Origin: Halobacteriovoraceae bacterium
Lineage (GTDB): Bacteria; Bdellovibrionota; Bacteriovoracia; Bacteriovoracales; Bacteriovoracaceae
Length of the DNA: 64,000 bases
Assembly (NCBI GenBank): GCA_002711995.1
Contig: PASN01000013.1
Location: 186,001 to 250,000, forward strand
Reading direction: 5' to 3'
Made by a program: the position numbers and the translations under genes. Below the pieces are notes generated by a model. The model was not told where the DNA came from. It worked only from the letters and a program-made list of their open reading frames with translations, and ran no database searches. Of this stretch, positions 1 to 64,000 are shown piece after piece (position 1 is the stretch's first letter; the number at the start of each line of letters is the position of its first letter).

Positions 1-60
1 TTCTAGCATTGAGCGAACGATCGTGCTAAAATAGCTCGTAATCAAAATTAAGGAGAGAGT

Positions 61-2208
61 ATGCTGTTTGATGGAAAGTCCATTCAGGTGGATCTTAAAG
101 AGGAAATTGTTCACTTTATTTTTAATATCAAAGATAGTTCCGCCAATGTCATAGGCAATCTTATGATGGAAGAGTTTCCAAAGGCGCTGGAAGCTGTTCA
201 AAAAGAGAGTTCTGCGAAAGGGATGATCTTAAGAAGTGAAAAGGATCACTTCATATTTGGAGCAGACATCACCGAATTCATGGAGCACTTTAAAAAGCAC
301 AAAGATGATATTGCCGAGTGGCTTCTAAATATGAATACAGTTCTTAACGGAATTGAGGATCTAGACATACCAACGGTGGCAGCTGTAAACGGATTCGCTC
401 TCGGGGGTGGATTCGAGGTTTGCTTGGCCGCGGATTATAGGGTTGCCGCTAAAAAGGCTAAAGTAGGACTTCCAGAAACAAAGCTTGGAATTATGCCAGG
501 ATGGGGTGGAAGTGTAAGGCTTCCAAGACTTACCGGAGCTGACCACGCTATTGAATGGATAACATCTGGAAAGCAATACAAACCGCAAGATGCTCTTAAA
601 GTTGGAGCGGTAGATGCTGTGGTTGAGAATGATAAAGTCGTGGAGTCGGCCCTTGTCCTTCTTAATAGAGCGATCAATGGCGAGCTTGATTTCATGAAGA
701 AGCGCCAAGCAAAGAAAGAGGCACTTAGACTTAATCAGATTGAAGGAATGATGACCTTTGAAACTGCCAAAGGCTTTGTTAAAGGAATTGCAGGCTCCAA
801 CTATCCGGCCCCTGTAAAGGCGGTGGAAGTAATGCAACAGGCTGCAGGCATGACACGAGACGAGGCCATCAAAGTAGAGGCGAAGGCCTTTGCAGAACTT
901 GCTCAAACTCCTGCAGCTCACAATCTAATTACAGTGTTCTTGGGAGACCAGTATCTTAAAAAGGTTTCTAAGAAATGGACTAAAGATTCAAGTAAAGTTG
1001 AAAAGGCCGCAGTTCTTGGGGCGGGCATCATGGGAGGCTGGATTGCTTACCAGTCAGCTTCAAAGGGCACGCCTATTGTAATGAAAGACATTAATGAGAG
1101 CGCGATTGAGCTAGGACTTGGAGAAGCAAACAAGCTCCTTAAAAAACAAGTTGATAGAAAGAGAATCGATGCTTCTCAAATGGGAGCGACTCTTGGAAAG
1201 ATTAGGCCAGCACTGAGCTATGGAGACTTTGAAGACGTTGACATGGTTGTCGAGGCCGTAGTCGAAAATAAAAATGTAAAGAAGAGTGTTCTTCCCGAGG
1301 TTGAGTCAAATGTTAAAGAAGATACAATCATTGCTTCGAACACTTCGACTATATCAATTACAGATCTAGCAACATCTGTAAAAAGACCAGAAAACTTTTG
1401 TGGTATGCACTTTTTTAATCCTGTTCACAGGATGCCGCTTGTTGAGGTTATCAGAGGCGAAAAAACAAGTGACAAGGCTATCGCAAAAACTGTTCAGTAC
1501 GCTCTTCAAATGGGTAAGACCCCAATTGTTGTTAATGATTGCGCAGGCTTTTTGGTAAACAGAGTTTTATTCCCATACTTTAATGGATTCAATCTCTTGA
1601 TCGCCGATGGCGTTGACTACAAAAGAATCGACAAGGTTATGGAAAAGTTTGGATGGCCTATGGGTCCTGCTTACTTAATGGATGTTGTTGGCATTGACAC
1701 TGGCGATCACGCTGCCGCAATTATGGCAGAAGAGTTCCCTGACAGAATGAAAATGGAAGATCAAACCATTGTGGAAATCATGCATGAGAAAAAGCGTCTT
1801 GGTCAAAAGAACAAAGTGGGCTTTTACAAGTATGAACTCGACAGGAAGGGAAGACTTAAAAAGACTGTTGACCCTGAAGCCGAAGAAATCATTAAGAGCG
1901 CTGTTAAGAGAAATGTGGAAGTTACTGATGAGGAAATCATTGATCGAATGATGCTTCCTATGATCTTTGAGTGCGCAAGATGTCTTGAAGAGAACATTGT
2001 TAACACTCCTGTAGAAGTTGATATGGGACTTCTACTTGGACTTGGCTTTCCTCCTTTTAGAGCGGGAGCATTAAAGTACGCGGACGATGTGGGTCTTTCA
2101 AAGATTGTGGAGAAAAGTGAAAAGTTTTTAGAACTTGGAAAGCTTTACCAACCAACTGAAGGGTTTGTTGAAAGGGCTAAAAATAACCAAAACTATTACA
2201 ATAATTAG
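61..2208 (+). CDS. fadB: Fatty acid oxidation complex alpha subunit (enoyl-CoA hydratase / 3-hydroxyacyl-CoA dehydrogenase)
   Basis: This 715-residue protein is the bifunctional subunit of the beta-oxidation multienzyme complex. It hydrates 2-enoyl-CoA and oxidises 3-hydroxyacyl-CoA with NAD. The N-terminal crotonase part shows IFGADITEF (about residue 66) and GGGFEVCLAADYR (about 119). The central Rossmann fold starts with LGAGIMGG (about 320), and HFFNPVHRMPLVEV carries the dehydrogenase histidine. Length and domain order match E. coli FadB (729 aa). The ATG follows a strong AAGGAGAGA Shine-Dalgarno. The thiolase gene follows after 9 bp, as in fadBA operons. Similarity looks closest to the gammaproteobacterial FadB type rather than generic FadJ or FadN types, but that is a reading by eye. 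The promoter presumably lies in the first 50 bases, where no convincing -35/-10 pair was found. Confidence 0.93.
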   Translation: MLFDGKSIQVDLKEEIVHFIFNIKDSSANVIGNLMMEEFPKALEAVQKESSAKGMILRSEKDHFIFGADITEFMEHFKKHKDDIAEWLLNMNTVLNGIEDLDIPTVAAVNGFALGGGFEVCLAADYRVAAKKAKVGLPETKLGIMPGWGGSVRLPRLTGADHAIEWITSGKQYKPQDALKVGAVDAVVENDKVVESALVLLNRAINGELDFMKKRQAKKEALRLNQIEGMMTFETAKGFVKGIAGSNYPAPVKAVEVMQQAAGMTRDEAIKVEAKAFAELAQTPAAHNLITVFLGDQYLKKVSKKWTKDSSKVEKAAVLGAGIMGGWIAYQSASKGTPIVMKDINESAIELGLGEANKLLKKQVDRKRIDASQMGATLGKIRPALSYGDFEDVDMVVEAVVENKNVKKSVLPEVESNVKEDTIIASNTSTISITDLATSVKRPENFCGMHFFNPVHRMPLVEVIRGEKTSDKAIAKTVQYALQMGKTPIVVNDCAGFLVNRVLFPYFNGFNLLIADGVDYKRIDKVMEKFGWPMGPAYLMDVVGIDTGDHAAAIMAEEFPDRMKMEDQTIVEIMHEKKRLGQKNKVGFYKYELDRKGRLKKTVDPEAEEIIKSAVKRNVEVTDEEIIDRMMLPMIFECARCLEENIVNTPVEVDMGLLLGLGFPPFRAGALKYADDVGLSKIVEKSEKFLELGKLYQPTEGFVERAKNNQNYYNN

Positions 2209-3381
<1,173 letters not shown>

Positions 3382-3409
3382 TTAGCCTCTAATATTCCTT
3401 AAAAATAAG

Positions 3410-3436
3410 AGCTCTCCATTAGGAGAGCTTTTTTTG
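3410..3436 (+). terminator. Rho-independent terminator after fadBA
   Basis: An 8-bp stem AGCTCTCC/GGAGAGCT with a 4-nt loop is followed by a run of seven T. It stands 28 bp downstream of the fadA stop and has no gene across it. Confidence 0.88.
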
Positions 3437-3655
3437 TCCTTATAAAAACCTCATTTTTAAAATGTTTGTGTGCAAACTTAATTCCTACTGTAATAAAATA
3501 GCTTTGTATACAATGTAATTTTTGGAGTAAAATTCAATATTTTCTTATACTTAGCCACTGTCTAAACTTTTGACACCTATGAAACTTTATTGGCTAAGAC
3601 AAAAGTTAGATTTTTATTGGAATAGAATCTAGTCACTAATCTACAAGGAGTGACT

Positions 3656-4696
3656 GTGGCTACTAAATTGATGTTGGTATTTTTACTGTTTTTAAAGCAC
3701 GGGTTTTGCGCTGAAACCAAGCAAGCAGAGTGCAACCAAGATAATAATTTTTGTGTGAGTGAAAAAGAAAGTGCCTTTGAGCGTTCTCACTATAAAGAAA
3801 TGTTAAAAGGTGAAGATCTTTTCGGACAGATTAAGCATCTTGATGAAGATGACCTGAGAGAAATCTACAGAAACACTAATCCTGGTTCCGAAGTAAAACA
3901 AAAGCAATACTTTATTCCTCTAGGACTTACTGATACTGAGAAAATCGCATCCTTGGCCGCCGCAAGTATTGGTCTTGTTGTTTTTAAATCGGATCAAGCA
4001 ATATTGGATTTTGTGCAGGATAATAAGAATGATGTGACTCATAAGATGGAGAGGTTTGGTTACTATGCAGGACGAACTGGAATCGCTCACCTTATTGCAG
4101 GTTCTTATTTGATGGGAGCAATCTTTGATAATGGAAAATTAAAAGATGTAGGTGTTTTAACCTTGGGCTCAATTGTCGTTTCTCAGACAATTACAGAGTT
4201 TTTCAAAGTGGGCTTTGGTAGAAGCAGACCTAGGGATGCAGATGGAGATACATATAAATTTGGAACAGATGGAAAGTCATTTTTCTCCGGACATTCCTCG
4301 GGAGCATTCACTGCTGCGGCAGTTTTGGCGGAAGTTTATAAAGATACCCCTGTTCCTTACATAGCCTATGGACTTGCAGGTGTGGTTGCCTATGCTAGGG
4401 TTCATGAAATGGGTCACTATCCGAGCGATGTTCTATACGGCGCAATTGCCGGAATTCTTTCTGCAAATATAACAATGAGGGCAATGAGAGGAGATGACTC
4501 CCTTGGCGGAATAATGGTTACCCCAACATATACCCCCGATCCATTAACAAAGGACATGACCTTTAACCTAAATATCAAATGGGAGCCTAAAAGACCCGCG
4601 CCGGTTGTGTCATGTGAGGATATTGAAGAGCTTGGTCTTTCCACAAGGGAAACAGTCTCAAACTGTATGCAAAAGGCGTGGCTATTAAATAACTAA
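3656..4696 (+). CDS. Exported PAP2-family phosphatase
   Basis: This is a membrane-associated PAP2 (type 2 phosphatidic acid phosphatase) protein of 346 residues. The three-part signature is visible: KVGFGRSRP (K-x6-RP), FFSGHSSG (normally PSGH; the proline is a phenylalanine here), and ARVHEMGHYPSD (R-x5-H-x3-D). An N-terminal signal peptide of about 20 residues precedes a polar region, and several hydrophobic segments surround the motifs. Such enzymes dephosphorylate phosphatidate, undecaprenyl diphosphate or lipid A; the substrate cannot be told here. Start choice: an earlier in-frame GTG at 3650 overlaps the AAGGAG Shine-Dalgarno at 3645-3650, so the GTG at 3656, 5 nt after it, is preferred. 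The roughly 210 bp before it, back to the fadA terminator, hold no gene. Confidence 0.85.
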   Translation: MATKLMLVFLLFLKHGFCAETKQAECNQDNNFCVSEKESAFERSHYKEMLKGEDLFGQIKHLDEDDLREIYRNTNPGSEVKQKQYFIPLGLTDTEKIASLAAASIGLVVFKSDQAILDFVQDNKNDVTHKMERFGYYAGRTGIAHLIAGSYLMGAIFDNGKLKDVGVLTLGSIVVSQTITEFFKVGFGRSRPRDADGDTYKFGTDGKSFFSGHSSGAFTAAAVLAEVYKDTPVPYIAYGLAGVVAYARVHEMGHYPSDVLYGAIAGILSANITMRAMRGDDSLGGIMVTPTYTPDPLTKDMTFNLNIKWEPKRPAPVVSCEDIEELGLSTRETVSNCMQKAWLLNN

Positions 4697-4752
4697 AAGA
4701 ATATATGAAAAATATTCACCTTAGCTTTTATGGCAATGCGTTAAGTGATACT

Positions 4753-4784
4753 GAGTTCTCCTAATTCAATATGAAGGAGAACTC
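4753..4784 (+). promoter_or_regulatory. Hairpin that buries the Shine-Dalgarno of the first small exported protein
   Basis: GAGTTCTCCT (4753-4762) and AGGAGAACTC (4775-4784) form a perfect 10-bp stem with a 12-nt loop. The 3' arm contains the AGGAG ribosome binding site of the gene starting at 4787. When folded, the stem would block initiation, so it may act as a thermosensor, a small-RNA target or a protein-controlled switch. The pairing is seen directly; the regulatory role is inferred. Confidence 0.6.
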
Positions 4785-4786
4785 TT

Positions 4787-5206
4787 ATGAAAAAACTTAT
4801 AATGCCACTACTACTGGCGACCACGCTAACTAGCACTACAGCCTCTGCACGACATGGAGGGTCGTGGGATGACTTAGCCTACAGTGTTTTTGGAGGAGTA
4901 GCTGTAACGGCAACTGCAGCGACTTTTTACCCTGTCCCTGTCCTAGCTTCTGTGACCAGTTGGTATGTGTATTCATTTATTACTGAGCCAAGATATTACG
5001 AAGGCCTAGCAGAGGACTCAATAGAGGTTCTTGCTGGAAACTCATCAGTGGAAGATTCTCTATCTCTTTCCATGTTTAAAGAAGATCTATTAAATCACCA
5101 AGAAGCTGTTGAAGCTAAGTTCGCAGAGCATGGTCTTGATGTAGACCTTGAGCAGATCTCAGATGAGGAATTAGCAGAGCTTGCCCTGGCAACTGCCCAG
5201 AACTAA
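4787..5206 (+). CDS. Small exported protein, tandem paralogue 1
   Basis: A 139-residue protein of unrecognised family. It has a signal peptide (MKKLIMPLLLATTLTSTTASA), a central hydrophobic stretch of about 40 residues rich in A, V, T and Y, and an acidic, probably helical C-terminal half containing YYEGLAEDSIEVLAGNSS and LEQISDEELAELALATAQ. It is the first of three tandem homologues and shares 56 identical bases with the second. The hydrophobic middle suggests membrane insertion after export. Its Shine-Dalgarno is sequestered in a perfect hairpin. No function can be assigned. Confidence 0.8.
   Translation: MKKLIMPLLLATTLTSTTASARHGGSWDDLAYSVFGGVAVTATAATFYPVPVLASVTSWYVYSFITEPRYYEGLAEDSIEVLAGNSSVEDSLSLSMFKEDLLNHQEAVEAKFAEHGLDVDLEQISDEELAELALATAQN
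5000..5055 (+). repeat. 56-bp direct repeat, copy 1 (identical to 5469-5524)
   Basis: The bases encoding EGLAEDSIEVLAGNSSVED are identical, without mismatch, to those at 5469-5524 in the neighbouring paralogue. Flanking parts of the two genes have diverged, so this points to recent duplication or gene conversion, or strong constraint on this segment. Confidence 0.85.
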
Positions 5207-5231
5207 AAACCAAATCTATAAGGAGTTTTTT

Positions 5232-5681
5232 ATGAAGAAACTAATAATGCCACTCATCCTAGCCGCAACTCTAACTAGCACTACAGCTTCAGCTTCCGAA
5301 GGCGGAACTTTGGAAGACTTTGCCAACAGTTTTGAAAATGCTGCCTCCACTTCGGTGGCGGGTCAGTTCGCTGTAACAGCAACCATAGGTATCTTTTACC
5401 CTGTGCCTGCCTTGTTATCAGTAAGTAGTTACTTTGTTTTGGCTGGAATGCCAGACCCAAGCTACTATGAAGGCCTAGCAGAGGACTCAATAGAGGTTCT
5501 TGCTGGAAACTCATCAGTGGAAGACTCTCTATCTCTTTCAATGTTTAAAGAAGACCTTTTAAACCATCAAGAAGCTGTTGAAGCTAAGTTTCAAGAAGAG
5601 GGATTTAACATGAATCTTGAACAGATCTCTGATGAAGAACTGGAAGAATTAGCACTAGCAACTTCTATGGTTGAAAAGTAG
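5232..5681 (+). CDS. Small exported protein, tandem paralogue 2
   Basis: This 149-residue homologue of the preceding gene has nearly the same signal peptide (MKKLIMPLILAATLTSTTAS) and the same C-terminal block. It carries about ten extra residues after the signal peptide. The longer in-frame ORF reaches back to 5181 inside paralogue 1, but the Shine-Dalgarno AAGGAG at about 5219-5225 and the signal peptide place the start at the ATG at 5232. The 25-bp gap after paralogue 1 suggests one transcript. Function unknown. Confidence 0.8.
   Translation: MKKLIMPLILAATLTSTTASASEGGTLEDFANSFENAASTSVAGQFAVTATIGIFYPVPALLSVSSYFVLAGMPDPSYYEGLAEDSIEVLAGNSSVEDSLSLSMFKEDLLNHQEAVEAKFQEEGFNMNLEQISDEELEELALATSMVEK
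5469..5524 (+). repeat. 56-bp direct repeat, copy 2
   Basis: Second copy of the identical segment described at 5000-5055, located in the second paralogue. Confidence 0.85.
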
Positions 5682-5690
5682 GATTTTCTT

Positions 5691-6113
5691 TTGAAAAAGT
5701 TAATAAACACTTTGGTCCTTGGCATTGCCTTTGTTAGCACAAGCGCTATGGCCAACCCATATAGCAATTCGAAAGAAGTCTTTTACACATCTATTGGAAT
5801 TGCAACAACTGCCGGAGCTGGGGCCGTATTTTATCCAATCCCAGCATCACTAACTGTTGTGGCCTTCACTATTGTGGACAAGTACGTAAAGCCACTTAAT
5901 TATGAAGGACTGAGCTCTGACGCTATTGATGTTTTAGGCGGAGCAATTGAACTTGAAGAGTCCGCAGCTCTTTCTCTTTTTAAAGAAGATCTTTTAAGAG
6001 ATCAAAAGGCCGTGGAAAGCGTATTTGAAGAGCATGGACTTGAAGTCGACCTTGAGCAGATCTCTGATCAAGAATTGGCAGAGCTTGCCCTGGCAACTAG
6101 TCACGTTCAATAA
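5691..6113 (+). CDS. Small exported protein, tandem paralogue 3
   Basis: This 140-residue third member has signal peptide MKKLINTLVLGIAFVSTSAMA, a hydrophobic middle, and the shared C-terminal motif (YEGLSSDAIDVL, LFKEDLL, LEQISDQELAELALATS). It is more diverged than the first two. It begins with TTG at 5691, 9 bp after paralogue 2, with only a weak ribosome binding site, so translation may be coupled. A strong terminator follows at 6134. Function unknown. Confidence 0.78.
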   Translation: MKKLINTLVLGIAFVSTSAMANPYSNSKEVFYTSIGIATTAGAGAVFYPIPASLTVVAFTIVDKYVKPLNYEGLSSDAIDVLGGAIELEESAALSLFKEDLLRDQKAVESVFEEHGLEVDLEQISDQELAELALATSHVQ

Positions 6114-6133
6114 AAAAGCTAAATTTGTCTTTA

Positions 6134-6161
6134 AGAAAACGCTCCTTTTGGAGCGTTTTCT
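6134..6161 (+). terminator. Rho-independent terminator after the small exported protein cluster
   Basis: AGAAAACGCTCC and GGAGCGTTTTCT form a 12-bp stem with a TTTT loop, A-rich upstream and T-rich downstream. It ends the three-gene cluster. Confidence 0.85.
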
Positions 6162-6226
6162 TATGCCGGTCTTTGTAAAGTTTCATTTAAGCATTAGATT
6201 TATAACACTCAATTCACTAATATAGG

Positions 6227-6652
6227 TTGTATGAGGAACTATATCTTATCTTTTTTGATCCTTTTTTTAGCTTCTCGGCGATGGGCCAAAATACTCCAGA
6301 GGTACTCGCTAATCAATGGATAAAGGCGATTCAAGGCAATTCAGCTAAAGATATGCGATTGTTAATTCATCCCCGTTGTCCCTCTAAGGCGATAAAGGAT
6401 GAAGTAATTAATAGAATGATTTCCGGTCCTTTTCCAAAAGAGTATAAAGTTGAAGTGAAAAAAATAAATGCTTCTTTGGATACTTTGAAAAAGGTCTATT
6501 TTGTGACTCCTTCCAAACACCTACGTTTAAAATACACTACTAAAACTAAGAAAGATCGACAGAAATATGGCCTCGGGAAAACCTTTCCAATCGCCCTAGA
6601 AAATGAAAAGTGGTACTTTGCAACTTGTATTCGTAAACAACCTAATCAATAA
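6227..6652 (+). CDS. Small exported protein with a frameshifted signal peptide
   Basis: Unrecognised protein of about 120 mature residues, beginning GQNTPEVLANQWIKAIQG and ending CIRKQPNQ. Read from TTG 6227 the N-terminus is not a normal signal peptide. An ATG at 6231 in another frame encodes MRNYILSFLILFLAS and then runs into the wrong frame. Adding one T to the seven-T run at 6262-6268 would join that start to this frame as MRNYILSFLILFFSFSAMGQ, a textbook signal peptide with AMG cleavage. So the gene carries either a real frameshift, a phase-variable homopolymer or a sequencing error. An internal ATG at 6281 would give a leaderless form. The tail resembles small secreted NTF2-like proteins only loosely, so no function is called. 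Confidence 0.6.
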   Translation: MYEELYLIFFDPFFSFSAMGQNTPEVLANQWIKAIQGNSAKDMRLLIHPRCPSKAIKDEVINRMISGPFPKEYKVEVKKINASLDTLKKVYFVTPSKHLRLKYTTKTKKDRQKYGLGKTFPIALENEKWYFATCIRKQPNQ

Positions 6653-6689
6653 CTTCTAAGTATTACTCTTTTAGATACATCAATAAAAC

Positions 6690-6714
6690 ACGCTCCTCTC
6701 AGAGCATTTTTTTA
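6690..6714 (+). terminator. Probable terminator after the frameshifted exported protein
   Basis: A short stem, GCTC/GAGC around CTCTCA, is followed by a run of seven T and stands about 40 bp after the stop at 6652. The stem is weak. Confidence 0.45.
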
Positions 6715-6853
6715 TGCCTACCTGTATTAAGCTTCTTATGTTGTTCTTAGTTTTAGCTCACCTCATTTTCATTTATGACAAGCTTCAGCCTAACCGGTTG
6801 ATCAAGACTGAATATTCACCTGCATTGCTGTAAAAAGCGTGCAGCTTCCGTGA

Positions 6854-6886
6854 CTCCCCAATGAAGGGGAGCCTTTATCAAAAGGC
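6854..6886 (+). promoter_or_regulatory. Two adjacent leader hairpins, the second covering the ribosome binding site
   Basis: CTCCCC/GGGGAG (6854-6859 with 6866-6871) forms the first stem. GCCTTT/AAAGGC (6871-6876 with 6881-6886, loop ATCA) forms the second. The 3' arm of the second stem is the AAAGG Shine-Dalgarno of the peptide ORF starting at 6894. This layout is typical of translationally silenced type I toxin mRNAs; the role here is inferred. Confidence 0.6.
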
Positions 6887-6893
6887 ATTTGTT

Positions 6894-6977
6894 ATGGAAG
6901 ACATAATCAGGGTTTTGACTTTGATTAAGCTAGTTTTGGATATCATTAATTCAATTCTAGACTTAATCAAACGATGA
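6894..6977 (+). CDS. Candidate 27-residue hydrophobic membrane peptide (type I toxin-like)
   Basis: ATG to TGA encodes 27 residues, beginning MEDIIRVLTLIKLVLDI and ending ILDLIKR. Ile, Leu and Val dominate, with charged D/E and K/R spaced so that one helical face is hydrophobic. Size and pattern resemble type I toxins such as TisB (29 aa), DinQ and ShoB, which insert into the inner membrane. It has an AAAGG ribosome binding site 8 nt upstream that lies inside a hairpin, and a strong hairpin follows 4 bp after the stop. No homology can be tested here, and ORFs this short can occur by chance; composition and RNA structure are the support. An antisense antitoxin RNA would be expected nearby but was not identified. 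Confidence 0.5.
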   Translation: MEDIIRVLTLIKLVLDIINSILDLIKR

Positions 6978-6981
6978 TTTA

Positions 6982-7006
6982 GGTGGGGTGTTCACAGCAC
7001 CCCACC
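6982..7006 (+). terminator. GC-rich hairpin after the small peptide ORF
   Basis: GGTGGGGTG and CACCCCACC form a perfect 9-bp stem with a 7-nt loop, 4 bp after the peptide stop codon. There is no T run, so it may protect a 3' end or act in an RNA interaction rather than terminate by itself. Confidence 0.5.
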
Positions 7007-7263
7007 ACCTGATCATGTTCTAATATTTTAGCAAATCCCAAATATGCCAGCAAGTAGATAGGGCTATATTCCAAACCGAAAGAAGCCTCAATTCATCCGA
7101 TTGAAATCACAAGAAGTAAAAACAAAATCCCAACAAAACTATATATAAATTACCATGGGTGTTGTGCTTTTTTTGTGGTGCATTAGGATGCGTTGAGTTT
7201 AAAACAGGAAATAACTTAACAAGGTTCGGATATAAACCATTAAACAAAAAAACGGAGATTCTC

Positions 7264-7707
7264 ATGAAAAAGTTATTAGTTGGCTTAACACTTATGTGCT
7301 CAGCATCCTTATTTGCTAACTGCTATGAAAACATATCTTACTTTTCATATAGTATGGACATGAATAAAAAAGAAATTGTTCAAGAATTTATGAGCGTAAA
7401 ATACAATGTCGACTCACACTCAATAGTAGGAGTTGAGTATGTTGAAAAGACAAAAGAGTCCCGCTTTTTAGATTATGTAGCCTATGGCCTTGATAAGGGG
7501 TTGCATTTTATTAACTCGGACAACTGTAATCCTGATAAGCCAAGTGCCGGTGATGCAGGTACAGGTGAGTTTATTGTAGATTATTTCAATAAAGAGGATC
7601 AGGCATGCACTATGAGTATTTCTGTTGATGGCGTATCCGCTTACGGCGACTTTTCATATGACATTGATCTTGCTTCGAGCAACGATCAAATTATCTGTGA
7701 AGACTAA
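7264..7707 (+). CDS. Exported protein of unknown function
   Basis: A 147-residue protein starts at ATG 7264 after CGGAGATT, with signal peptide MKKLLVGLTLMCSASLFA. The mature part has cysteines at CYENIS, DNCNPD, QACTMSI and near the end IICED, which could form disulphides in the periplasm. The ORF can be extended back to 7159, but that extension has no ribosome binding site and would spoil the signal peptide. It is acidic, with aromatic-rich segments. No family was recognised. A strong hairpin ends the unit. Confidence 0.75.
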   Translation: MKKLLVGLTLMCSASLFANCYENISYFSYSMDMNKKEIVQEFMSVKYNVDSHSIVGVEYVEKTKESRFLDYVAYGLDKGLHFINSDNCNPDKPSAGDAGTGEFIVDYFNKEDQACTMSISVDGVSAYGDFSYDIDLASSNDQIICED

Positions 7708-7716
7708 GCAATTTCA

Positions 7717-7746
7717 TTAGTCTCTGTTTAGAAAAGCAGAGACTAA
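7717..7746 (+). terminator. Terminator hairpin after the exported protein
   Basis: TTAGTCTCTG and CAGAGACTAA form a 10-bp stem with a 10-nt loop right after the stop at 7707. Confidence 0.65.
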
Positions 7747-7785
7747 AACAAGTTTCACAAAAAATTATAAATAAGATTGAAAAAT

Positions 7786-7813
7786 AAACGCTCTTTTTAC
7801 AGAGCGTTTTTTT
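7786..7813. terminator. Bidirectional terminator between convergent genes
   Basis: AAACGCTCT/AGAGCGTTT with a 6-nt loop has T runs on the plus strand and A-rich sequence on the other side. It can serve both the gene ending at 7707 and the minus-strand acyl-CoA dehydrogenase ending at 7821. Confidence 0.8.
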
Positions 7814-7820
7814 ATATTGT

Positions 7821-8969
7821 TTATCTTTGGGAAGCTTCTTTAAGAAGGTTTTTGGCAATGATCATGATCATTACTTCGTTTATGCCAGCACCGATTTCGT
7901 TAAGCTTGGCATCTCTCATAAGTCTTTCAACTGGGAACTCCCTAGAATAACCATAGCCACCATGAAGTTGAATAGCATCAAGAGCAATTTTTGTTGCCAT
8001 TTTTGGAAGCTGTAGCTTAACCATTGAAGCTCTTGTATTGGAAACTTTTCCTTCGTCCCATAGTTTACAGGAGTCATATAGGAACGTTCTCATCATTTCT
8101 GTTTCAGAGGCCATCTCAGCAATCATCTTTTGGATTAATTGAAAGTTGCCAATCGGTTTTCCAAATTGCTCTCTCTCTGTGGCGTATTTAATACACTGAT
8201 CAACACAGGCCTGAGCGATGCCTAAAGAGATGCCAGAGATAGTAAGTCTTTCGATCTCAAGGTTTTTCATCATGTGATAAACAGAGTCACCTTCGTTTCC
8301 AACTCTGTTCTCTTCAGGAACCTTAGCATTTTCAAAGCTTAGTTCACCTGTAGGGGAGCCTCTCATTCCCATTTTATGAATTTCTTTTGAGACGGAGTAG
8401 CCTTCGCAGTCTTTTGTATCCACAATAAAAGTGGTTAAGTCTTTCTTGTCTTTGCCAGTTCTTGTGTAAAGGTAGACAGTGTCTGCAAATTGAGCGTTGG
8501 TGATCCACATTTTGTTTCCATTGATCACGTAGTGCCCGTCGGCCTTTGTGGCTTTACACTGCATTCCAACCGCATCAGAGCCATAACCTGGCTCACTCAT
8601 TCCCATTGCACCTATGTGCTCACCTGAGATAAGTTTAGGAAGATATTTTGCTTTTTGCTCGGCAGAAGCGTTTGAGTTTATGTTGTTCACACAAAGCATG
8701 GAGTGGGCAAGATAAGAAAGCGTTAGGCCTGGGCAGGCCTTTCCGAACTCTTCCATAACAATTGTTGCTTCTGTTGCTCCAAGGCCGGCTCCGCCGTATT
8801 CTGGGTCAGCGGTGATGCCAAGTAGGCCAAGTTCGCCCATCTTTTTAAAAGCTTCGATGTTAAAAGTTTCGTGAGTGTCGTGATGCTCCGCTTTAGGAGC
8901 GATTTCGTTTTGAGCAAAATCTTTGCAAACTTGTGCAAGTTGTCGTTGTTCTTCAGTAAAGTACCACAT
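7821..8969 (-). CDS. Acyl-CoA dehydrogenase, isovaleryl-CoA dehydrogenase-like
   Basis: This 382-residue FAD-dependent enzyme oxidises acyl-CoA to 2-enoyl-CoA and passes electrons to ETF. Family motifs are MSEPGYGSDAVGM, KMWITNAQFAD, EREQFGKPIGNFQLIQ and IQLHGGYGYSREFPVERLMRDAK. In most family members the catalytic glutamate sits near the C-terminus (xxYEGTS); here that site reads IGAGINEV. Instead NLEIERLTISG places a glutamate where isovaleryl-CoA dehydrogenase has its base, so branched-chain (leucine pathway) substrates are likely. The neighbours do not include the rest of the leucine pathway. GGGAA precedes the ATG. Confidence 0.85.
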   Translation of the reverse strand: MWYFTEEQRQLAQVCKDFAQNEIAPKAEHHDTHETFNIEAFKKMGELGLLGITADPEYGGAGLGATEATIVMEEFGKACPGLTLSYLAHSMLCVNNINSNASAEQKAKYLPKLISGEHIGAMGMSEPGYGSDAVGMQCKATKADGHYVINGNKMWITNAQFADTVYLYTRTGKDKKDLTTFIVDTKDCEGYSVSKEIHKMGMRGSPTGELSFENAKVPEENRVGNEGDSVYHMMKNLEIERLTISGISLGIAQACVDQCIKYATEREQFGKPIGNFQLIQKMIAEMASETEMMRTFLYDSCKLWDEGKVSNTRASMVKLQLPKMATKIALDAIQLHGGYGYSREFPVERLMRDAKLNEIGAGINEVMIMIIAKNLLKEASQR

Positions 8970-9119
8970 GTATGTTCCCTTTTATTCTCGAATATTTGAA
9001 ACCCTATATATAATAACTACTGAGCAAAAACAAATATTAGAGCTTAATTAAGCAATTTCCACTGGATATAAAGGATAAATTGTTGCTAGAATAAACCTCA
9101 TCAATTTAGGGAGGAATGA

Positions 9120-10847
9120 TTGCAACTTACGACACCTGAGGCCAAGGGATATGATACGGTGTTTCCAGGAGAAAACTGGTTTTTCTTTTGGCGAACTTCG
9201 CCTTCGCTTTGGGAAAGCAAACTAAGTGAATTCCAAGGGCCTTCCCCAATCTTTGTTCCCATTTTTTGGGGACTGCACAATGAAAGTCCAGATGTATTGG
9301 ATTTTGGCAACTACAGGCCAGAGACAGATCTAAAGCGTTTGTATGACTGTGCTCAAAAAGTTGGAAAAGAACTGGTGTTCTTACTTCCTTTGTCACCAGC
9401 TCCATTCCTGCCTAATGGGGGATTGCCATCCTACCTAGCAAGAAACCTATTAGTTGATGAAAGAGGACTTGCAGTCACGGTTCTAGACAATGATGGCCGA
9501 CTTAACAAACTGTATTCATTTTACGATCCAAGAGTCTTTCAGGCATTTAGAGGTTTTTGCAATTCTATAGCTCGCTACTTAAGTGAGAATGCAATAGCGT
9601 GCGAAGTCTTTGGCGCCAACGCTTCCTCTGTTGAATCTGGAAGGGTGAAAAGCTATTTCAATGACCACTCTACGACTTTTAACAGAGGGTTTGACCGCTA
9701 CCTTGCACAATTGGCCCATGACGGAGAGTTGGACAAGGAAAGAGTTGCAAGTGATCCAAGTGAAGTGGAAAGACTAAAAAAGAGCTATTCGAATCAAATT
9801 CAGTCTTTATATGAACAGGCCGCTAAAGAGTCTTTAAGTGCAAACTGGGCGGGAGAGTTGAACTTTGCCTTTCTAGGAGGAGCAAGCTCAGACATATTTG
9901 AAAGAACAAGTGAGCACTGGGAACACCCCAGCAGCTACTTAGGCTCCTTGCTTGGAATGACAACTCTAGACTTCATTCCAAGCTCAGTTCTTCTATCTCC
10001 GGGAATAAAAAATGAGCCATTGTTAAAGGCGCTTGGGGCAATTGTTAGCGAGCCTTTCATTCGCTCTCATATGCAAAATGAGTTGTATGACGAGGAGTAT
10101 TCTTCTAAGTTTAATCCAATTGTATTTTTTGAACTATACCGAAACAGCAATCCTGAGGCCTTCTTAAAGGATGGTCTTGTCCAGTTTTTGGAAAGACAAT
10201 ATGCTTGGACATTTCGCTTTAAGAGGGAGCTTAAAGTAAACTTTGATGAGGAGTTTGGTGATAAGGTTCGATTCTTTAAAGGTGAGGGGCTTGATTCTTC
10301 TGAATTCCAAAGTGTGATAAAGCTTTTCATGAATGGATCCAAAATCTTTCTGGATCTTTCCGGGATGAATGAAGACCTGGTTCGCAGACTTGATACTTTT
10401 GTCTTAGAGAACTCACTTAAAGAAGAAAAAATAAATTATGTAAGCCCTGTAAGTAAAATCACGCTAGGGGAGGGAGTCATAATTACTTATAGCTCTGAGA
10501 AGCTGAATAGCGTTCCCCTTGTAAAAAAGCTGAAGTTTTGGGAAACACTTGTCTCATATTTTAATATAAGGCATCTGGATATTGAGACTGATGAAGATGG
10601 TGTTTTCTATTTCTGGCATAGCAGGCCATCGAACGCTTATGAATTAAGCTATGAAGAAATTAGAAGGGTTTCTTTGTACAACACCACAAGCTATAAAAAG
10701 AAGGCCAAAATCTCCGGCGCTAAGAACTTTGCTTTCTTAAAAACCGTCGACCAACAAAAAGTTGAAGTGCGCTCAACACCCATTGGTATTGAGGTTCAAC
10801 TATTGCCAGGGGGATCTGTCTCCTTGGACTTTGGATTTTACGAGTAG
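9120..10847 (+). CDS. Large unknown protein with a glycosidase-like N-terminal barrel
   Basis: A 575-residue protein starting at TTG 9120 after AGGGAGGAA (an ATG at 9116 would stop at once). No family is certain. The N-terminal third (IFVPIFWGLHNE..., DFGNY..DLKRLYDCAQKVGKELVFLLPLSPAPFLPNGGLPSYL split over about residues 42-110) resembles clan GH-A glycosidases such as GH42, where W-G, a DLxxL helix and GGLPxWL occur in this order. The segment where an acid/base Asn-Glu would be expected reads ACEVFGANASS, so catalysis is doubtful. There is no signal peptide, so it is cytoplasmic. The gene at 10851 follows after 3 bp. The function is inference only. Confidence 0.55.
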   Translation: MQLTTPEAKGYDTVFPGENWFFFWRTSPSLWESKLSEFQGPSPIFVPIFWGLHNESPDVLDFGNYRPETDLKRLYDCAQKVGKELVFLLPLSPAPFLPNGGLPSYLARNLLVDERGLAVTVLDNDGRLNKLYSFYDPRVFQAFRGFCNSIARYLSENAIACEVFGANASSVESGRVKSYFNDHSTTFNRGFDRYLAQLAHDGELDKERVASDPSEVERLKKSYSNQIQSLYEQAAKESLSANWAGELNFAFLGGASSDIFERTSEHWEHPSSYLGSLLGMTTLDFIPSSVLLSPGIKNEPLLKALGAIVSEPFIRSHMQNELYDEEYSSKFNPIVFFELYRNSNPEAFLKDGLVQFLERQYAWTFRFKRELKVNFDEEFGDKVRFFKGEGLDSSEFQSVIKLFMNGSKIFLDLSGMNEDLVRRLDTFVLENSLKEEKINYVSPVSKITLGEGVIITYSSEKLNSVPLVKKLKFWETLVSYFNIRHLDIETDEDGVFYFWHSRPSNAYELSYEEIRRVSLYNTTSYKKKAKISGAKNFAFLKTVDQQKVEVRSTPIGIEVQLLPGGSVSLDFGFYE

Positions 10848-10850
10848 AGT

Positions 10851-11240
10851 ATGCGAAAGAACTTAAGTTTAAATTTACTATACAGAATATTGAACGAGGG
10901 TGAGGAGGGATCACTCGTGGAAGTGATAAACTTCTTCTCTGAGGAAGGGCCGATTAATTCCAAACTAATAAACAATCTGTATCAGCCATTCCGTTTTCAC
11001 AATGAATCTAAGCTTTTATTCAAAACCTTGGAAGAGCTAGGCCAATTTGCTCTTGAAGTTTGCCAGGAAACCTCGTCAGCTGAAGTCTTTATTCTTTCAA
11101 ATGTCGATTACAATATTGGTCTTGATACATGCAATGACGCTAGAAGTTTTAGAGAACTTTTTAGAAGATATGGCAATGTGATTGAGAATCCTGATCAGTC
11201 TAGAAAGAAATCCAATATTTTTAACAAATTTTTTAATTAA
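10851..11240 (+). CDS. Small protein of unknown function
   Basis: This 129-residue soluble protein starts 3 bp after the large glycosidase-like gene, so it is surely in the same operon and perhaps translationally coupled. It has no signal peptide, no transmembrane segment and two cysteines. The C-terminus is lysine- and asparagine-rich (SRKKSNIFNKFFN). It may be a partner of the upstream protein. No family recognised. Confidence 0.65.
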   Translation: MRKNLSLNLLYRILNEGEEGSLVEVINFFSEEGPINSKLINNLYQPFRFHNESKLLFKTLEELGQFALEVCQETSSAEVFILSNVDYNIGLDTCNDARSFRELFRRYGNVIENPDQSRKKSNIFNKFFN

Positions 11241-11307
11241 CTGAGAACGAGTTTTCAATCACTTATCCCTTGTCGGGAATGAGAACGTCCAGTATTTACA
11301 ACCTCTG

Positions 11308-11336
11308 TTGCCATATTGTGTCATATACCTTACAAC
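11308..11336 (+). promoter_or_regulatory. Candidate promoter for rlmN
   Basis: TTGCCA (11308-11313), 17 bp, TACAAC (11331-11336), ending 22 bp before the rlmN start. It is a moderate match to the housekeeping consensus. Confidence 0.35.
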
Positions 11337-11358
11337 CCCTTAAAACCTTAAGGAAGTT

Positions 11359-12462
11359 ATGACAAAGCCATCTTTTTTTGATCTTACAATAAGTGATCTT
11401 GCAGATGAATTAGTGGCAGCTGGCCATAAGAAATTTGCAGCAACACAGTTATTTGAATGGGTATATGACCGCAAGATTCTCGATATTGAGTCTTGGACCA
11501 ATGTATCTAAAAAGTGTAGAGAATGGCTTAGTGAAACATATTCCTTTGATCTTCCAAAAGTCATATTTCACGCGAAATCATATGATGGAACCAGAAAGTT
11601 TTTGGTTCAATTCGAAGATAAGCAAACTGTTGAAACAGTTGTTATACCTGCAAGGAACAGACTTACCCAGTGTATCTCGTCTCAAGTCGGATGCGCTATT
11701 GGTTGCACCTTCTGTCACACTGGAACGCAAGGTCTTAAAAGACATTTAAAGCCTGGTGAAATTACAGGCCAGTTTATGTCTGTAAGTCTTTGGCTTAGAG
11801 AAAACGTTCATGAGGAAGAAAGGCTTACAAACATCGTCTACATGGGACAAGGTGAGCCTCTTCACAACTATGAAAACGTGAAAAAGGCCACGATCAACTT
11901 TTTGGAGCAAAAAGGTTTAGGCCTAAGCCAGAGAAAGATTACTCTTTCCACGTCAGGGCTTGTTCCAAAGATTAAAATGCTTCACGACTTTCCACCAGTA
12001 AACATTGCAATCTCGCTTCACTCTGCAAAAAATGACACAAGAACTGAGCTCATGCCTATTAACAAGGCCTATGACCTTCAAAGACTTTTCGATGCAATTA
12101 AGTCTATCCCTCTTAAAGCCCACAGAAGAATTACATATGAATATCTTCTTATCGCGGGTGTGAATGATACTAAGTCAGATGTTGAAGCGCTAAACAAGTT
12201 ATTGGATAAGAGAGAATCTAAGATCAACCTTATTCCGTTCAATGAATATCCTGGCAGCAACTATAAGAAACCAAGCAATGATCAGGTTCTATGGTTTATG
12301 GATCAAATGATAAAGAAGGGCTACACCTGCACGATCAGAGCAACGAAAGGCGAGGATATCCTGGCCGCATGCGGGCAGTTGAAGACTCAGTACGAAAAAC
12401 TGAATCTATGGGATCAAAGCGTCGAAATTAGAAAAATAGAAAATTCCGACGCCCAAGCTTAA
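11359..12462 (+). CDS. rlmN: Dual-specificity rRNA/tRNA adenine-C2 methyltransferase (radical SAM)
   Basis: This 367-residue radical SAM enzyme methylates C2 of A2503 in 23S rRNA and of A37 in some tRNAs. The cluster-binding cysteines are in CAIGCTFCHTGTQG. GQGEPLHNY binds SAM. The mechanistic cysteine pair is present, at SSQVGC before the cluster and RATKGEDILAACGQL near the C-terminus. Length and motif order fit RlmN rather than Cfr. AAGGAAGTT precedes the ATG. Its stop codon shares bases with the convergent small gene at 12459. Confidence 0.95.
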   Translation: MTKPSFFDLTISDLADELVAAGHKKFAATQLFEWVYDRKILDIESWTNVSKKCREWLSETYSFDLPKVIFHAKSYDGTRKFLVQFEDKQTVETVVIPARNRLTQCISSQVGCAIGCTFCHTGTQGLKRHLKPGEITGQFMSVSLWLRENVHEEERLTNIVYMGQGEPLHNYENVKKATINFLEQKGLGLSQRKITLSTSGLVPKIKMLHDFPPVNIAISLHSAKNDTRTELMPINKAYDLQRLFDAIKSIPLKAHRRITYEYLLIAGVNDTKSDVEALNKLLDKRESKINLIPFNEYPGSNYKKPSNDQVLWFMDQMIKKGYTCTIRATKGEDILAACGQLKTQYEKLNLWDQSVEIRKIENSDAQA

Positions 12463-12701
12463 TACTTCCAGTAGCGAAGCTGGGTGGCACTGTCTACATC
12501 TTGCTCAGATGGATTTCTTTCTGACTTTTCAACGTTTTGCTGTTCGCCTTCCTGAACTGGACTGCTGGCCAGGGCACGTTGAGTTTCTTCTTGGGGTGCC
12601 TCTTCATATTTCACAGAAAAAGCGTCATCGATATTGGCCTTTTTTACAAAGCCAAAACTGGAAAAAGACAACAGTAATGATGAGAATATTAAAAGCTTCA
12701 T
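12459..12701 (-). CDS. Small exported protein of unknown function
   Basis: An 80-residue ORF with a clear signal peptide (MKLLIFSSLLLSFSSFGF) and a short mature chain rich in Glu, Gln and Ser. AAAGG lies upstream of the ATG. It is convergent with rlmN and the two stop codons overlap through a shared TTAA. The mature part looks disordered. No family recognised; the signal peptide and ribosome binding site support a real gene. Confidence 0.55.
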   Translation of the reverse strand: MKLLIFSSLLLSFSSFGFVKKANIDDAFSVKYEEAPQEETQRALASSPVQEGEQQNVEKSERNPSEQDVDSATQLRYWKY

Positions 12702-12800
12702 ATTAAACCTTTTCCAACCATTAGTTGGGACTTGAAAGTTTCCATAAATATTATCGGTTGAATTCTTTGAAATCTTTAGATCATGTGGAATTTCGGTAGT

Positions 12801-12832
12801 TTGACACCGCGTGAAAATTTCACTTTTATAAT
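12801..12832 (+). promoter_or_regulatory. Promoter with long spacer and a central palindrome
   Basis: A perfect TTGACA (12801-12806) and TATAAT (12827-12832) are separated by 20 bp. The 13-bp palindrome GTGAAAATTTCAC sits in the middle of the spacer. Over-long spacers with a centred dyad are characteristic of promoters remodelled by MerR-family regulators. It reads toward the gene at 12928 with a leader of about 90 nt. Confidence 0.5.
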
Positions 12833-12927
12833 GACGGACTAAAACAATTAAGTAAGAATAATATCTTGTATTAGTTAAACTTTACGGAATATGGCACAGT
12901 AAGGGATTTAAAATTAACTCTAAACAA

Positions 12928-14289
12928 TTGAAATTTATAGTTGCTATCACCACCACGATTCTATCAACTTTCGTGTGTGCCTCGTCCGATATATCCGTTT
13001 ATTTTAACCACCTCGAAAGTGAAAGCTACACAGATCCTTACAGAAATATCACTCGCCCTGGGCAAGATCTAGAAAAGGTTATCATTGATACGATTCTCGA
13101 AGCGGACACATCAATAGATGTTGCCGTTCAAGAGCTTAGACTTCCGAACATTGCCAAGGCCTTGGCCGTTAAAGCGCTTCAGGGAGTAAAGGTTAGAGTG
13201 GTTCTTGAGAATAACTACAATAACACCTTGCTCACAATGGGTGATGAGAATGAAGATGAAACCAATCAGCATGAGGCCTCAAGGTTTGTTGATCTTTTTG
13301 CCTTCATTGATATGGATAACGATAACCGCATTGAACCAAATGAGATGGCGCAAAGAGATGCTATTCATATCCTTCACTTAAACAACATTCCTATTAAAGA
13401 CGATACTCACGACGGCTCAATGGGCTCAGGTCTTATGCATCACAAGTTTTTAGTGATTGATGGGGAGACTCTTTTAGTAAGCACCGCAAACTTCACTTTG
13501 AGCGGTATTCATGGTGACTTCACGAATCCTCTATCAAGAGGAAATGCCAATTCATTGGTAAAGATCAAATCTAAAAGTCTGGTAAAAAGCTATAAAGAAG
13601 AATTCGAACTTATGTGGGGCTCAGTTAAAGGCTCTAGAATTCCAATGTTTGGGAATGGAAAGCCATATAGGGCGCCTAGAACTGCAAAAGTCAGTTCTTC
13701 ATCAGTTACCACTCAATTTTCTCCAACTTCCCGAACACTCTCATGGAAAAGGTCTGTAAACGGGTTAATTGGAAAAACTCTTAAAAAGGCCAAAAAAGAA
13801 GTTTTAATGGGATTGTTTGTTTTTAGTGAACAAAGGTTGGCCGACATTCTTCAGGACAAGCATGAAGAAAATCATTATTTTAGACTTGGGGTTTTAGTAG
13901 AACCAAAATTTGCCTACCGATACTACAGTGAATTGCTCGACATGTGGGGGATTGGAATGCTGGACAATAATTGTCAGTATGAGGCCTACAATAATCCATG
14001 GGCCCTTCCTCATTTCGATGTGGGGGCTCCGATCATGGCATCTGGTGATTTTCTTCATCACAAGTTTGCGGTAATTGATAGAGAAACTGTCATCGTGGGC
14101 TCTCAGAACTGGTCTGACAGTGCCAATCATCAAAATGATGAAAATTTATTAGTTATTAAAAATAAGAAAATTGCGCAGGCCTACGCTCAAGAATTTGAGA
14201 GAATGGAGCGCAGATCAAGAAAAGGTCCACCAAAGTCTCTTTTGAGAAGAGTTGAAAAAATGGAAGAGTCCTGCTTAAACTACCTATAA
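12928..14289 (+). CDS. Exported phospholipase D-fold protein with EF-hand-like loop
   Basis: A 453-residue protein starting with TTG, with signal peptide MKFIVAITTTILSTFVCAS. Two HKD motifs are complete: HHKFLVID with H172 and HHKFAVID with H378, each followed by the usual TAN or SQN segment. The protein is therefore a two-domain PLD-superfamily phosphodiesterase, either a phospholipase or a nuclease. Between the N-terminal part of domain 1 and the first HKD lies DMDNDNRIEPNE (128-139), which matches an EF-hand calcium loop with D at 1, 3 and 5, I at 8 and E at 12. This suggests calcium-dependent activity outside the cytoplasm, for example attack on prey lipid or nucleic acid. The substrate is unknown. 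The start is supported by the signal peptide; no strong ribosome binding site is seen. Confidence 0.85.
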   Translation: MKFIVAITTTILSTFVCASSDISVYFNHLESESYTDPYRNITRPGQDLEKVIIDTILEADTSIDVAVQELRLPNIAKALAVKALQGVKVRVVLENNYNNTLLTMGDENEDETNQHEASRFVDLFAFIDMDNDNRIEPNEMAQRDAIHILHLNNIPIKDDTHDGSMGSGLMHHKFLVIDGETLLVSTANFTLSGIHGDFTNPLSRGNANSLVKIKSKSLVKSYKEEFELMWGSVKGSRIPMFGNGKPYRAPRTAKVSSSSVTTQFSPTSRTLSWKRSVNGLIGKTLKKAKKEVLMGLFVFSEQRLADILQDKHEENHYFRLGVLVEPKFAYRYYSELLDMWGIGMLDNNCQYEAYNNPWALPHFDVGAPIMASGDFLHHKFAVIDRETVIVGSQNWSDSANHQNDENLLVIKNKKIAQAYAQEFERMERRSRKGPPKSLLRRVEKMEESCLNYL

Positions 14290-14328
14290 TCAAACTGTCC
14301 TTCTTTTACCTTCATTTTTTACTTTAGT

Positions 14329-14354
14329 TGTTTATAATAATAAACAAATGTTTA
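14329..14354. promoter_or_regulatory. Alternating TGTTTA/TAAACA dyads before sppA
   Basis: TGTTTA, TAAACA and TGTTTA occur in succession, giving two overlapping inverted repeats (14329-14346 and 14341-14354). TATAAT at 14333-14338 lies inside, so the repeats could be an operator over the sppA promoter. Confidence 0.35.
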
Positions 14355-14376
14355 TTGCTATATTTAGGAGTTAATC

Positions 14377-15309
14377 GTGTCTGAAAACCGCTCAAAGGGA
14401 ATTGTCGGTATCTTTATTTTAATCACTTCACTATTTGTGATTTTTTTAATTTTTGCTTTCTACACAGTTTCAAATCTTCAAGATGCTTCCAAAAGTTCTG
14501 TCTCTATTGATGGCAAGAATGCGCCAATCGCAGTTGTTGATGTTGAAGGGGTGATAATGGACTCCAAAGACACGATCAGAAAGCTTCTTACCGCGGAAAA
14601 AGACAAGAAAATTAAAGCTATAATTCTACGAGTTAATTCTCCTGGGGGAGCTGTAGGGCCGACCCAAGAAATTTATGAAGAGATTAGAAGAATTGATAAG
14701 GATGTGAAACCAATCTATGCAAGCTTTGGAACTGTCGCCGCCAGTGGTGGCTACTACATCGGAGCTGCCACGAGGAAGATCTATTCAAACGCTGGCGCTT
14801 TAACAGGCTCTATTGGTGTAATTATGAACTTCTTTGACTTGAGCGAGCTTTATAAGTGGGCGAAGGTGAACCCTGAAGTTGTAAAAGCTGGAAAGTACAA
14901 AGATATTGGTTCTGCTGCTAGAAAGATGACCACTAAGGAAAGAGGTCTATTAAATGAAATGATTGAAAACGTTCATGACCAGTTTATTATGGACATCTTC
15001 AAAGTTAGAGAAAAGAAGATCAAAGGCGGACTCGACGGCCTAAAAGAATATGCTCAGGGACAAATATTTTCTGGCCAGGGCGCCATGAACAGAGGACTTG
15101 TGGATGAAATTGCAGGCCTTTGGGAGGCGGGAAGAAGAATTCACAAGGAAATGAAGCTTGAAGGAGACTTTGACCTTAAGTTTATTAAACTTAAAAAAGA
15201 CGTGTCCTTTTTTGATATCGTTCGAGGCCTTGAAGAGTCTGTTGAAAATTTAAATTTTAAAGCGAAAACGGAGCTGATACCTCTATTGCTTTACAAACCT
15301 CAGGTGTAG
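14377..15309 (+). CDS. sppA: Signal peptide peptidase, SppA type (S49)
   Basis: This 310-residue inner-membrane serine protease degrades cleaved signal peptides. One N-terminal membrane anchor (about residues 8-30) precedes the S49 domain. The nucleophile is S123 in VAASGGYY and the general base is K175 in GKYKDIGS. The 52-residue spacing equals that in Bacillus subtilis SppA. VNSPGG is the oxyanion segment. The short single-domain form matches archaeal, Bacillus and deltaproteobacterial SppA rather than the 67-kDa E. coli form. The GTG start follows TAGGAG. The lapB homologue follows 1 bp after the stop. Confidence 0.92.
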   Translation: MSENRSKGIVGIFILITSLFVIFLIFAFYTVSNLQDASKSSVSIDGKNAPIAVVDVEGVIMDSKDTIRKLLTAEKDKKIKAIILRVNSPGGAVGPTQEIYEEIRRIDKDVKPIYASFGTVAASGGYYIGAATRKIYSNAGALTGSIGVIMNFFDLSELYKWAKVNPEVVKAGKYKDIGSAARKMTTKERGLLNEMIENVHDQFIMDIFKVREKKIKGGLDGLKEYAQGQIFSGQGAMNRGLVDEIAGLWEAGRRIHKEMKLEGDFDLKFIKLKKDVSFFDIVRGLEESVENLNFKAKTELIPLLLYKPQV

Positions 15310-15310
15310 T

Positions 15311-16534
15311 TTGGATACAGTTTTTTTAGTTACATTTTTAAAAGAAAACCTTTTGGCGGTCATCGCCATAATTATTACTTTGGTATTTATTTATCACTAT
15401 ATTATTGAGCGTGAGAGCGGGGTTAAGCTCTCTAAAAAGTATCGCGACAGCATCTTTGAAGCACAGTCAAAAATCTTCCTTAATGCCACTCAATACCTTA
15501 TCTCTGGAAATAAAGACTTGGCGATCAAAGAGTTTCTAAACGCAGTGGACCTGAATAGGGAGACTATGGAAACCTATTTTGCTCTGGGTGGCCTGTTTAG
15601 AAGCAATGGTGAGATTGAGAAAGCAATAAGTATTCACAGGTCTTTGATCGCAAGAGAGAACATTAATGAGGCGACTCGTTTACGAGCTTTGAAAGAATTG
15701 GCCGTGGACTTTGATAAGGGCGGCTTTGTCGATAAAGCAATTGAAACTTATAAAGACGTTCTAAGAATCAATAGAGACCAGTTTGAAGTCATTCTTGCTT
15801 TATGCAGAATCTATGAAGATATCGAAGATTGGGATCAAGCGTACAATTACCGAATCATGCTTTCAAAAGTTGGACATGAAAACCAATCCGAAACGATTTC
15901 TCACATACTTGTTGAAAAAGCTAAAAAGAGATTTGAAAGGGGAGAGTATAAAGAATGCTCTGAAGACTTGGATGATGCATTTAGATTTGCGCCATCGGTT
16001 TCCGCCAAAATCCTGAGGCTTAAACTCTACCTTAGCCAAGACCAAATGGAAGACGCAAAAGAGTTGTTATTGGAGCTTATTAAAGAGCACCCAATGTACA
16101 CCTCCTTTATTTTTGTTTCCTTGGACGAATATGACTCAAAGGATGAGAACTACAAGGAAAAGCTTGATATCCTTAAGGAGCGCTTCCTCAAAATGGAAGA
16201 CAAGGAGACTCTGTCTTCACCGTCTGTGGCGCTGTCCCAAGTTAGACTTTTAAAAGATAAAAACAGAGTAGATGAGGCGTTTGCCACACTTTCAGGCTGG
16301 ATGCGGGAAAACAGCGCCTCTAGCGATGTTTTGAAGATTGAATATGTTAAATTGTTAATAGAAGTCGGCAAGGTTGACGAGGCCCTTAAAGAGACGCAAG
16401 GACTTTTAGGCTCTATCCACAACTCCTTGACTAGACACTATTGTTCACAATGTGGCTTCAATTCCGATCAAATCTTCTGGAGATGTCCACAATGTCACAA
16501 CTGGGAGACTATTCAATTTAGATGGAAAGTGTAA
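15311..16534 (+). CDS. lapB: LPS assembly protein B homologue (TPR plus rubredoxin-like domain)
   Basis: A 407-residue protein starting with TTG. One transmembrane helix (about residues 10-30) anchors a cytoplasmic array of TPR repeats (about 50-350). A C-terminal metal-binding domain has CSQCGFNSDQIFWRCPQC. This is the LapB/YciM architecture. LapB guides FtsH to LpxC and so tunes lipopolysaccharide synthesis. The gene abuts sppA and overlaps the next gene by 13 bp, so it belongs to one envelope operon. In E. coli the partner is lapA, which is not present here. Confidence 0.87.
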   Translation: MDTVFLVTFLKENLLAVIAIIITLVFIYHYIIERESGVKLSKKYRDSIFEAQSKIFLNATQYLISGNKDLAIKEFLNAVDLNRETMETYFALGGLFRSNGEIEKAISIHRSLIARENINEATRLRALKELAVDFDKGGFVDKAIETYKDVLRINRDQFEVILALCRIYEDIEDWDQAYNYRIMLSKVGHENQSETISHILVEKAKKRFERGEYKECSEDLDDAFRFAPSVSAKILRLKLYLSQDQMEDAKELLLELIKEHPMYTSFIFVSLDEYDSKDENYKEKLDILKERFLKMEDKETLSSPSVALSQVRLLKDKNRVDEAFATLSGWMRENSASSDVLKIEYVKLLIEVGKVDEALKETQGLLGSIHNSLTRHYCSQCGFNSDQIFWRCPQCHNWETIQFRWKV

Positions 16535-16920
16535 TTAGAATTCTTATTCTTGGACTCATTTTTTCTATGCCTATCTATGCGCAAGAAAAAACGGTTGGAA
16601 GACTGTACTTCCAAGAATTTATGGGACATTTACATGAAGAGCCTGTCGACTCAAGCGCAAGCCTTACGGCAATTCAGTGCGCTCACTCCTTAAAAGTTAT
16701 CGAGAAAAAAGGTGTAAACGTGCCCTTGGGTTGGATGCTGGTCAAGGCCGGCGAAGACTTAGGCTTTGTTCGTTCTAAGTTTCTTGGAAAAAGTCGTCCT
16801 GAATGCTTTCAAGAAAAATATCCAAAGTTCTATAGCAAGCTAAACTTTGATCTCGCCGACCTTTATTATTGGGGAAGGTTAAACGATCATTTTATTGAAG
16901 GGGAGAGTCAAGCAAGATGA
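16522..16920 (+). CDS. Small exported protein of unknown function
   Basis: This 132-residue protein overlaps the end of lapB by 13 bp and the next gene by 4 bp. Its signal peptide is MESVIRILILGLIFSMPIYA. The mature part has two cysteines (AIQCAH, RPECFQ) that could pair. Context points to an envelope role together with the following two genes. No family recognised. Confidence 0.7.
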   Translation: MESVIRILILGLIFSMPIYAQEKTVGRLYFQEFMGHLHEEPVDSSASLTAIQCAHSLKVIEKKGVNVPLGWMLVKAGEDLGFVRSKFLGKSRPECFQEKYPKFYSKLNFDLADLYYWGRLNDHFIEGESQAR

Positions 16921-17786
16921 AGTGGCGCTCTCTTTTCCTATCTATTTTAATCTTCGGTTATGCATCTGCTCAAGTAAAAACCTCAGAAGAGCTCAAAGAC
17001 GAAGTTATAGATTATTCCAATATTCAAAAGCTTCTTAAAAAGGATGGGCTTGAGAAAAACGCCAAGCTTAAAAAGAAGATTGTTCAACAGATTAAAGTTG
17101 AAAAAGAAAAGATAAAAACTGAGAAGTTCCACTATCCATCGAAGGAAGACTTTTGGGGATTTGCCAGTCGAATGTGGCTTGTAAAGAACGCACAGGAATT
17201 AAAGTGGGATGTGCCTAGGCCTGATTATGGAATTAGGGAGAGGTTTAGAAAACTTTTAGAAGAGTTTGGCTATTTTAATGAAAAGTTCAAGATTCTTATC
17301 GTGGATTCTCCAAATATAGCAAGGCTAGGGCTTCCTTCTTCCAAAAATGAGAGTCTTTTCATTTTATCGCTGCCTTTTATGAGGGCGCTGGATCTCACAA
17401 AAACTGATATAAGCCTTCTTCTTCTTGAGGACTTCTTTAGGTTGAAAGAAGAAATGTTTAAAAACAACTTGAATGTTGACACCTCCTTTGTGGGAGGCAA
17501 CTTTGCCAAGTCTGAATTTAACAAGGTCGCGCTATTGAAAGTGCTCAAGGCTTATGGAGAAGTAGCCTATAAACGAGGCTTCAGCTTTCAACAACAATAT
17601 GAGCTTACTAAGAAGATGGACAAAGTGTTGAAGTCTAAACCAGAAGTATGGAACTCGTACTTTCAAGTCCTGAAAAAGATTGATCAACTTGTTAAAAACA
17701 ATCTCATGTATAAGAACTATTTGAAGATCTATCCTTCTCCTGAACTTCAAATACAGTGGTTGAGTCCTAAAAAGAAGGTTCTGTGA
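16917..17786 (+). CDS. Exported protein, possibly a degenerate M48-like peptidase
   Basis: This 289-residue protein has signal peptide MKWRSLFLSILIFGYASA followed by a lysine-rich helical segment. The middle reads SPNIARLGLPSSKNESLFILS and then LTKTDISLLLLEDFFR. The order (PxxN-A-x-x-LP, a beta strand, then a helix) recalls M48 metallopeptidases, in which the helix carries HExxH; here LEDFF stands in that position, so zinc binding is lost. This is a weak inference; the protein may be unrelated. It overlaps both neighbours by 4 bp, so it is translationally coupled in the lapB operon. Confidence 0.6.
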   Translation: MKWRSLFLSILIFGYASAQVKTSEELKDEVIDYSNIQKLLKKDGLEKNAKLKKKIVQQIKVEKEKIKTEKFHYPSKEDFWGFASRMWLVKNAQELKWDVPRPDYGIRERFRKLLEEFGYFNEKFKILIVDSPNIARLGLPSSKNESLFILSLPFMRALDLTKTDISLLLLEDFFRLKEEMFKNNLNVDTSFVGGNFAKSEFNKVALLKVLKAYGEVAYKRGFSFQQQYELTKKMDKVLKSKPEVWNSYFQVLKKIDQLVKNNLMYKNYLKIYPSPELQIQWLSPKKKVL

Positions 17787-18613
17787 CAGCTGTGTTGTCC
17801 AATCTCTTTTTTTCAAGTTCCGCCAGAAAAACATTGGTGTACTATTCAGGTTTCTGCTTTTTATTCCTTCTTACTTATTTGGCCCTGGTAAGCACGATCT
17901 CTTTCTTTCATTTTTTGCTAGACCATGAAATGAGAGTGATAGAGAGATGGCTTACGATGAACGCTTGGGAAACCTTGGTTTTGGCCAAAGCTGTGGCCGC
18001 ATTCATAATCTTAAAAGCGCTCCATCTTAATAATTATCTAGTCACTGGCGGAGTGGATTTACTAAAAAAAAGCGAATTAGCTCCTGAAAGAAAAGCTCTG
18101 GCCTTGATTTTTTATCTGGGAGTCTTTTTTAGCGCAATGGCATTTCAGTTTGGACAGGTTGTGCTAAATGAAAGGGGGATGGACTATGTCCTGACTTCCT
18201 ATCTGGGCTCAATGCTTTTTTATTTGATTGATTTCTTTGTAATATTCAACTTGATCCATCACAACCCTTTACAAAGAAGAAGACAGAAAGTGCTTTTATG
18301 TCTTGCTTTGCCTGCTTTGTTCCTTTTGTCCACTAAAAGCGCCATGCCGTATGTGGATAAGCAGAGCTTGTTTTTGGCCCTGCATTTTGGCTCAATGACT
18401 GCACTAATGGCCAAGGCACATAACAATACTGGCAATATACTATTTTACTCCCTTCTTATCATTGGACCTATGAGCGTGTTGTTTGGAGTGGACTTGGTTT
18501 GGGCGGATGATTACTCAAAATATCTTTATCCCTCTCATACTCCCATATTAGGGGTTTTACTTATATGGTTGACGGGCTTCATTTACTATTTTAGGACAAA
18601 CCATCCGGGTTGA
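17783..18613 (+). CDS. Polytopic membrane protein of unknown function
   Basis: A 276-residue integral membrane protein with about seven to eight hydrophobic segments, spread over the whole length and ending with a C-terminal helix before FRTNHPG. The GTG start overlaps the previous stop by 4 bp. Charged loops such as HHNPLQRRRQK suggest cytoplasmic sides. It is the last gene of the sppA-lapB unit, and the promoter of tolQ begins inside its end. No family recognised. Confidence 0.65.
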   Translation: MTAVLSNLFFSSSARKTLVYYSGFCFLFLLTYLALVSTISFFHFLLDHEMRVIERWLTMNAWETLVLAKAVAAFIILKALHLNNYLVTGGVDLLKKSELAPERKALALIFYLGVFFSAMAFQFGQVVLNERGMDYVLTSYLGSMLFYLIDFFVIFNLIHHNPLQRRRQKVLLCLALPALFLLSTKSAMPYVDKQSLFLALHFGSMTALMAKAHNNTGNILFYSLLIIGPMSVLFGVDLVWADDYSKYLYPSHTPILGVLLIWLTGFIYYFRTNHPG

Positions 18614-18638
18614 CGAAGGCGCTCGCCGATCTCATAAT
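18610..18638 (+). promoter_or_regulatory. Promoter of the tol operon
   Basis: TTGACG (18610-18615), 17 bp, CATAAT (18633-18638), 23 bp before the tolQ ATG. This is a near-consensus housekeeping promoter overlapping the end of the upstream gene. Confidence 0.65.
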
Positions 18639-18661
18639 CGTAGTAATCTTAGGAGCTTAAT

Positions 18662-19381
18662 ATGTCCGAAAAAATGAATATTTTGGAAATTCTACTACAA
18701 TCAGGAATCGTTGTTCAATTGGTGCTTTTGATGTTGATCGCAGCATCGGTTTTATCGTGGGCGATAATTTTTCAAAAAAAGAAAGCTTTTGAAAAGGCCG
18801 AAAATGCTAATGAAAACTTTGCAGAGTTCTTTGGAACAAATCAATCTCTCGCAGAGATCTTTGAAAAGGCGAGTGAGAATTCTGACTCCACTGTAGGCCA
18901 CATGTTTAGACGGGGCTATATCGAACTTACCAAAATAAAAGAGAAGCTAAAGTCCGCTGGGATTGAGGATCAATACGCAAGCTATGTTCGTGAAAATGGC
19001 ATATACGCATTGGAGAGAGCGCTAAAACAAGGTGTAAACGACGCCAACTCTAAAATAGAACACCGTTTGCCAATCCTTGCGAGTATTGGATCAATCACTC
19101 CATTTGTTGGATTGTTTGGAACTGTATGGGGCATTATCGACTCTTTCACAGGCCTTGCCACTGGAGGAGGAAGCATTGAGGCTGTAGCTCCAGGTATTGC
19201 GGAAGCGCTTGTTGCAACTGCGGTAGGCCTTGCTGCTGCAATACCTGCTGTGTGGGCATATAACTATTTTAGCTCTCGCTTGAATCAAATGAACTCGGAT
19301 ATGGAGAGCTTTGGGCAAGAGTTTATGAACCTTATTGAAAGAAGCCTTTTAAGTTCAAGGGACAAAGATGGCGTTCAATAA
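18662..19381 (+). CDS. tolQ: TolQ/ExbB-type proton channel protein
   Basis: This 239-residue inner-membrane protein forms, with TolR, the proton-driven motor that powers TolA and keeps the outer membrane joined to the cell wall during division. Its layout is a first membrane helix (about 15-35), a long cytoplasmic region, then LASIGSITPFVGLFGTVWGI and a third helix EALVATAVGLAAAIPAVWAYNY. TAGGAGCTTA precedes the ATG. The tolB gene downstream argues for Tol rather than Exb. It overlaps tolR by 14 bp. Confidence 0.92.
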   Translation: MSEKMNILEILLQSGIVVQLVLLMLIAASVLSWAIIFQKKKAFEKAENANENFAEFFGTNQSLAEIFEKASENSDSTVGHMFRRGYIELTKIKEKLKSAGIEDQYASYVRENGIYALERALKQGVNDANSKIEHRLPILASIGSITPFVGLFGTVWGIIDSFTGLATGGGSIEAVAPGIAEALVATAVGLAAAIPAVWAYNYFSSRLNQMNSDMESFGQEFMNLIERSLLSSRDKDGVQ

Positions 19382-19781
19382 TCCACGAAAAAACGGCCCG
19401 ATATCAGAAATCAATGTTACGCCCCTTGTGGATGTAATGTTGGTTCTACTTGTGATCTTTATGATCACCGCGCCTATGATGTTTAGCGGAGTCAAACTAG
19501 ACCTTCCAAAGACAAGGAAAGTGAACAACGTTAAGCTTACCAGCGAGCAGGTTATTCTTTCTGTAAGCGGCGCTGGTGAGTTCTACTTGGGAAAAGAAAA
19601 GTTTCTCAGAGAAGAGCTTCAACAGGCCATCGTTAAAAGGTTCAAAGAAACCCAAACTGACACTCTTTACCTTAGAGCTGATTATCAATTGAAGTATGGC
19701 AATATTGCCGACCTTATTGCTGAGCTTAAAAAATCTGGAGTGCACAAAATCGCGCTCGTCACAGAGATAAAGAAGAAATGA
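19368..19781 (+). CDS. tolR: TolR/ExbD-type protein
   Basis: This 137-residue protein has one membrane helix with the conserved aspartate in INVTPLVDVMLVLLVIFMIT, the proton-binding residue of the TolQR motor. The periplasmic domain ends with LRADYQLKYGNIADLIAELK, typical of the family. It overlaps tolQ and the following gene (4 bp), so all three are translationally coupled. Confidence 0.92.
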   Translation: MAFNNPRKNGPISEINVTPLVDVMLVLLVIFMITAPMMFSGVKLDLPKTRKVNNVKLTSEQVILSVSGAGEFYLGKEKFLREELQQAIVKRFKETQTDTLYLRADYQLKYGNIADLIAELKKSGVHKIALVTEIKKK

Positions 19782-20569
19782 CAGAAAGCTTTTTGCATTC
19801 CAATCGTTTAAAAAACGACTCTCTTGGGAAGTTCTTTTCCCTGGCCCTGAGCGCTCATGTGCTGTTGGCGGCTTTTGCATATTTGATCTCTTTCGTATTT
19901 AACTTTCAACTTTTTGAGTCTAAAAACAAAAACGCTGATGTTATTCAGTCCTCGGTTAGAGTTGACGTGGTTGGAATGCCAAAGTTCACAGTGCAAGAAC
20001 TTAAAAATCTTGATCCAACTGCAACCTCTGTAGGGCAGAAGGTGGATAGCACTCCCAAAAAGGCCGAGGTGGAGTCCAAGTCTGATGTTGAATTCAAAAC
20101 AACTGAGAAAAAAGTAAAATTGTCTTCTCTTTTTAGCAGCTTAAGCAAAAGGCCTGTTAAAAAGACAAAAAAAAGAAAAAAGAAAGGAAGTGTTCTTTCG
20201 GCTAAAGAGTTGAACTCTTTGGCCCTTGAAGGAAATAAGGTTAGCAAAGGACAGTCGCTGGTAGGGGACTCTCTTAAAGGCGCTCAAGGGGCCTACATTG
20301 AATATGTGTCAGCGATGCCTTCATATGTGAGACCTTACTGGAAGCTTCCCTCCTATCTATTGGACAAGGGGTTGAAGGCCAGAATAAGAGTTTATGTTTC
20401 CCAAAGTGGAAGAATAATAAAAACCGAAATTTATGAATCTAGTGGAGTTGGAGAGTTTGATAAACGAGCTCTTGAAGCGCTGAAGAAAACAGGATCGTTT
20501 CCAGCACCTGAAAAATCCATATGGACTCGCTTAACCTCAGGGGACGTCATACTAGGCTTTCCTCTATAG
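19778..20569 (+). CDS. tolA: TolA/TonB-like energy transducer
   Basis: A 263-residue protein. An N-terminal membrane helix (about 20-42) contains SAHVLLAAFAYL, matching the SHxxH-type anchor of TonB/TolA. A charged, lysine-rich linker (about 60-140, with KKTKKRKKKG) follows. The C-terminal TonB domain (about 180-263) holds LKARIRVYVSQSGRIIKTEI and KRALEALKK. Position between tolR and tolB indicates it plays the TolA role, although the C-terminal fold is of TonB type, as is common outside the Gammaproteobacteria. It overlaps tolR by 4 bp. Confidence 0.82.
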   Translation: MTESFLHSNRLKNDSLGKFFSLALSAHVLLAAFAYLISFVFNFQLFESKNKNADVIQSSVRVDVVGMPKFTVQELKNLDPTATSVGQKVDSTPKKAEVESKSDVEFKTTEKKVKLSSLFSSLSKRPVKKTKKRKKKGSVLSAKELNSLALEGNKVSKGQSLVGDSLKGAQGAYIEYVSAMPSYVRPYWKLPSYLLDKGLKARIRVYVSQSGRIIKTEIYESSGVGEFDKRALEALKKTGSFPAPEKSIWTRLTSGDVILGFPL

Positions 20570-20598
20570 TTTTAGCGAGAAAATACAAAGGGAGTTGT

Positions 20599-21951
20599 AT
20601 GTTTAAGTTGATCATAGCCGCACTTTTAATATTTGGACTAAATGCTTTTTCCCAAGATGACACTGTAACAATTGTTGCTGTTGGTGAGGCAGAGCAAGAG
20701 AAAGACACTCTTGTTTTCTCAAAACTTAAAGAAGACGCCAAATACAAAGGCGAAGAGGCCAACACAATTAAAGAGCTTGAAAATCTTCTAATAGAAGACT
20801 TCAAATTCTATCGTCATCTTTTTGAAATAAAAGAGGAAAGACCAAGTTACACTGACTCCCCTAAATTTGAAGAGGACTCTCTTGAGACGAGATACCTCGT
20901 TACTATGAGAACTTATGAGAAAGAAAACGCTCTATGGGGTGAGTTCAAAATCTATGACATCCTAAATAAACGATTGGCCGGCTCTGTAAATGAGAAAATT
21001 TGGATAAAGAATATTAGAAAGTTTGGGCATACTGTTGCGAATAGGCTCTACAAGTCAATCACCGGAGAAGAGTCAATATTTAACACGAAGATAGTTTTTA
21101 TTTCTGACAGAACGAGCCGTGGGAAAGACGTCAGAAAAGAAATATATATTATGGATTTTGATGGTGAGAAAAAACAAAGAATCACTTTTAAGAATTCGCT
21201 TATTCTTTCACCGGCCATCTCACCTGATAATACGCAGCTATTATTCACTTCTATTGAAAGCCGTTGGCAAAAATCAAAAGACGGAAGACCTAGAAAGGTT
21301 CAAAACCTTAATCTCTATCTATATGACCTTAAAACAAGAAAGCAAAAGGTTGTATCTAGTGTGAAAGGGATTAACTCTGGGGCCATCTTCAGCGCAGACG
21401 GTGAGGATATCTACCTGACCCTAAGTAACCTGAAAAACGCTGACATATATAAAATGAACCTGAAAACTCGCAAAAAACAAAGAGTTACCAAACATTTCTT
21501 GGATGATGTTGACCCGCATATCAATAAAGACGGCTCACTTATGACTTTTCTCTCCGGTAGAAGCGGAAAGGCCATGATCTACACAATGGATCCTTCCCAG
21601 GTGGAAAAAGACGTAAAAAGAATTAGTTACGTGGGCAGATTCAATGCTTCTCCGAGATTCTCTCCTGACGGGAAAGAGATAGTGTTCTCATCTTGGGTAG
21701 ATAACCGCTTTGATATCTATAAAATAGACAGTTCAGGCAACAATTTGGTCAGATTGACCAAAGATTTTGGGTCAAATGAAGAGCCGTGGTTCTCACCGGA
21801 CGGCCAATTCATTGTTTTTACGTCCCAAAGGGTTATAAACAGCAAAAAGGCCGAACAAGATATATACATAATGAACCGCGATGGGGAGATTATTAAGAAG
21901 CTTACAAATAACTATGGAAAAACCTTTACACCTAGGTGGTCTAACTTCTAG
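20599..21951 (+). CDS. tolB: TolB periplasmic beta-propeller protein
   Basis: A 450-residue exported protein with signal peptide MFKLIIAALLIFGLNAFS. An N-terminal alpha/beta domain is followed by WD40-like PD40 repeats, visible as ISPDNTQLLF, FSADGEDIYL, FSPDGKEIVFSSW and FSPDGQFIVFTS. TolB links the Tol complex to Pal and the outer membrane. The ORF is open from 20521, but the signal peptide and GGGAG before the ATG at 20599 fix the start. A pal gene does not follow, unlike the usual order. Confidence 0.92.
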   Translation: MFKLIIAALLIFGLNAFSQDDTVTIVAVGEAEQEKDTLVFSKLKEDAKYKGEEANTIKELENLLIEDFKFYRHLFEIKEERPSYTDSPKFEEDSLETRYLVTMRTYEKENALWGEFKIYDILNKRLAGSVNEKIWIKNIRKFGHTVANRLYKSITGEESIFNTKIVFISDRTSRGKDVRKEIYIMDFDGEKKQRITFKNSLILSPAISPDNTQLLFTSIESRWQKSKDGRPRKVQNLNLYLYDLKTRKQKVVSSVKGINSGAIFSADGEDIYLTLSNLKNADIYKMNLKTRKKQRVTKHFLDDVDPHINKDGSLMTFLSGRSGKAMIYTMDPSQVEKDVKRISYVGRFNASPRFSPDGKEIVFSSWVDNRFDIYKIDSSGNNLVRLTKDFGSNEEPWFSPDGQFIVFTSQRVINSKKAEQDIYIMNRDGEIIKKLTNNYGKTFTPRWSNF

Positions 21952-22000
21952 AAATTATTAGCATCTTTCATGTTTTTTTACATGCCTGATTAGATTAGTC

Positions 22001-22028
22001 TTGTAAAAAGTTTACGCACTGCTATACT
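22001..22028 (+). promoter_or_regulatory. Promoter of the enhancer-binding-like regulator
   Basis: TTGTAA (22001-22006), 16 bp, TATACT (22023-22028) with an extended TGC just before the -10. The start codon is 65 bp downstream. Confidence 0.5.
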
Positions 22029-22092
22029 ATGAATGTATTACACACTGTGTCATTTTTATGCATTTCATATTTATAGTGTAAAGGAGATCAAC

Positions 22093-23595
22093 ATGAAAAA
22101 CGCTTTGAACCAGAATGAAGTATCAACTCTTTCGACAGTTCTACTAACAAACCTTGACGAGAATGTATTTTTTAGCAAAATCTCTGATTTCGTAAAAAAG
22201 CAATTCGGAGAGTACAAAGTTCAGGTGTTCGAAGCTTTTGAAGACGGATCGACTCAACTTAAAGCTGAAAATGGCAAAGTTATTGAAGATGGTCTTGTAT
22301 ATGATAAGGGACAAGGCCTTTCAGGATACGTTGCTAGAATGAAAAGAGCTTACTACTCCAACTCTAAAAGAGATCCTTTACTAGCGACTACTAAAAGAGA
22401 CGCTTGCGTTGAATCTGAACTTTGCACGCCAATTATTGTGGAAGGAATGATTCTTGGAACTATTCATGTTCAAAGTAAAAAAGAAGATCGTAAATTTTCT
22501 GAATCAGATATCGAAATTATTAAAGAGATTCTAGACAGTCTAGAGTCACCGCTTAAAAACTTAAAAATGTACCTAATTGCAAAACATCTTAATAGAGAGT
22601 TGCAAGATCAAATCGCTGCTAAAGAAGAAGAGCTAAAGCTAAGAGGTCCTGTATCTAAAGGCCAAAAGCAAATTGTAGATAAAATTGAAATTATTGGTCA
22701 CTCCAACGCTATTATGGAAGTGAAAAATATCGCTAAAAGAGTTGCTGGAGAGGACTTTCCTGTAATGATCATTGGTGAGTCTGGATGTGGTAAAAAGCTT
22801 CTTGCTAAGAAGATCCACTCTTTAAGCTCTAGAAATGAGAGTCCTGTTGAAGTTCTTCATTGTTCGGCCATCGAAGAGTCTCAAATGGAAATTGAACTTT
22901 TTGGCACAAACGAACGTCCTGGTATCTTTGAAAGATCAAATGGCGGAACTTTGATTCTAGACTGTATTGAAGAACTATCACTTAATATCCAAGCAAAGAT
23001 TCTAAGAACTTTGCTTAGCGGTGAAATCTACAAAGTAGGATCAAATTCTCCGACATCAGTAAACGTAAGAATGGTATCAACAAATAAAGAGCCTCTTGAA
23101 ACAGCAGTGGAAGAGGGAAGATTTAGAGAAGATCTTCTTTATAGATTGAATATTGTGAAAATCGACATGCCTTCATTGAAGGAAAGAAGAGATGATATCA
23201 AAGTTCTTTCTGAGTTCTTTATGAACCAAGGGAAAGCTCAAGAAGACTATAAAATTCTTACGAGCAAAGCGGTAGAGAAACTTGTTAACTACAGATGGCC
23301 AGGAAATATCCAAGAATTGAGAAATGTAATGGAAAGAACTTACATTCTTGCTGACGATAGATATGTTGACGAGCACCACTTGCCAAACCTTGTTGCTGAA
23401 GTGGTAGAAGAAGAAGCTCCTCAAGAAGACTTTAGCGAAATGACTTTGCATGAACTTGAAAAACTTCATATTATCAGAACTTTAGACCACTTGGGTGGCA
23501 ACAAAACGCGCGCAGCGAAAACATTGGGCATTACTGTTAAGACTCTATACAATAAGCTTCACAGCTACGGGTTGGTACAGGCAAAGTCTGAATAA
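22093..23595 (+). CDS. GAF/AAA+/Fis regulator, atypical enhancer-binding protein without GAFTGA loop
   Basis: A 500-residue protein with an N-terminal GAF domain (about 1-170), AAA+ domain (about 200-425) and C-terminal Fis-type helix-turn-helix (NKTRAAKTLGITVKTLYNKL). Walker A is GESGCGKK near residue 228, and the arginine finger region GRFREDLLYRLN is present. Two hallmark elements are altered. Between ELFG and GIFERS (268-281) only TNERP is found, so the GAFTGA loop that contacts sigma-54 is absent. Walker B reads LILDCIEE (D290, C291), with the catalytic glutamate replaced by cysteine. It probably acts without opening sigma-54 promoters, for example as a repressor or a sigma-70 regulator. 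The start at 22093 is chosen for AAGGAGATCAAC; an upstream in-frame start at 22033 lacks one. Confidence 0.85.
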   Translation: MKNALNQNEVSTLSTVLLTNLDENVFFSKISDFVKKQFGEYKVQVFEAFEDGSTQLKAENGKVIEDGLVYDKGQGLSGYVARMKRAYYSNSKRDPLLATTKRDACVESELCTPIIVEGMILGTIHVQSKKEDRKFSESDIEIIKEILDSLESPLKNLKMYLIAKHLNRELQDQIAAKEEELKLRGPVSKGQKQIVDKIEIIGHSNAIMEVKNIAKRVAGEDFPVMIIGESGCGKKLLAKKIHSLSSRNESPVEVLHCSAIEESQMEIELFGTNERPGIFERSNGGTLILDCIEELSLNIQAKILRTLLSGEIYKVGSNSPTSVNVRMVSTNKEPLETAVEEGRFREDLLYRLNIVKIDMPSLKERRDDIKVLSEFFMNQGKAQEDYKILTSKAVEKLVNYRWPGNIQELRNVMERTYILADDRYVDEHHLPNLVAEVVEEEAPQEDFSEMTLHELEKLHIIRTLDHLGGNKTRAAKTLGITVKTLYNKLHSYGLVQAKSE

Positions 23596-23649
23596 TATTA
23601 ATTGATGAATCGCTAAGGTTTAACTAGAATACTCAAATAGGAGCTAATA

Positions 23650-23850
23650 ATGGCAAAACAAAAAGAACTTACGGCCAAGCAAAAAGAACATAACGCAGCA
23701 ATAAAAACATTTAAAGCAAGCAGTGAAGTTGAAAACTTCTACCGCTATATTGCTGACAATAATCTTAGAACTGAGGCCTATGAGCTAATGAAAGTGGTTT
23801 TGGAAAAAATCGCTCCTTCTAAGAAAAGATCAAAAAGAACTCTACAATAA
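23650..23850 (+). CDS. Small basic protein of unknown function
   Basis: A 66-residue lysine-rich protein (net basic, C-terminus KKRSKRTL) with the acidic-aromatic middle VENFYRYIADNNLRTEAYELM, predicted helical. TAGGAG precedes the ATG and a hairpin follows. Proteins of this size and charge can bind nucleic acid, but none is recognised. Confidence 0.65.
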   Translation: MAKQKELTAKQKEHNAAIKTFKASSEVENFYRYIADNNLRTEAYELMKVVLEKIAPSKKRSKRTLQ

Positions 23851-23859
23851 ATTAAAGGA

Positions 23860-23886
23860 AGAAAGGGCCTATAAGCGGCCCTTTCT
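23860..23886 (+). terminator. Hairpin between the small basic protein and the HD hydrolase
   Basis: AGAAAGGGCC and GGCCCTTTCT form a perfect 10-bp stem with a 7-nt loop. Only a broken T run follows, and the next start codon is 12 bp away, so it may be a leaky terminator or a regulatory stem. Confidence 0.55.
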
Positions 23887-23897
23887 ATTTCCAAGGA

Positions 23898-25328
23898 ATG
23901 GAAACAAAAACAAGAAACTCAAAAATTATCTTCGACCCACTTTACGGCTTTGTGCACATCACAGCCTTAGAATGGGAGATTATTCACACTCCTTTCTATC
24001 AGCGTCTTCGCTGGATAAAACAAATTGGATTTTCATGCTACACATTTCCGGGAGCCGAGCATTCTCGCTTTGGACACTCCATTGGAGTTATGCATAATGC
24101 TCACAAAATCGCCCAGTCGATAGGAAAGGCGGCGAGTGACGAAGACCTCTTTGACGATAAAGTTCAAAATAAAAGAAAGACTTGGCATCAGAACCTAAGG
24201 CTTGCGGCCTTGCTTCATGACCTTGGCACATTCTGTTTTTCTCATACTACTGAAATGGCCTATATTCGCTATGGTGAAACAACTAAGAGTAAAAACTCCA
24301 AAGGCCATCCTGATGATCATGAGCATCTTGGCTCTTGGATCATTAAGAACACAAACTTTAAAAATGGCATAACTCATATTTTAAAAACGAGAGGTATTAA
24401 TCCTCAAACCATCTCTGACCTTGTAAAAGGCGTGGCGGATGATCCACTGGCCAATCAAATTCTTCACTCAGAAATTGACTGTGATCGAATGGATTACCTT
24501 TTAAGAGACGCTCACTACACAGGTCTAAACTACGGAACCTACGATAGAGACTATCTTCTTCATCATTTTAGAGTCGTAAAAGTTGGGGATCAGGAAATCC
24601 TCGCCATAAAACACAACGCTCTTCACTGCGTAGAAGACTTTTTAAGCGCTAGGTTCGCTTGGTATTCCCAAGTTGTTAGATCTGGAAGAGGCGCAAAGTA
24701 TGACGCCCTTGCTGAAGAGTTGACTTACTATTTGCTGGAAAAGGGACAGATTTATAGTTACTCCCAGCTACTGGATATGGCCGCAAATGATCCTATGAAG
24801 TTTTATGGCTTCAATGATCAATACTTTATGGGACTTACTCATAGACTCTATACAGAAGGCTTTTTCGACAAAGATGTGAGAATGAAAGACATCGCTCACG
24901 CTCTATTATTGGAAGATTCGCCAAAGTCAATTAGAGTGGAGGCCTTTAGACAAAGAATTCTAAACCAAGACGATCAGTCTAAGACAGAAAAGATCATCAA
25001 AAGAGCGCATGAGAAGGTTCAAGAAATAAGAGATTATCTCAAAAAACATGGTGATGAGAAAGACTGGGTTGTTGCTGACATTCCGAAAAAAAGCATTGTG
25101 TTTGTTAAGTCAAAAAGACAAATCATCAAAAATAAAACTCAATCCAATGTTTTATTGGAAAGAGATCCTGTAAAAATTCTTTCCGAGACAGGTGAGGCCC
25201 AATTGCTTGTTGATGTGGACAACTCTACGATTTCACACCTTCAAAATACGTTTAACTTCGTACCAAATGTTTTTTGTTCAAAGTCTGCATATGAGCTCCT
25301 GGCAAAATCTGACATTTTGAATAGTTGA
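23898..25328 (+). CDS. HD-domain phosphohydrolase (dNTPase-like)
   Basis: A 476-residue protein of the HD superfamily, in the group of YwfO/SAMHD1-like hydrolases. The N-terminus IIFDPLYGFVHITALEWEII is typical. Metal ligands appear as HSRFGHSIG, LLHDLGTFCFSH and SEIDCDRMDYLLRDA. It may hydrolyse dNTPs or related nucleotides, which would fit a nucleotide-recycling lifestyle, but the substrate is not shown by sequence. The C-terminal third (VVADIPKKSIVF and onward) is less conserved. The AAGG before the ATG is unusually close (1 nt). Confidence 0.82.
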   Translation: METKTRNSKIIFDPLYGFVHITALEWEIIHTPFYQRLRWIKQIGFSCYTFPGAEHSRFGHSIGVMHNAHKIAQSIGKAASDEDLFDDKVQNKRKTWHQNLRLAALLHDLGTFCFSHTTEMAYIRYGETTKSKNSKGHPDDHEHLGSWIIKNTNFKNGITHILKTRGINPQTISDLVKGVADDPLANQILHSEIDCDRMDYLLRDAHYTGLNYGTYDRDYLLHHFRVVKVGDQEILAIKHNALHCVEDFLSARFAWYSQVVRSGRGAKYDALAEELTYYLLEKGQIYSYSQLLDMAANDPMKFYGFNDQYFMGLTHRLYTEGFFDKDVRMKDIAHALLLEDSPKSIRVEAFRQRILNQDDQSKTEKIIKRAHEKVQEIRDYLKKHGDEKDWVVADIPKKSIVFVKSKRQIIKNKTQSNVLLERDPVKILSETGEAQLLVDVDNSTISHLQNTFNFVPNVFCSKSAYELLAKSDILNS

Positions 25329-25388
25329 CGGGCAAACACGGTCTAGCGCATTTTTGCTATTGAATGCAAGTAGGTGAAAAAACAGATC

Positions 25389-25418
25389 TTTACTTTGTCC
25401 TGCCTGTAGCGTTAAAAT
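25389..25418 (+). promoter_or_regulatory. Candidate promoter of the ftsEX-envC operon
   Basis: TTTACT (25389-25394), 18 bp, TAAAAT (25413-25418), with the ftsE start 52 bp further on. Confidence 0.4.
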
Positions 25419-25422
25419 AATA

Positions 25423-25440
25423 GAGCAGATGGATCTGCTC
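25423..25440 (+). promoter_or_regulatory. Leader hairpin before ftsE
   Basis: GAGCAGA and TCTGCTC form a perfect 7-bp stem with a TGGA loop, directly after the candidate promoter. There is no T run, so it is probably a transcript 5'-end stabiliser or a binding site. Confidence 0.4.
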
Positions 25441-25469
25441 CACAAGTTGGGTGACAATTGGAAGGTCGA

Positions 25470-26165
25470 ATGAACAGAGGATTTCTAGAGAGTCTTAAGA
25501 ATTCTAATCATTTACATTCTTCATCATTGTTTAGACTAAACAATGTTAATGTAGATTTTGGTAAAATCAGGGCATTAAAGAATGTGAACTTGCAAATAAG
25601 CAGGGGAGAAGTCCTGTTTGTAACCGGTAAATCTGGTGCGGGAAAGTCCACTTTACTCAACATTTTATCAGGGGATGTGGAAGTTAGCTCTGGAACTGTT
25701 ACTTTGCCATCTTCAAAGATCTTTGTTTCACAGGTATTTCAGGATCTAAAACTGTTTGAGAACAGAACGGTTGAAGAAAACCTCTGGTACGCTTTCGATA
25801 AGAAAATATATAAAAGTAAAAATGAATTCCAAAAAGATCTTATGGAACTCTCAAGTGTTCTTGGAATCAAAGACAGACTTTCCCACAAGATTAAAGGTGC
25901 CAATGGGGGCATGAAACAAAAAGTCGCGATGCTTAGAGCTCTTCTCTCGAAGCCTGAAGTTTTGCTTGCAGACGAGCCCACCGCGGCCCTTGATAAAGAA
26001 AGTTCCACCAAGATGTTTGATCTATTAAATTTCTACAATGTAAGAAAGGGACTAACCATTGTTTGGGCAACTCACAACAGAGAGCTGGTTAAACAATTTC
26101 CTGGAGAGATAGCCCACTTGGAAAGCGGAAAATTAATTTATTCGGGGAAAGCATGTTTTATTTAA
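25470..26165 (+). CDS. ftsE: Cell division ATP-binding protein FtsE
   Basis: A 231-residue ABC ATPase. Walker A is GKSGAGKSTLLN and Walker B VLLADEPTAALD. The signature loop is unusual: IKGANGGMKQKVAMLRAL, where LSGGQ would be normal. With FtsX it drives activation of cell wall hydrolases at the division site. The gene order ftsE-ftsX-envC supports FtsE over a lipoprotein exporter. The ATG at 25470 after GGAAGG is preferred to an in-frame TTG at 25458. It overlaps ftsX by 13 bp. Confidence 0.87.
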   Translation: MNRGFLESLKNSNHLHSSSLFRLNNVNVDFGKIRALKNVNLQISRGEVLFVTGKSGAGKSTLLNILSGDVEVSSGTVTLPSSKIFVSQVFQDLKLFENRTVEENLWYAFDKKIYKSKNEFQKDLMELSSVLGIKDRLSHKIKGANGGMKQKVAMLRALLSKPEVLLADEPTAALDKESSTKMFDLLNFYNVRKGLTIVWATHNRELVKQFPGEIAHLESGKLIYSGKACFI

Positions 26166-26944
26166 AAGAGCTATTTCTAATTGCTAGAGACCACAAACTT
26201 TTAAGTGTTGTTAACGTAATGCTGCTGGCCTTAACTGTAAGTGTTACTCAGCACCGAGCTGAAATTAAAAACTTTTTTGCAGTGGATTCCAAGTCAAGTG
26301 CCACGCCTTACTTCAACGCCTTAATTGCGGCTGACAGCAACCCTGATTATATTATAAGGAAAATGTCCAACCTACCTGGTGTCGCCAAGGTTGTTTTTAA
26401 AGATGACAAAAAGTTGGCAAAAGAATTAAGAGGCTTTGTTAGTGAAGTAGGGTCTGAAGCTGCTGATCTGGCGACTAACTTTAAGTCTTTTAAAATTAAC
26501 TTAAACAAAGGTCTTCAACCAAAAAGTGCTCAACTGATTAAAGAGTACTTCTCTAGACTCGTTGGGGGCAAGGACGTAACTTTTTCACAAGTAAAACAAC
26601 CTAAGGGCTGGGAAATTCAAAAGAGTCCTCTTTACTCAATGTTCTCCAAATGGGCAGATGTTTATATTGGAGTCATTATAGGTTTAGGCTGGCTGTTTAC
26701 TCTTTGGATCTTGTCACACTCTATTCAGGCGCAAAGTTATGTAATTGAGAAGTTTCAACGTAAAGATAAAACAGCGCTTAGAATGTACGCTCTTTTAAGT
26801 CTAGCTCCAATTGTTTTCTCCTTAATCGCAACCTTTTGGTTTGAAGGAAAAGCCAACTTTGCAACATTGGCCCCGGTTGCCGGCATAGTTGCTTTTGGAT
26901 GCTTATTTTTCATAGGTAAAAAGAAACCTCAAAGATTTATTTAA
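26153..26944 (+). CDS. ftsX: Cell division protein FtsX-like permease
   Basis: A 263-residue membrane protein with one N-terminal helix (about 18-36), a periplasmic domain of about 120 residues (including PGVAKVVFKDDKKLAKEL), then three helices (about 168-190, 208-228 and 233-253). The four-helix FtsX topology is preserved although the sequence is divergent. It overlaps ftsE by 13 bp and envC by 1 bp. The periplasmic loop is the part expected to hold EnvC. Confidence 0.83.
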   Translation: MFYLKELFLIARDHKLLSVVNVMLLALTVSVTQHRAEIKNFFAVDSKSSATPYFNALIAADSNPDYIIRKMSNLPGVAKVVFKDDKKLAKELRGFVSEVGSEAADLATNFKSFKINLNKGLQPKSAQLIKEYFSRLVGGKDVTFSQVKQPKGWEIQKSPLYSMFSKWADVYIGVIIGLGWLFTLWILSHSIQAQSYVIEKFQRKDKTALRMYALLSLAPIVFSLIATFWFEGKANFATLAPVAGIVAFGCLFFIGKKKPQRFI

Positions 26945-27972
26945 TGAAATTAACACTCGTTTTACTTTTCATTTTTCAGGTTTCCAACGCCGCAACAACC
27001 TCCGGAAAGAAACTTTCCATTTCAAAAATTAGAGACGAACTAGGAGACAAGGCAAGGAAGGCGAACGCGCTTGCGGCCTCGATAAAGTCGCTGGGGAAAG
27101 AAATTGGCAAGGCCAACAATAAATATCTTGAGAGAAATTCAACCAACAGATCATTAGAGGCGAAGGCCACACAGCTTAAAGAAGGCCTTGAAGAAAGTCT
27201 TATTGAGCTAAAAAAAGAAGAAGAGTACGCAAAGAAGCTTGCAAGAACCTACGCTCTTGAAGGTCAGGATGATTTGGATGAAAATGCTCTTCTCAAGCGA
27301 ACAATACTTCTAAGACTAGCTCAAAAACGAGCTTCGGAATACAAACAAGTCAAAGAAAGAGCACAAGAGCTAAAAGAAGCATTTTCTGTTTACGAGCAAA
27401 GACTTGCACAGGCCAGAAAGGACGAGGAAAGTCTTTACGGCCTTATCGTGGATTTAGAAAACAAGAAGAAAGATCTAAGCAAACAATATATCTCTTCAAT
27501 GGAAATTAAAAATGAACTTGAAGAGTCTCTTGAAAGTGCCCTTGCCAAGCGCAAGGCCTACAGAGTCGTAAAAAAGAAGCCAGCCAAGTCAAAAGGTCTT
27601 AGCCTAATTGCTCCAATTGAAAGTTTTGTCAGCTATAAAGGTGGCAAGAAAGGTGTGACTTTCAAATACGACAAACGCTCTCCGATAAAGGCCAGTGCCA
27701 GCGGCAAAGTTGTCTATTCAGGGGAATTGGCTTCATATGGTAAAGTTGTAATGATTGACCATGGCAGTGAGGTTAGATCGGTAATACTTGGGGATATTCA
27801 AATAAAGGCCGCTAAAGGGGATATCGTTCAGAGGGGACAGGTCGTAGGCTACACATTGGCCGAGCCTGGTCTGAAGAAGTCTCTTTATTATGAGGTTAGA
27901 AAAAAGAACGTTGCACAGAACACATTGGAATGGCTAGACAGTGTGGATACTATTGCTAAAGCAAATATTTAA
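26944..27972 (+). CDS. envC: EnvC-like murein hydrolase activator (coiled coil plus degenerate LytM)
   Basis: This 342-residue exported protein has a signal peptide (MKLTLVLLFIFQVSNA), long coiled coil (about 25-210, Lys/Glu/Leu rich) and C-terminal LytM/M23 fold (about 220-342). The LytM part keeps GKVVYSGELASYGKVVMIDHG but lacks zinc ligands: the HLH site reads SLYYEV. It is therefore a non-enzymatic activator, as in E. coli EnvC, which switches on amidases when FtsEX cycles. The single-base overlap with ftsX supports a shared complex. Confidence 0.87.
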   Translation: MKLTLVLLFIFQVSNAATTSGKKLSISKIRDELGDKARKANALAASIKSLGKEIGKANNKYLERNSTNRSLEAKATQLKEGLEESLIELKKEEEYAKKLARTYALEGQDDLDENALLKRTILLRLAQKRASEYKQVKERAQELKEAFSVYEQRLAQARKDEESLYGLIVDLENKKKDLSKQYISSMEIKNELEESLESALAKRKAYRVVKKKPAKSKGLSLIAPIESFVSYKGGKKGVTFKYDKRSPIKASASGKVVYSGELASYGKVVMIDHGSEVRSVILGDIQIKAAKGDIVQRGQVVGYTLAEPGLKKSLYYEVRKKNVAQNTLEWLDSVDTIAKANI

Positions 27973-27981
27973 GGGAAATTG

Positions 27982-29367
27982 ATGAAAATATATATATTGG
28001 CACTGACCATTTTAAGCATTGGAAATGTTTATAGCGTAACCAAGTCACGTTTTGAAGAGCTTGAGTTGTTCAACAAAGTCTTGTACCTCATTGAGAGCCA
28101 GTACTACAGAGAAGTTGACACCAATAAATTGATCGAAGGCGCCCTGAAGGGGATGATGGACACTCTTGATCCTCATTCTGCCTATCTAGACAAAGAATTT
28201 TTTAAAAAAATGCAGAATGACACTGACGGAGAGTTTGGTGGACTTGGAATAGAAGTTACTCAAAAAGACGGCGTTCTGTATGTTGTGACTCCTATCGACG
28301 ACACTCCCGCATATAGAGCAGGGATTAGGCCTAAAGATAAAATCGTGGAAATAAACCATGAACCGATTATCGGACTAACTCTTGATGAATCCATAGAGAG
28401 AATGAAAGGCAAACCAGGGGCAAAGATACACTTGGGAATCTCAAGAGAGGGTATAAAGGGTATTAAGCACTTTGACCTGAAAAGAGAGCTCATAAAGATA
28501 AAGCCGGTTAAAAGCGCCCTCATAAAAGAACAATTTGCTTTTATAAGACTGACTCAGTTTCAAAGAAGGGCCGCATCTTCAATAGGAAAGGCCTTGAAGA
28601 AACTAAAGAAAGAAGCAAAAAAGAACGGCGGTCTAAAGGGGATTATTCTTGATCTTCGCTCCAACCCAGGTGGGCTTCTTGATCAGGCCGTGGATGTTTC
28701 ATCCTTATTCTTAAAAGAAGGCGTTGTCGTCTCCACTGAAGCAAGAGACCCAAATAATAAAGACATTAGGTATGTTAAAAAGAGTGGCTATAAGGATTTA
28801 AAAACCCCAATGATAGTACTTGTAAATGGCGCTTCCGCCTCGGCCTCTGAGATTGTTGCAGGAGCGCTTCAAGACCATAAACGCGCTTTAATTATGGGAA
28901 GTCAGACTTTTGGCAAAGGTTCTGTTCAAACTGTTGCAAAAATTGATGATCAAAATGGTGTGAAGCTCACTATCGCCCAATACATGACTCCAAAAAATAG
29001 AAAGATTCAGGCCCTAGGTATTGAGCCAGACATTTCTCTTAGTGAAGTGGACGCCAAAGTTGTGGCGCAAAACAAGGCGGAAGACGGTTTTGTTAGAGAA
29101 AAAGACCTCAGAAATCACCTTACTGCAACTATTGAGACTCCCGAGGAAAAGAAAAGAAGGATCAAAGAAGAAAGAGAGGCCAGACTGGCCAGGGCCAAAC
29201 GAATCAAAGAATCCAAAAAGAAAGATAAAAACAAAAGTGAAAGTGAAAATATTTTCAAAAAGTACGATCCTAAAGAGGACTACCAAGTTCTTCAGGCCGT
29301 AAACTATCTGCGCTCGTTCCAAGTCTATAAAATGTTTGAATCCGCTAAGGTGGAAAATAAAAAGTAG
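27982..29367 (+). CDS. Carboxy-terminal processing protease (S41)
   Basis: This 461-residue exported protease has signal peptide MKIYILALTILSIGNVYS. Its PDZ domain (about 85-165) contains FGGLGIEV and AGIRPKDKIVEI, followed by an S41 catalytic domain. The Ser-Lys dyad is S287 in GASASASE and K312 in FGKGSVQ, with the 25-residue spacing known for Prc/CtpA. The C-terminus is a lysine/glutamate-rich tail (about 375-435). Such proteases trim or degrade periplasmic proteins, often cell wall hydrolases, fitting its place behind envC. The ATG at 27982 after AAGGG is chosen over TTG at 27979. Confidence 0.92.
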   Translation: MKIYILALTILSIGNVYSVTKSRFEELELFNKVLYLIESQYYREVDTNKLIEGALKGMMDTLDPHSAYLDKEFFKKMQNDTDGEFGGLGIEVTQKDGVLYVVTPIDDTPAYRAGIRPKDKIVEINHEPIIGLTLDESIERMKGKPGAKIHLGISREGIKGIKHFDLKRELIKIKPVKSALIKEQFAFIRLTQFQRRAASSIGKALKKLKKEAKKNGGLKGIILDLRSNPGGLLDQAVDVSSLFLKEGVVVSTEARDPNNKDIRYVKKSGYKDLKTPMIVLVNGASASASEIVAGALQDHKRALIMGSQTFGKGSVQTVAKIDDQNGVKLTIAQYMTPKNRKIQALGIEPDISLSEVDAKVVAQNKAEDGFVREKDLRNHLTATIETPEEKKRRIKEEREARLARAKRIKESKKKDKNKSESENIFKKYDPKEDYQVLQAVNYLRSFQVYKMFESAKVENKK

Positions 29368-29407
29368 GCATTTTGGCATCTTGAATCGTCTAAGGTAAGC
29401 TTAAACG

Positions 29408-30679
29408 ATGAATTTTAGACCTTTATCAGTTGGAGACTTGGTCTTTGAGATCAAGTCATCCTTAGAGTCTCGTTTTCGCCAGGTTGTGGTTGAGGGCGAA
29501 GTCTCAAATATATCCAGAACAGTGGCAGGACACATCTATTTCACTCTTTCTGATCAAAGAGCTTGTTTGAGTTGCGCCCTTTTTCGCGGCGACGCAATGA
29601 GAAACTCATCAGTTGTTAGGAAGCTAAAAGATGGCGATCATATTGTAGTGACAGGCTCTGTGGGCGTATATGCAAAGCGTGGTGTTTTCCAAGTCGTTGC
29701 CAAGAGGATTGCTCCTGCGGGAAAGGGAAACCTTGCTCTGCAGTTTGAGCTGCTCAAGGAGAAACTTGCCAAACAAGGCTTTTTCGATGCTTCAAACAAG
29801 AAGCCAATTCCAAAGTTCCCTAAAAAAATCGCGGTGATTACAGCACCATATGGAGCGGCCTTACAAGACTTTTTAAAAGTCTATAAGAGGAGGTCTCTGT
29901 GGTGTGACGTTGTTATCGTCCCAGCAATCGTTCAAGGAGAGTCATCTGCCAAGTCTTTGGTTGAGGCCCTTAAGAAATCCCAAGAGCTGGATGATGTCGA
30001 TGTAATTGTTCTTACCAGGGGTGGAGGAGCGATGGAAGATCTTTGGTCTTTCAACGACGAACGCTTGATTGAACATATATATGAATGCCATATACCTGTA
30101 ATTAGTGCTGTAGGTCACCAAGTGGATACCACGCTATCAGACTTTGCCGCAGATCTTAGACTTGAAACTCCCTCCGCCGCGGCAGAGTATCTTTCTCAAC
30201 CTCACACTGAGATTATAAGAAGACTTGATGGCCTTGGGCAGAAACTAAAAAGCTTTTTGTACAAACACCAAAGTGATATCCAGAGAAGGCTTGAAAGAAT
30301 TAATCCAGCAAATCTTGCTAGAGGTCTTCAGATCAGAATCAATGATTTAAAGTATCGTCTCTCAAGAGTTGACTTGGTAAAAAATCAAGAACTCTACATC
30401 GGGCTCCAAGAAAAAGAGATGAGTGCCGCGGAGTTGCTGGAGAGGGCTAAGGTGTCCCTTGAGCAGAAGCTTGAGAAGTCGAAAAACCGTGTGGATATGA
30501 GCGGTCAACTTTTAAGAAGCATCGATCCCAAAAATGTTCTCAATAGAGGCTATAGCTATGTTCAGTCCGACTCAGGCGTTATTGCTAAGATGTCAGATTA
30601 TGATAAATTAGAGTCTGGCGAAACTTTTACCATTCACTTTTCAGACGGCAAAGGAAAGGCCAAAAAGGTTCAAAAATGA
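29408..30679 (+). CDS. xseA: Exodeoxyribonuclease VII large subunit
   Basis: A 423-residue enzyme that degrades single-stranded DNA, used in mismatch repair. An N-terminal OB-fold (VVVEGEVSNISRTVAGHIYFTL) precedes the catalytic domain with ITAPYGAALQDFLKV, LTRGGGAMEDLWSFNDE and PVISAVGHQVDTTLSDFAAD. A coiled-coil C-terminal part (about 280-380) follows, ending in NRGYSYVQSD. The small subunit gene xseB is not adjacent. It overlaps the M23 lipoprotein gene by 4 bp. Confidence 0.93.
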   Translation: MNFRPLSVGDLVFEIKSSLESRFRQVVVEGEVSNISRTVAGHIYFTLSDQRACLSCALFRGDAMRNSSVVRKLKDGDHIVVTGSVGVYAKRGVFQVVAKRIAPAGKGNLALQFELLKEKLAKQGFFDASNKKPIPKFPKKIAVITAPYGAALQDFLKVYKRRSLWCDVVIVPAIVQGESSAKSLVEALKKSQELDDVDVIVLTRGGGAMEDLWSFNDERLIEHIYECHIPVISAVGHQVDTTLSDFAADLRLETPSAAAEYLSQPHTEIIRRLDGLGQKLKSFLYKHQSDIQRRLERINPANLARGLQIRINDLKYRLSRVDLVKNQELYIGLQEKEMSAAELLERAKVSLEQKLEKSKNRVDMSGQLLRSIDPKNVLNRGYSYVQSDSGVIAKMSDYDKLESGETFTIHFSDGKGKAKKVQK

Positions 30680-31563
30680 ATGTTATAAAATTAATCTCTC
30701 TCTCCATTTTTATTGTTTCTTGCTCAAGCATCAAAGAAAACATCGTTGTTTTTTCCGAACCGCCTGCAATAGACTCGGTACAAACGGTTTCGGTAAGGAC
30801 TGGCAAAGTTGTCTTTAAGAGGTTTTCTTTTAACAGGGATGATGGAGTCTATGTCTTGCAATGTGGTGAGAAGAAACATCGCTTTCAAGTAAAAAACAAA
30901 ACAGCTCACATTTATCTTCCGGCAAGCTACTTTTCTAAGGCCAAAAAAGATAGCTGCACTTTTGTTGAGAGAGGGGAAAGTGAGAAGGCCCTTACGTTGA
31001 ACATTAATTCTTTTGATTATCCAAAAGAGAGACTTAACGTGCCTAAAAGCAAAGTCTTTTACAGTAAGAAAGACCTTGCAAGAATCATTCGTGAAAAAGA
31101 AATTAAAAAACAGATTTACAAGACCTCATCTGATGTTTTCCTTTTTGAAAAACCATTTAAAGTGCCTCTCAAGAGTTACATTACAAGCCACTATGGCAAC
31201 CAGAGACTTTTTAATGATAAAAAGAAATCTCAACACTTAGGAAATGATCTTCGTGCAAGGACAGGAACTCCAATTCCTTCGGCAAATAGGGGAAGAGTCG
31301 TTTACACTGGCAACCTCTTTTTCAGTGGAAATGTAGTAGTTATTGATCATGGCATGGACATCTTTTCGATGTACGGGCATTTGTCCAAAATCCTTGTCAC
31401 TGAAGGTTCCGTAGTTAATCAAGGAGATATTGTTGGTTTGGCGGGAGCCACTGGCAGGGTCTCTGGACCTCACTTGCATTGGGGAGTTAGAATTAACGGC
31501 TCTTGGATTGACGGATTTTCATTAATAGAAGCATCCAAAAAGCACCTTGGCGATGAGTCCTAG
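30676..31563 (+). CDS. M23 metallopeptidase lipoprotein
   Basis: A 295-residue lipoprotein with signal sequence MNVIKLISLSIFIVSCSS and lipobox IVSC. The C-terminal M23 (LytM) domain (about 165-285) keeps zinc ligands in HLGNDLRA and GPHLHWGV, so it should be an active peptidoglycan endopeptidase, unlike EnvC upstream. The N-terminal half is a beta-rich domain without a named family. It overlaps xseA by 4 bp and the next gene by 11 bp. Anchored in the envelope, it probably remodels the cell's own or prey peptidoglycan. Confidence 0.87.
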   Translation: MNVIKLISLSIFIVSCSSIKENIVVFSEPPAIDSVQTVSVRTGKVVFKRFSFNRDDGVYVLQCGEKKHRFQVKNKTAHIYLPASYFSKAKKDSCTFVERGESEKALTLNINSFDYPKERLNVPKSKVFYSKKDLARIIREKEIKKQIYKTSSDVFLFEKPFKVPLKSYITSHYGNQRLFNDKKKSQHLGNDLRARTGTPIPSANRGRVVYTGNLFFSGNVVVIDHGMDIFSMYGHLSKILVTEGSVVNQGDIVGLAGATGRVSGPHLHWGVRINGSWIDGFSLIEASKKHLGDES

Positions 31564-33163
31564 TTGGAATAATAATTTACGCTTCTTTCTTGACCCTCAA
31601 TTAAAGCTTTTTGATAGAGAGTTTTATAGGGTCATAGTTCAAGATCTTGAAAGTTACGGAATCAATTGGAGTGAGGGCATTGATGAAGTCATGCAAGATG
31701 AGCACTTGCCCAATGTTTTCCTCTTGCTTTCAGACACTAATGTAGAGCCGACTATAAGAGAAATGGATCACGTCTTGCTTTTTGGCACATCCAACATGAG
31801 CTTGTTTGGAAAGAAGGAATTTAACGGTGTAGTTGCCAATATAAATGAAGTTCAAGAATGGACGGACTTTATAGAGTCCATTTCAACCAAGTTTAAACAA
31901 TCTTATGAAAACGCATTTAACAGTTTAATGTTAAAGTCAGACGCTTTGTTAAAGACCATCTCCAAAGAAGTAAATAAAACAAAGTCTATATTAAACACCA
32001 CAAAAATGGATGCTCTTGAGCTCGAACTATTGGGGCAGCCAAGCTTCCAGCAGTGCGTGGAAAGCGTTGAGAGAGTTGCAAAAGAGGTGCTGGGGATAGA
32101 AGTATCCATTCTTCCGGCCCCTAAGGCATACAGTCGATTTGATAAGAGCCTTTTTGTGGGGGGCCTTGATTCTAATGCACTTTTTTTATGTTGGAACCAT
32201 GATGGCCTTGAAGTGGAGACCCTCTGGCTATATTCAATAATAGAAGACATTATTGAAACACCATCAAGCAGTTCCAAGAAAGAAACTTCTTTAGATGACA
32301 TGCAGCTTATTCTTTCAGATATGCCAGTGGCCCTGGCATTGTTTAACAAAAATGATGAATTGCTTTTACATAACCCTCTTTTCTTTCAATTAAATTTGGG
32401 CTCAAAGCAATGTCTTTCACTAGAGAACAGCGAACAGTTCACTCAGAATGGAGAACTTTATAGAACTCAGATCGTTGAACTTGAAAAACAAAAGTCGAAG
32501 CTTTTTTATTTTATACCAATCAAGGAATTTCTTGGTGAAAGCTCATCTCCATCATCTGAGGAGCTTGGCATTATAACTAGTTCTATAGCACACGAACTCA
32601 ATAACCCATTGGGCGGAATATCCGGCGCCTTAGATGTGATCTTGCTTGATGAGCACTCAGAAGATATTGAACAGCGTCTTCGGGAAATGAAAGCGGGAGT
32701 GGCAAGGTGTAAAAAATTGGTGGAAACCTTTTTAGGCTTTTCAAAGATTAAGGCCGAAAACGTTTCACAAGATGGCTCTCACAGCGTGAGCGATTGCATG
32801 GATTCTGCTATGGATCTAATACGGTTCCGCCTGATCGAAAACAATATTAAACTAGAGGCGAACTTCTCGAGAGAGAGCTCTATTGATTTTGACTACAATC
32901 CCCATGTTTTATCCATGACAATGTATCTAATGCTTGGAGACTTACTAACCAACTTTGGGCATCAGAAACTAGTTTCAAATGACAGGTCTGCCACTTTCGA
33001 TGTTGAATTTATCGAGAGAAAAAAATCAATTGAAATAAAAACAAGAGAAGGTCTCCAATTGGGGGAGGACTTCTTAAGCTCTAAACTTTTAAATCATCTT
33101 TTGGAAATACAAGGCCTCGCTGTGGACGCGAGGCTATCATCAATAACTTTAAAATCTCTATAA
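31553..33163 (+). CDS. Histidine kinase-like protein with degenerate ATPase domain
   Basis: A 536-residue cytoplasmic protein. It has a receiver-like or unknown N-terminal part (about 1-115), a middle region, a PAS-like segment (about 240-290, MPVALALFNKNDELLLHNP), and a HisKA dimerisation helix with the phospho-acceptor H347 in SIAHELNNPLGGISG. The following region should bind ATP, but no DxGxG or GxG boxes are visible and the N-box is unlike the consensus (LGDLLTNFGHQ). It may act as a phosphotransfer or scaffold protein rather than a kinase. The ATG at 31553 overlaps the end of the M23 gene; TTG 31547 is the alternative. No response regulator is adjacent. Confidence 0.72.
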   Translation: MSPSWNNNLRFFLDPQLKLFDREFYRVIVQDLESYGINWSEGIDEVMQDEHLPNVFLLLSDTNVEPTIREMDHVLLFGTSNMSLFGKKEFNGVVANINEVQEWTDFIESISTKFKQSYENAFNSLMLKSDALLKTISKEVNKTKSILNTTKMDALELELLGQPSFQQCVESVERVAKEVLGIEVSILPAPKAYSRFDKSLFVGGLDSNALFLCWNHDGLEVETLWLYSIIEDIIETPSSSSKKETSLDDMQLILSDMPVALALFNKNDELLLHNPLFFQLNLGSKQCLSLENSEQFTQNGELYRTQIVELEKQKSKLFYFIPIKEFLGESSSPSSEELGIITSSIAHELNNPLGGISGALDVILLDEHSEDIEQRLREMKAGVARCKKLVETFLGFSKIKAENVSQDGSHSVSDCMDSAMDLIRFRLIENNIKLEANFSRESSIDFDYNPHVLSMTMYLMLGDLLTNFGHQKLVSNDRSATFDVEFIERKKSIEIKTREGLQLGEDFLSSKLLNHLLEIQGLAVDARLSSITLKSL

Positions 33164-34465
33164 GTGCTTTGTTGGAAAACGGTAGGCCATATCATCTTCG
33201 CGATTGAAGGCCTCAATTAACTTGAGAGTTGAAGATTCAGACTCCTTAAGCTGTTTCCTTGTGAGGAACAAATACTTATTTTGGGATTTTCTCATGGCAA
33301 GGAAGTTCTCGATGAGTGGCTTAACTTCTTTGTGAATTGAAATCTTTCTCTTTCCTTTCTGCTTTTGCTCAAACTTTTTGGATTGTGAAGAAAGAAAGTT
33401 AATTAACTTTTTTCTCTGAGCAGGAAATTTAAAAATTGATTTTGTATTAGTATTTAAATTTAAGAATGAGTAAACAATGATCTGATCCTTCACCAAATGG
33501 TGGGCCAGAACAAAATCCAATTCTTCCAAATTGAATTCAGAGGCTTTGTCATCTGAAACATTGTATCTTTCATTTAAATAGTTTAGAAGCAGATCTTTGT
33601 TCTCTTCGGGAAACTTTAATAAATGATTGTTCAATTGGAACAGGCCTTCCAGCGCTGGATTGATCAGTTTTATTGTAAGTCTTTCCCACTCAGTTCCTGA
33701 TATAAACTCTTTTACAATGTCCATCTGCTCTGATGGTCGCTCTATAGGTAGAACTCCTAAAATTAGTCCTCTCTCTCCTTTGAGAGTGATGGACATGGAA
33801 GTTTCGTTGTTTGCAATCGCTTCCAATGCTTTTTCTGTTTGACCATGATCATTCTTAAAATGAATTCTATCTAGTTCAAACTTGTTTCTAGGGTAGTAAA
33901 GTTGGTTTATTTTCTTGATGTCTTTCTGGATGAATATCTCTAAAAACTTCAAAAGAAGCTTAGCTGTCGCTCTAGCATCATCATAGGCCCTATGCGCTTT
34001 TGAATGATCAATCTCAAAGAGCTGGCTCATATAGTTCAAATTGCTGCTCATGATTTCAGGTATCATGTGCTTGGTCATGACGTTAGTGCACAGGTTTCTA
34101 TTCTTTAACTCTGGCCTGCCCAATCTTTTGAGAACTGAGTTTAAAAAAGGGAGGTCGAAAGAGATGTTGTGCGCAACGATGATATCGTCTCCTATAAATT
34201 GGATAATCTCATCGATCACTTCGTCGATTTTTGGACAACCTTCCACATCCCTTTGCTTTATAGAGGTCAATTTTTGAATGAAGTCGGGGATGCGCATGCC
34301 TGGATCAATGAGGAAGTTCTTTTCATCAGAGAGCTCTAGTCCTTTGACGCGAACCATTCCTATTTCAATGATCTGGTCATTTTCATGATTGCCACCTGTG
34401 GTTTCCAAGTCGATGACACAGAAGCTTAGACCTTTCAACAATTCTGTAGAGTCTATATTGCTCAT
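33158..34465 (-). CDS. DEDDh 3'-5' exonuclease with extra C-terminal domain
   Basis: A 435-residue protein. The N-terminal 180 residues are a DnaQ-like exonuclease domain with FCVIDLETTGG (Exo I), IVAHNISFDLPFL (Exo II) and HRAYDDARATAKLLL (Exo III), giving all DEDDh residues. The other 250 residues are lysine-rich and match no family I recognise. Possible roles are DNA repair, proofreading or degradation of DNA ends. It lies 3 bp after the purine nucleoside phosphorylase gene, suggesting one operon for nucleic acid turnover. Its end overlaps the convergent kinase-like gene by 6 bp. Confidence 0.82.
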   Translation of the reverse strand: MSNIDSTELLKGLSFCVIDLETTGGNHENDQIIEIGMVRVKGLELSDEKNFLIDPGMRIPDFIQKLTSIKQRDVEGCPKIDEVIDEIIQFIGDDIIVAHNISFDLPFLNSVLKRLGRPELKNRNLCTNVMTKHMIPEIMSSNLNYMSQLFEIDHSKAHRAYDDARATAKLLLKFLEIFIQKDIKKINQLYYPRNKFELDRIHFKNDHGQTEKALEAIANNETSMSITLKGERGLILGVLPIERPSEQMDIVKEFISGTEWERLTIKLINPALEGLFQLNNHLLKFPEENKDLLLNYLNERYNVSDDKASEFNLEELDFVLAHHLVKDQIIVYSFLNLNTNTKSIFKFPAQRKKLINFLSSQSKKFEQKQKGKRKISIHKEVKPLIENFLAMRKSQNKYLFLTRKQLKESESSTLKLIEAFNREDDMAYRFPTKHL

Positions 34466-34468
34466 AAA

Positions 34469-35290
34469 TTAAAGTTTCCCAATCGCGCCGACTGTTTCAT
34501 TCACCAAATCTGAGAATTTTTGCATGGCCTGTTGAGCAACGATTTTCACGTCCTCATGTTTTAGCTTTTCTCCGCCTATGCCCGCGGCCATGTTTGTAAC
34601 ACAGCTAATGCCTGCCACTCTAAGACCTAAGTGGTTTGCGGCAATTGCTTCAGGAACGGTGCTCATTCCCACAAGGTCGCCACCGATTGCTTTAAGCATG
34701 CCAATCTCTGCTGGAGTTTCGTAAGTTGGTCCGAGAACCCCCGCGTAAATGCCGCGTTTGATGTCGATATTTATTTTCTTGGCACTCTCTTGAATAAGGT
34801 CTTGCAACTCCACATCGTAGGCCTGAGTCATATCTGGGAATCTTGGGCCAAGTTCCGAAATGTTTGGTCCAACTAACGGGTTCTTGCCAGTCATATTAAT
34901 GTGGTCTTTAATGATTACAAGCTCGCCTGGCCTGTAGCTCTCATTTATGCCACCACTTGCGTTCGTTAATAGCAAGTAATCCGCACCCAGAAATGAAAGG
35001 GTTCTTACTGGAAGAACAACATCCTCAAGGTCATGGCCTTCGTAAACATGAAAGCGTCCTTGGAATACTGCTACGTCCACACCTTGGGTTTGTCCAAGGA
35101 TGAGTTTTCCGTCATGCCCCTCAACACTTGTCTCGTGAAAGTGGGGGATTTCGCTGTAAGGGATTACAGTTTTGTTTTCAATTCTGTCTACATACACACC
35201 CAGTCCTGAGCCTAGAACAATTCCAACCTTTGGTTTGGTATTGTTTATTGCTCTAATGTAGTCACTTGCTTCTTGTAGTTTTTTAAACAT
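34469..35290 (-). CDS. punA: Purine nucleoside phosphorylase
   Basis: A 273-residue trimeric-type phosphorylase that splits purine (deoxy)nucleosides with phosphate into base and (deoxy)ribose-1-phosphate. Motifs are VLGSGLG (phosphate site), GRFHVYEGHDL, LLTNASGGIN, and the base site GPTYETPAE with TNMAAGIGGEKL, whose glutamate and asparagine specify 6-oxopurines. It is 13 bp downstream of the pyrimidine phosphorylase gene. The product fuels purine salvage. Confidence 0.92.
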   Translation of the reverse strand: MFKKLQEASDYIRAINNTKPKVGIVLGSGLGVYVDRIENKTVIPYSEIPHFHETSVEGHDGKLILGQTQGVDVAVFQGRFHVYEGHDLEDVVLPVRTLSFLGADYLLLTNASGGINESYRPGELVIIKDHINMTGKNPLVGPNISELGPRFPDMTQAYDVELQDLIQESAKKINIDIKRGIYAGVLGPTYETPAEIGMLKAIGGDLVGMSTVPEAIAANHLGLRVAGISCVTNMAAGIGGEKLKHEDVKIVAQQAMQKFSDLVNETVGAIGKL

Positions 35291-35303
35291 AACTATCTCT
35301 TTT

Positions 35304-36623
35304 TTATTGTTCTAATTTCTCTATAATGATGGATGGCCTTTCAACTTTGGTTTTGGCCACTTTTAATACGTCTTTGAAGAACCTTTGTTCTATCTGGTCC
35401 ACTTTGTCAGCCTGGTTCTTGTTGTGATGAACAGTAAAGATGGTATCACCCTCTTTGATCTTCTCACCAACTTTTTTGTGAAAATCAAAACCTACGGCAA
35501 AGTCTACTTTGTCAGTTTTTGTTTTTCTTCCACCGCCAAGCTCTGTCAAAAGAAGTCCTATCTCATCAGTCTTCATACTCTTAATGTAGCCGGCCTTTGG
35601 AGCTTTTATCTCTTTGGTAAGTTTGGTTTGTGGAAGCTTCGAAGGATCTTTGATGTAGGAAGTGTCTCCACCTTGCTCTTTTATAATGTCGATAAAGCAG
35701 CGATAGGCGTCTCCACTTTTTAAGGCGCTTTTAGCGGCCTTCATCGCTTTAGAGTAACTTGACTCCACTCCGCCCACATGAATCATATTGGCCGCAAGTG
35801 CCAGAGAAAGATCAGTTAGATCTTTTGGACCTTCGTTCTTTAGGGTTTGAATGCTTTCAACAATCTCCATTGCATTCCCAACCTTGTTTCCTAATGGCTG
35901 GGCCATGTTCGTTATCAGCGCAACCGCTTTTCGATCAAATCTTTTTGCTGTGTCGAGAATAGACTTTGCAAGTCTTCTTGCCTCTGTTTTGTTTTTCATA
36001 AAGGCGCCGGAGCCTAGTTTTATGTCCATTACAATTCCATTGGCGCCCTCTGCAAGCTTTTTACTCATAATGCTTGCCGTGATCAGTGGTATTGAGTCAA
36101 CAGTTGCAGTCACATCCCTTAAAGAGTAGATGATCTTGTCAGCTGGAGCGATTTCTTTTGTCTGACCAATTAAAGCCACGCCTTTTTCGTCCAACAATCT
36201 TTTGAACTCGCTCAACGGCAGATTTGTTTTAAACCCTGGAATGGACTCGACTTTGTCAATTGTTCCACCTGTGTGCCCAAGGCCTCTGCCTGCTATCATT
36301 GGAACTTTCACACCACAAGCTGCAGCTATTGGAGCTAATATAAAAGATGCCTTGTCACCAACGCCACCTGTGGAATGTTTATCAACCACATTTTTGCCAT
36401 CAAAAGAAAGAGTCTTTCCTGAGTAGAGCATAGCGTCTGTTAGCCATGCCGTTTCTTTTTTATTGAGACCTTTGATAAACATGGCCATAAGAAGGGCCGT
36501 CATTTGATACTCATGAATGGACTTGTTCATAAGAGAGTCGATGACCCATTTTAACTCTTCTTTGGAGAGTTCGTGTCCGTTTTTCTTTTTGTCGATTATC
36601 TCGTACATTGAATAATATTGCAT
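35304..36623 (-). CDS. deoA: Thymidine / pyrimidine-nucleoside phosphorylase
   Basis: This 439-residue enzyme cleaves thymidine, deoxyuridine or uridine with phosphate. Motifs are DKHSTGGVGDKASF (phosphate binding), MIAGRGLGHTGGT, LRDVTATVDSIPLI and DIKLGSGAFM. The C-terminal domain begins near APKAGYIKS. Whether it is DeoA (thymidine) or Pdp (broader) cannot be settled by eye. The first ATG at 36623 has GGAA upstream; an internal ATG at 36608 would fit the family start MYEII but lacks a binding site. It is the first gene of the operon deoA-punA-exonuclease. Confidence 0.9.
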   Translation of the reverse strand: MQYYSMYEIIDKKKNGHELSKEELKWVIDSLMNKSIHEYQMTALLMAMFIKGLNKKETAWLTDAMLYSGKTLSFDGKNVVDKHSTGGVGDKASFILAPIAAACGVKVPMIAGRGLGHTGGTIDKVESIPGFKTNLPLSEFKRLLDEKGVALIGQTKEIAPADKIIYSLRDVTATVDSIPLITASIMSKKLAEGANGIVMDIKLGSGAFMKNKTEARRLAKSILDTAKRFDRKAVALITNMAQPLGNKVGNAMEIVESIQTLKNEGPKDLTDLSLALAANMIHVGGVESSYSKAMKAAKSALKSGDAYRCFIDIIKEQGGDTSYIKDPSKLPQTKLTKEIKAPKAGYIKSMKTDEIGLLLTELGGGRKTKTDKVDFAVGFDFHKKVGEKIKEGDTIFTVHHNKNQADKVDQIEQRFFKDVLKVAKTKVERPSIIIEKLEQ

Positions 36624-36658
36624 TTTAATTCCGGTTTTGTTGCATTATTTGAAAGCAA

Positions 36659-36687
36659 AATTTATGATAAATTAAGTATACTTGCAA
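36659..36687 (-). promoter_or_regulatory. Candidate promoter of the deoA-punA-exonuclease operon
   Basis: On the minus strand TTGCAA (36687-36682), 17 bp, TAAATT (36664-36659), 36 bp before the deoA start. It lies in the region shared with the divergent gene at 36723. Confidence 0.4.
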
Positions 36688-36722
36688 TCATAGAAAGTCA
36701 CGCGCCTTGTATCGGAGGATTA

Positions 36723-37157
36723 ATGGGCAATTTTTTCAAAATATTTCTGTCTCTATCATTATTGTTTAGTGTCACTGGCAATGCTCTGGCCCAAAGTGCA
36801 GGGGATGTCGATGAGCTAGTAACTGAATCAAAAAATGATCTCCTTGTTGTTGTTGGCGGTGGACTGGCGGGAGCTATCCTTGGACTTTCAACTTTATCTT
36901 TTGTCGACGAACCAAAAGATCATACAAAAAATATCCTTGTAGGAGCGTCTTTAGGCATTATTGCTGGCGTTGGCTATGTTGCTTTTTCTCAAGCAAATAA
37001 GAGTAGAGACATGCTTTATGGTGAACCTGAGGCAAGTCTTGAAGCTGAGAGCGACTTTGGATCTTACGCTAGGGTAAAGTGGCATCAAGAGAATATTCTT
37101 AAAACAAATAAAACCAATTTAACGCCTCTTGGCATCGGCTACACTCTCAATTATTGA
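36723..37157 (+). CDS. Exported membrane-associated protein of unknown function
   Basis: A 144-residue protein with signal peptide MGNFFKIFLSLSLLFSVTGNALA. Two glycine-rich hydrophobic helices (about 42-60 and 73-93) are separated by FVDEPKDHTKN. The C-terminal part ends in LTPLGIGYTLNY, a beta-strand-like tail with a final aromatic residue. GGAGG fixes the start at 36723; the ORF is open further upstream from 36618. It is divergent from deoA and 78 bp before nupC. No family recognised. Confidence 0.72.
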   Translation: MGNFFKIFLSLSLLFSVTGNALAQSAGDVDELVTESKNDLLVVVGGGLAGAILGLSTLSFVDEPKDHTKNILVGASLGIIAGVGYVAFSQANKSRDMLYGEPEASLEAESDFGSYARVKWHQENILKTNKTNLTPLGIGYTLNY

Positions 37158-37235
37158 AAACTTAATTCTTGCCTTGAAATAGTTCTTCTAAAGTAATATC
37201 TAAGGTTTGATTAATCTTTGTGGAAGGGGAACTGA

Positions 37236-38456
37236 ATGGAAAGGATTATGTCCTTAGTTGGACTGCTAACAATGATTGGTATAGCTTTTGCTTTGAGCAC
37301 ATCTAGAAAGCATATCAAGTGGAAAACAGTTTTGATGGGTGTCGGGCTTCAAGCTGTATTCGGGCTTCTTATCTTAAAAACTCCTCTCGGAAGAAAGTTC
37401 TTTGCACTAATAAAAGAGGGCTTTAACAGCGTTTTGGCCTTTACAAACGAAGGCTCGGCTTTTGTTTTTGGAGGACTTTCTGATCCTTCAAAGTTTGGTT
37501 TCGTTTTTGCTTTCATGGTTCTTCCAACAATTATTTTCATGAGCTCTTTAATGAGCGTTCTTTACCACATAGGCATAATGCAGAAGCTAGTTGAGTGGAC
37601 TGCAAAAATAATGATGAAGTTTATGGGAACTTCTGGAGCTGAGTCTCTAGCGGCCGCGGCAAATATATTTGCAGGTCAAACAGAAGCTCCTCTGGTAATT
37701 AAGCCCTTCGTAGATAAGATGACTAACTCGGAGCTTATGGCGCTAATGACAGGTGGTATGGCCACTGTTGCTGGTGGAGTTCTGGCCGCTTATGTTGGAA
37801 TGGGAATCGACGCTGGTCACTTATTGGCTGCATCGGTAATGTCCGCTCCTGCAGCTCTTGCAATAGCAAAACTAATGATCCCTGAGACTGAAGAGTCTTC
37901 CACGGCAGGTGTTGTTGATATCAATTTACCACAAACGAATGCCAACGTTATAGACGCAGCTGCAAACGGAGCGGGAGAGGGATTAACTTTGGCCCTAAAT
38001 GTTGGCGCAATGTTATTGGCGTTCATAGCCTTAATTGCGATGCTTAATGGGATTCTTGGTTTCGTTGGTGGCTGGTTTGGGATGCCAGAGCTAAGCTTTG
38101 AATTCTTACTTGGATATGCCTTTGCTCCTTTTGCATTTCTTCTTGGAATTCCTTGGGATGAGTGTGTGAGAGTAGGGATCATGCTAGGTAAAAAGACTGT
38201 AGTTAACGAGTTTGTTGCTTACCTTGATCTTCAAACTGCTATTAAGAATGCTGCCGTGAGTCCTAGATCAACTACAATAGCAACTTACGCTTTATGTGGT
38301 TTTGCAAACTTCTCTTCTATTGCTATTCAGCTTGGTGGTATTGGTGGTATCGCCCCAAGAAGAAGACACGATCTTGCACGATTGGGAATTAAGGCCCTGA
38401 TCGGTGGAACTCTTGCTTGTTTCATGACTGCATGCATTGCAGGTCTTTTAGTTTAA
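37236..38456 (+). CDS. nupC: Concentrative nucleoside transporter (NupC/CNT family)
   Basis: A 406-residue inner-membrane cation-nucleoside symporter. Family motifs are GQTEAPLVIKPFV (substrate site), ALMTGGMATVAGG, NEFVAYLDLQ and YALCGFANFSSIAIQLGG. About eight to ten hydrophobic segments are present, with re-entrant regions. AAGGGGAACTG precedes the ATG. Position near deoA and punA makes a nucleoside uptake and phosphorolysis module. For a predator this would recover nucleosides from prey nucleic acid. Confidence 0.93.
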   Translation: MERIMSLVGLLTMIGIAFALSTSRKHIKWKTVLMGVGLQAVFGLLILKTPLGRKFFALIKEGFNSVLAFTNEGSAFVFGGLSDPSKFGFVFAFMVLPTIIFMSSLMSVLYHIGIMQKLVEWTAKIMMKFMGTSGAESLAAAANIFAGQTEAPLVIKPFVDKMTNSELMALMTGGMATVAGGVLAAYVGMGIDAGHLLAASVMSAPAALAIAKLMIPETEESSTAGVVDINLPQTNANVIDAAANGAGEGLTLALNVGAMLLAFIALIAMLNGILGFVGGWFGMPELSFEFLLGYAFAPFAFLLGIPWDECVRVGIMLGKKTVVNEFVAYLDLQTAIKNAAVSPRSTTIATYALCGFANFSSIAIQLGGIGGIAPRRRHDLARLGIKALIGGTLACFMTACIAGLLV

Positions 38457-38493
38457 ACAAACTTAATAAAATCAAAGCTTTTGCCAACCCGCA

Positions 38494-38511
38494 GCGGGCC
38501 ATTCGGCCCGC
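38494..38511 (+). terminator. GC-rich hairpin after nupC
   Basis: GCGGGCC and GGCCCGC form a perfect 7-bp stem with an ATTC tetraloop. Only scattered T follows (AAATGTCTTTCT), so termination may be partial. Confidence 0.55.
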
Positions 38512-38541
38512 AAATGTCTTTCTATTGAACCAGTAAAGGTG

Positions 38542-38565
38542 TAAACTTGAAGGGATTTAAGTTTA
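38542..38565 (+). promoter_or_regulatory. Leader stem before the RNase E/G gene
   Basis: TAAACTT and AAGTTTA can form a 7-bp stem with a 10-nt loop, 18 bp before the start codon. E. coli rne mRNA is autoregulated through 5' leader stems, so this may be similar; the stem is AT-rich and the evidence thin. Confidence 0.3.
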
Positions 38566-38583
38566 AAGTTTAAGGTATTTAAA

Positions 38584-40164
38584 ATGGCAAAAGAATTGGT
38601 AATCAACCAGACTCACAATGAGAGTCGGGTTGCCCTTATTGAGAGCGGGGAAATGCTCGACTTTCTTATTGATAGAAGTTCCACCCTCAAAGACAAGCCT
38701 AGCGTTGGAAACATTTACTTAGGAAGAGTGCTTAGGGTTCTTCCTGGAATGCAATCGGCCTTCGTCGATATCGGATTTGAAAGAGCTGCATTCTTGTATG
38801 TAGATGATGCGTATATTCCTACTCTTGATGAACAAAGGGAAATGGCGAAAAGAATTGAGGAGAAGGAAAGGGAAGAGGCAAGAGCGAGTCTTTCCAAGAC
38901 TATACCTGATGAACTCAGCTCTTTGTCTGAAACTGTGGATATGAAATATCGTCCTGATATTAAAATCCAAGACTTTCTAAAAGAGGGTGACGAAATATTG
39001 GTTCAGATTGCAAAAGAGCCAATCTCAACCAAAGGTCCTAGAGTCACAAGACACATCACCTTGGCCGGAAGACACATAGTGTTTATGCCTTTTATAGAGC
39101 ATGTGGGTGTATCTAGAAGAATTGAGTCAGATGAAGAGCGTGATAGATTAAAAGGGATTCTTGAATCTATAAAACCTGAAGGCAAGGGAATCATCGCCAG
39201 AACAGTTGCTGAAGGACAATCCCACAAAACTCTAAAATCCGATTACTCTTTACTGGTCAAGATTTGGAAGGATGTTCAAAAGAAACTTGAAAAACAGAAA
39301 GCTCCTTACGAGGCCCATAGGGATCTAAATTTTATTCAGAGAGCTTTAAGGGACATTACAGATGAGGATGTTGATTCAATTGTAGTGGATTCAAAATCAG
39401 TCCAAAAACAAGTCGATAAGTTTGTTTCAAAATATCTGCCCAATATGAAAGGCAAGGTGTCTTTCTATGAGCAAGACATTCCGGTTTTTGAACATTACGG
39501 AGTGGATATTGAAATAGAGAGAGCGATCTCGAACAAAGTGTACTTAAAGTCTGGTGGCTCAATAAATATTGATCAAACTGAAGCATTGGTTTCCATTGAT
39601 GTTAACACTGGCAAATATGTGGGAAGAAAGACTCTTGAGGAGACAATTCTTCGCACAAATCTTGAAGCTGTAAAAGAAATTGCCTACCAGCTTAGAGTTA
39701 GGAATTGCGGCGGAATTATCATTATTGACTTCATCGATATGGAGAGAGAAGAGCATAGAGAAATGGTCTTCACCTCTTTGTTGGAGGCCTTGAAAAAAGA
39801 CAGAGCTAAAACAAATGTTCTTCCTATCTCCGGGTTTGGCCTGGTGGAAATGACTAGAAAGAGAACCAGAGACACTCTTACACGAGTCATGTGTGAGCCT
39901 TGTCCTTATTGCGAAGGTACTGGGCAAGTTAAAAGTGTAACTACTGTCTGCTATGAAGTTTTAAGAGAGATAACTAAAACTGTTAAGCGATCCAATGGCG
40001 CGCAGGTTAGTGTTTTCGCCCATCCTGAAGTCAGCGCTCAACTTACAAGTGAAGACTTCGAGATTATTGAGGCCATTGAAGAAAACTTTGGAGCTCAACT
40101 GGTGATTAGAGCGGACAACTCATATCACATTGAACAATATGAAATTTTCGCCCATGAAGATTAG
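38584..40164 (+). CDS. rng: Ribonuclease E/G family endoribonuclease
   Basis: A 526-residue RNase G-size protein. It contains an S1 domain (about 35-125, with IYLGRVLRVLPGMQSAFVDIG), RNase H-like and 5'-sensor parts (GPRVTRHITLAGRHIVFMP), a DNase I-like catalytic segment with VSIDVNTGKYVGRK and IIIIDFIDME carrying the two metal-binding aspartates, and a zinc link CEPCPYCEGTG. It cuts single-stranded AU-rich RNA in mRNA decay and rRNA maturation. There is no long C-terminal degradosome scaffold, so RNase G-type. It overlaps the next gene by 11 bp. Confidence 0.9.
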   Translation: MAKELVINQTHNESRVALIESGEMLDFLIDRSSTLKDKPSVGNIYLGRVLRVLPGMQSAFVDIGFERAAFLYVDDAYIPTLDEQREMAKRIEEKEREEARASLSKTIPDELSSLSETVDMKYRPDIKIQDFLKEGDEILVQIAKEPISTKGPRVTRHITLAGRHIVFMPFIEHVGVSRRIESDEERDRLKGILESIKPEGKGIIARTVAEGQSHKTLKSDYSLLVKIWKDVQKKLEKQKAPYEAHRDLNFIQRALRDITDEDVDSIVVDSKSVQKQVDKFVSKYLPNMKGKVSFYEQDIPVFEHYGVDIEIERAISNKVYLKSGGSINIDQTEALVSIDVNTGKYVGRKTLEETILRTNLEAVKEIAYQLRVRNCGGIIIIDFIDMEREEHREMVFTSLLEALKKDRAKTNVLPISGFGLVEMTRKRTRDTLTRVMCEPCPYCEGTGQVKSVTTVCYEVLREITKTVKRSNGAQVSVFAHPEVSAQLTSEDFEIIEAIEENFGAQLVIRADNSYHIEQYEIFAHED

Positions 40165-40888
40165 TCTTCTTATACTTCTATTTTCTACTTGTTTGTTGTC
40201 TACAGAGATAAACGTTATCTCTGTAGAGTATCCTCCATACATGGACTCTGGAAGGGCCGACAAAGGTATGGCACCAAAATTTATTAAGGCCGCAATGGAT
40301 GGTTCCGGCGTTGATGTTAAAGTTGAATTTTTCCCTGTGAAGAGAGCGTTTAAAAAATTTTTAGAGTCCGAGTCGCTTATTCTTGCCACAATGAGAGTCA
40401 TACCTCCTGGTGAGTATGTGATGCTGCCAATTACCAAGGTAAAGTCAAATATATTCGCGCTGAAGGATAAAAAGGTTCTAAAGATTATTGGCTATGAGAG
40501 GGGACTCTTTAGGATTGAAAACCTGCTTAAAGGAAAGGGATATAGGCCAGTTGAAATGGCAAATTATCCTGCTGGACTAAAAATGCTTCTTTCTGGAAGA
40601 ATAGACGGTATTCAAGCTGTTGAATTAACCATGAAGCACTTTATTTCAAAGGATCTAGATGAAAGAAAGAACCTTATTGTAACTAGGGATAGGCCATCAT
40701 ATGAAGACCATGCTGGACTAATCGCCAAAAAGAAGGATGCTCATCTTTTCGAACCCTTGCTGGCCGGATTCAAAAGACTGCAAAAAACTGGAGAAGATCA
40801 CAGAATCTTGATCCAGGATCTCCAAAAGATCACCAAAGATGATATGGATTTCTACCTTTTGGATGATTATTCATTAATAGAAAATTAA
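40154..40888 (+). CDS. Periplasmic solute-binding-like protein (family 3 type)
   Basis: A 244-residue exported protein. The ATG at 40154, inside the end of the RNase gene, gives signal peptide MKISLLILLFSTCLLST; earlier in-frame starts would only add a poor N-terminus. The mature part begins INVISVEYPPYM, a typical first strand of SBP_bac_3 proteins, and has MLLSGRIDGIQAVE, the usual later segment. No transporter genes are adjacent. In many deltaproteobacteria such orphan domains act as periplasmic sensors or have unknown ligands. Confidence 0.78.
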   Translation: MKISLLILLFSTCLLSTEINVISVEYPPYMDSGRADKGMAPKFIKAAMDGSGVDVKVEFFPVKRAFKKFLESESLILATMRVIPPGEYVMLPITKVKSNIFALKDKKVLKIIGYERGLFRIENLLKGKGYRPVEMANYPAGLKMLLSGRIDGIQAVELTMKHFISKDLDERKNLIVTRDRPSYEDHAGLIAKKKDAHLFEPLLAGFKRLQKTGEDHRILIQDLQKITKDDMDFYLLDDYSLIEN

Positions 40889-40971
40889 ATAAATATAGTA
40901 TTTCCCAATTTTGATAGAAATATATTCAACACAGCTTTCTCTTAGAAGGAAAAGCCTGTAATCTGCAGGTA

Positions 40972-41373
40972 ATGATCAAATTACTTATTGCACTTACGAT
41001 TCTAAACTTCAACCTAATGGCACAGACCATTAAAGAAGAAATTTACTCGTGCACCGACGGCAATGGAGAAGTGGTTGCTAGAGTATTTTTCAACCCCAAT
41101 GTATATTGCCAAGAGGCCCAGAAGCACCCTGCCACACTCGTAAAGGAATCTCGTTATGGAGCAACTGTGTATGAAGGAGAGCTTACCAGTGACGAAAATG
41201 GCGCGATCTTCAAGTTTGAAAGATTGATAGATAATCTTAAATTTATCATGGAGTTAAAACTTCCATTCGAAATGGGAGAAGGGCAGTTGCGATCAATTTA
41301 TGATGAGGATGTTGAGTCTGAAACCAATTTAAATTGTATTATGAAACAAATCCACGTGGAGTGCTCAAACTAA
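40972..41373 (+). CDS. Small exported protein of unknown function
   Basis: A 133-residue protein with signal peptide MIKLLIALTILNFNLMA. The mature part has four cysteines (YSCTDG, VYCQEA, LNCIMK, VECSN), which could form two disulphides. It is convergent with the acyltransferase gene, 2 bp away. No family recognised. Confidence 0.68.
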   Translation: MIKLLIALTILNFNLMAQTIKEEIYSCTDGNGEVVARVFFNPNVYCQEAQKHPATLVKESRYGATVYEGELTSDENGAIFKFERLIDNLKFIMELKLPFEMGEGQLRSIYDEDVESETNLNCIMKQIHVECSN

Positions 41374-41375
41374 GG

Positions 41376-42047
41376 CTACGGACATTTGGTCTCTAAGCGC
41401 TCCTGCATATCTCTTACCACTGCGCGTTTCCATTGAATTCCCTCTACTGGAAAACTTTCCTTATAGTCTCGAATGTCTAGCAGTTCAAAGTTGATTTTTA
41501 TGGTTTTAAATAGCTTTGGAATCTTTTGTCCTGGTATTTGGATATGATGAAGTCCGCCACTGTAGGCAACCAGCATCTTTCCCTCATCCAATTGTTCAAG
41601 AATGTCTGCAACTCCGCTTCTCACAGTCATTGGCCTTCCATTTGCGTCTAGGCCGTTAGCTCTTTTCATTCTGCCCTCTGCCGCAATAATTATAATGGAC
41701 TTATTTTTAATGGTCTGCATGAACTGTCTCCATGTTGCGTCTCTTTTTCGAGAAATAGAAATCATGCCAGGACCTAAAAGCTTCCAGAACTTTCCAACAA
41801 TTGGGCGATTGAGTGTTTTATCCGCTCCAGGCGCCACCATTTTCTTAGAAAGCTTTGTGACAAACCATCTGGGAGTCGTTCCAAGGTAGAGTGGTTCAAA
41901 AAGCGAGGTGTGGTTCAAAAACACAATATAGCGAATATCATCCCAATCATTCTGACCGGAGCTTAGCCAGTTGGTTTCAAAACGGTAGAATATTTTTGCG
42001 AATATTCTTATCCCGTGAAGTAATGTGAAGCTCATTAAATATCTCAT
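41376..42047 (-). CDS. PlsC-like acyltransferase with altered HX4D motif
   Basis: About 223 residues if started at ATG 42047. The ORF is open to 42323, but that would run through the rpsF promoter and encodes an unrelated-looking N-terminus. The motif NHTSLFEP corresponds to NHx4D with glutamate for aspartate. AAEGRMKR corresponds to the EGxR substrate block. SGVADILEQ and AYSGGLHH follow. It would transfer an acyl chain to a glycerol-type lipid. No strong ribosome binding site supports 42047 or the alternative 42035, so the exact start is open. Confidence 0.65.
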   Translation of the reverse strand: MRYLMSFTLLHGIRIFAKIFYRFETNWLSSGQNDWDDIRYIVFLNHTSLFEPLYLGTTPRWFVTKLSKKMVAPGADKTLNRPIVGKFWKLLGPGMISISRKRDATWRQFMQTIKNKSIIIIAAEGRMKRANGLDANGRPMTVRSGVADILEQLDEGKMLVAYSGGLHHIQIPGQKIPKLFKTIKINFELLDIRDYKESFPVEGIQWKRAVVRDMQERLETKCP

Positions 42048-42179
42048 GAAGTTTTGATTGTAATTGAAAGCTTTTAGATAAGAAAGAAAAGAAAACGGGA
42101 GTGGATAATTCAATTTCTTGAAAAAACAGAGGTTTGGGCAGTGTGTAAAGCTTCTTAATCTCTTTCCTTTTAACCGGCC

Positions 42180-42208
42180 TTGCGCTAAATTGTGCAGACA
42201 TTTAAAAC
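42180..42208 (+). promoter_or_regulatory. Candidate promoter of the S6/S18 ribosomal operon
   Basis: TTGCGC (42180-42185), 17 bp, TAAAAC (42203-42208), 58 bp before the start codon. Confidence 0.4.
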
Positions 42209-42217
42209 AATTTACTC

Positions 42218-42240
42218 GCTCAAAGTTACTAGCTTTGGGC
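42218..42240 (+). promoter_or_regulatory. Leader hairpin before the fused S6-S18 gene
   Basis: GCTCAAAG and CTTTGGGC form an 8-bp stem (one G-T pair) with a 7-nt loop, between the promoter and the AGGAGG. Autoregulation by the S6:S18 complex through leader structures is known in other bacteria, but the CCG signature of that motif was not found here. Confidence 0.4.
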
Positions 42241-42266
42241 TTAAATATAACCCCAGGAGGAATTGT

Positions 42267-42866
42267 ATGATTTATGAGACAGCCTACGCGCTTCGTCCAG
42301 AAGCAAATGAAGAGGCCATCCAAAAAGTGGCGTCTATCGTTAAAGAAGTAGTAGAAGAGAACAAAGGTGAAATTCTACTAGAAGACCATTGGGGTGTAAA
42401 AACTTACGCTCAACCGACTTCAAAAGGTCACACTAAAGGTAATTACTTTTACGTAATGTACAAAACTGACACTCAAACTAACAAAGAGATTGAGAGACGT
42501 TTTAACATCAACGAAGAAGTTGAAAAATTTATCTTTGTAAGACTTGGCGAAGATCAAGACCAAGAAAGCATTGTAAAAGCTTACAGCAACCCTAACCACG
42601 GAAGCAAAGACGAAGCTGGTAGAGATGCTGAGAAAGAAAAGAAAATGTTCCAAAAGAGAAAGTCTTGCTACTTTTCAGCTAAGAAAACTCAACCAGATTG
42701 GAAAGATCCTTCTTCTTACGCTTGGCTTGTAAACGAATTTGGAAAAATTTCTCCAGCTCGTGTTACTGGTCTAAGACCTAAGTACCAAAGAATGGCTACT
42801 ACTGCTATTAAGCGTGGTAGATGCATGGGTCTTATTAGCTACATGTCCAACCAGACTGTTAGATAA
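42267..42866 (+). CDS. rpsF: Fused ribosomal proteins S6 and S18
   Basis: One uninterrupted ORF of 199 residues encodes both proteins. Residues 1 to about 100 are S6 (MIYETAYALRP, HWGVKTYAQPTSKGHTKGNYF, IERRFNINEEVEKFIFVRL). A charged linker follows (about 101-126, rich in D, E, K and A). From about 127, MFQKRKSCYFSAKK, ISPARVTGLRPKYQR and TAIKRGRCMGLISYM are a complete S18. No stop, frameshift or strong internal ribosome binding site lies between them; ATG 42645 (M127) could be an internal start. In most bacteria rpsF and rpsR are separate genes. S6 and S18 form a heterodimer on the 30S platform, so a fusion is structurally sensible. AGGAGG is 6 nt before the ATG. Confidence 0.92.
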   Translation: MIYETAYALRPEANEEAIQKVASIVKEVVEENKGEILLEDHWGVKTYAQPTSKGHTKGNYFYVMYKTDTQTNKEIERRFNINEEVEKFIFVRLGEDQDQESIVKAYSNPNHGSKDEAGRDAEKEKKMFQKRKSCYFSAKKTQPDWKDPSSYAWLVNEFGKISPARVTGLRPKYQRMATTAIKRGRCMGLISYMSNQTVR

Positions 42867-42871
42867 TTAAT

Positions 42872-43840
42872 ATGGTTCTAGGGCGAGAAACTCAACTTCA
42901 GCACGATAGCTTTAAACGCTTGGCGGTTTTTACGCTGGCGTCGCTCTTGTTGTGTTTGAGTATGATTATGTCCATGTTCACTTCCTTTCCTATCGCCTTG
43001 GCGACAGTGATTTATGGAAGAGCGAAGGGATATAGCGCCATGGCAATCGCTTGGATTGCAAGTTTTGCAATCTCGTTTTTTATTTTAAGAAATCCGATTA
43101 TGTTCGCCACCTACACATGCAGCGTTGTTGTTACTGTGATTTGCGCGGAGTTGGTTTTGAGAAATGTAAGGCCTATTAAAGGAATACTTATTGGTGGAGG
43201 CACAATCGTCGCATTGGTGACAGGCCTGTTCTTTGCCACTTTTAATTCCTTGGATATGAGTCCTAAAGAGTATCTTGCCCAGGAGATTCAAAAGAATAAA
43301 GGACAGTTCGAAAAAGAGTTAAAGGACAAACCAACTGACGACGCGTTCAAAATGTTGGCCTTGTTGCAAAAGCCTGAAAAAATGGCTGAAGATATTATTA
43401 AAGAAGCTCCTGGATATTTATTGATGGGTTCTTTTTTAATTGTGTGGGCAAATCTCTTTCTTTTGCTTAAGAGTAAGAGAACAATGCTTGGAGCGAAGCT
43501 GCCTTACACTGATTATGATCTTTTGCATTTTAAAAACCCCGATTCTTTAATTTGGGCGGTAATTGTAGCTTTGGCATTGGCAGTTTTTGGAGAAGAATTT
43601 CATCCTGAGGCTCCAGCGATCGGTATGGTCGCACTAATGGGACTTGGAGTGTTTTATTTCTTTCAAGGTTTCGGTCTTTATTTGTCTTTCTTGAACTTTT
43701 TAAGAATTGGCGGTTTTCTAAGAACTATTTTGGTTATTCTTACAGTTATGATGGCCGCTCAAGTGTTGGCCTTGTTTGGATTGTTTGACATGTTTGTCAA
43801 CTTCAGAAAATTTATGAAAAGAAAAGATCAAGGAGAATAA
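42872..43840 (+). CDS. DUF2232 (YybS)-like membrane protein
   Basis: A 322-residue integral membrane protein with about eight hydrophobic segments: two to four in the first 110 residues, then a polar region (about 135-175), then four more. Position between the S18 and L9 genes is the classic one for DUF2232/YybS proteins in many deltaproteobacteria, and that is the main reason for the call. The start at 42872 is 5 bp after the S6-S18 stop. Function unknown; a link to ribosomal or envelope physiology has not been shown. Confidence 0.7.
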   Translation: MVLGRETQLQHDSFKRLAVFTLASLLLCLSMIMSMFTSFPIALATVIYGRAKGYSAMAIAWIASFAISFFILRNPIMFATYTCSVVVTVICAELVLRNVRPIKGILIGGGTIVALVTGLFFATFNSLDMSPKEYLAQEIQKNKGQFEKELKDKPTDDAFKMLALLQKPEKMAEDIIKEAPGYLLMGSFLIVWANLFLLLKSKRTMLGAKLPYTDYDLLHFKNPDSLIWAVIVALALAVFGEEFHPEAPAIGMVALMGLGVFYFFQGFGLYLSFLNFLRIGGFLRTILVILTVMMAAQVLALFGLFDMFVNFRKFMKRKDQGE

Positions 43841-43842
43841 AA

Positions 43843-44421
43843 ATGAAAGTTATACTTACTGATAGAGTTAAGACTCTTGGCAACGTAGGGGAGATTGTTA
43901 ACGTCTCTCAAGGTTATGCCAGAAACTATTTGATCCCTAACAAGCTTGCGCTTCTTGCTGATGAGGGGAACACTAAGCAAATGGAAGATTACCAAAAGAT
44001 GCTTTCTAAGAAGGTTGAAGAAGAGAAAAAAGCTGCTCAAGACCTTGCTAAGCAACTAGAAGGTAAAACAATCACTGTTACTAAAAAAGTTGGTGGAAAC
44101 GGAAGACTTTTTGGAACAGTAACAAGCTCTGAGCTTTCTAAAGAACTAGAAAAGCAAGGTGTGGTTGTTGAGAAAAGACTTATCAACGTTGATGATCCAA
44201 TCAAAACTTTGGGTGACTTTGAAGTTAAAGCTCAATTGTTTCAAGGTGTAGAAGCTACTTTCAAAGTAAAAGTTGAAATGGATCCTAAGCAAGTTGAAGA
44301 AGAGAAGAAGAAGCAGGAAGCCGCTGCTAAAAAAGCTGGCAGAAAAGGGGCTAAAGAAGGCGAAGAAGCAAAAGCTGACGACGCTGAAGCACAAGAGAAC
44401 GCTGAAGAAACTCAAGCGTAA
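43843..44421 (+). CDS. rplI: Ribosomal protein L9 with long charged tail
   Basis: A 192-residue L9 of the 50S subunit. The N-terminal domain shows MKVILTDRVKTLGNVGEIV and GYARNYLIPNKLA. A central helix and the C-terminal domain (GGNGRLFGTVTSSELSKEL) follow. Typical L9 has about 150 residues; here about 44 more (from about 148) are nearly all K, E, A, G, D and Q, an acidic-basic, probably disordered tail. AAGGAGAATAAAA precedes the ATG. Confidence 0.95.
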   Translation: MKVILTDRVKTLGNVGEIVNVSQGYARNYLIPNKLALLADEGNTKQMEDYQKMLSKKVEEEKKAAQDLAKQLEGKTITVTKKVGGNGRLFGTVTSSELSKELEKQGVVVEKRLINVDDPIKTLGDFEVKAQLFQGVEATFKVKVEMDPKQVEEEKKKQEAAAKKAGRKGAKEGEEAKADDAEAQENAEETQA

Positions 44422-44440
44422 TTTTAGTCAAAACAAACTC

Positions 44441-44469
44441 AAGGGGGGCTTCGCAGAGGTCCCCCTTTT
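44441..44469 (+). terminator. Terminator after rplI
   Basis: AAGGGGG pairs with CCCCCTT around a loop (G-T extension possible), followed by TTTTG. It lies 20 bp after the L9 stop and ends the ribosomal operon. Confidence 0.75.
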
Positions 44470-44499
44470 GTATTTTAAGAGTGATATTTAAGGAGAAGC

Positions 44500-45846
44500 A
44501 TGTCTAGAGAAGGTAGAGAATTGCCACATGACCTAATGGCCGAAAGAGCGTTTTTAGGTTGTCTTTTAGTGGACAATAGATCTTTTGATGAGGTTACAGA
44601 CGTAGGCCTAATCGATACTGATTTTTACCATCCTCAATACGGGATCATTTTCAAAGGCATCAGAGAGTTGTCAATTGACAGTAAACCTTTTGACCTTGTT
44701 AGTATTTGTTCCAAACTAACCGACATGGGCAAGCTTGAAGCGGTTGGCGGTCAAAGCGCTATGGTTGACCTAATTGAAGACACCGCCTCATCCGCAAATA
44801 TTTATCACTACGCAAAGATTATTAAAAACAAATCTATCCTTAGGGATATCGTTAGAACTTCCATGAAGATTACTGATCAGGGTGTAAACTTTGTTGGTGA
44901 TGTTGAGGAGTTTATTGACGAGGTTGAGTCAAGTTTCTTTAACCTGGCGGCCCAGTCTAAGAAAAACACAGTTGTAACTTTGAAAGAGGCCTTGAAAGAG
45001 AACTTGCGCCAACTTGAAAAAGGTAAAAGAGAAGAGGGAGAGATCCTTGGCCTTTCCACTGGCTTTAATTCTTTGGACACTAGACTGCTTGGAATGCAGC
45101 CAGGTCAGATGATTATTGTTGCTGCAAGACCTGGTATGGGGAAGACTGCCCTTGCTTTGAATATTGCTATGAACGCCTGTAAGGCGCACAACCTGCCAGT
45201 AATGCTTTACTCTTACGAGATGTTAGCGCCGGAATTAAGTGGAAGGATTTTGAGTTCAGAGGCCAACATCGATTCCAGAAAAATTAGAACCAACGACTAC
45301 AATGAAATGGACCTAAGAAATCTTGGACATGCCGTTCAAAACATTTCAAAGCTTCCAATCTATATAAATGACAATTCTGCGACGACGCTTTTGGATATGA
45401 AGTCTCAGTGTAGAAAGATTAAGGCCGATCAGGGCATGGGTATGATTGTTATCGACTACTTGCAGCTGATGCAGCCCCATGTGAAGAAAAGCTCCAGAGA
45501 GCAGGAGATTGCCGAGATCTCAAGGGGAATCAAGGAGCTTGCAAAGGAATTGGGATGTCCAATTATGGCATTGTCCCAGCTTAACCGTTCTGCAACTTCA
45601 AGAACCGATAGACGTCCTCAGCTCCAAGACTTGAGAGAGTCTGGATCAATTGAGCAGGATGCCGACGTTGTTATGCTTATTCACAGAGAAGACTACTATG
45701 ATGAAAACACCGCTGAAAAAGGCGTTGCAGAAATCATCGTCGCAAAGAACAGGGCAGGGGAGCCTGGCACCGTAAAGACTGCATGGATTGCCGCGCAAAC
45801 GAAGTTTGCAGAGTTGCAATTTAATCCTAATGACCAAGGTCAATAG
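44500..45846 (+). CDS. dnaB: Replicative DNA helicase DnaB
   Basis: A 448-residue hexameric helicase that unwinds DNA at the fork and binds primase. The N-terminal domain starts LPHDLMAERAFLGCLL. The RecA-like domain has Walker A ARPGMGKTALALNIA, IVIDYLQLMQP (Walker B), LSQLNRSATSRTDRRPQLQDLRESGSIEQDADV split across the switch and arginine-finger region, and KNRAGEPGTV. AAGGAGAAGC precedes the ATG. The order L9-DnaB is common in bacteria. Confidence 0.96.
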   Translation: MSREGRELPHDLMAERAFLGCLLVDNRSFDEVTDVGLIDTDFYHPQYGIIFKGIRELSIDSKPFDLVSICSKLTDMGKLEAVGGQSAMVDLIEDTASSANIYHYAKIIKNKSILRDIVRTSMKITDQGVNFVGDVEEFIDEVESSFFNLAAQSKKNTVVTLKEALKENLRQLEKGKREEGEILGLSTGFNSLDTRLLGMQPGQMIIVAARPGMGKTALALNIAMNACKAHNLPVMLYSYEMLAPELSGRILSSEANIDSRKIRTNDYNEMDLRNLGHAVQNISKLPIYINDNSATTLLDMKSQCRKIKADQGMGMIVIDYLQLMQPHVKKSSREQEIAEISRGIKELAKELGCPIMALSQLNRSATSRTDRRPQLQDLRESGSIEQDADVVMLIHREDYYDENTAEKGVAEIIVAKNRAGEPGTVKTAWIAAQTKFAELQFNPNDQGQ

Positions 45847-47023
45847 CCAAACATACAGTCTATTCTACCTACAAAAACAGGGGCGCTTCGTTAAGTTTAG
45901 CGTCCCCATAAGCGCTTTTATCATCTATAAAAGTTTCCGAATAAACATTCTCACGGGTGAAAGAGAGTATCAGGGACTGAAAGATTTTCTCGAACGATTG
46001 AAGGATGTCGAGCTTTTTGATGAGTTCAAAAAACCTCATGTCTTCCATCTATTTTATGAGGCAGGCTACATAGTTGAAAATTGTGAAGAGCTTGCAAAAG
46101 AAAATGTCCCACTTGCCATAGAGATTGTGTATGGTGAAAGTGCGATAGTGGATCCTCCAAAGGGAAACTCCTTGCCTTCTATTAATCCCGCTCAATACCC
46201 TTCTTTTAAACAATATAAAAAACAGTTTAAAGAGGGGAGAGAAAAGCTTTTGAAGGGGGAGTGCTATCAGTTCAACCTTACCTCTCCATTTATTTTTAAA
46301 TTTGAGGCCCAAACCGAAGTGGATGAGTTCATCGCAAGGGTGTGGAAGGACAAAGATAAGACAGCTGCGTTTGCTCATTGCACCTATATAAGCGAGTTGA
46401 ACCAACTCTATTTATCCAACTCCCCAGAATGCCTTTTTCAATTTAAACAGTCGCCTAGTCCAGCAGTTTACTCAATGCCCATTAAGGGAACTATCCCTGT
46501 GAAGGAGAGCAAAGACAGGTCCAGTGATTGGCGCAAGCTTCGAGCGTGCAAGAAGAATGAGGCCGAACTCTTTATGATTACAGACCTCGTGAGAAATGAT
46601 CTCACCCGCATTCAACTTTCTCCCTCCGTAATTTGCGCTAAGAAGCTTCCATTGAATGTGCCTGGGATTGTTCATCAGTTCTCGGTAGTTAAGAGCCCTG
46701 CGGCTGAGGGACTAAATCTTTCACAGGTTGTTTCGGGATTGTTTCCCGGAGGAAGTGTGACAGGCGCACCTAAGAAAAACGTATTGAGAATTTTAAAGTC
46801 TCTAGAGAATTACGATAGAGGTTTTTACTGTGGCAGCACAATTGTTCTGCATAAAGGCCTGAAGGCCGCATCCATCAATATTCGATCATGTGAGGTGGAT
46901 TTTGGAAGTTCAGAAATGAAATATTGCGCCGGCGGAGGGATCACTTTAAATAGTGAAGCTAGGTCTGAGTTCGACGAGACCTATGCGAAAATGGAAAGCT
47001 TTCTTCAGCTTCTTAAGGAGTAA
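45830..47023 (+). CDS. pabB: Aminodeoxychorismate synthase component I
   Basis: A 397-residue chorismate-utilising enzyme. PabB converts chorismate plus ammonia to 4-amino-4-deoxychorismate on the folate path. Motifs are MPIKGTIP, with the lysine diagnostic of PabB rather than anthranilate synthase, LVRNDL, FPGGSVTGAPK, YCGSTIV and AGGGIT. The ATG at 45830 overlaps the dnaB stop by 17 bp; the ORF is open further upstream inside dnaB. No pabA or pabC is adjacent. Confidence 0.87.
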   Translation: MTKVNSQTYSLFYLQKQGRFVKFSVPISAFIIYKSFRINILTGEREYQGLKDFLERLKDVELFDEFKKPHVFHLFYEAGYIVENCEELAKENVPLAIEIVYGESAIVDPPKGNSLPSINPAQYPSFKQYKKQFKEGREKLLKGECYQFNLTSPFIFKFEAQTEVDEFIARVWKDKDKTAAFAHCTYISELNQLYLSNSPECLFQFKQSPSPAVYSMPIKGTIPVKESKDRSSDWRKLRACKKNEAELFMITDLVRNDLTRIQLSPSVICAKKLPLNVPGIVHQFSVVKSPAAEGLNLSQVVSGLFPGGSVTGAPKKNVLRILKSLENYDRGFYCGSTIVLHKGLKAASINIRSCEVDFGSSEMKYCAGGGITLNSEARSEFDETYAKMESFLQLLKE

Positions 47024-47098
47024 ACCTAAATAAAAACAGTCACTTAACTTTAAAAACTAAAGTAAAAATTAAAAAAACTTACATCTGAGCAAGAATGT

Positions 47099-47128
47099 TT
47101 GACATAAGTTTTTTGATACGGATATGCT
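47099..47128 (+). promoter_or_regulatory. Promoter of the 65-residue protein gene
   Basis: A perfect TTGACA (47099-47104), 18 bp, TATGCT (47123-47128). The transcript would begin near 47135, just before a leader hairpin. Confidence 0.6.
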
Positions 47129-47144
47129 TGGTTTCAAGAGAGGG

Positions 47145-47170
47145 AAACCGGCCAAGGAAAGGCTCGGTTT
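47145..47170 (+). promoter_or_regulatory. Leader hairpin before the 65-residue protein gene
   Basis: AAACCGGCC pairs with GGC-T-CGGTTT (nine pairs, one bulged T) around loop AAGGAAA. The AAGGAG ribosome binding site follows 13 nt later. The loop itself resembles a Shine-Dalgarno. Confidence 0.5.
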
Positions 47171-47191
47171 AACAGCAGCAAGGAGCTTAGC

Positions 47192-47389
47192 ATGTTGGAA
47201 AAAACGAACCAGGACCAAGAATTGATTTCTTTGGAATCCTTGGCCACTTTGACCGGCTTTCCAGTGAAAATGATTAAAGAAGAACTATTTAGTTCTGAAG
47301 TAGCGGATGAAAAAGTTAGTTTGGATGAGCTTAGAAAGGCCATGGTTAGCTACATTGACGCCACTATGTTAGAGGAAACGGACTCTTAA
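47192..47389 (+). CDS. Small protein with possible helix-turn-helix
   Basis: This 65-residue acidic protein starts at ATG 47192 after CAAGGAGC. ISLESLATLTGFPVKMIKEEL resembles a helix-turn-helix of the excisionase/MerR kind, followed by VSLDELRKAM. It could be a small regulator. It has its own strong promoter and a structured leader, which argues for a real, controlled gene. Family uncertain. Confidence 0.6.
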   Translation: MLEKTNQDQELISLESLATLTGFPVKMIKEELFSSEVADEKVSLDELRKAMVSYIDATMLEETDS

Positions 47390-47518
47390 GAAGTTAACTT
47401 CCTCTAAGTTCCTACAATTATTCAATAAATCCATAAAATAACCTGATTATTCTTGTTCTGTATTGTGCACTGCCCTATCATGTAGATCTAGTCATTAACC
47501 TTTGTCCTAGGAGCTCCA

Positions 47519-48904
47519 ATGAAATGGGCCCAGTGCAAGGTCTTTGAAAGAGTCTCAAATATCTATACTTTTTCCAAAGATCCTCTTCTTCAAAAAAACA
47601 TTAGAAAACACATTTTCATTCCTTGGGATTCATCCCAGGCGCATAACCTAATGTTTAAACTTAAGGCCTTAATTGAAAACAAGGGTTCTTGCTTTATACC
47701 TTTTATGGAAAGGGACCTTAGGGCCGGTCACTTGAAAGATCAGGTGTTTGAGGAAATAAAGGCACAAATTGATAATGGAATTGAAACTCACTTAGTCATG
47801 TCAAATTACGACTCTATTCACATCCTGCGAATTGACGGCATATGCAAAACTGAGGAGATTAAGAAGAAAGCTTCAAAGCTTTGCCTTGAAGATTTTAAAA
47901 ACAACGATGTGAACTACAACATATGGTTTGAAGTTGGAGATTTGTTTGTCTATAAAGCAAATCATGCTAAGGACCCTGCAGACATTCAAAAGTCTCTTGA
48001 GAGTTTAATTGTCGAGCAACAAACCCAAAACTTATTCGTTACAGCTCAGACAATCGCGCTGGGACGAGAGTATGGTGAAACTTACAGCCAACATTCCCGC
48101 TGGCTAGAGATGAAGAGAAACCTTACTTATGACTATTTCATAAGAAATTGTGAACTCCAGGACAATGTTTACCAACAGTCTTGGGAAGTTCTTAGCAAGA
48201 GGAGCCAGCACTTTTTAATCGTTGCTGAACAGGCCAGACATAAGGCCTTTATGTATAGAGATATTGAAAAGACAGAGCTATTAAAAGAGAGTCTTGAAAG
48301 CTATATCAGCGCTGTTATTAATGAACTAAATGAGGTCTATATAAGACCGCTTATCAATGCGTTTGAAGATTACCCTTGTCTAAGAGAGGCGTGGGATGAA
48401 ATTCAAATGGGACTTGTGCACCCTAGAGTTAAGAGCATCATAAATGAAATGCTCGACAGCGAAAGCGACCAATTAAAGTCGTTGGAGACTTTTCTAGAAT
48501 ATTTTGAAACGGCCAAATCACTTTTATTCTCATTGAAAAGCAGGTTTGTTAAAAAAATCGGAAAAGAAGAATATCTTTTACTTGAAAACTTTCTGTGTAG
48601 ACAGGAGAGTCTGGTCGAATCTTTTTCATGTCGCTCACTGGATTCCAAGGTTAAAAGTCTCATTCAAATTAAAGATTGGATGAAAGGATTTTTAGACAGA
48701 CCAAACCAGTTGTCCACCAATGAGCTTAAAGAGCTGAATCTAAAACTGACCCATTTACTCACAATCATGTGCTCAATATCCTATGAGGACAATATATTCT
48801 TCAAGCTTGTTGAGGAGAAAACCGCCAAGGGCGTTCTAAAGCGCAGTTTTGAAGAGGAAGTTAAGGCCCTCACTAAAGGCATTCCCATCAAAAAAAGCGC
48901 TTAA
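47519..48904 (+). CDS. Large soluble protein of unknown function
   Basis: A 461-residue cytoplasmic protein starting after TAGGAGCTCC. No signal peptide or membrane segment. The first 150 residues look alpha/beta (HIFIPWDSSQAH, THLVMSNYDSIHILRIDG). The rest is mostly helical with charged repeats and scattered cysteines. It stands between the small regulator and motA, separated from motA by a flagellar-type promoter. No family recognised. Confidence 0.65.
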   Translation: MKWAQCKVFERVSNIYTFSKDPLLQKNIRKHIFIPWDSSQAHNLMFKLKALIENKGSCFIPFMERDLRAGHLKDQVFEEIKAQIDNGIETHLVMSNYDSIHILRIDGICKTEEIKKKASKLCLEDFKNNDVNYNIWFEVGDLFVYKANHAKDPADIQKSLESLIVEQQTQNLFVTAQTIALGREYGETYSQHSRWLEMKRNLTYDYFIRNCELQDNVYQQSWEVLSKRSQHFLIVAEQARHKAFMYRDIEKTELLKESLESYISAVINELNEVYIRPLINAFEDYPCLREAWDEIQMGLVHPRVKSIINEMLDSESDQLKSLETFLEYFETAKSLLFSLKSRFVKKIGKEEYLLLENFLCRQESLVESFSCRSLDSKVKSLIQIKDWMKGFLDRPNQLSTNELKELNLKLTHLLTIMCSISYEDNIFFKLVEEKTAKGVLKRSFEEEVKALTKGIPIKKSA

Positions 48905-48950
48905 GTTGATTCCTTTAGTCCTGTAAGTTGTTAAATTTTTTAAATTCCTT

Positions 48951-48978
48951 TAAAGTTCGATCCTGGTAAGTCCGATCC
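48951..48978 (+). promoter_or_regulatory. Sigma-28 (FliA)-like promoter of motAB
   Basis: TAAAGTTC (48951-48958), 12 bp, TCCGATCC (48971-48978). The E. coli FliA consensus is TAAAGTTT, 11 bp, GCCGATAA. The first half matches 7 of 8 and the core CCGAT is present. It ends 37 bp before motA, a gene of the flagellar late class. Confidence 0.55.
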
Positions 48979-49015
48979 TATAGACGAACTAGCAAACTTT
49001 GCAATGGGATAAACT

Positions 49016-49786
49016 ATGGATATAGCAACCATCGTCGGACTGGTCTTAGCAATGGCCGCAATTATAGGCTCGATTTTATCGGGTGGAACGATCCTTGCCT
49101 TTATTGACACTCCTTCACTACTAGTTGTTGGGGGAGGGGTTATTTCGGCAGTCTTCATTAAGTGGCCAATGGACCAAATTAAAACTTTGGTGCCGGTGTA
49201 CATGAAGTCAATCTTTACAACGCCAACGGATCCAAAAGGAATGATTGAGGAGATTCAAAAGCTTGCTGAAACTGCGAGAAGAGAATCAGTCTTCGCTCTG
49301 GAAAAGGTTCCGGTGGAGGATACTTTTTTAAAGAAGGCCGTCACTCTTGCTGCGGACAACCGTCCACCGGAAGTCATCACTTCTATTTTACAACTTGAAA
49401 TTGATTCAATGGTTGAAAGACATAAAACAGGCATCGCAATCATGACCGAAGTTGGAAACGATGGCCCGGCGTTTGGAATGATTGGTACACTAATTGGTCT
49501 GGTTATCATGCTTCAAAACCTCTCCGGGGGACCTGAAGAGCTTGGTAAGTCCATGGCGGTTGCAATTTTGACCACGTTCTATGGAGCGGTTTTGGCGAAC
49601 GTTTTCGCTCTTCCAATCGCAAACAAATTGAAGTTTAGATCAGAGTCCGAGGCGCTAAAGATGAATATTATCATCGCTGGCGTTCTTGGGATTGTTGCGG
49701 GTGAAAACCCAAGAGTAATACGTGAAAAACTTGATTCTTTCTTGCCACCAGGCGAGAGATCAAAAGGTGAAGAGGAAGCTGCATAA
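49016..49786 (+). CDS. motA: Flagellar motor stator protein MotA
   Basis: A 256-residue inner-membrane stator with four helices: two near the N-terminus (about 3-25 and 30-50) and two later (VGNDGPAFGMIGTLIGLVIML and AVAILTTFYGAVLANVFALPI). The cytoplasmic loop between them contains the charged residues that touch FliG. With MotB it forms the proton (or sodium) channel that turns the flagellum. It overlaps motB by 1 bp. Confidence 0.93.
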   Translation: MDIATIVGLVLAMAAIIGSILSGGTILAFIDTPSLLVVGGGVISAVFIKWPMDQIKTLVPVYMKSIFTTPTDPKGMIEEIQKLAETARRESVFALEKVPVEDTFLKKAVTLAADNRPPEVITSILQLEIDSMVERHKTGIAIMTEVGNDGPAFGMIGTLIGLVIMLQNLSGGPEELGKSMAVAILTTFYGAVLANVFALPIANKLKFRSESEALKMNIIIAGVLGIVAGENPRVIREKLDSFLPPGERSKGEEEAA

Positions 49787-50598
49787 TGGCCGACGACACT
49801 ATGGAATGTCCAGAACCGCCGAAGTGCGAGGAATGTCCACCACCGGGTGCCCCCGCGTGGATGGCAACCTTTTCGGATCTGGTTACATTGCTTCTAACAT
49901 TCTTCGTTCTTCTATATGCAATGAGTAAGCAAGACGACTCTAAGTTTGAATCTGTTGCGGGCTCAATTAGAAAGGCATTCGCAGGAAACGCAATGAAAAT
50001 AGGGGAAACAATTCAGCTGGGGAAGTCACCTGATGACGCTCCTACAATGATTGAGTCCCAGGAACCTGTTCAACCGTTTCCAATAGATCTCTTAACAACT
50101 GAAGGCATCTTGGACAAACATGAAATCAATAGGGAATCAGATGAAGATATCGCGCAAATGCGTAAAACTCTTCAAGATTACCGTTTGTCTGAGTCTGTAA
50201 CTATGCAGCAGATGTCTGAGGGGGTTAAAATTCGAGTTAAGGACAAAATCCTCTTTGAGAAAGGAAGCACTGTCATGGCAAACTCGAGCGTAGTTCCTGT
50301 TTTTCAAAAGATTATCAAGCTTATGAGAGACAATGATTGGACATTGTTTGTGGAAGGTTACTCCGCCGAGGGTGAAGTGTATGAGAAGCAGCCTGGCCAG
50401 GGGCCATTTGAGCTGAGTGCTCTTAGAGCCCAAGAGGTTACCAAGGCCTTGATTAAAAGAGGTGTTCGTCCAGAAAAAATCACAACGGTCTTTTATGGTG
50501 ATACGCGCTCCACTGGTGCGAATGATGACAGAAAGGTTGAGTTTATTCTTAGAAAACGCGACCTCAAATCAAAAGGCCGTGAGGTGCCGGCCCAGTAA
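49786..50598 (+). CDS. motB: Flagellar motor stator protein MotB
   Basis: This 270-residue protein has one membrane helix with the ion-binding D31 in FSDLVTLLLTFFVLLYAM, a plug/linker region (about 55-135), and an OmpA-like peptidoglycan-binding domain (ILFEKGSTVM, LFVEGYSAEGEVY, LSALRAQEVTKALIKRG). An unusual feature is a cysteine-rich, proline-rich cytoplasmic tail with C8, C14 and C17. It overlaps motA and the next gene by 1 bp each. Confidence 0.93.
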   Translation: MADDTMECPEPPKCEECPPPGAPAWMATFSDLVTLLLTFFVLLYAMSKQDDSKFESVAGSIRKAFAGNAMKIGETIQLGKSPDDAPTMIESQEPVQPFPIDLLTTEGILDKHEINRESDEDIAQMRKTLQDYRLSESVTMQQMSEGVKIRVKDKILFEKGSTVMANSSVVPVFQKIIKLMRDNDWTLFVEGYSAEGEVYEKQPGQGPFELSALRAQEVTKALIKRGVRPEKITTVFYGDTRSTGANDDRKVEFILRKRDLKSKGREVPAQ

Positions 50599-51458
50599 TG
50601 AAGGTCGGTATCTGCTTTCTTGAACCCCAATTAAATTTATACGAAGCACTGAGCTCTTTGAGCTCAGTGACTAAAAGCCAAGTGAAAAAACTAGGTGAAA
50701 AGAAAAAGTACTGGGAAGCACCTATTAAAAAAGGCGAGTGCCGAGAAGTGCCTCTGGATGCTTTAAACTATCTGAAGGTGAATCCCGTTTGTGACCACAA
50801 GATAAATGTAATAGCGGAAACTAGCGAGTTTATTGTTCTATCCAAACCATTTAAATGCCACTCGCATCCGTTAAGATATTCTGACACTAACAATGCAATA
50901 AGCTTCATTCGCTCTCGCTGGCCTGACTCTGTATTGCAGGTGAACGCCAACCACTATGGCAGAGGGTTGCTGTACCGTTTGGACTACGAGACATCAGGGC
51001 TTCTTATTTATTGTAAAAGAGATTTTTTGCACAAAGAGCTCAGAGAGAGCTTCTCAACTCTTGTGAAAGAGAAAACTTATTACGCCATTGTTGAGGGAAA
51101 TTTCGCCAGCAGATCCCTAACTCACAAGCTCGTTTACAGTGGTGAGAAAAACTCCAAGGCAAAAGCTATGGACATTGGACACTCTGAGGGGATAACTGCA
51201 AGCCTTGAGGCCAAAAGAGTGGAGCACAATCAGGAACGAAACTTAACCTTGCTTCAAGTGAAACTAAAGGAAGGACATAGACACCAAATTAGGGTTCAAC
51301 TGGCAGCTGAGGGCACTCCTATCCTGGGTGACACTCTCTATGGGGCCCGCGAGTCGCAAAGGCTCTTTCTCCATTGCTATTCCTACAGTGTGGAAGGAAA
51401 AGTTTTTGAAGATCCCAATCTAAATTTATTTGAACTGTTCTTTAACCTTAACGGTTAG
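50598..51458 (+). CDS. RluA-family pseudouridine synthase
   Basis: A 286-residue enzyme that isomerises uridine to pseudouridine in RNA. The catalytic aspartate lies in GRGLLYRLDYETSGLLIY (RLDxxTSG). TYYAIVEG, GHRHQIRVQLA and ILGDTLYGA are further family motifs. The short N-terminus may be a degenerate S4-like region. The target (23S rRNA or tRNA) cannot be told. It begins at the last base of motB, so it is co-transcribed with the stators. Its end overlaps the convergent gene by 33 bp. Confidence 0.88.
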   Translation: MKVGICFLEPQLNLYEALSSLSSVTKSQVKKLGEKKKYWEAPIKKGECREVPLDALNYLKVNPVCDHKINVIAETSEFIVLSKPFKCHSHPLRYSDTNNAISFIRSRWPDSVLQVNANHYGRGLLYRLDYETSGLLIYCKRDFLHKELRESFSTLVKEKTYYAIVEGNFASRSLTHKLVYSGEKNSKAKAMDIGHSEGITASLEAKRVEHNQERNLTLLQVKLKEGHRHQIRVQLAAEGTPILGDTLYGARESQRLFLHCYSYSVEGKVFEDPNLNLFELFFNLNG

Positions 51459-51911
51459 TCTTAGGTGCTGTGCTATTTTTTTAGGACTGTCTATTCTGCC
51501 CAACTTTGCCAATGCCTGTCCGTCTGTTTTTCCCAATATGCTGAAGTTTTCACTTTCAAGCATGATCTCAAAAACTTTAAGATTTTGAAGAGTTTCAGGA
51601 TTTGCCATTATAGCAAAAGACTTTAGATTGTTGGCCATGGATCGGTACATCAATTTTCTGAGGTCAGTGCTGTCTGGATCAATTTCTGTCTCAATATTCA
51701 AAACCAATCTTGAGGTTCCAGGACACTCCATAGACCAATTATCTGGGCTCTTATTGGAAACTCTATCTATCAGCGCTTTGCATGTGCTTGGAATGAAGCG
51801 ATCACCCAAAGAATTCCACCAGGTTTTAGTCTTAGGATCCGCCAAAAATAAAGCGAACATAATGATTCCGGCCACAAGTGCTGGATATTTCATAGCATTT
51901 TTTCCAAACAT
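51426..51911 (-). CDS. Membrane-anchored protein of unknown function
   Basis: A 161-residue protein with an N-terminal membrane anchor (KYPALVAGIIMFALFLA) and a periplasmic or cytoplasmic domain with two cysteines (PSTCKAL, SMECPG). Its last 33 bp overlap the convergent pseudouridine synthase gene. A CATAAT element ends about 7 bp before 51911, so transcription may begin near that ATG and the second ATG at 51893 could be the real start. No family recognised. Confidence 0.6.
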   Translation of the reverse strand: MFGKNAMKYPALVAGIIMFALFLADPKTKTWWNSLGDRFIPSTCKALIDRVSNKSPDNWSMECPGTSRLVLNIETEIDPDSTDLRKLMYRSMANNLKSFAIMANPETLQNLKVFEIMLESENFSILGKTDGQALAKLGRIDSPKKIAQHLRLTVKVKEQFK

Positions 51912-52001
51912 GCTTAAATTATGCCTGAGATATCAGTAAAAATCACTAAAGAATTAAAACGATAAACCGACAAGTCTAGTCAAGAATGATTGAGAGGTTT
52001 T

Positions 52002-52880
52002 ATGAGTTCTCCGTTAATGTTGAGTAAAAAGAGAATGAGCGAGATTGTTGAATATTTCACAGAGTTTCATGAATCTAAGAGCTTTGAAGAAATTTGTGCT
52101 GAGACAGGGCTTAAGGGGAAGGAGCTCGCGGCCTTCATAGAATATCTCCAAGAAGCTAGCTGTGAAGTGATTGTCAAAGAAGGTTTCGTGCGTTTGGCAA
52201 ATCCAAATCAGAGAACAAAGCTAAGTGAGCTTTTAAATAATTACACCAATGAACAAAGTGAAGTTATGACCCTTGAAGACTTAGAAAATGAATCATTGGG
52301 GCTTGAGAGTATCGTTTTCCCAGAACCAGTGAATGAATTGAATGCTAGAGGAGAGTTAGTTGAATTTATTGAAGAGGCCATCTCAGATGGTCTATGCTTG
52401 AAGCTAAATCTTGCAAATTCAAAAACATTTGTAATTAATCCTCATCGAGTCGTCTTTATTGATGGAGTGCTTTCAATTGTTGGTGAAGCGGCCAGGGACA
52501 ACTGTCTTAGAAGCATTGAAGTTGACCAAGTGCTTAGTGTGTCTGAAGTTGAAGAGAGAAAAGAGAAAGTGTTTTCACCTTTCGAGGTGGAGGATTTTCT
52601 TAGCAGCATTCGAGCTGTTGAGGAATCAGAAATGAGGCTTGTCCTAAAAGTTTATTCACAAGAGAACTTCAATTCCAATTTAAAAAATCATCATCTTGGA
52701 AACCAGTACATGGTGACAAACGCTGAAGGCGATTATATTTGGGCCGCCTCCATTGAACCTAGTGAGGAGATTTTCCAGTGGGTTTATGAACTGGGAAGTG
52801 ATGTTGAGATCCTTGATCCCACAGCCTTTAAAAAAGACTTTCTACATTATTGCGAAGCTAGGTTAAAAAAGTTAGCCTAG
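52002..52880 (+). CDS. WYL-domain transcriptional regulator
   Basis: A 292-residue protein. The N-terminal region (about 1-60, MSEIVEYFTEFHESKSFEEI) resembles a winged helix. The WYL-type domain (about 115-190) has INPHRVVFIDGVLSIVGEA, and a WCX-like C-terminal extension follows (YMVTNAEGDYIWAASIEPS). WYL domains sense ligands, often nucleic acid or nucleotides, and regulate defence, repair or metabolism. GAGAGG fixes the ATG at 52002 rather than TTG 51990. The CPBP protease follows after 4 bp. Confidence 0.78.
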   Translation: MSSPLMLSKKRMSEIVEYFTEFHESKSFEEICAETGLKGKELAAFIEYLQEASCEVIVKEGFVRLANPNQRTKLSELLNNYTNEQSEVMTLEDLENESLGLESIVFPEPVNELNARGELVEFIEEAISDGLCLKLNLANSKTFVINPHRVVFIDGVLSIVGEAARDNCLRSIEVDQVLSVSEVEERKEKVFSPFEVEDFLSSIRAVEESEMRLVLKVYSQENFNSNLKNHHLGNQYMVTNAEGDYIWAASIEPSEEIFQWVYELGSDVEILDPTAFKKDFLHYCEARLKKLA

Positions 52881-52884
52881 AGCA

Positions 52885-53502
52885 ATGATAAACAAAAACT
52901 CACTCATTGCGGTTGGAACCACGGTTCTATACTTTGCTGTAGCATGGTTTTTTCCGTGGAAGCTGTTCCAAGTCGATTCAACAATTTCCGTGTCCTATGT
53001 TTGGGATTTCGTCTTCTGTCTTGGGGTTGGAAGCGCTTTTTCTTTGCCTTTAAGGCCAGCCAGTATAAGTGGATTGTTTGTTCGAGTATTGGCCATTGCG
53101 GCCTTGGGTTGTCTTTCTCTTTTTATTTTAAACTATAGTGGCGTTGAGGTTCCTTTCAAGTTTCTTGAGCACCCTATAATTCAACTTCTTATTCTTGCTC
53201 CAATTGTTGAAGAGCTTGTATTTAGATATGCTCTTTTGGGACTCTATCTACAGAGAATAAAATCAAGAAACATAGGTCTTTTGGCCAGCTCAGTTCTCTT
53301 TTCTTTGTCTCACGCACCAGGGATGCTGCACCTTCCTGAGGAGTACACCACCTTTGTGTACATACAAATAGGATACACCTTTTGTATGGGCTGGATCATA
53401 GGCAAGGCCAGAATTAGGACTGGGGGAGTTATAGAGCCCATTGGGCTTCATTTCATCTTTAATCTACTCTTCTATGTGGCCGTAATTAAAGGGATAATTT
53501 AA
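52885..53502 (+). CDS. CPBP-family intramembrane metalloprotease
   Basis: This 205-residue membrane protein has about six helices. The three CPBP/Abi motifs are visible: VEELVFRYALLGLY (EExxxR), LFSLSHAP (FxxxH) and GLHFIFNLLF (HxxxN). The catalytic glutamates and histidines are therefore intact. Family members process prenylated or membrane substrates. It sits 4 bp after the WYL regulator, so the pair may be functionally linked. Confidence 0.87.
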   Translation: MINKNSLIAVGTTVLYFAVAWFFPWKLFQVDSTISVSYVWDFVFCLGVGSAFSLPLRPASISGLFVRVLAIAALGCLSLFILNYSGVEVPFKFLEHPIIQLLILAPIVEELVFRYALLGLYLQRIKSRNIGLLASSVLFSLSHAPGMLHLPEEYTTFVYIQIGYTFCMGWIIGKARIRTGGVIEPIGLHFIFNLLFYVAVIKGII

Positions 53503-53574
53503 CCATTTACAGCTAATTTCGCTTCTGCTATTTTTGCGCGACACAAAATAAGAACCATTAAACAGGGTAAACTT

Positions 53575-54981
53575 ATGTCTACTGAAATGAGCACTGACGC
53601 CAACGTCAAGGTTGTTGGCGATATTGAATTTCCTCCAAGAAAAGTCTGGATCAAAACTTACGGTTGCCAGATGAACTATCATGACACCGAAAGAATTGTC
53701 AGTCATTTGGAAGGGCTGAACTTCTCTTTAACTGAAGAGAAGGACGACGCTGACCTTATGATTTTTAATACCTGCGCTATTAGAGATTTGGCGAACCAAA
53801 AATTCTACTCACATCTTGGAAATACGAAGCACCAAAAAAAACAAAGAGAAGTTAAAGTGGCGGCAGCAGGCTGTATTGCTCAAACTGAATCAAAAGAGCT
53901 TCTCAAAAAATACCCTCAGCTTGATTTCGCTTTTGGAACAGATGTTATCGACAATGTTGGAGAGCTTGTTTACAGAGCATATGCTGGAGACAAAAAATTT
54001 GCTGTAACCAGCTGGGATAGAAGCGACAACTACTCAATTGAGACTAAGATATCACACGGGTCTCCCCAAGCTTTCGTTAATATCATTAAAGGCTGTGACA
54101 AGTTTTGTTCGTACTGTATCGTTCCTTTCACAAGAGGAAGAGAGAAGTCTAGAACCATCACTGAAATTGTTAATGACACTGCAAGACTTGTTGCTCATCA
54201 AGGTGTTCAAGAGGTTACTCTTTTAGGTCAGAACGTAAACTCTTTTGGCAAAAAGAATGGAGAGTCGTTGGCAGAGCTGATTATGGAGCTTGAAAAAATA
54301 GAAGGACTTGAGCTCATAAGATATACAACTAGCCATCCATATGACATTTCCGACGAACTGATTGAGGTTCATGGGAAAAGCAAGAAACTAGCGAATCACC
54401 TACACTTGCCTGTGCAAAGTGGCTCAAATACAGTCCTTCAAAGAATGTTAAGACAATACTCAATTGAGCATTATCTTGAAAGATTGGATAGACTTAGAGA
54501 GGCCAATCCAAATATCGTTATCAGTACCGATATTATTGCTGGTTTTCCTAATGAAACAGAGCAGGAGCATAGAGACACTCTGAAGCTTCTTGATAAGGCG
54601 AGATACGACTTTATTTACTCTTATAACTTCTCCTCAAGGCCAGGCACCAAAGCTGCCAGAATGAAAGATATCCTTACCAAGGATGTTAGGGGAAGAAGAC
54701 TTAGGGAAATCCAAGCACATCAATTGGAAATTCAAGCTGAAGTGAGACAGGAGATGGTTGGTAAAACATACCGTGTGCTTGTTGAGGGCAAAGGATTCAT
54801 GAAAGGTCAGACAAAGTGGAAGGGAAGAACGAGCTGCTACAGAATTGTTCACTTTGAAGGGGAAACTCATGAGTCCGATTACCAATGGCATTGGGTTGAC
54901 TTGAAGGTTACCAGCGCCACGGCCTTAAGTTGTCAGGGTGAGATAGTGAAGGATTATGGAAGAAGACAAGGGCCTCATTAG
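53575..54981 (+). CDS. miaB: tRNA-2-methylthio-N6-isopentenyladenosine synthase
   Basis: A 468-residue radical SAM methylthiotransferase acting on A37 of tRNAs. The UPF0004 domain has TYGCQMNYHDTERI, FNTCAIRD and AAAGCIAQ, binding the auxiliary cluster. The radical SAM domain has CDKFCSYCIVPFTRGRE. The TRAM domain is near the C-terminus (EIQAEVRQEMVGKTYRVLVEG). Length and motif order match MiaB rather than RimO or MtaB. It overlaps ybaN by 26 bp. Confidence 0.95.
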   Translation: MSTEMSTDANVKVVGDIEFPPRKVWIKTYGCQMNYHDTERIVSHLEGLNFSLTEEKDDADLMIFNTCAIRDLANQKFYSHLGNTKHQKKQREVKVAAAGCIAQTESKELLKKYPQLDFAFGTDVIDNVGELVYRAYAGDKKFAVTSWDRSDNYSIETKISHGSPQAFVNIIKGCDKFCSYCIVPFTRGREKSRTITEIVNDTARLVAHQGVQEVTLLGQNVNSFGKKNGESLAELIMELEKIEGLELIRYTTSHPYDISDELIEVHGKSKKLANHLHLPVQSGSNTVLQRMLRQYSIEHYLERLDRLREANPNIVISTDIIAGFPNETEQEHRDTLKLLDKARYDFIYSYNFSSRPGTKAARMKDILTKDVRGRRLREIQAHQLEIQAEVRQEMVGKTYRVLVEGKGFMKGQTKWKGRTSCYRIVHFEGETHESDYQWHWVDLKVTSATALSCQGEIVKDYGRRQGPH

Positions 54982-55345
54982 TCCACATTTAAGACCTTTC
55001 TTTCTCGTCCTTGGAATTTTCTCGCTAATTCTGGGAGTAGTGGGCGCGTTTTTGCCAATCATGCCTACTACGCCATTCCTATTACTAAGTGCTTTTTTTC
55101 TATCAAAGAGTTCCCCCAAACTACATCGTTGGCTTTTAGAGCTTCCAACATTTGGTCCAATGATTAAAGATTGGGAGAAGAATAAGGCAATAAGGCCGAA
55201 GGCAAAGTTCTGGGCTATTCTATTGCTGAGTCTTGCGATCGGCTATACTGTGCTTTTCACAGATAGGGCCATTTGGATAAAAGGCATAATGCTAACCGTT
55301 TGGATATCAGTATCCACATTCATTTATACCCGTAATTCCAGGTAG
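54956..55345 (+). CDS. ybaN: YbaN/DUF454 family membrane protein
   Basis: A 129-residue inner-membrane protein with three hydrophobic segments. LGVVGAFLPIMPTTPFLLLSAFFLSKSSPKLHRWL is present in pieces and is the family signature (GxxLPxxPTTPFLLLA, then a LHxWL segment). IKDWEKNKAIRPKAK follows. The function of the family is not established. It starts inside the end of miaB. Confidence 0.87.
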   Translation: MEEDKGLISPHLRPFFLVLGIFSLILGVVGAFLPIMPTTPFLLLSAFFLSKSSPKLHRWLLELPTFGPMIKDWEKNKAIRPKAKFWAILLLSLAIGYTVLFTDRAIWIKGIMLTVWISVSTFIYTRNSR

Positions 55346-55409
55346 GAATTGCCTCCAGGCAACCCTAGTTTACCCCACGTGTTAAAATTTATTAGCATTT
55401 GGAGGGGTT

Positions 55410-56045
55410 ATGCGCCATTTGGCACTTTTACTAATCACATTGTTTTCTGCGAATATTGCTTATTCCTATGTGGATCTAAGCCTAAATTACAATTTTTCCA
55501 AAAGAAAGATTGATGGGGCAGATACAAGCGTTACGGCCGAAGATCAAGGTCAAGCTGTAACCACCACCGAGGGCTGGTCCATAAACTGGGGCTGGTTTAT
55601 TTGGGAATACACTGCCCTGGAGTTAAACTATTCCAGAACGAGCGAGAGACTCTTGGATGATAGGGAGAGTTCAAACTCTGATGGAACGTTCACTATTAAG
55701 GAAGTGGACAGTCTTGTGGTGACAGAGGTTCAAGGGGCCGGACTTAGGCAATCATTTGCATCAAGAAAGTCTACTGTTATTCCATCCATTTCTATTGGTT
55801 ACGCCCAGCTAATTACCTCTGGTGAAACCAGCTACAAAGTTGACGATAATGGATCTGAGCAGGATATCTCTTTAGAGAGAGACAAAGAAGCCAGTAATTC
55901 AGGATATGTAACTCTATCCCTGAGATTTAGACTGACTAAGTTAATGGGGCTATCATTATCCGCGAAATCTGTTATGCCTGACTTTGACACTAGTAAGATG
56001 GAAGACAACTTAATATATTCAGCTGGATTTTCTTGGGTCTTTTAA
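55410..56045 (+). CDS. Outer-membrane beta-barrel protein
   Basis: A 211-residue protein with signal peptide MRHLALLLITLFSANIAYS. Alternating hydrophobic strands (DLSLNYNFSK, TALELNYSR, GYVTLSLRFRL, LIYSAGFSWVF) end with a C-terminal phenylalanine, the signal recognised by the BAM machinery. About eight strands are likely, as in OmpA/OmpX-size barrels. GGAGG precedes the ATG and a terminator follows. Function unknown. Confidence 0.72.
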   Translation: MRHLALLLITLFSANIAYSYVDLSLNYNFSKRKIDGADTSVTAEDQGQAVTTTEGWSINWGWFIWEYTALELNYSRTSERLLDDRESSNSDGTFTIKEVDSLVVTEVQGAGLRQSFASRKSTVIPSISIGYAQLITSGETSYKVDDNGSEQDISLERDKEASNSGYVTLSLRFRLTKLMGLSLSAKSVMPDFDTSKMEDNLIYSAGFSWVF

Positions 56046-56067
56046 GATAACATTTTCTGAATATTGC

Positions 56068-56094
56068 AGAGGGGACAGTAAGTCCTCTCTTTTT
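56068..56094 (+). terminator. Terminator after the beta-barrel gene
   Basis: AGAGGGGA and TCCTCTCT form an 8-bp stem (one G-T pair) with a 7-nt loop followed by TTTT. Confidence 0.75.
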
Positions 56095-56112
56095 GTTACA
56101 TGAGGTTGGTAG

Positions 56113-57156
56113 ATGAAGTTTTTGGTTCTCGTTTTGTGCAGTTTATTTGTTTCATGCGCAAAGCTCTCTTATATTGTTGATCAAGGTGTTGGACAGGTTG
56201 CTTTGGAGTGGAAGGCAAGAAGCAATGAAGAAGTCTTGGCCGATGAAAAGGTGGATGAAAAGCACAAAGAAAAGATCAAACAAATCATTTCTTATAAAAA
56301 GTTCTTTTACGAATACTTCGATAAGAAACCAACCAATATTTACTCCCAAACCACGTTCTTAGATCGCCCTGCGGTTTCCTACTTAGTGATTGCGTCACCA
56401 GTTAACAAGGTTGAAGCGCTCAGGCACAGCTTCCCAATTGTTGGGGAATTTCCATACCTAGGATTTTTTAGTCAGAAGGAGGCGAAAAAGTTTGCGAAGA
56501 AATTAACCAGAGATGGTTATGAGGTCTACACCCGCCCGGTATATGCTTATTCCACATTAGACCAATGGATCTTTGACGATAATATTTTATCCTCTTTCTT
56601 TGAGTACAATGAAGTTGAGTTGGCGGAGATGATCTTTCACGAACTGTTCCATACTGTGTTTTTTATAAAAGACGAAGTCGACTTAAATGAGAACCTGGCG
56701 CAATTCTTCTCTAGAGAATTGGTCTTTGAATACTTCAATTACAGCAAAGAGCAAAAAAAGCAATATTGGGAAAAAAAGAGAAAAGACAAAATTATCACTG
56801 AAAAAGTGGCCGCACTCGCAAAGCAGCTTCAGGCCCGCTACCTAGACAAAGGGAGAATGATCTCCAATGCTAAGGGAGTGAGAGAGGAGTTTATCAAAAA
56901 CTCTTTTAACCCTGAACTTACCAAGACCTGTAAAGACTTAAATGTGGCTTACTGCTGGCCATTAAAAAAGACTTGGAACAATGCCAGGTTTGCCGCCTTC
57001 TTAACCTATGAGAGCGGACAAGATAGAATACAAAAATTAAAGCAACACAAAAACTTTCCTGACTTGAGGAGCTTTTTTGCATACCTAGTTGACCAAAGAG
57101 ATGGTCATTTAAGCGCGGAAGGCACTTTCAGCGAAAGACTTTTTAAGGAGATCTAA
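56113..57156 (+). CDS. COG4324-like metallo-aminopeptidase lipoprotein
   Basis: A 347-residue lipoprotein with signal sequence MKFLVLVLCSLFVSCA and lipobox LFVSC. Start of the mature part, SYIVDQGVGQVALEWKAR, and the zinc motif IFHELFHTVFF (HExxH) with a downstream glutamate in DLNENLAQFFSREL are as in the predicted aminopeptidases of COG4324. It should act in the periplasm on peptides. It is followed 1 bp later by the glutathione synthetase gene, an intriguing pairing for peptide or thiol turnover. Confidence 0.8.
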   Translation: MKFLVLVLCSLFVSCAKLSYIVDQGVGQVALEWKARSNEEVLADEKVDEKHKEKIKQIISYKKFFYEYFDKKPTNIYSQTTFLDRPAVSYLVIASPVNKVEALRHSFPIVGEFPYLGFFSQKEAKKFAKKLTRDGYEVYTRPVYAYSTLDQWIFDDNILSSFFEYNEVELAEMIFHELFHTVFFIKDEVDLNENLAQFFSRELVFEYFNYSKEQKKQYWEKKRKDKIITEKVAALAKQLQARYLDKGRMISNAKGVREEFIKNSFNPELTKTCKDLNVAYCWPLKKTWNNARFAAFLTYESGQDRIQKLKQHKNFPDLRSFFAYLVDQRDGHLSAEGTFSERLFKEI

Positions 57157-57157
57157 A

Positions 57158-58111
57158 GTGGCCCACATTCTGTTTATCGATCCTATCGAGAAACTTAACA
57201 TCAAGAAAGACTCAAGCCTTATGGCCGCAATCTCTTTTAAGAAACAAAATAAAGAGGTTTATCTTTTGTTTGAAGAGGACTTTTACGTCAACAACCTCAA
57301 AGAAACCAAGCTTAGAGTTTACGACTTTGAAGGCAAGATGAAAGAGGATGGCTACTACATCGACCACTTCAATCTCAAAAAAGCAAAAGAGATTAAGGTT
57401 ACCAAGGATGAAACAATCCATATGCGCATCGATCCACCCTATGACATGCGCTACCACAGATATCTGTGGATGCTCGATTTTATTTCCATTGCATCCGGTT
57501 GTGAGGTGGTAAACAATCCTGTCGGCATTATGAAAAGAAATGACAAGATTGAGGCCTTTAAACAAAAGAAATCTGTTGATAGCTTTGTTGGCGCCAGCAG
57601 GCAAGGCTTTGAGCACTATGTTGAAGAACTTAAAGATCAAGGCTATGAAGAAATCATCCTGAAACCTTTGGATCTTTACAGTGGTATTGGGGTAGAGAAG
57701 TTCTCAATAAACGATGAGAAACTCATTCAAAAGTTTACAAATAAAGTTGAAGAGTATCATGGTGCAATTATCGCCCAGCCCTTTTTGAAGGCCGTTTATG
57801 ATGGTGAGTTCAGAGCTGTTTATTTTGATGGCGAAGAGGTCGGCTCAATCATGAAGAAGCCGAAAGCGGGGGAGTTCCTTACGAATATCGCTCAGGGAGC
57901 TCAGTACGAAAAGGTGGAGCTTCCACCTGCCGTTAAGGAAAGCTGTGATCATACCGCTAAAGAGCTATTAAAGGATGGAATTAGAATCATTGCCTTTGAT
58001 GTTTTAGGGGAGGCGATTACAGAGGTGAACATTACATGTCCTGGATTATTTGTGGAGGTATCATATGCTAATAAGAAAAATCTCGCTGATCTTTACGCTT
58101 CTCTTTTTTAG
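57158..58111 (+). CDS. gshB: Glutathione synthetase
   Basis: A 317-residue ATP-grasp ligase that joins glycine to gamma-glutamylcysteine. It contains DPIEKLNIKKDSS near the N-terminus, HMRIDPPYDMRY, NNPVGIMKRNDK, ILKPLDLYSGIGV, GEFRAVYFDGE and EAITEVNITCPG, all typical of prokaryotic GshB. The GTG start at 57158 fits the family N-terminus. No gshA is adjacent. The next gene starts 47 bp before its end. Confidence 0.88.
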   Translation: MAHILFIDPIEKLNIKKDSSLMAAISFKKQNKEVYLLFEEDFYVNNLKETKLRVYDFEGKMKEDGYYIDHFNLKKAKEIKVTKDETIHMRIDPPYDMRYHRYLWMLDFISIASGCEVVNNPVGIMKRNDKIEAFKQKKSVDSFVGASRQGFEHYVEELKDQGYEEIILKPLDLYSGIGVEKFSINDEKLIQKFTNKVEEYHGAIIAQPFLKAVYDGEFRAVYFDGEEVGSIMKKPKAGEFLTNIAQGAQYEKVELPPAVKESCDHTAKELLKDGIRIIAFDVLGEAITEVNITCPGLFVEVSYANKKNLADLYASLF

Positions 58112-58547
58112 CCTAGGGGCCATGGCCGACGACGATGTTAAGGCCGACGACATCTTGGGTTATTGGCTTACAGAGGAGAAAACTGGTGTGATTCACATTC
58201 AAAAAGGTGATGACAACCGTTACTTCGGAGAAATTGTTTGGGTGAAGGACATTCACACCGGCAAAGCAAAAGAACGACTGGATAAAGAAAACCCTGATGA
58301 AAAACTCAGAAGCAGGTCTATTTTAGGACTTAAAAACACATGGGGATTTAAGTTTGATGGAGACGATGAATGGGTTGATGGAAGCATCTATGATCCTAAG
58401 TCTGGAAAAACATATAGCGCTAAAATGGAACTCGATGACAGAGACGAGCTTGAGCTAAGAGGTTACGTGGGAGTTCCACTTTTTGGAAAAACCACCGAGT
58501 GGACTAGAGAAAAATCCAAAGTTCCGGCCTATATGCAGAAAAAATAG
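58065..58547 (+). CDS. DUF2147-family exported protein
   Basis: A 160-residue protein with signal peptide MLIRKISLIFTLLFFSLGAMA. The mature part starts with ILGYWLTEEKTGVIHIQKG and has GSIYDPKSGKTYSAKMELDD and LELRGYVGVPLFGKTTEW, the conserved blocks of DUF2147. This is a lipocalin-like periplasmic family of unknown function, often stress related. GGAGG sets the ATG at 58065, inside gshB. Confidence 0.87.
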   Translation: MLIRKISLIFTLLFFSLGAMADDDVKADDILGYWLTEEKTGVIHIQKGDDNRYFGEIVWVKDIHTGKAKERLDKENPDEKLRSRSILGLKNTWGFKFDGDDEWVDGSIYDPKSGKTYSAKMELDDRDELELRGYVGVPLFGKTTEWTREKSKVPAYMQKK

Positions 58548-58557
58548 GCAGTAGTTT

Positions 58558-58621
58558 CCCGTCGGTCTCTTCCCATTCATAAGGGCGCTAAAAACGCCCG
58601 ATAGGTAGTGAGACGGGCGGG
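58558..58621 (+). promoter_or_regulatory. Folded leader that hides the ribosome binding site of the membrane sensor gene
   Basis: CCCGTCGGTCTC (58558-58569) pairs with GAGACGGGCGGG (58610-58621): eleven of twelve positions, one of them G-T, with one G-G mismatch. Inside lies a second stem GGGCG/CGCCC (58583-58587 with 58595-58599). The outer 3' arm ends 4 nt before ATG 58626 and includes the purine-rich ribosome binding region. It looks like a cis-acting riboregulator. No known riboswitch consensus was recognised. Confidence 0.6.
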
Positions 58622-58625
58622 AAGT

Positions 58626-60467
58626 ATGAATAAAAACTTATCGAAATTACATTTCAGATTCACTTTCATCGTATTCATGGTGATGGTGTCTATTTTTGGT
58701 GTCGTTCAATACAACCATTACACAGACCTTCGCTCAGATTATTTAAACATTGTTAAAAGAATAAGTCAGAGGCTTTCAGGCAAGTTTGATTTCTACTATC
58801 ACAACGTTCAAAACATCTCCTTAAATACAAGTGTTAAAAAGCTCAACGCAAAAGAGAGCTCTGACTACTTTGACTCTTTGGTTGGACTCTACCCAAGCTA
58901 CGATCTCATTATTCTAACCGACACTTCCGGCAAACTCGTTGCGGCCAATAGAGTTGGCTCTCAAGGGGAGTCTCTGAAGTGGAAAATCTCTTATGACCTG
59001 TCGGGCACAAAGTGGTTTTCAAGTCTTGTTCAAAGCGAGAAGAGTGAAGACTACTCAAAAAAACTTTTTGGGTCATTGAGCATGGATGTTGAGAAAAGCG
59101 AAGCAGCCTCATTGATCTATAAGAGAAATAAAAGAGGAATGCATTTCAGCACTCCTGTAAGAGATAAAAAAGAAAAAATTGTGGGCTACATCACCACTTT
59201 TGTTAATCATAAGTGGCTCGCCAAGCTTTTGAAGTCCGCCTCCAAAGAGATACTGAGAAGCAAGGACGCAAAGTTTGACGCTGTTCTTGTTAATGCCAAA
59301 AATGAAGTGTTGGCATCAAACACCAATTTAAAAGATTCTAAAATTCCTTTTGAAGTTCAGACTGCTCAATTTTCAAAGTCTTGGAAAGAAGGAAGAGTGA
59401 TGGATGGCATCCGCTCACTGAAGGTGTTCTTTACTAGTCCATTCTTTATTGTTTCCAAGTTTAATCATCAAAACTTTATCAATGACTTTGATTGGTCTTT
59501 AGTTGCTAGGTTTGGAAAGGAAAGGGCATTTACTTCTATTTGGAATAATTCTCTTTTAGCTCTATTTGCGGTTAGCTTATTCGCCATTGGCGGGGTCATC
59601 TATAGAGGAAGAGGTCAAGCAATGTTTAGAAGTGAAGTGGCACATGCCTGGAAGTCTGCAGAAAAATCATTCTCTAGGCCAGAAAAAGTAAAGAAGGCCA
59701 CCCGGGCGTTAAAGTCTGTATATAGAAGTTTAGATGGATTAAGGGGATCTGAGTTACTTGACTTGGCCTCACCACCATCTAAATTGGAGCTTGTGGATTC
59801 GGCCAAGCGCGAATGTATCCAAAATGAGCTGGTAAAGTCTTTTGCAAAACAGGAAAAGCTTATCAATTCTATGGCCAGTAAAAATGCCAATAAACAATTC
59901 AAATTGGCCATATCTTCACTTGGACAGCGCGAGGAAGAAGTTACAAAACTTAAGGCCTCTATGAATAAGCTGGACACGACCATTTCTAAATTAAAAGAAA
60001 AGTGCATAGAATTAGATATTAAGCCTAAAGAGTATCGACAGTTAGACACTCTTTTAGAAGAGGTTAGAGGGATTCGACGCAAGGCCGTAGTTTGCTGCAA
60101 TTCACTCGGATCAGGAGTTTCGAACCACATAGACCACATTCGTGAGCTTTGGAACACACATCACAGCTCTTTAGATGAGCTTAAAGCAAGTGTGGCAAAA
60201 GAGCTTTCAAGTTCTGAGCAGAGCTGGAAAAAGCTTCAGGAACTAAACAATGAAAGCGCCTCATCCCAGGAGTCTTGGTGGAGAAGGTGGAGTAGCTTTA
60301 ATCAAAACTTTGAACTTTCAAAAGCCTCAATCGAGGAATTTAAATTTGAAATCGAAAAGACACAGGAATTGATTAAGAAGCTTGGAATGGAACTCAGTAC
60401 GGATAAAAATGACTCTTTAGACGACTCTTCCAAGAAAAGAAAGGGCCGTCTAAAAAAGGTCGCTTAA
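58626..60467 (+). CDS. Membrane sensor with Cache-like periplasmic domain and coiled-coil cytoplasmic part
   Basis: About 613 residues from ATG 58626. One membrane helix (about 9-31) precedes a periplasmic domain of about 275 residues resembling dCache (YPSYDLIILTDTSGKLVAANR, GMHFSTPVRDKKEKIVGYIT). A second helix follows (about 308-328), then a long cytoplasmic helical region with heptad patterns. This is the layout of a chemoreceptor, but no methyl-accepting signalling hairpin, kinase or GGDEF domain is present, so the output is unknown. Codons for MRRAG upstream of 58626 belong to the folded leader. Confidence 0.72.
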   Translation: MNKNLSKLHFRFTFIVFMVMVSIFGVVQYNHYTDLRSDYLNIVKRISQRLSGKFDFYYHNVQNISLNTSVKKLNAKESSDYFDSLVGLYPSYDLIILTDTSGKLVAANRVGSQGESLKWKISYDLSGTKWFSSLVQSEKSEDYSKKLFGSLSMDVEKSEAASLIYKRNKRGMHFSTPVRDKKEKIVGYITTFVNHKWLAKLLKSASKEILRSKDAKFDAVLVNAKNEVLASNTNLKDSKIPFEVQTAQFSKSWKEGRVMDGIRSLKVFFTSPFFIVSKFNHQNFINDFDWSLVARFGKERAFTSIWNNSLLALFAVSLFAIGGVIYRGRGQAMFRSEVAHAWKSAEKSFSRPEKVKKATRALKSVYRSLDGLRGSELLDLASPPSKLELVDSAKRECIQNELVKSFAKQEKLINSMASKNANKQFKLAISSLGQREEEVTKLKASMNKLDTTISKLKEKCIELDIKPKEYRQLDTLLEEVRGIRRKAVVCCNSLGSGVSNHIDHIRELWNTHHSSLDELKASVAKELSSSEQSWKKLQELNNESASSQESWWRRWSSFNQNFELSKASIEEFKFEIEKTQELIKKLGMELSTDKNDSLDDSSKKRKGRLKKVA

Positions 60468-61295
60468 TTATTTAAAGTCTTGCGTGTAGTCTGTTGAGAT
60501 TTGCATTGTGGCCGCCCAACAGCTTTGTCGTCTAAGCTGAGTTCTTGTGCCGTCACTGCCACAGTCATGACTGCTCTCTGTTGCTTGGCAGGCATTATCA
60601 GATCTTACATCCCATATTTCCACTACGGTTCCATAGGTTGAAAAGTTTCTTTTTGTACTAAAGTCAATGATCGGTGAGCATTGATCAACTGATACTGGCC
60701 CAACCGTTTCTGTTGAATAGCGTGGTCCTAGAGTACAGGACTTATCTAGTTGTCCACCAGGACACTGAACGTCTCTTAAACTTACCTTGAACTTTATTTT
60801 TGTATAAAGATGTTGATCATCCGCTGCCGGGTATGATCTTCCAAAGCAGTATTCAGTTTGAGGAGATCCGCCGGGTTCTGGTTGTTCATGAAGCTTCACT
60901 CTGAACTTAAACCTTGAATCGGATTGTAGGGCGTTGCTTGCAACATCAATCGCCCAAATAGAGTCTTTGCCAAGTTGATTGTAATTATCGCTGTTGTTCC
61001 AAGGTTTCCAGCTTGTGTGGCCGGCCAACATAAATTCTTTCTGTCTAATTGGAAAGCCGTCTCCTTGTCCGTCTGCTTGAGAGCCATAACAAGTTACACC
61101 TGTGCCACCGCCAATTCCACCTCCTGTGGAACCACCTCCGTCGGAGCCAGAACCTGATCCTCCACCTGAAGAGGAGCCGCCATCAGAATCACCTCCGCTA
61201 TTAACAGTGGTGTTGCTTGTTGAAGTGGCCTCAGGGCTTAGGCAGGATGTTAAAGCAAATAAGCTCAGGGCTATAAGTAATGTTTTTTTCTTCAT
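60468..61295 (-). CDS. Lipoprotein with glycine/serine-rich linker
   Basis: A 275-residue lipoprotein with signal MKKKTLLIALSLFALTSC and lipobox ALTSC. After the cysteine comes a low-complexity segment (about 28-68) made of G, S, D and T, then a globular domain with eight or more cysteines (for example TEYCFGRS, DVQCPGG, SHDCGSDG, QSCWAAT), probably disulphide bonded. The linker suggests surface display. Its stop abuts the stop of the convergent sensor gene without a gap. No family recognised. Confidence 0.7.
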   Translation of the reverse strand: MKKKTLLIALSLFALTSCLSPEATSTSNTTVNSGGDSDGGSSSGGGSGSGSDGGGSTGGGIGGGTGVTCYGSQADGQGDGFPIRQKEFMLAGHTSWKPWNNSDNYNQLGKDSIWAIDVASNALQSDSRFKFRVKLHEQPEPGGSPQTEYCFGRSYPAADDQHLYTKIKFKVSLRDVQCPGGQLDKSCTLGPRYSTETVGPVSVDQCSPIIDFSTKRNFSTYGTVVEIWDVRSDNACQATESSHDCGSDGTRTQLRRQSCWAATMQISTDYTQDFK

Positions 61296-61413
61296 AAAAA
61301 GACTCGCTTTTCAAGTTTCTAGTATATTGATCGGCAGATCTTGCCTAAACTTGAGCATAAAGATTAAATAATCGTAATTTCAAAGTCTTGAGCTTTAAAT
61401 AAGCTTTGTTGCA

Positions 61414-61920
61414 ATGTTAGATTCTTTCTTGATAAGATATCTGGGTATGAATGACGGCCAATTTATGACATTGATAGATTCTTTAATTCCAGGGCTTTAT
61501 AGCTTTGGATACGCCCTAATTCCAGATGAGCTGGAAGCTGAGCAGCTGTTTGTGGATGCCTATTCAGTGTTTGTCATTAGAGAAAGCGAGTATATTCAGG
61601 AAGTTGAGCTAGGGGATGCTAAGGAGCGAGCGAAAGTTCGAAGATTTGTTCAAGCACAAATCTGTTCTGATATGGTTGAGCTGGCAGCTAAAAGAACTTC
61701 TCACTTGATAGGGCTCTTTAGAAAGAAGGGTGATGAACTTGCTTTTTACAAATTGAACCTGCTTCAAAGAGCGGCCTTGTATATGAAAGAAAATATGGGG
61801 ATGAGCTCACAGGCCCTTCAGGAGATTTTAGCACTGAAAAAACATCAGGTGACGGAAGTCCTATACAATGGAAAGGCTCTTCTAAAGGAGCTAAGCAACA
61901 CGGAGTTTGTGAATGAATGA
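61414..61920 (+). CDS. ECF sigma factor-like protein
   Basis: This 168-residue protein has a region-2-like segment (LIPGLYSFGYALIPDELEAEQLFVDAYSVF in two parts, about 24-54) and a region-4-like helix-turn-helix near the end (MSSQALQEILALKKHQVTEVLYNGKALL). Size and layout fit an ECF sigma factor, but the DNA-melting residues are divergent, so it may be a minimal or repurposed one. It overlaps the following gene by 8 bp, as sigma/anti-sigma pairs often do. The ATG at 61447 is an alternative start. Confidence 0.6.
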   Translation: MLDSFLIRYLGMNDGQFMTLIDSLIPGLYSFGYALIPDELEAEQLFVDAYSVFVIRESEYIQEVELGDAKERAKVRRFVQAQICSDMVELAAKRTSHLIGLFRKKGDELAFYKLNLLQRAALYMKENMGMSSQALQEILALKKHQVTEVLYNGKALLKELSNTEFVNE

Positions 61921-62236
61921 GTTGGAGAACCAAGTTCCTGGTGGATTCTCAGCAATGGTGAACGCCTACCTTGACGGCAATCTTTCTCAGGAGAAAAGCA
62001 CTTTGGTTGAAGAGATTGTGGCATTGAACCCTGAAGCCTCTAAGATCTTTAAAGAAAGAACTGCGCAAAAAGAAGAGCTTAAGGCGCTTCTTCCTAATAT
62101 CGAGATTTCCAAAAACTCTCTTTCTAATCTTAAAAGAGAAGTGAGAGAGGTTAATAAAGACCTTGTTAAAACAAATAGGCCATCGATCGCTAATCGTTTA
62201 AGTTCCATTTTAAACACGACTATCTTTGAATTTTAA
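61913..62236 (+). CDS. Anti-sigma factor-like small protein
   Basis: A 107-residue protein starting inside the sigma-like gene. The N-terminal part, MVNAYLDGNLSQEKSTLVEEIV, is similar to the start of many anti-sigma domains (yLDGxLs...E). It lacks the zinc-binding HxxxCxxC motif and has no membrane helix, so it would be cytoplasmic. The end is IANRLSSILNTTIFEF. It shares TTAA with the convergent stop at 62233. The role is inferred from position. Confidence 0.58.
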   Translation: MNELENQVPGGFSAMVNAYLDGNLSQEKSTLVEEIVALNPEASKIFKERTAQKEELKALLPNIEISKNSLSNLKREVREVNKDLVKTNRPSIANRLSSILNTTIFEF

Positions 62237-63105
62237 CCATTCACTGTAAGTGAGTAATAGACGTGAAACTCCCCATCCTTGATGATTATCTCAGGTGGGT
62301 TGGGAAGCGTGTTCATGTTCTTTAGAACCTGTAGGAAAAAGTCTTGAAGCTTTTTCTTATTGGTCCACCTAAGCATCTTTATACGAACAATATCGCCTTT
62401 TTCATCGTAGGTTATTCTACCAGTCATTGATTCTTTGTCCTCTGTTAGAGGGAATCTTAAGTGGGGATTCGCCCGTTGGAAATCATTGAGCTCATTATAA
62501 AAAGCATTGATGTAATTTAGGGCCGTTCTCTTTCTGAAGCTGTAAAACACAAGCTCATACTTATTAAGCTCATCTTCAGGCACTCCCTTTGGAACTTCCA
62601 TCTCGACCATGACATCAGATTCTCCGAATGCCTTGGCATATTCGCCGGCCGCACCTGCATTGGGGGTGCTTTGCATAAAGTTTTGAACACTTTTATTGTC
62701 TAGACTCAAGGCCTGAATTGGTTTGGTTCCCACTTCCTTTGCTTGTTTTACTGGATTGGTAGGGGGTGTCACCTTTGAAGGTTTAGCACTTAGATCGGCA
62801 AGACTTAGCTCTTTTCCTTTGGGAGCTTGTTTCTTTTTTATTGGATCCTTGGTTTTGATCTGTTTAGGAATGTGAACCATGTTCTTGTTTTTCTTTTCAG
62901 GTTCGCCCACAGTTCTAATTGAATTGACTCTGAATTGGTGAGGCTTTTGAGAAACTTCGGATTTTGAGTCAGCGGGACCTTTAGGCCAAATGATGGCCAT
63001 GTGAACAATAAAACTTATTGTTAGCGCTAATAGTAGTATTCCTTTACGCGATCTTATGTCATGCCTCCTCAACGCAAGGTTACATTTGATTATATAACAG
63101 GACAA
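62233..63105 (-). CDS. TonB-like protein
   Basis: As annotated from TTG 63105 it has 290 residues. A membrane anchor (ILLLALTISFIVHMAIIWP), a Pro/Lys-rich linker (about 55-130), and a C-terminal domain (about 180-290) with GRITYDEKGDIVRIKMLR resemble TonB/TolA C-termini. The true start is doubtful. A TATAAT lies at 63094-63089, so the transcript should begin near 63080, downstream of that TTG. GAGGAGG at 63070-63064 is 6 nt before an ATA codon (63057-63055), and the protein from there begins IRSRKGILLL. No ATG, GTG or TTG fits that site. Confidence 0.68.
   Translation of the reverse strand: MSCYIIKCNLALRRHDIRSRKGILLLALTISFIVHMAIIWPKGPADSKSEVSQKPHQFRVNSIRTVGEPEKKNKNMVHIPKQIKTKDPIKKKQAPKGKELSLADLSAKPSKVTPPTNPVKQAKEVGTKPIQALSLDNKSVQNFMQSTPNAGAAGEYAKAFGESDVMVEMEVPKGVPEDELNKYELVFYSFRKRTALNYINAFYNELNDFQRANPHLRFPLTEDKESMTGRITYDEKGDIVRIKMLRWTNKKKLQDFFLQVLKNMNTLPNPPEIIIKDGEFHVYYSLTVNG
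63089..63094 (-). promoter_or_regulatory. -10 element for the TonB-like gene
   Basis: TATAAT on the minus strand, with a TTATATAATC context. The -35 is weak. It lies inside the longest reading frame of the TonB-like gene and argues for a shorter protein. Confidence 0.5.
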
Positions 63106-63209
63106 GATCCTAAGGGTTTGATTAAGGCCGTAAATGTAAAATCTATATAAATAAAGTCATTTTTTGTGTTGGTAAGTGCTTAAAAATACATAGCAAAACT
63201 TTCCCTTCC

Positions 63210-63239
63210 TTGACGTTTGTTTACGTGTATTGGAATAAT
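63210..63239 (+). promoter_or_regulatory. Promoter of the truncated membrane protein gene
   Basis: TTGACG (63210-63215), 18 bp, AATAAT (63234-63239), 50 bp before the start codon. Confidence 0.5.
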
Positions 63240-63289
63240 GAATTGAAGCCGTTTGGTCGGCTGGCCAATTAATAATTTCAGAGGTTTAA

Positions 63290-64000
63290 ATGAAAAGTTT
63301 TATCGCTTCAAGGAAGAATGTGATGATGTCAGTTTTGGCGTGCGCCATGCTTATTGTGCCCTTTGGGCTTTCAGAGTTTACTGGCTCAAAAATTAGTTCA
63401 ACAAGAAACTTAAACGAAGGCTCTTCAACTTGTTTTGCTAGAGTTGGACAAACGTTTACTGCGTTGATGATTAAAGACTTTTCTTCACCATATTTAAAAA
63501 GCTCATTCATGTCGATGACTGGCGAATGTTTTGCTCAGCTCAATAAAAGCTTTGAGTCTCTTTATGGAGCAAGTTATGCAGCTGCGGGAAAGCCACTTAA
63601 CAAATTAAACTCTGATTTATTTTGGTTTCATGAAAAAACGCAAAAGCTTATGGAGATGGCGCAGAGTGGGAAGATTCAACTTACTGTTGGCTCCAATATT
63701 CTTACTAAGTTTTCTGAGCTTGAAACGCTAAACTTTCAACTACAAGAAAAACTAAATACAAAAATTGAATCATTAAATCTTTGGAAAAATATTTGGCTTG
63801 GACTTGCTATTCTTGGGACCCTGTTCATCACAGGACTAAACCTTTTTGTTTCCAGAGAGCGGCAAAGAGAGAAAAACTTCTTTAAGGATTTGAATGACCA
63901 AGCAAAAGATACTCTGGAGAACTTCAATGACCTAGAGATGTCCAGCATCAGGACTCAAAGATTGATGGAAAAAGCTTTTAGAAAGCTTCAAGCTCCTTTT
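63290..64000 (+). CDS. Membrane protein, cut by the window end
   Basis: An open frame of 237 codons from ATG 63290 (after GAGGT) runs past the last base without a stop. One membrane helix is near the N-terminus (MMSVLACAMLIVPFGLS) and a second around residue 165-187 (IWLGLAILGTLFITGLNLFV). The segment between is periplasmic, with a pair of cysteines (SSTCFAR, TGECFAQ). A helical, charged cytoplasmic part begins SRERQREKNFFKDL. This resembles the N-terminal half of a sensor or methyl-accepting protein, but the output domain lies outside. Confidence 0.7.
   Translation, partial: MKSFIASRKNVMMSVLACAMLIVPFGLSEFTGSKISSTRNLNEGSSTCFARVGQTFTALMIKDFSSPYLKSSFMSMTGECFAQLNKSFESLYGASYAAAGKPLNKLNSDLFWFHEKTQKLMEMAQSGKIQLTVGSNILTKFSELETLNFQLQEKLNTKIESLNLWKNIWLGLAILGTLFITGLNLFVSRERQREKNFFKDLNDQAKDTLENFNDLEMSSIRTQRLMEKAFRKLQAPF

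Follow-up and report, generated by a model that had tools for sequence, protein, structure and literature searches.

A translational fusion of ribosomal proteins S6 and S18, found in nearly all of the family Bacteriovoracaceae and preceded by a candidate autoregulatory leader

The window analysed, a stretch of 64,000 nucleotides from a draft genome of 3.7 Mb (23 contigs, 96% complete), contains at positions 42267–42866 of the forward strand a single open reading frame that encodes ribosomal proteins S6 and S18 in one polypeptide (rpsF-rpsR fusion, bS6-linker-bS18). Its uninterrupted translation gives 199 amino acids followed by a stop codon, with a calculated mass of 23.1 kDa and a pI of 9.1. 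The ATG at 42267 is preceded, at a spacing of 6 nt, by a perfect Shine-Dalgarno (SD) sequence, AGGAGG, located at 42255–42260. The next gene on the same strand, a likely member of the same operon, encodes a DUF2232 membrane protein (42872–43840), and is followed by rplI (43843–44421) and the replicative helicase gene dnaB (44500–45846), both also on the forward strand. The L9 protein encoded by rplI carries an acidic, charged and alanine-rich tail of about 45 residues beyond its C-terminal domain. Upstream of the fusion gene lies a divergent acyltransferase-like gene, which scored just under the Pfam cut-off, and a gene of the RNase E/G family is found a few kilobases upstream of the fusion gene (38584–40161).

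Both halves of the protein could be assigned to their families by whole-domain matches over the curated cut-offs. The S6 domain (residues 1–92, 42267–42542) matched Pfam Ribosomal_S6 (PF01250) over residues 3–92, covering positions 2–90 of the 90 in the model (E 5e-20), as well as the NCBIfam equivalog TIGR00166 (46 bits, cut-off 42.9). The S18 domain (residues 130–199, 42654–42863), which alignments identify as the zinc-less (C-) form, matched Ribosomal_S18 (PF01084) over residues 139–190, covering the complete model (1–52 of 52, E 2e-14), and TIGR00165 (59.9 bits, cut-off 38.75); taken together, the Pfam and NCBIfam matches placed the whole S18 at about residues 128–194. The translation and these matches bear out the earlier note, which had read the locus as one frame of 199 codons holding S6, a linker and S18 and encoding a protein near 23 kDa. 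In the 3.7-Mb genome S6 and S18 gave one match each, both at the fusion locus. AlphaFold2 predicted the beta-alpha-beta-beta-alpha-beta fold for the S6 domain with a pLDDT of about 60–85. The model of the complete fusion, calculated from eight sequences and without RNA, reached a mean pLDDT of 59, with values below 55 in the S18 half, a level at which docking of the domains is not visible.

The linker (residues 93–129, 42543–42653) was delimited by alignment. A length of about 26 residues had been proposed for it; measured between the domain ends it is longer, with 37 residues in the alignment, and its truly variable part is roughly residues 101–126. The linker is made up of the C-terminal helix and tail of S6, with the conserved residues K104, Y106 and P109, a variable charged stretch and the basic lead-in of S18. 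Across 42 fused proteins its length ranges from 35 to 51 residues, and it is always in frame. Comparison of the window with its nearest relative gave dN/dS values of 0.09 for S6, 0.10 for the linker and 0.11 for S18, so that, as judged from these ratios, the linker is translated and under purifying selection like both domains.

A charged and presumably flexible linker with a variable mid-part could give access to a protease, and precursors in which ubiquitin is fused to a ribosomal protein are known from eukaryotes (PMC10296562). The fusion might accordingly be a precursor that is translated whole and then cleaved within the linker to release S6 and S18 as free proteins, and such a joint precursor would fix the stoichiometry of the two proteins as well. 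However, no conserved cleavage motif was seen in the central linker, which is poorly conserved (mean top-residue frequency of 0.46), the two ends of the linker correspond to the usual tail of S6 and lead-in of S18, and cutting would be unnecessary for two proteins that bind side by side. Processing into free proteins is thus considered unlikely.

Considerably less probable still is that internal initiation yields separate S18, as an additional or even the main source of this protein. The candidate start, M127 (42645), exists in the window and many near relatives have an ATG at the same place, but the best SD match upstream of it is AAG, which confirms the remark in the earlier note that this codon lacks a good ribosome binding site. 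Moreover, the methionine is not conserved. No ATG is present in the linker of 21 of the 42 fused genes, and 15 of them contain none of ATG, GTG or TTG, so in these 15 S18 can only be obtained from the fusion and internal initiation cannot be a general route to this protein. A linker start with an SD-like match of at least 5 nt was found in only seven of the 42 genes, in some of them poorly spaced; the S6 start, by contrast, is preceded by a strong SD sequence in nearly all.

Related genomes, which the earlier note had proposed to search for the same layout, proved to carry it widely. A total of 129 genomes of the family, the sole one of its order among the genomes compared, were searched and 119 gave a match, the ten others being all incomplete. 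The uninterrupted S6-S18 frame is present in 110 of the 119, in three more (G010, G142 and G070) a contig end truncates the gene, and five have separate S6 and S18 genes (G003, G029, G105, G026 and G020). The best named relatives belong to Bacteriovoracaceae, Halobacteriovoraceae and uncultured Oligoflexia MAGs. Despite the draft state of the source genome, a local assembly or sequencing artefact can hardly be entertained and errors of assembly are ruled out as a general explanation, since the same stop-free frame occurs in those 110 genomes, including near-complete ones of one to ten contigs (e.g. G138, G004, G011 and G015), and in a named relative of 94% identity. When S18 was searched in 242 genomes of the phylum (at least 90% complete), frames of about 200–250 amino acids appeared only in this family among the matches listed, and those of other families in the same set measured 79–162 amino acids. 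In the other families of the phylum that were examined, S6 and S18 are encoded by separate genes, located apart or on different contigs. These observations support a genuine translational fusion that is conserved across nearly the whole family. Such fixation goes beyond the single locus considered in the earlier note and makes the fusion a family trait.

In one genome (G027, locus L014) a TAA triplet is found in the linker, at positions 1864–1866 of the reverse strand, a site that holds a Glu-type codon in relatives, and no ATG, GTG or TTG follows between this triplet and S18. This case counts against the family-wide explanation by a fusion unless the TAA is a sequence error or is overcome by readthrough or an unusual start.

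A closer inspection of the region preceding the gene revealed an RNA element resembling the rpsF leader (42208–42269, forward strand), supported by covariance models and covariation. In the model, CUC at 42215–42217 pairs with GAG at 42257–42259 of the SD sequence, next to a hairpin formed by 42218–42227 and 42231–42240, and two cytosines (42253–42254) are placed 3' of this hairpin. Nearly all fused members share the same succession of CUCGCU, a hairpin of 5–11 pairs with varied sequence, a short and often A/U-rich stretch, CC and AGGAGG. Covariance model R1, built from eight fused leaders, detected the element in the window (42208–42269, E 1e-9) and at nearly all other fused loci, and model R2 detected it in the window with an E value of 6e-14. 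In an alignment of 38 leaders, fitted to the structure and therefore leaning towards it in its pairing counts, 99% of the cells pair (77% when shuffled) and 92 cells changed on both sides (26.5 when shuffled), far above slid controls; an anchored hairpin search that used no model gave the same picture of covariation. A sequence-only MAFFT alignment of the leaders misplaced the variable hairpin and was replaced by a hairpin-anchored one. Free folding of the 62 nt alone kept the hairpin and left the CUC-SD helix absent, and both hairpin and helix were formed in the fold of the longer segment 42180–42275.

Model R2 also found the element in G029, one of the family genomes with separate genes, and before the separate rpsF of other families (L070, L079, L080 and L103), which indicates that the element is older than the fusion. 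The model did not find it in the group formed by G020, G026 and G105, whose loci (L068, L067 and L066, respectively) show a different hairpin and a CC placed farther from the SD sequence, with no CUCGC leader.

At its curated threshold the Rfam family RpsF_leader (RF02893) gave no match in the window or in its relatives, with the E. coli control matched at 110 bits, and our own model did not match the E. coli leader. The case for homology of the two leaders is therefore made by their common layout and location. The E. coli leader, CCUUGCC...GGC-UGAAUAAU-CCG-UAAGGAG, has the same layout, and both elements lie just before the rpsF start and present a hairpin that stacks on a short SD-containing helix, with an asymmetric 3' loop bearing a pair of cytosines. 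The window leader differs in being below Rfam detection, in its shorter hairpin and in the fused nature of the protein that it would control. In E. coli it is the S6:S18 complex, and neither protein alone, that represses rpsF through the leader, and residues K60 and R63 of S18 contact the conserved leader cytosines (PMC4647458). These RNA-contacting residues align with K182 and R185 of the fusion, which are invariant among close relatives, and the motif is largely kept family-wide. The leader in the window thus has the architecture of an S6:S18-binding rpsF leader and is a candidate autoregulatory element.

The sequences surrounding the junction suggest how the fusion may have arisen. In the genomes with separate genes, S6 ends in ...KNYKSPF or a similar sequence, followed by a few residues and the stop codon, and S18 begins with an N-terminal extension of 40–55 residues ending in ...DKDRRMFSRKKSC. 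Fused linkers open with the same K-Y-P tail and close with the same basic lead-in, so that the linker corresponds to the tail of S6 joined to a portion of the S18 extension, a make-up consistent with the loss of an intergenic stretch. Most likely, rpsF and rpsR would have been joined by losing a short stretch between them, with the S6 tail now reading into the old S18 extension.

A second difference concerns the zinc ribbon (CWFC ... C-x-x-H), which the alignment shows to be kept in the five separate S18 proteins of the family and to be missing from all of the fused S18 sequences inspected, about forty in number. That bS18 occurs both with and without zinc is well established (PMC9976891); the fused protein is of the C- form, as in E. 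coli, and its unfused relatives in the family are C+. In this family, as opposed to C+/C- systems elsewhere, the change from C+ to C- coincides with the fusion and there is no second S18 copy. Zinc loss does not need the fusion, since a non-zinc S18 occurs without it in another family of this phylum, f12 (G050 and G057). The separate S18 in f12, for example at the loci L083 and L081 of these two genomes, respectively, lacks the ribbon and shows a short insert after it, GEEDxAN, unlike its phylum neighbours.

In the RpoB+RpoC tree the separate-gene genomes were weakly nested among the fused ones and a single fused clade was weakly rejected (p-AU 0.038), and in the ribosomal-operon tree three of them grouped with one of two large fused clades. 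The combined tree (RpoB+RpoC plus 21 ribosomal-operon frames, 4957 columns) placed G029 at the base of the family (support 98) and did not reject one fused clade (p-AU 0.41). The trees served to test the idea that the five separate-gene genomes are recent fissions. Judged from them, the fused gene may have arisen once, following a few early branches, or twice, or once with a later fission. A bolder scenario, which we regard as rather doubtful, is that the joining of S6 and S18 took place repeatedly in the family, each time with loss of the zinc ribbon, the covalent link replacing a zinc-stabilised S18, and the uncleaved fusion serving as 30S building block and as a translational repressor made of one molecule.

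On the platform of the 30S subunit S6 and S18 contact one another as well as 16S rRNA, and their heterodimer enters the subunit as a unit. Taken as a whole, we consider it probable that the family-fixed fusion works as follows. The single 23-kDa protein would be the only source of S6 and S18 in the cell and would act as a covalent, obligate S6:S18 heterodimer, incorporated uncleaved, whose domains bind each other and 16S rRNA. The flexible linker would bridge the gap between the domains on the platform; as its 35–51 residues can span far more than the width of a small protein, the normal contacts need not be disturbed and it is, in principle, long enough to leave them intact. It is reasonable to suppose that the covalent link fixes the S6:S18 stoichiometry. 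Excess fusion would bind the leader before its own start and block the SD sequence, in the way that the complex of separate S6 and S18 acts in E. coli, so that one protein may be both a ribosomal building block and a putative repressor of its own mRNA.

RimK is known to act on S6 at its free C-terminus. A RimK protein with the RimK N-domain was observed in several genomes that carry the fusion (G000:C6:316391-316669, G004, G009, G015 and G138). As the fusion lacks a free S6 C-terminus, a true RimK would have to use some other substrate in these genomes. A search for RimI returned many general acetyltransferase matches and was unspecific.

The locus shares with the E. coli rpsF-priB-rpsR-rplI operon the same two protein families, a nearby rplI and a leader of the S6:S18 type before rpsF, but here one reading frame holds both proteins, with neither ssb nor priB between them and with DUF2232, rplI and dnaB downstream. 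The eukaryotic ubiquitin fusions RPS27a and RPL40 likewise contain a ribosomal protein within a fused chain, but they undergo cleavage and their other part is non-ribosomal, whereas here both parts are ribosomal and bind each other. No report of an S6-S18 fusion was found in the open-access full-text literature. The proteins and the type of leader are known; what is unusual, in a survey that covered one phylum, is a covalent architecture fixed across a family.

For this family of largely predatory bacteria, the fusion constitutes a clean marker, which may mislead annotation that expects two genes. It further provides a natural example of a gene fusion accompanied by the disappearance of a zinc site. 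A family with a covalent S6-S18 pair lends itself to testing whether free exchange, independent turnover or separate modification of the ends of these proteins matters for ribosome assembly.
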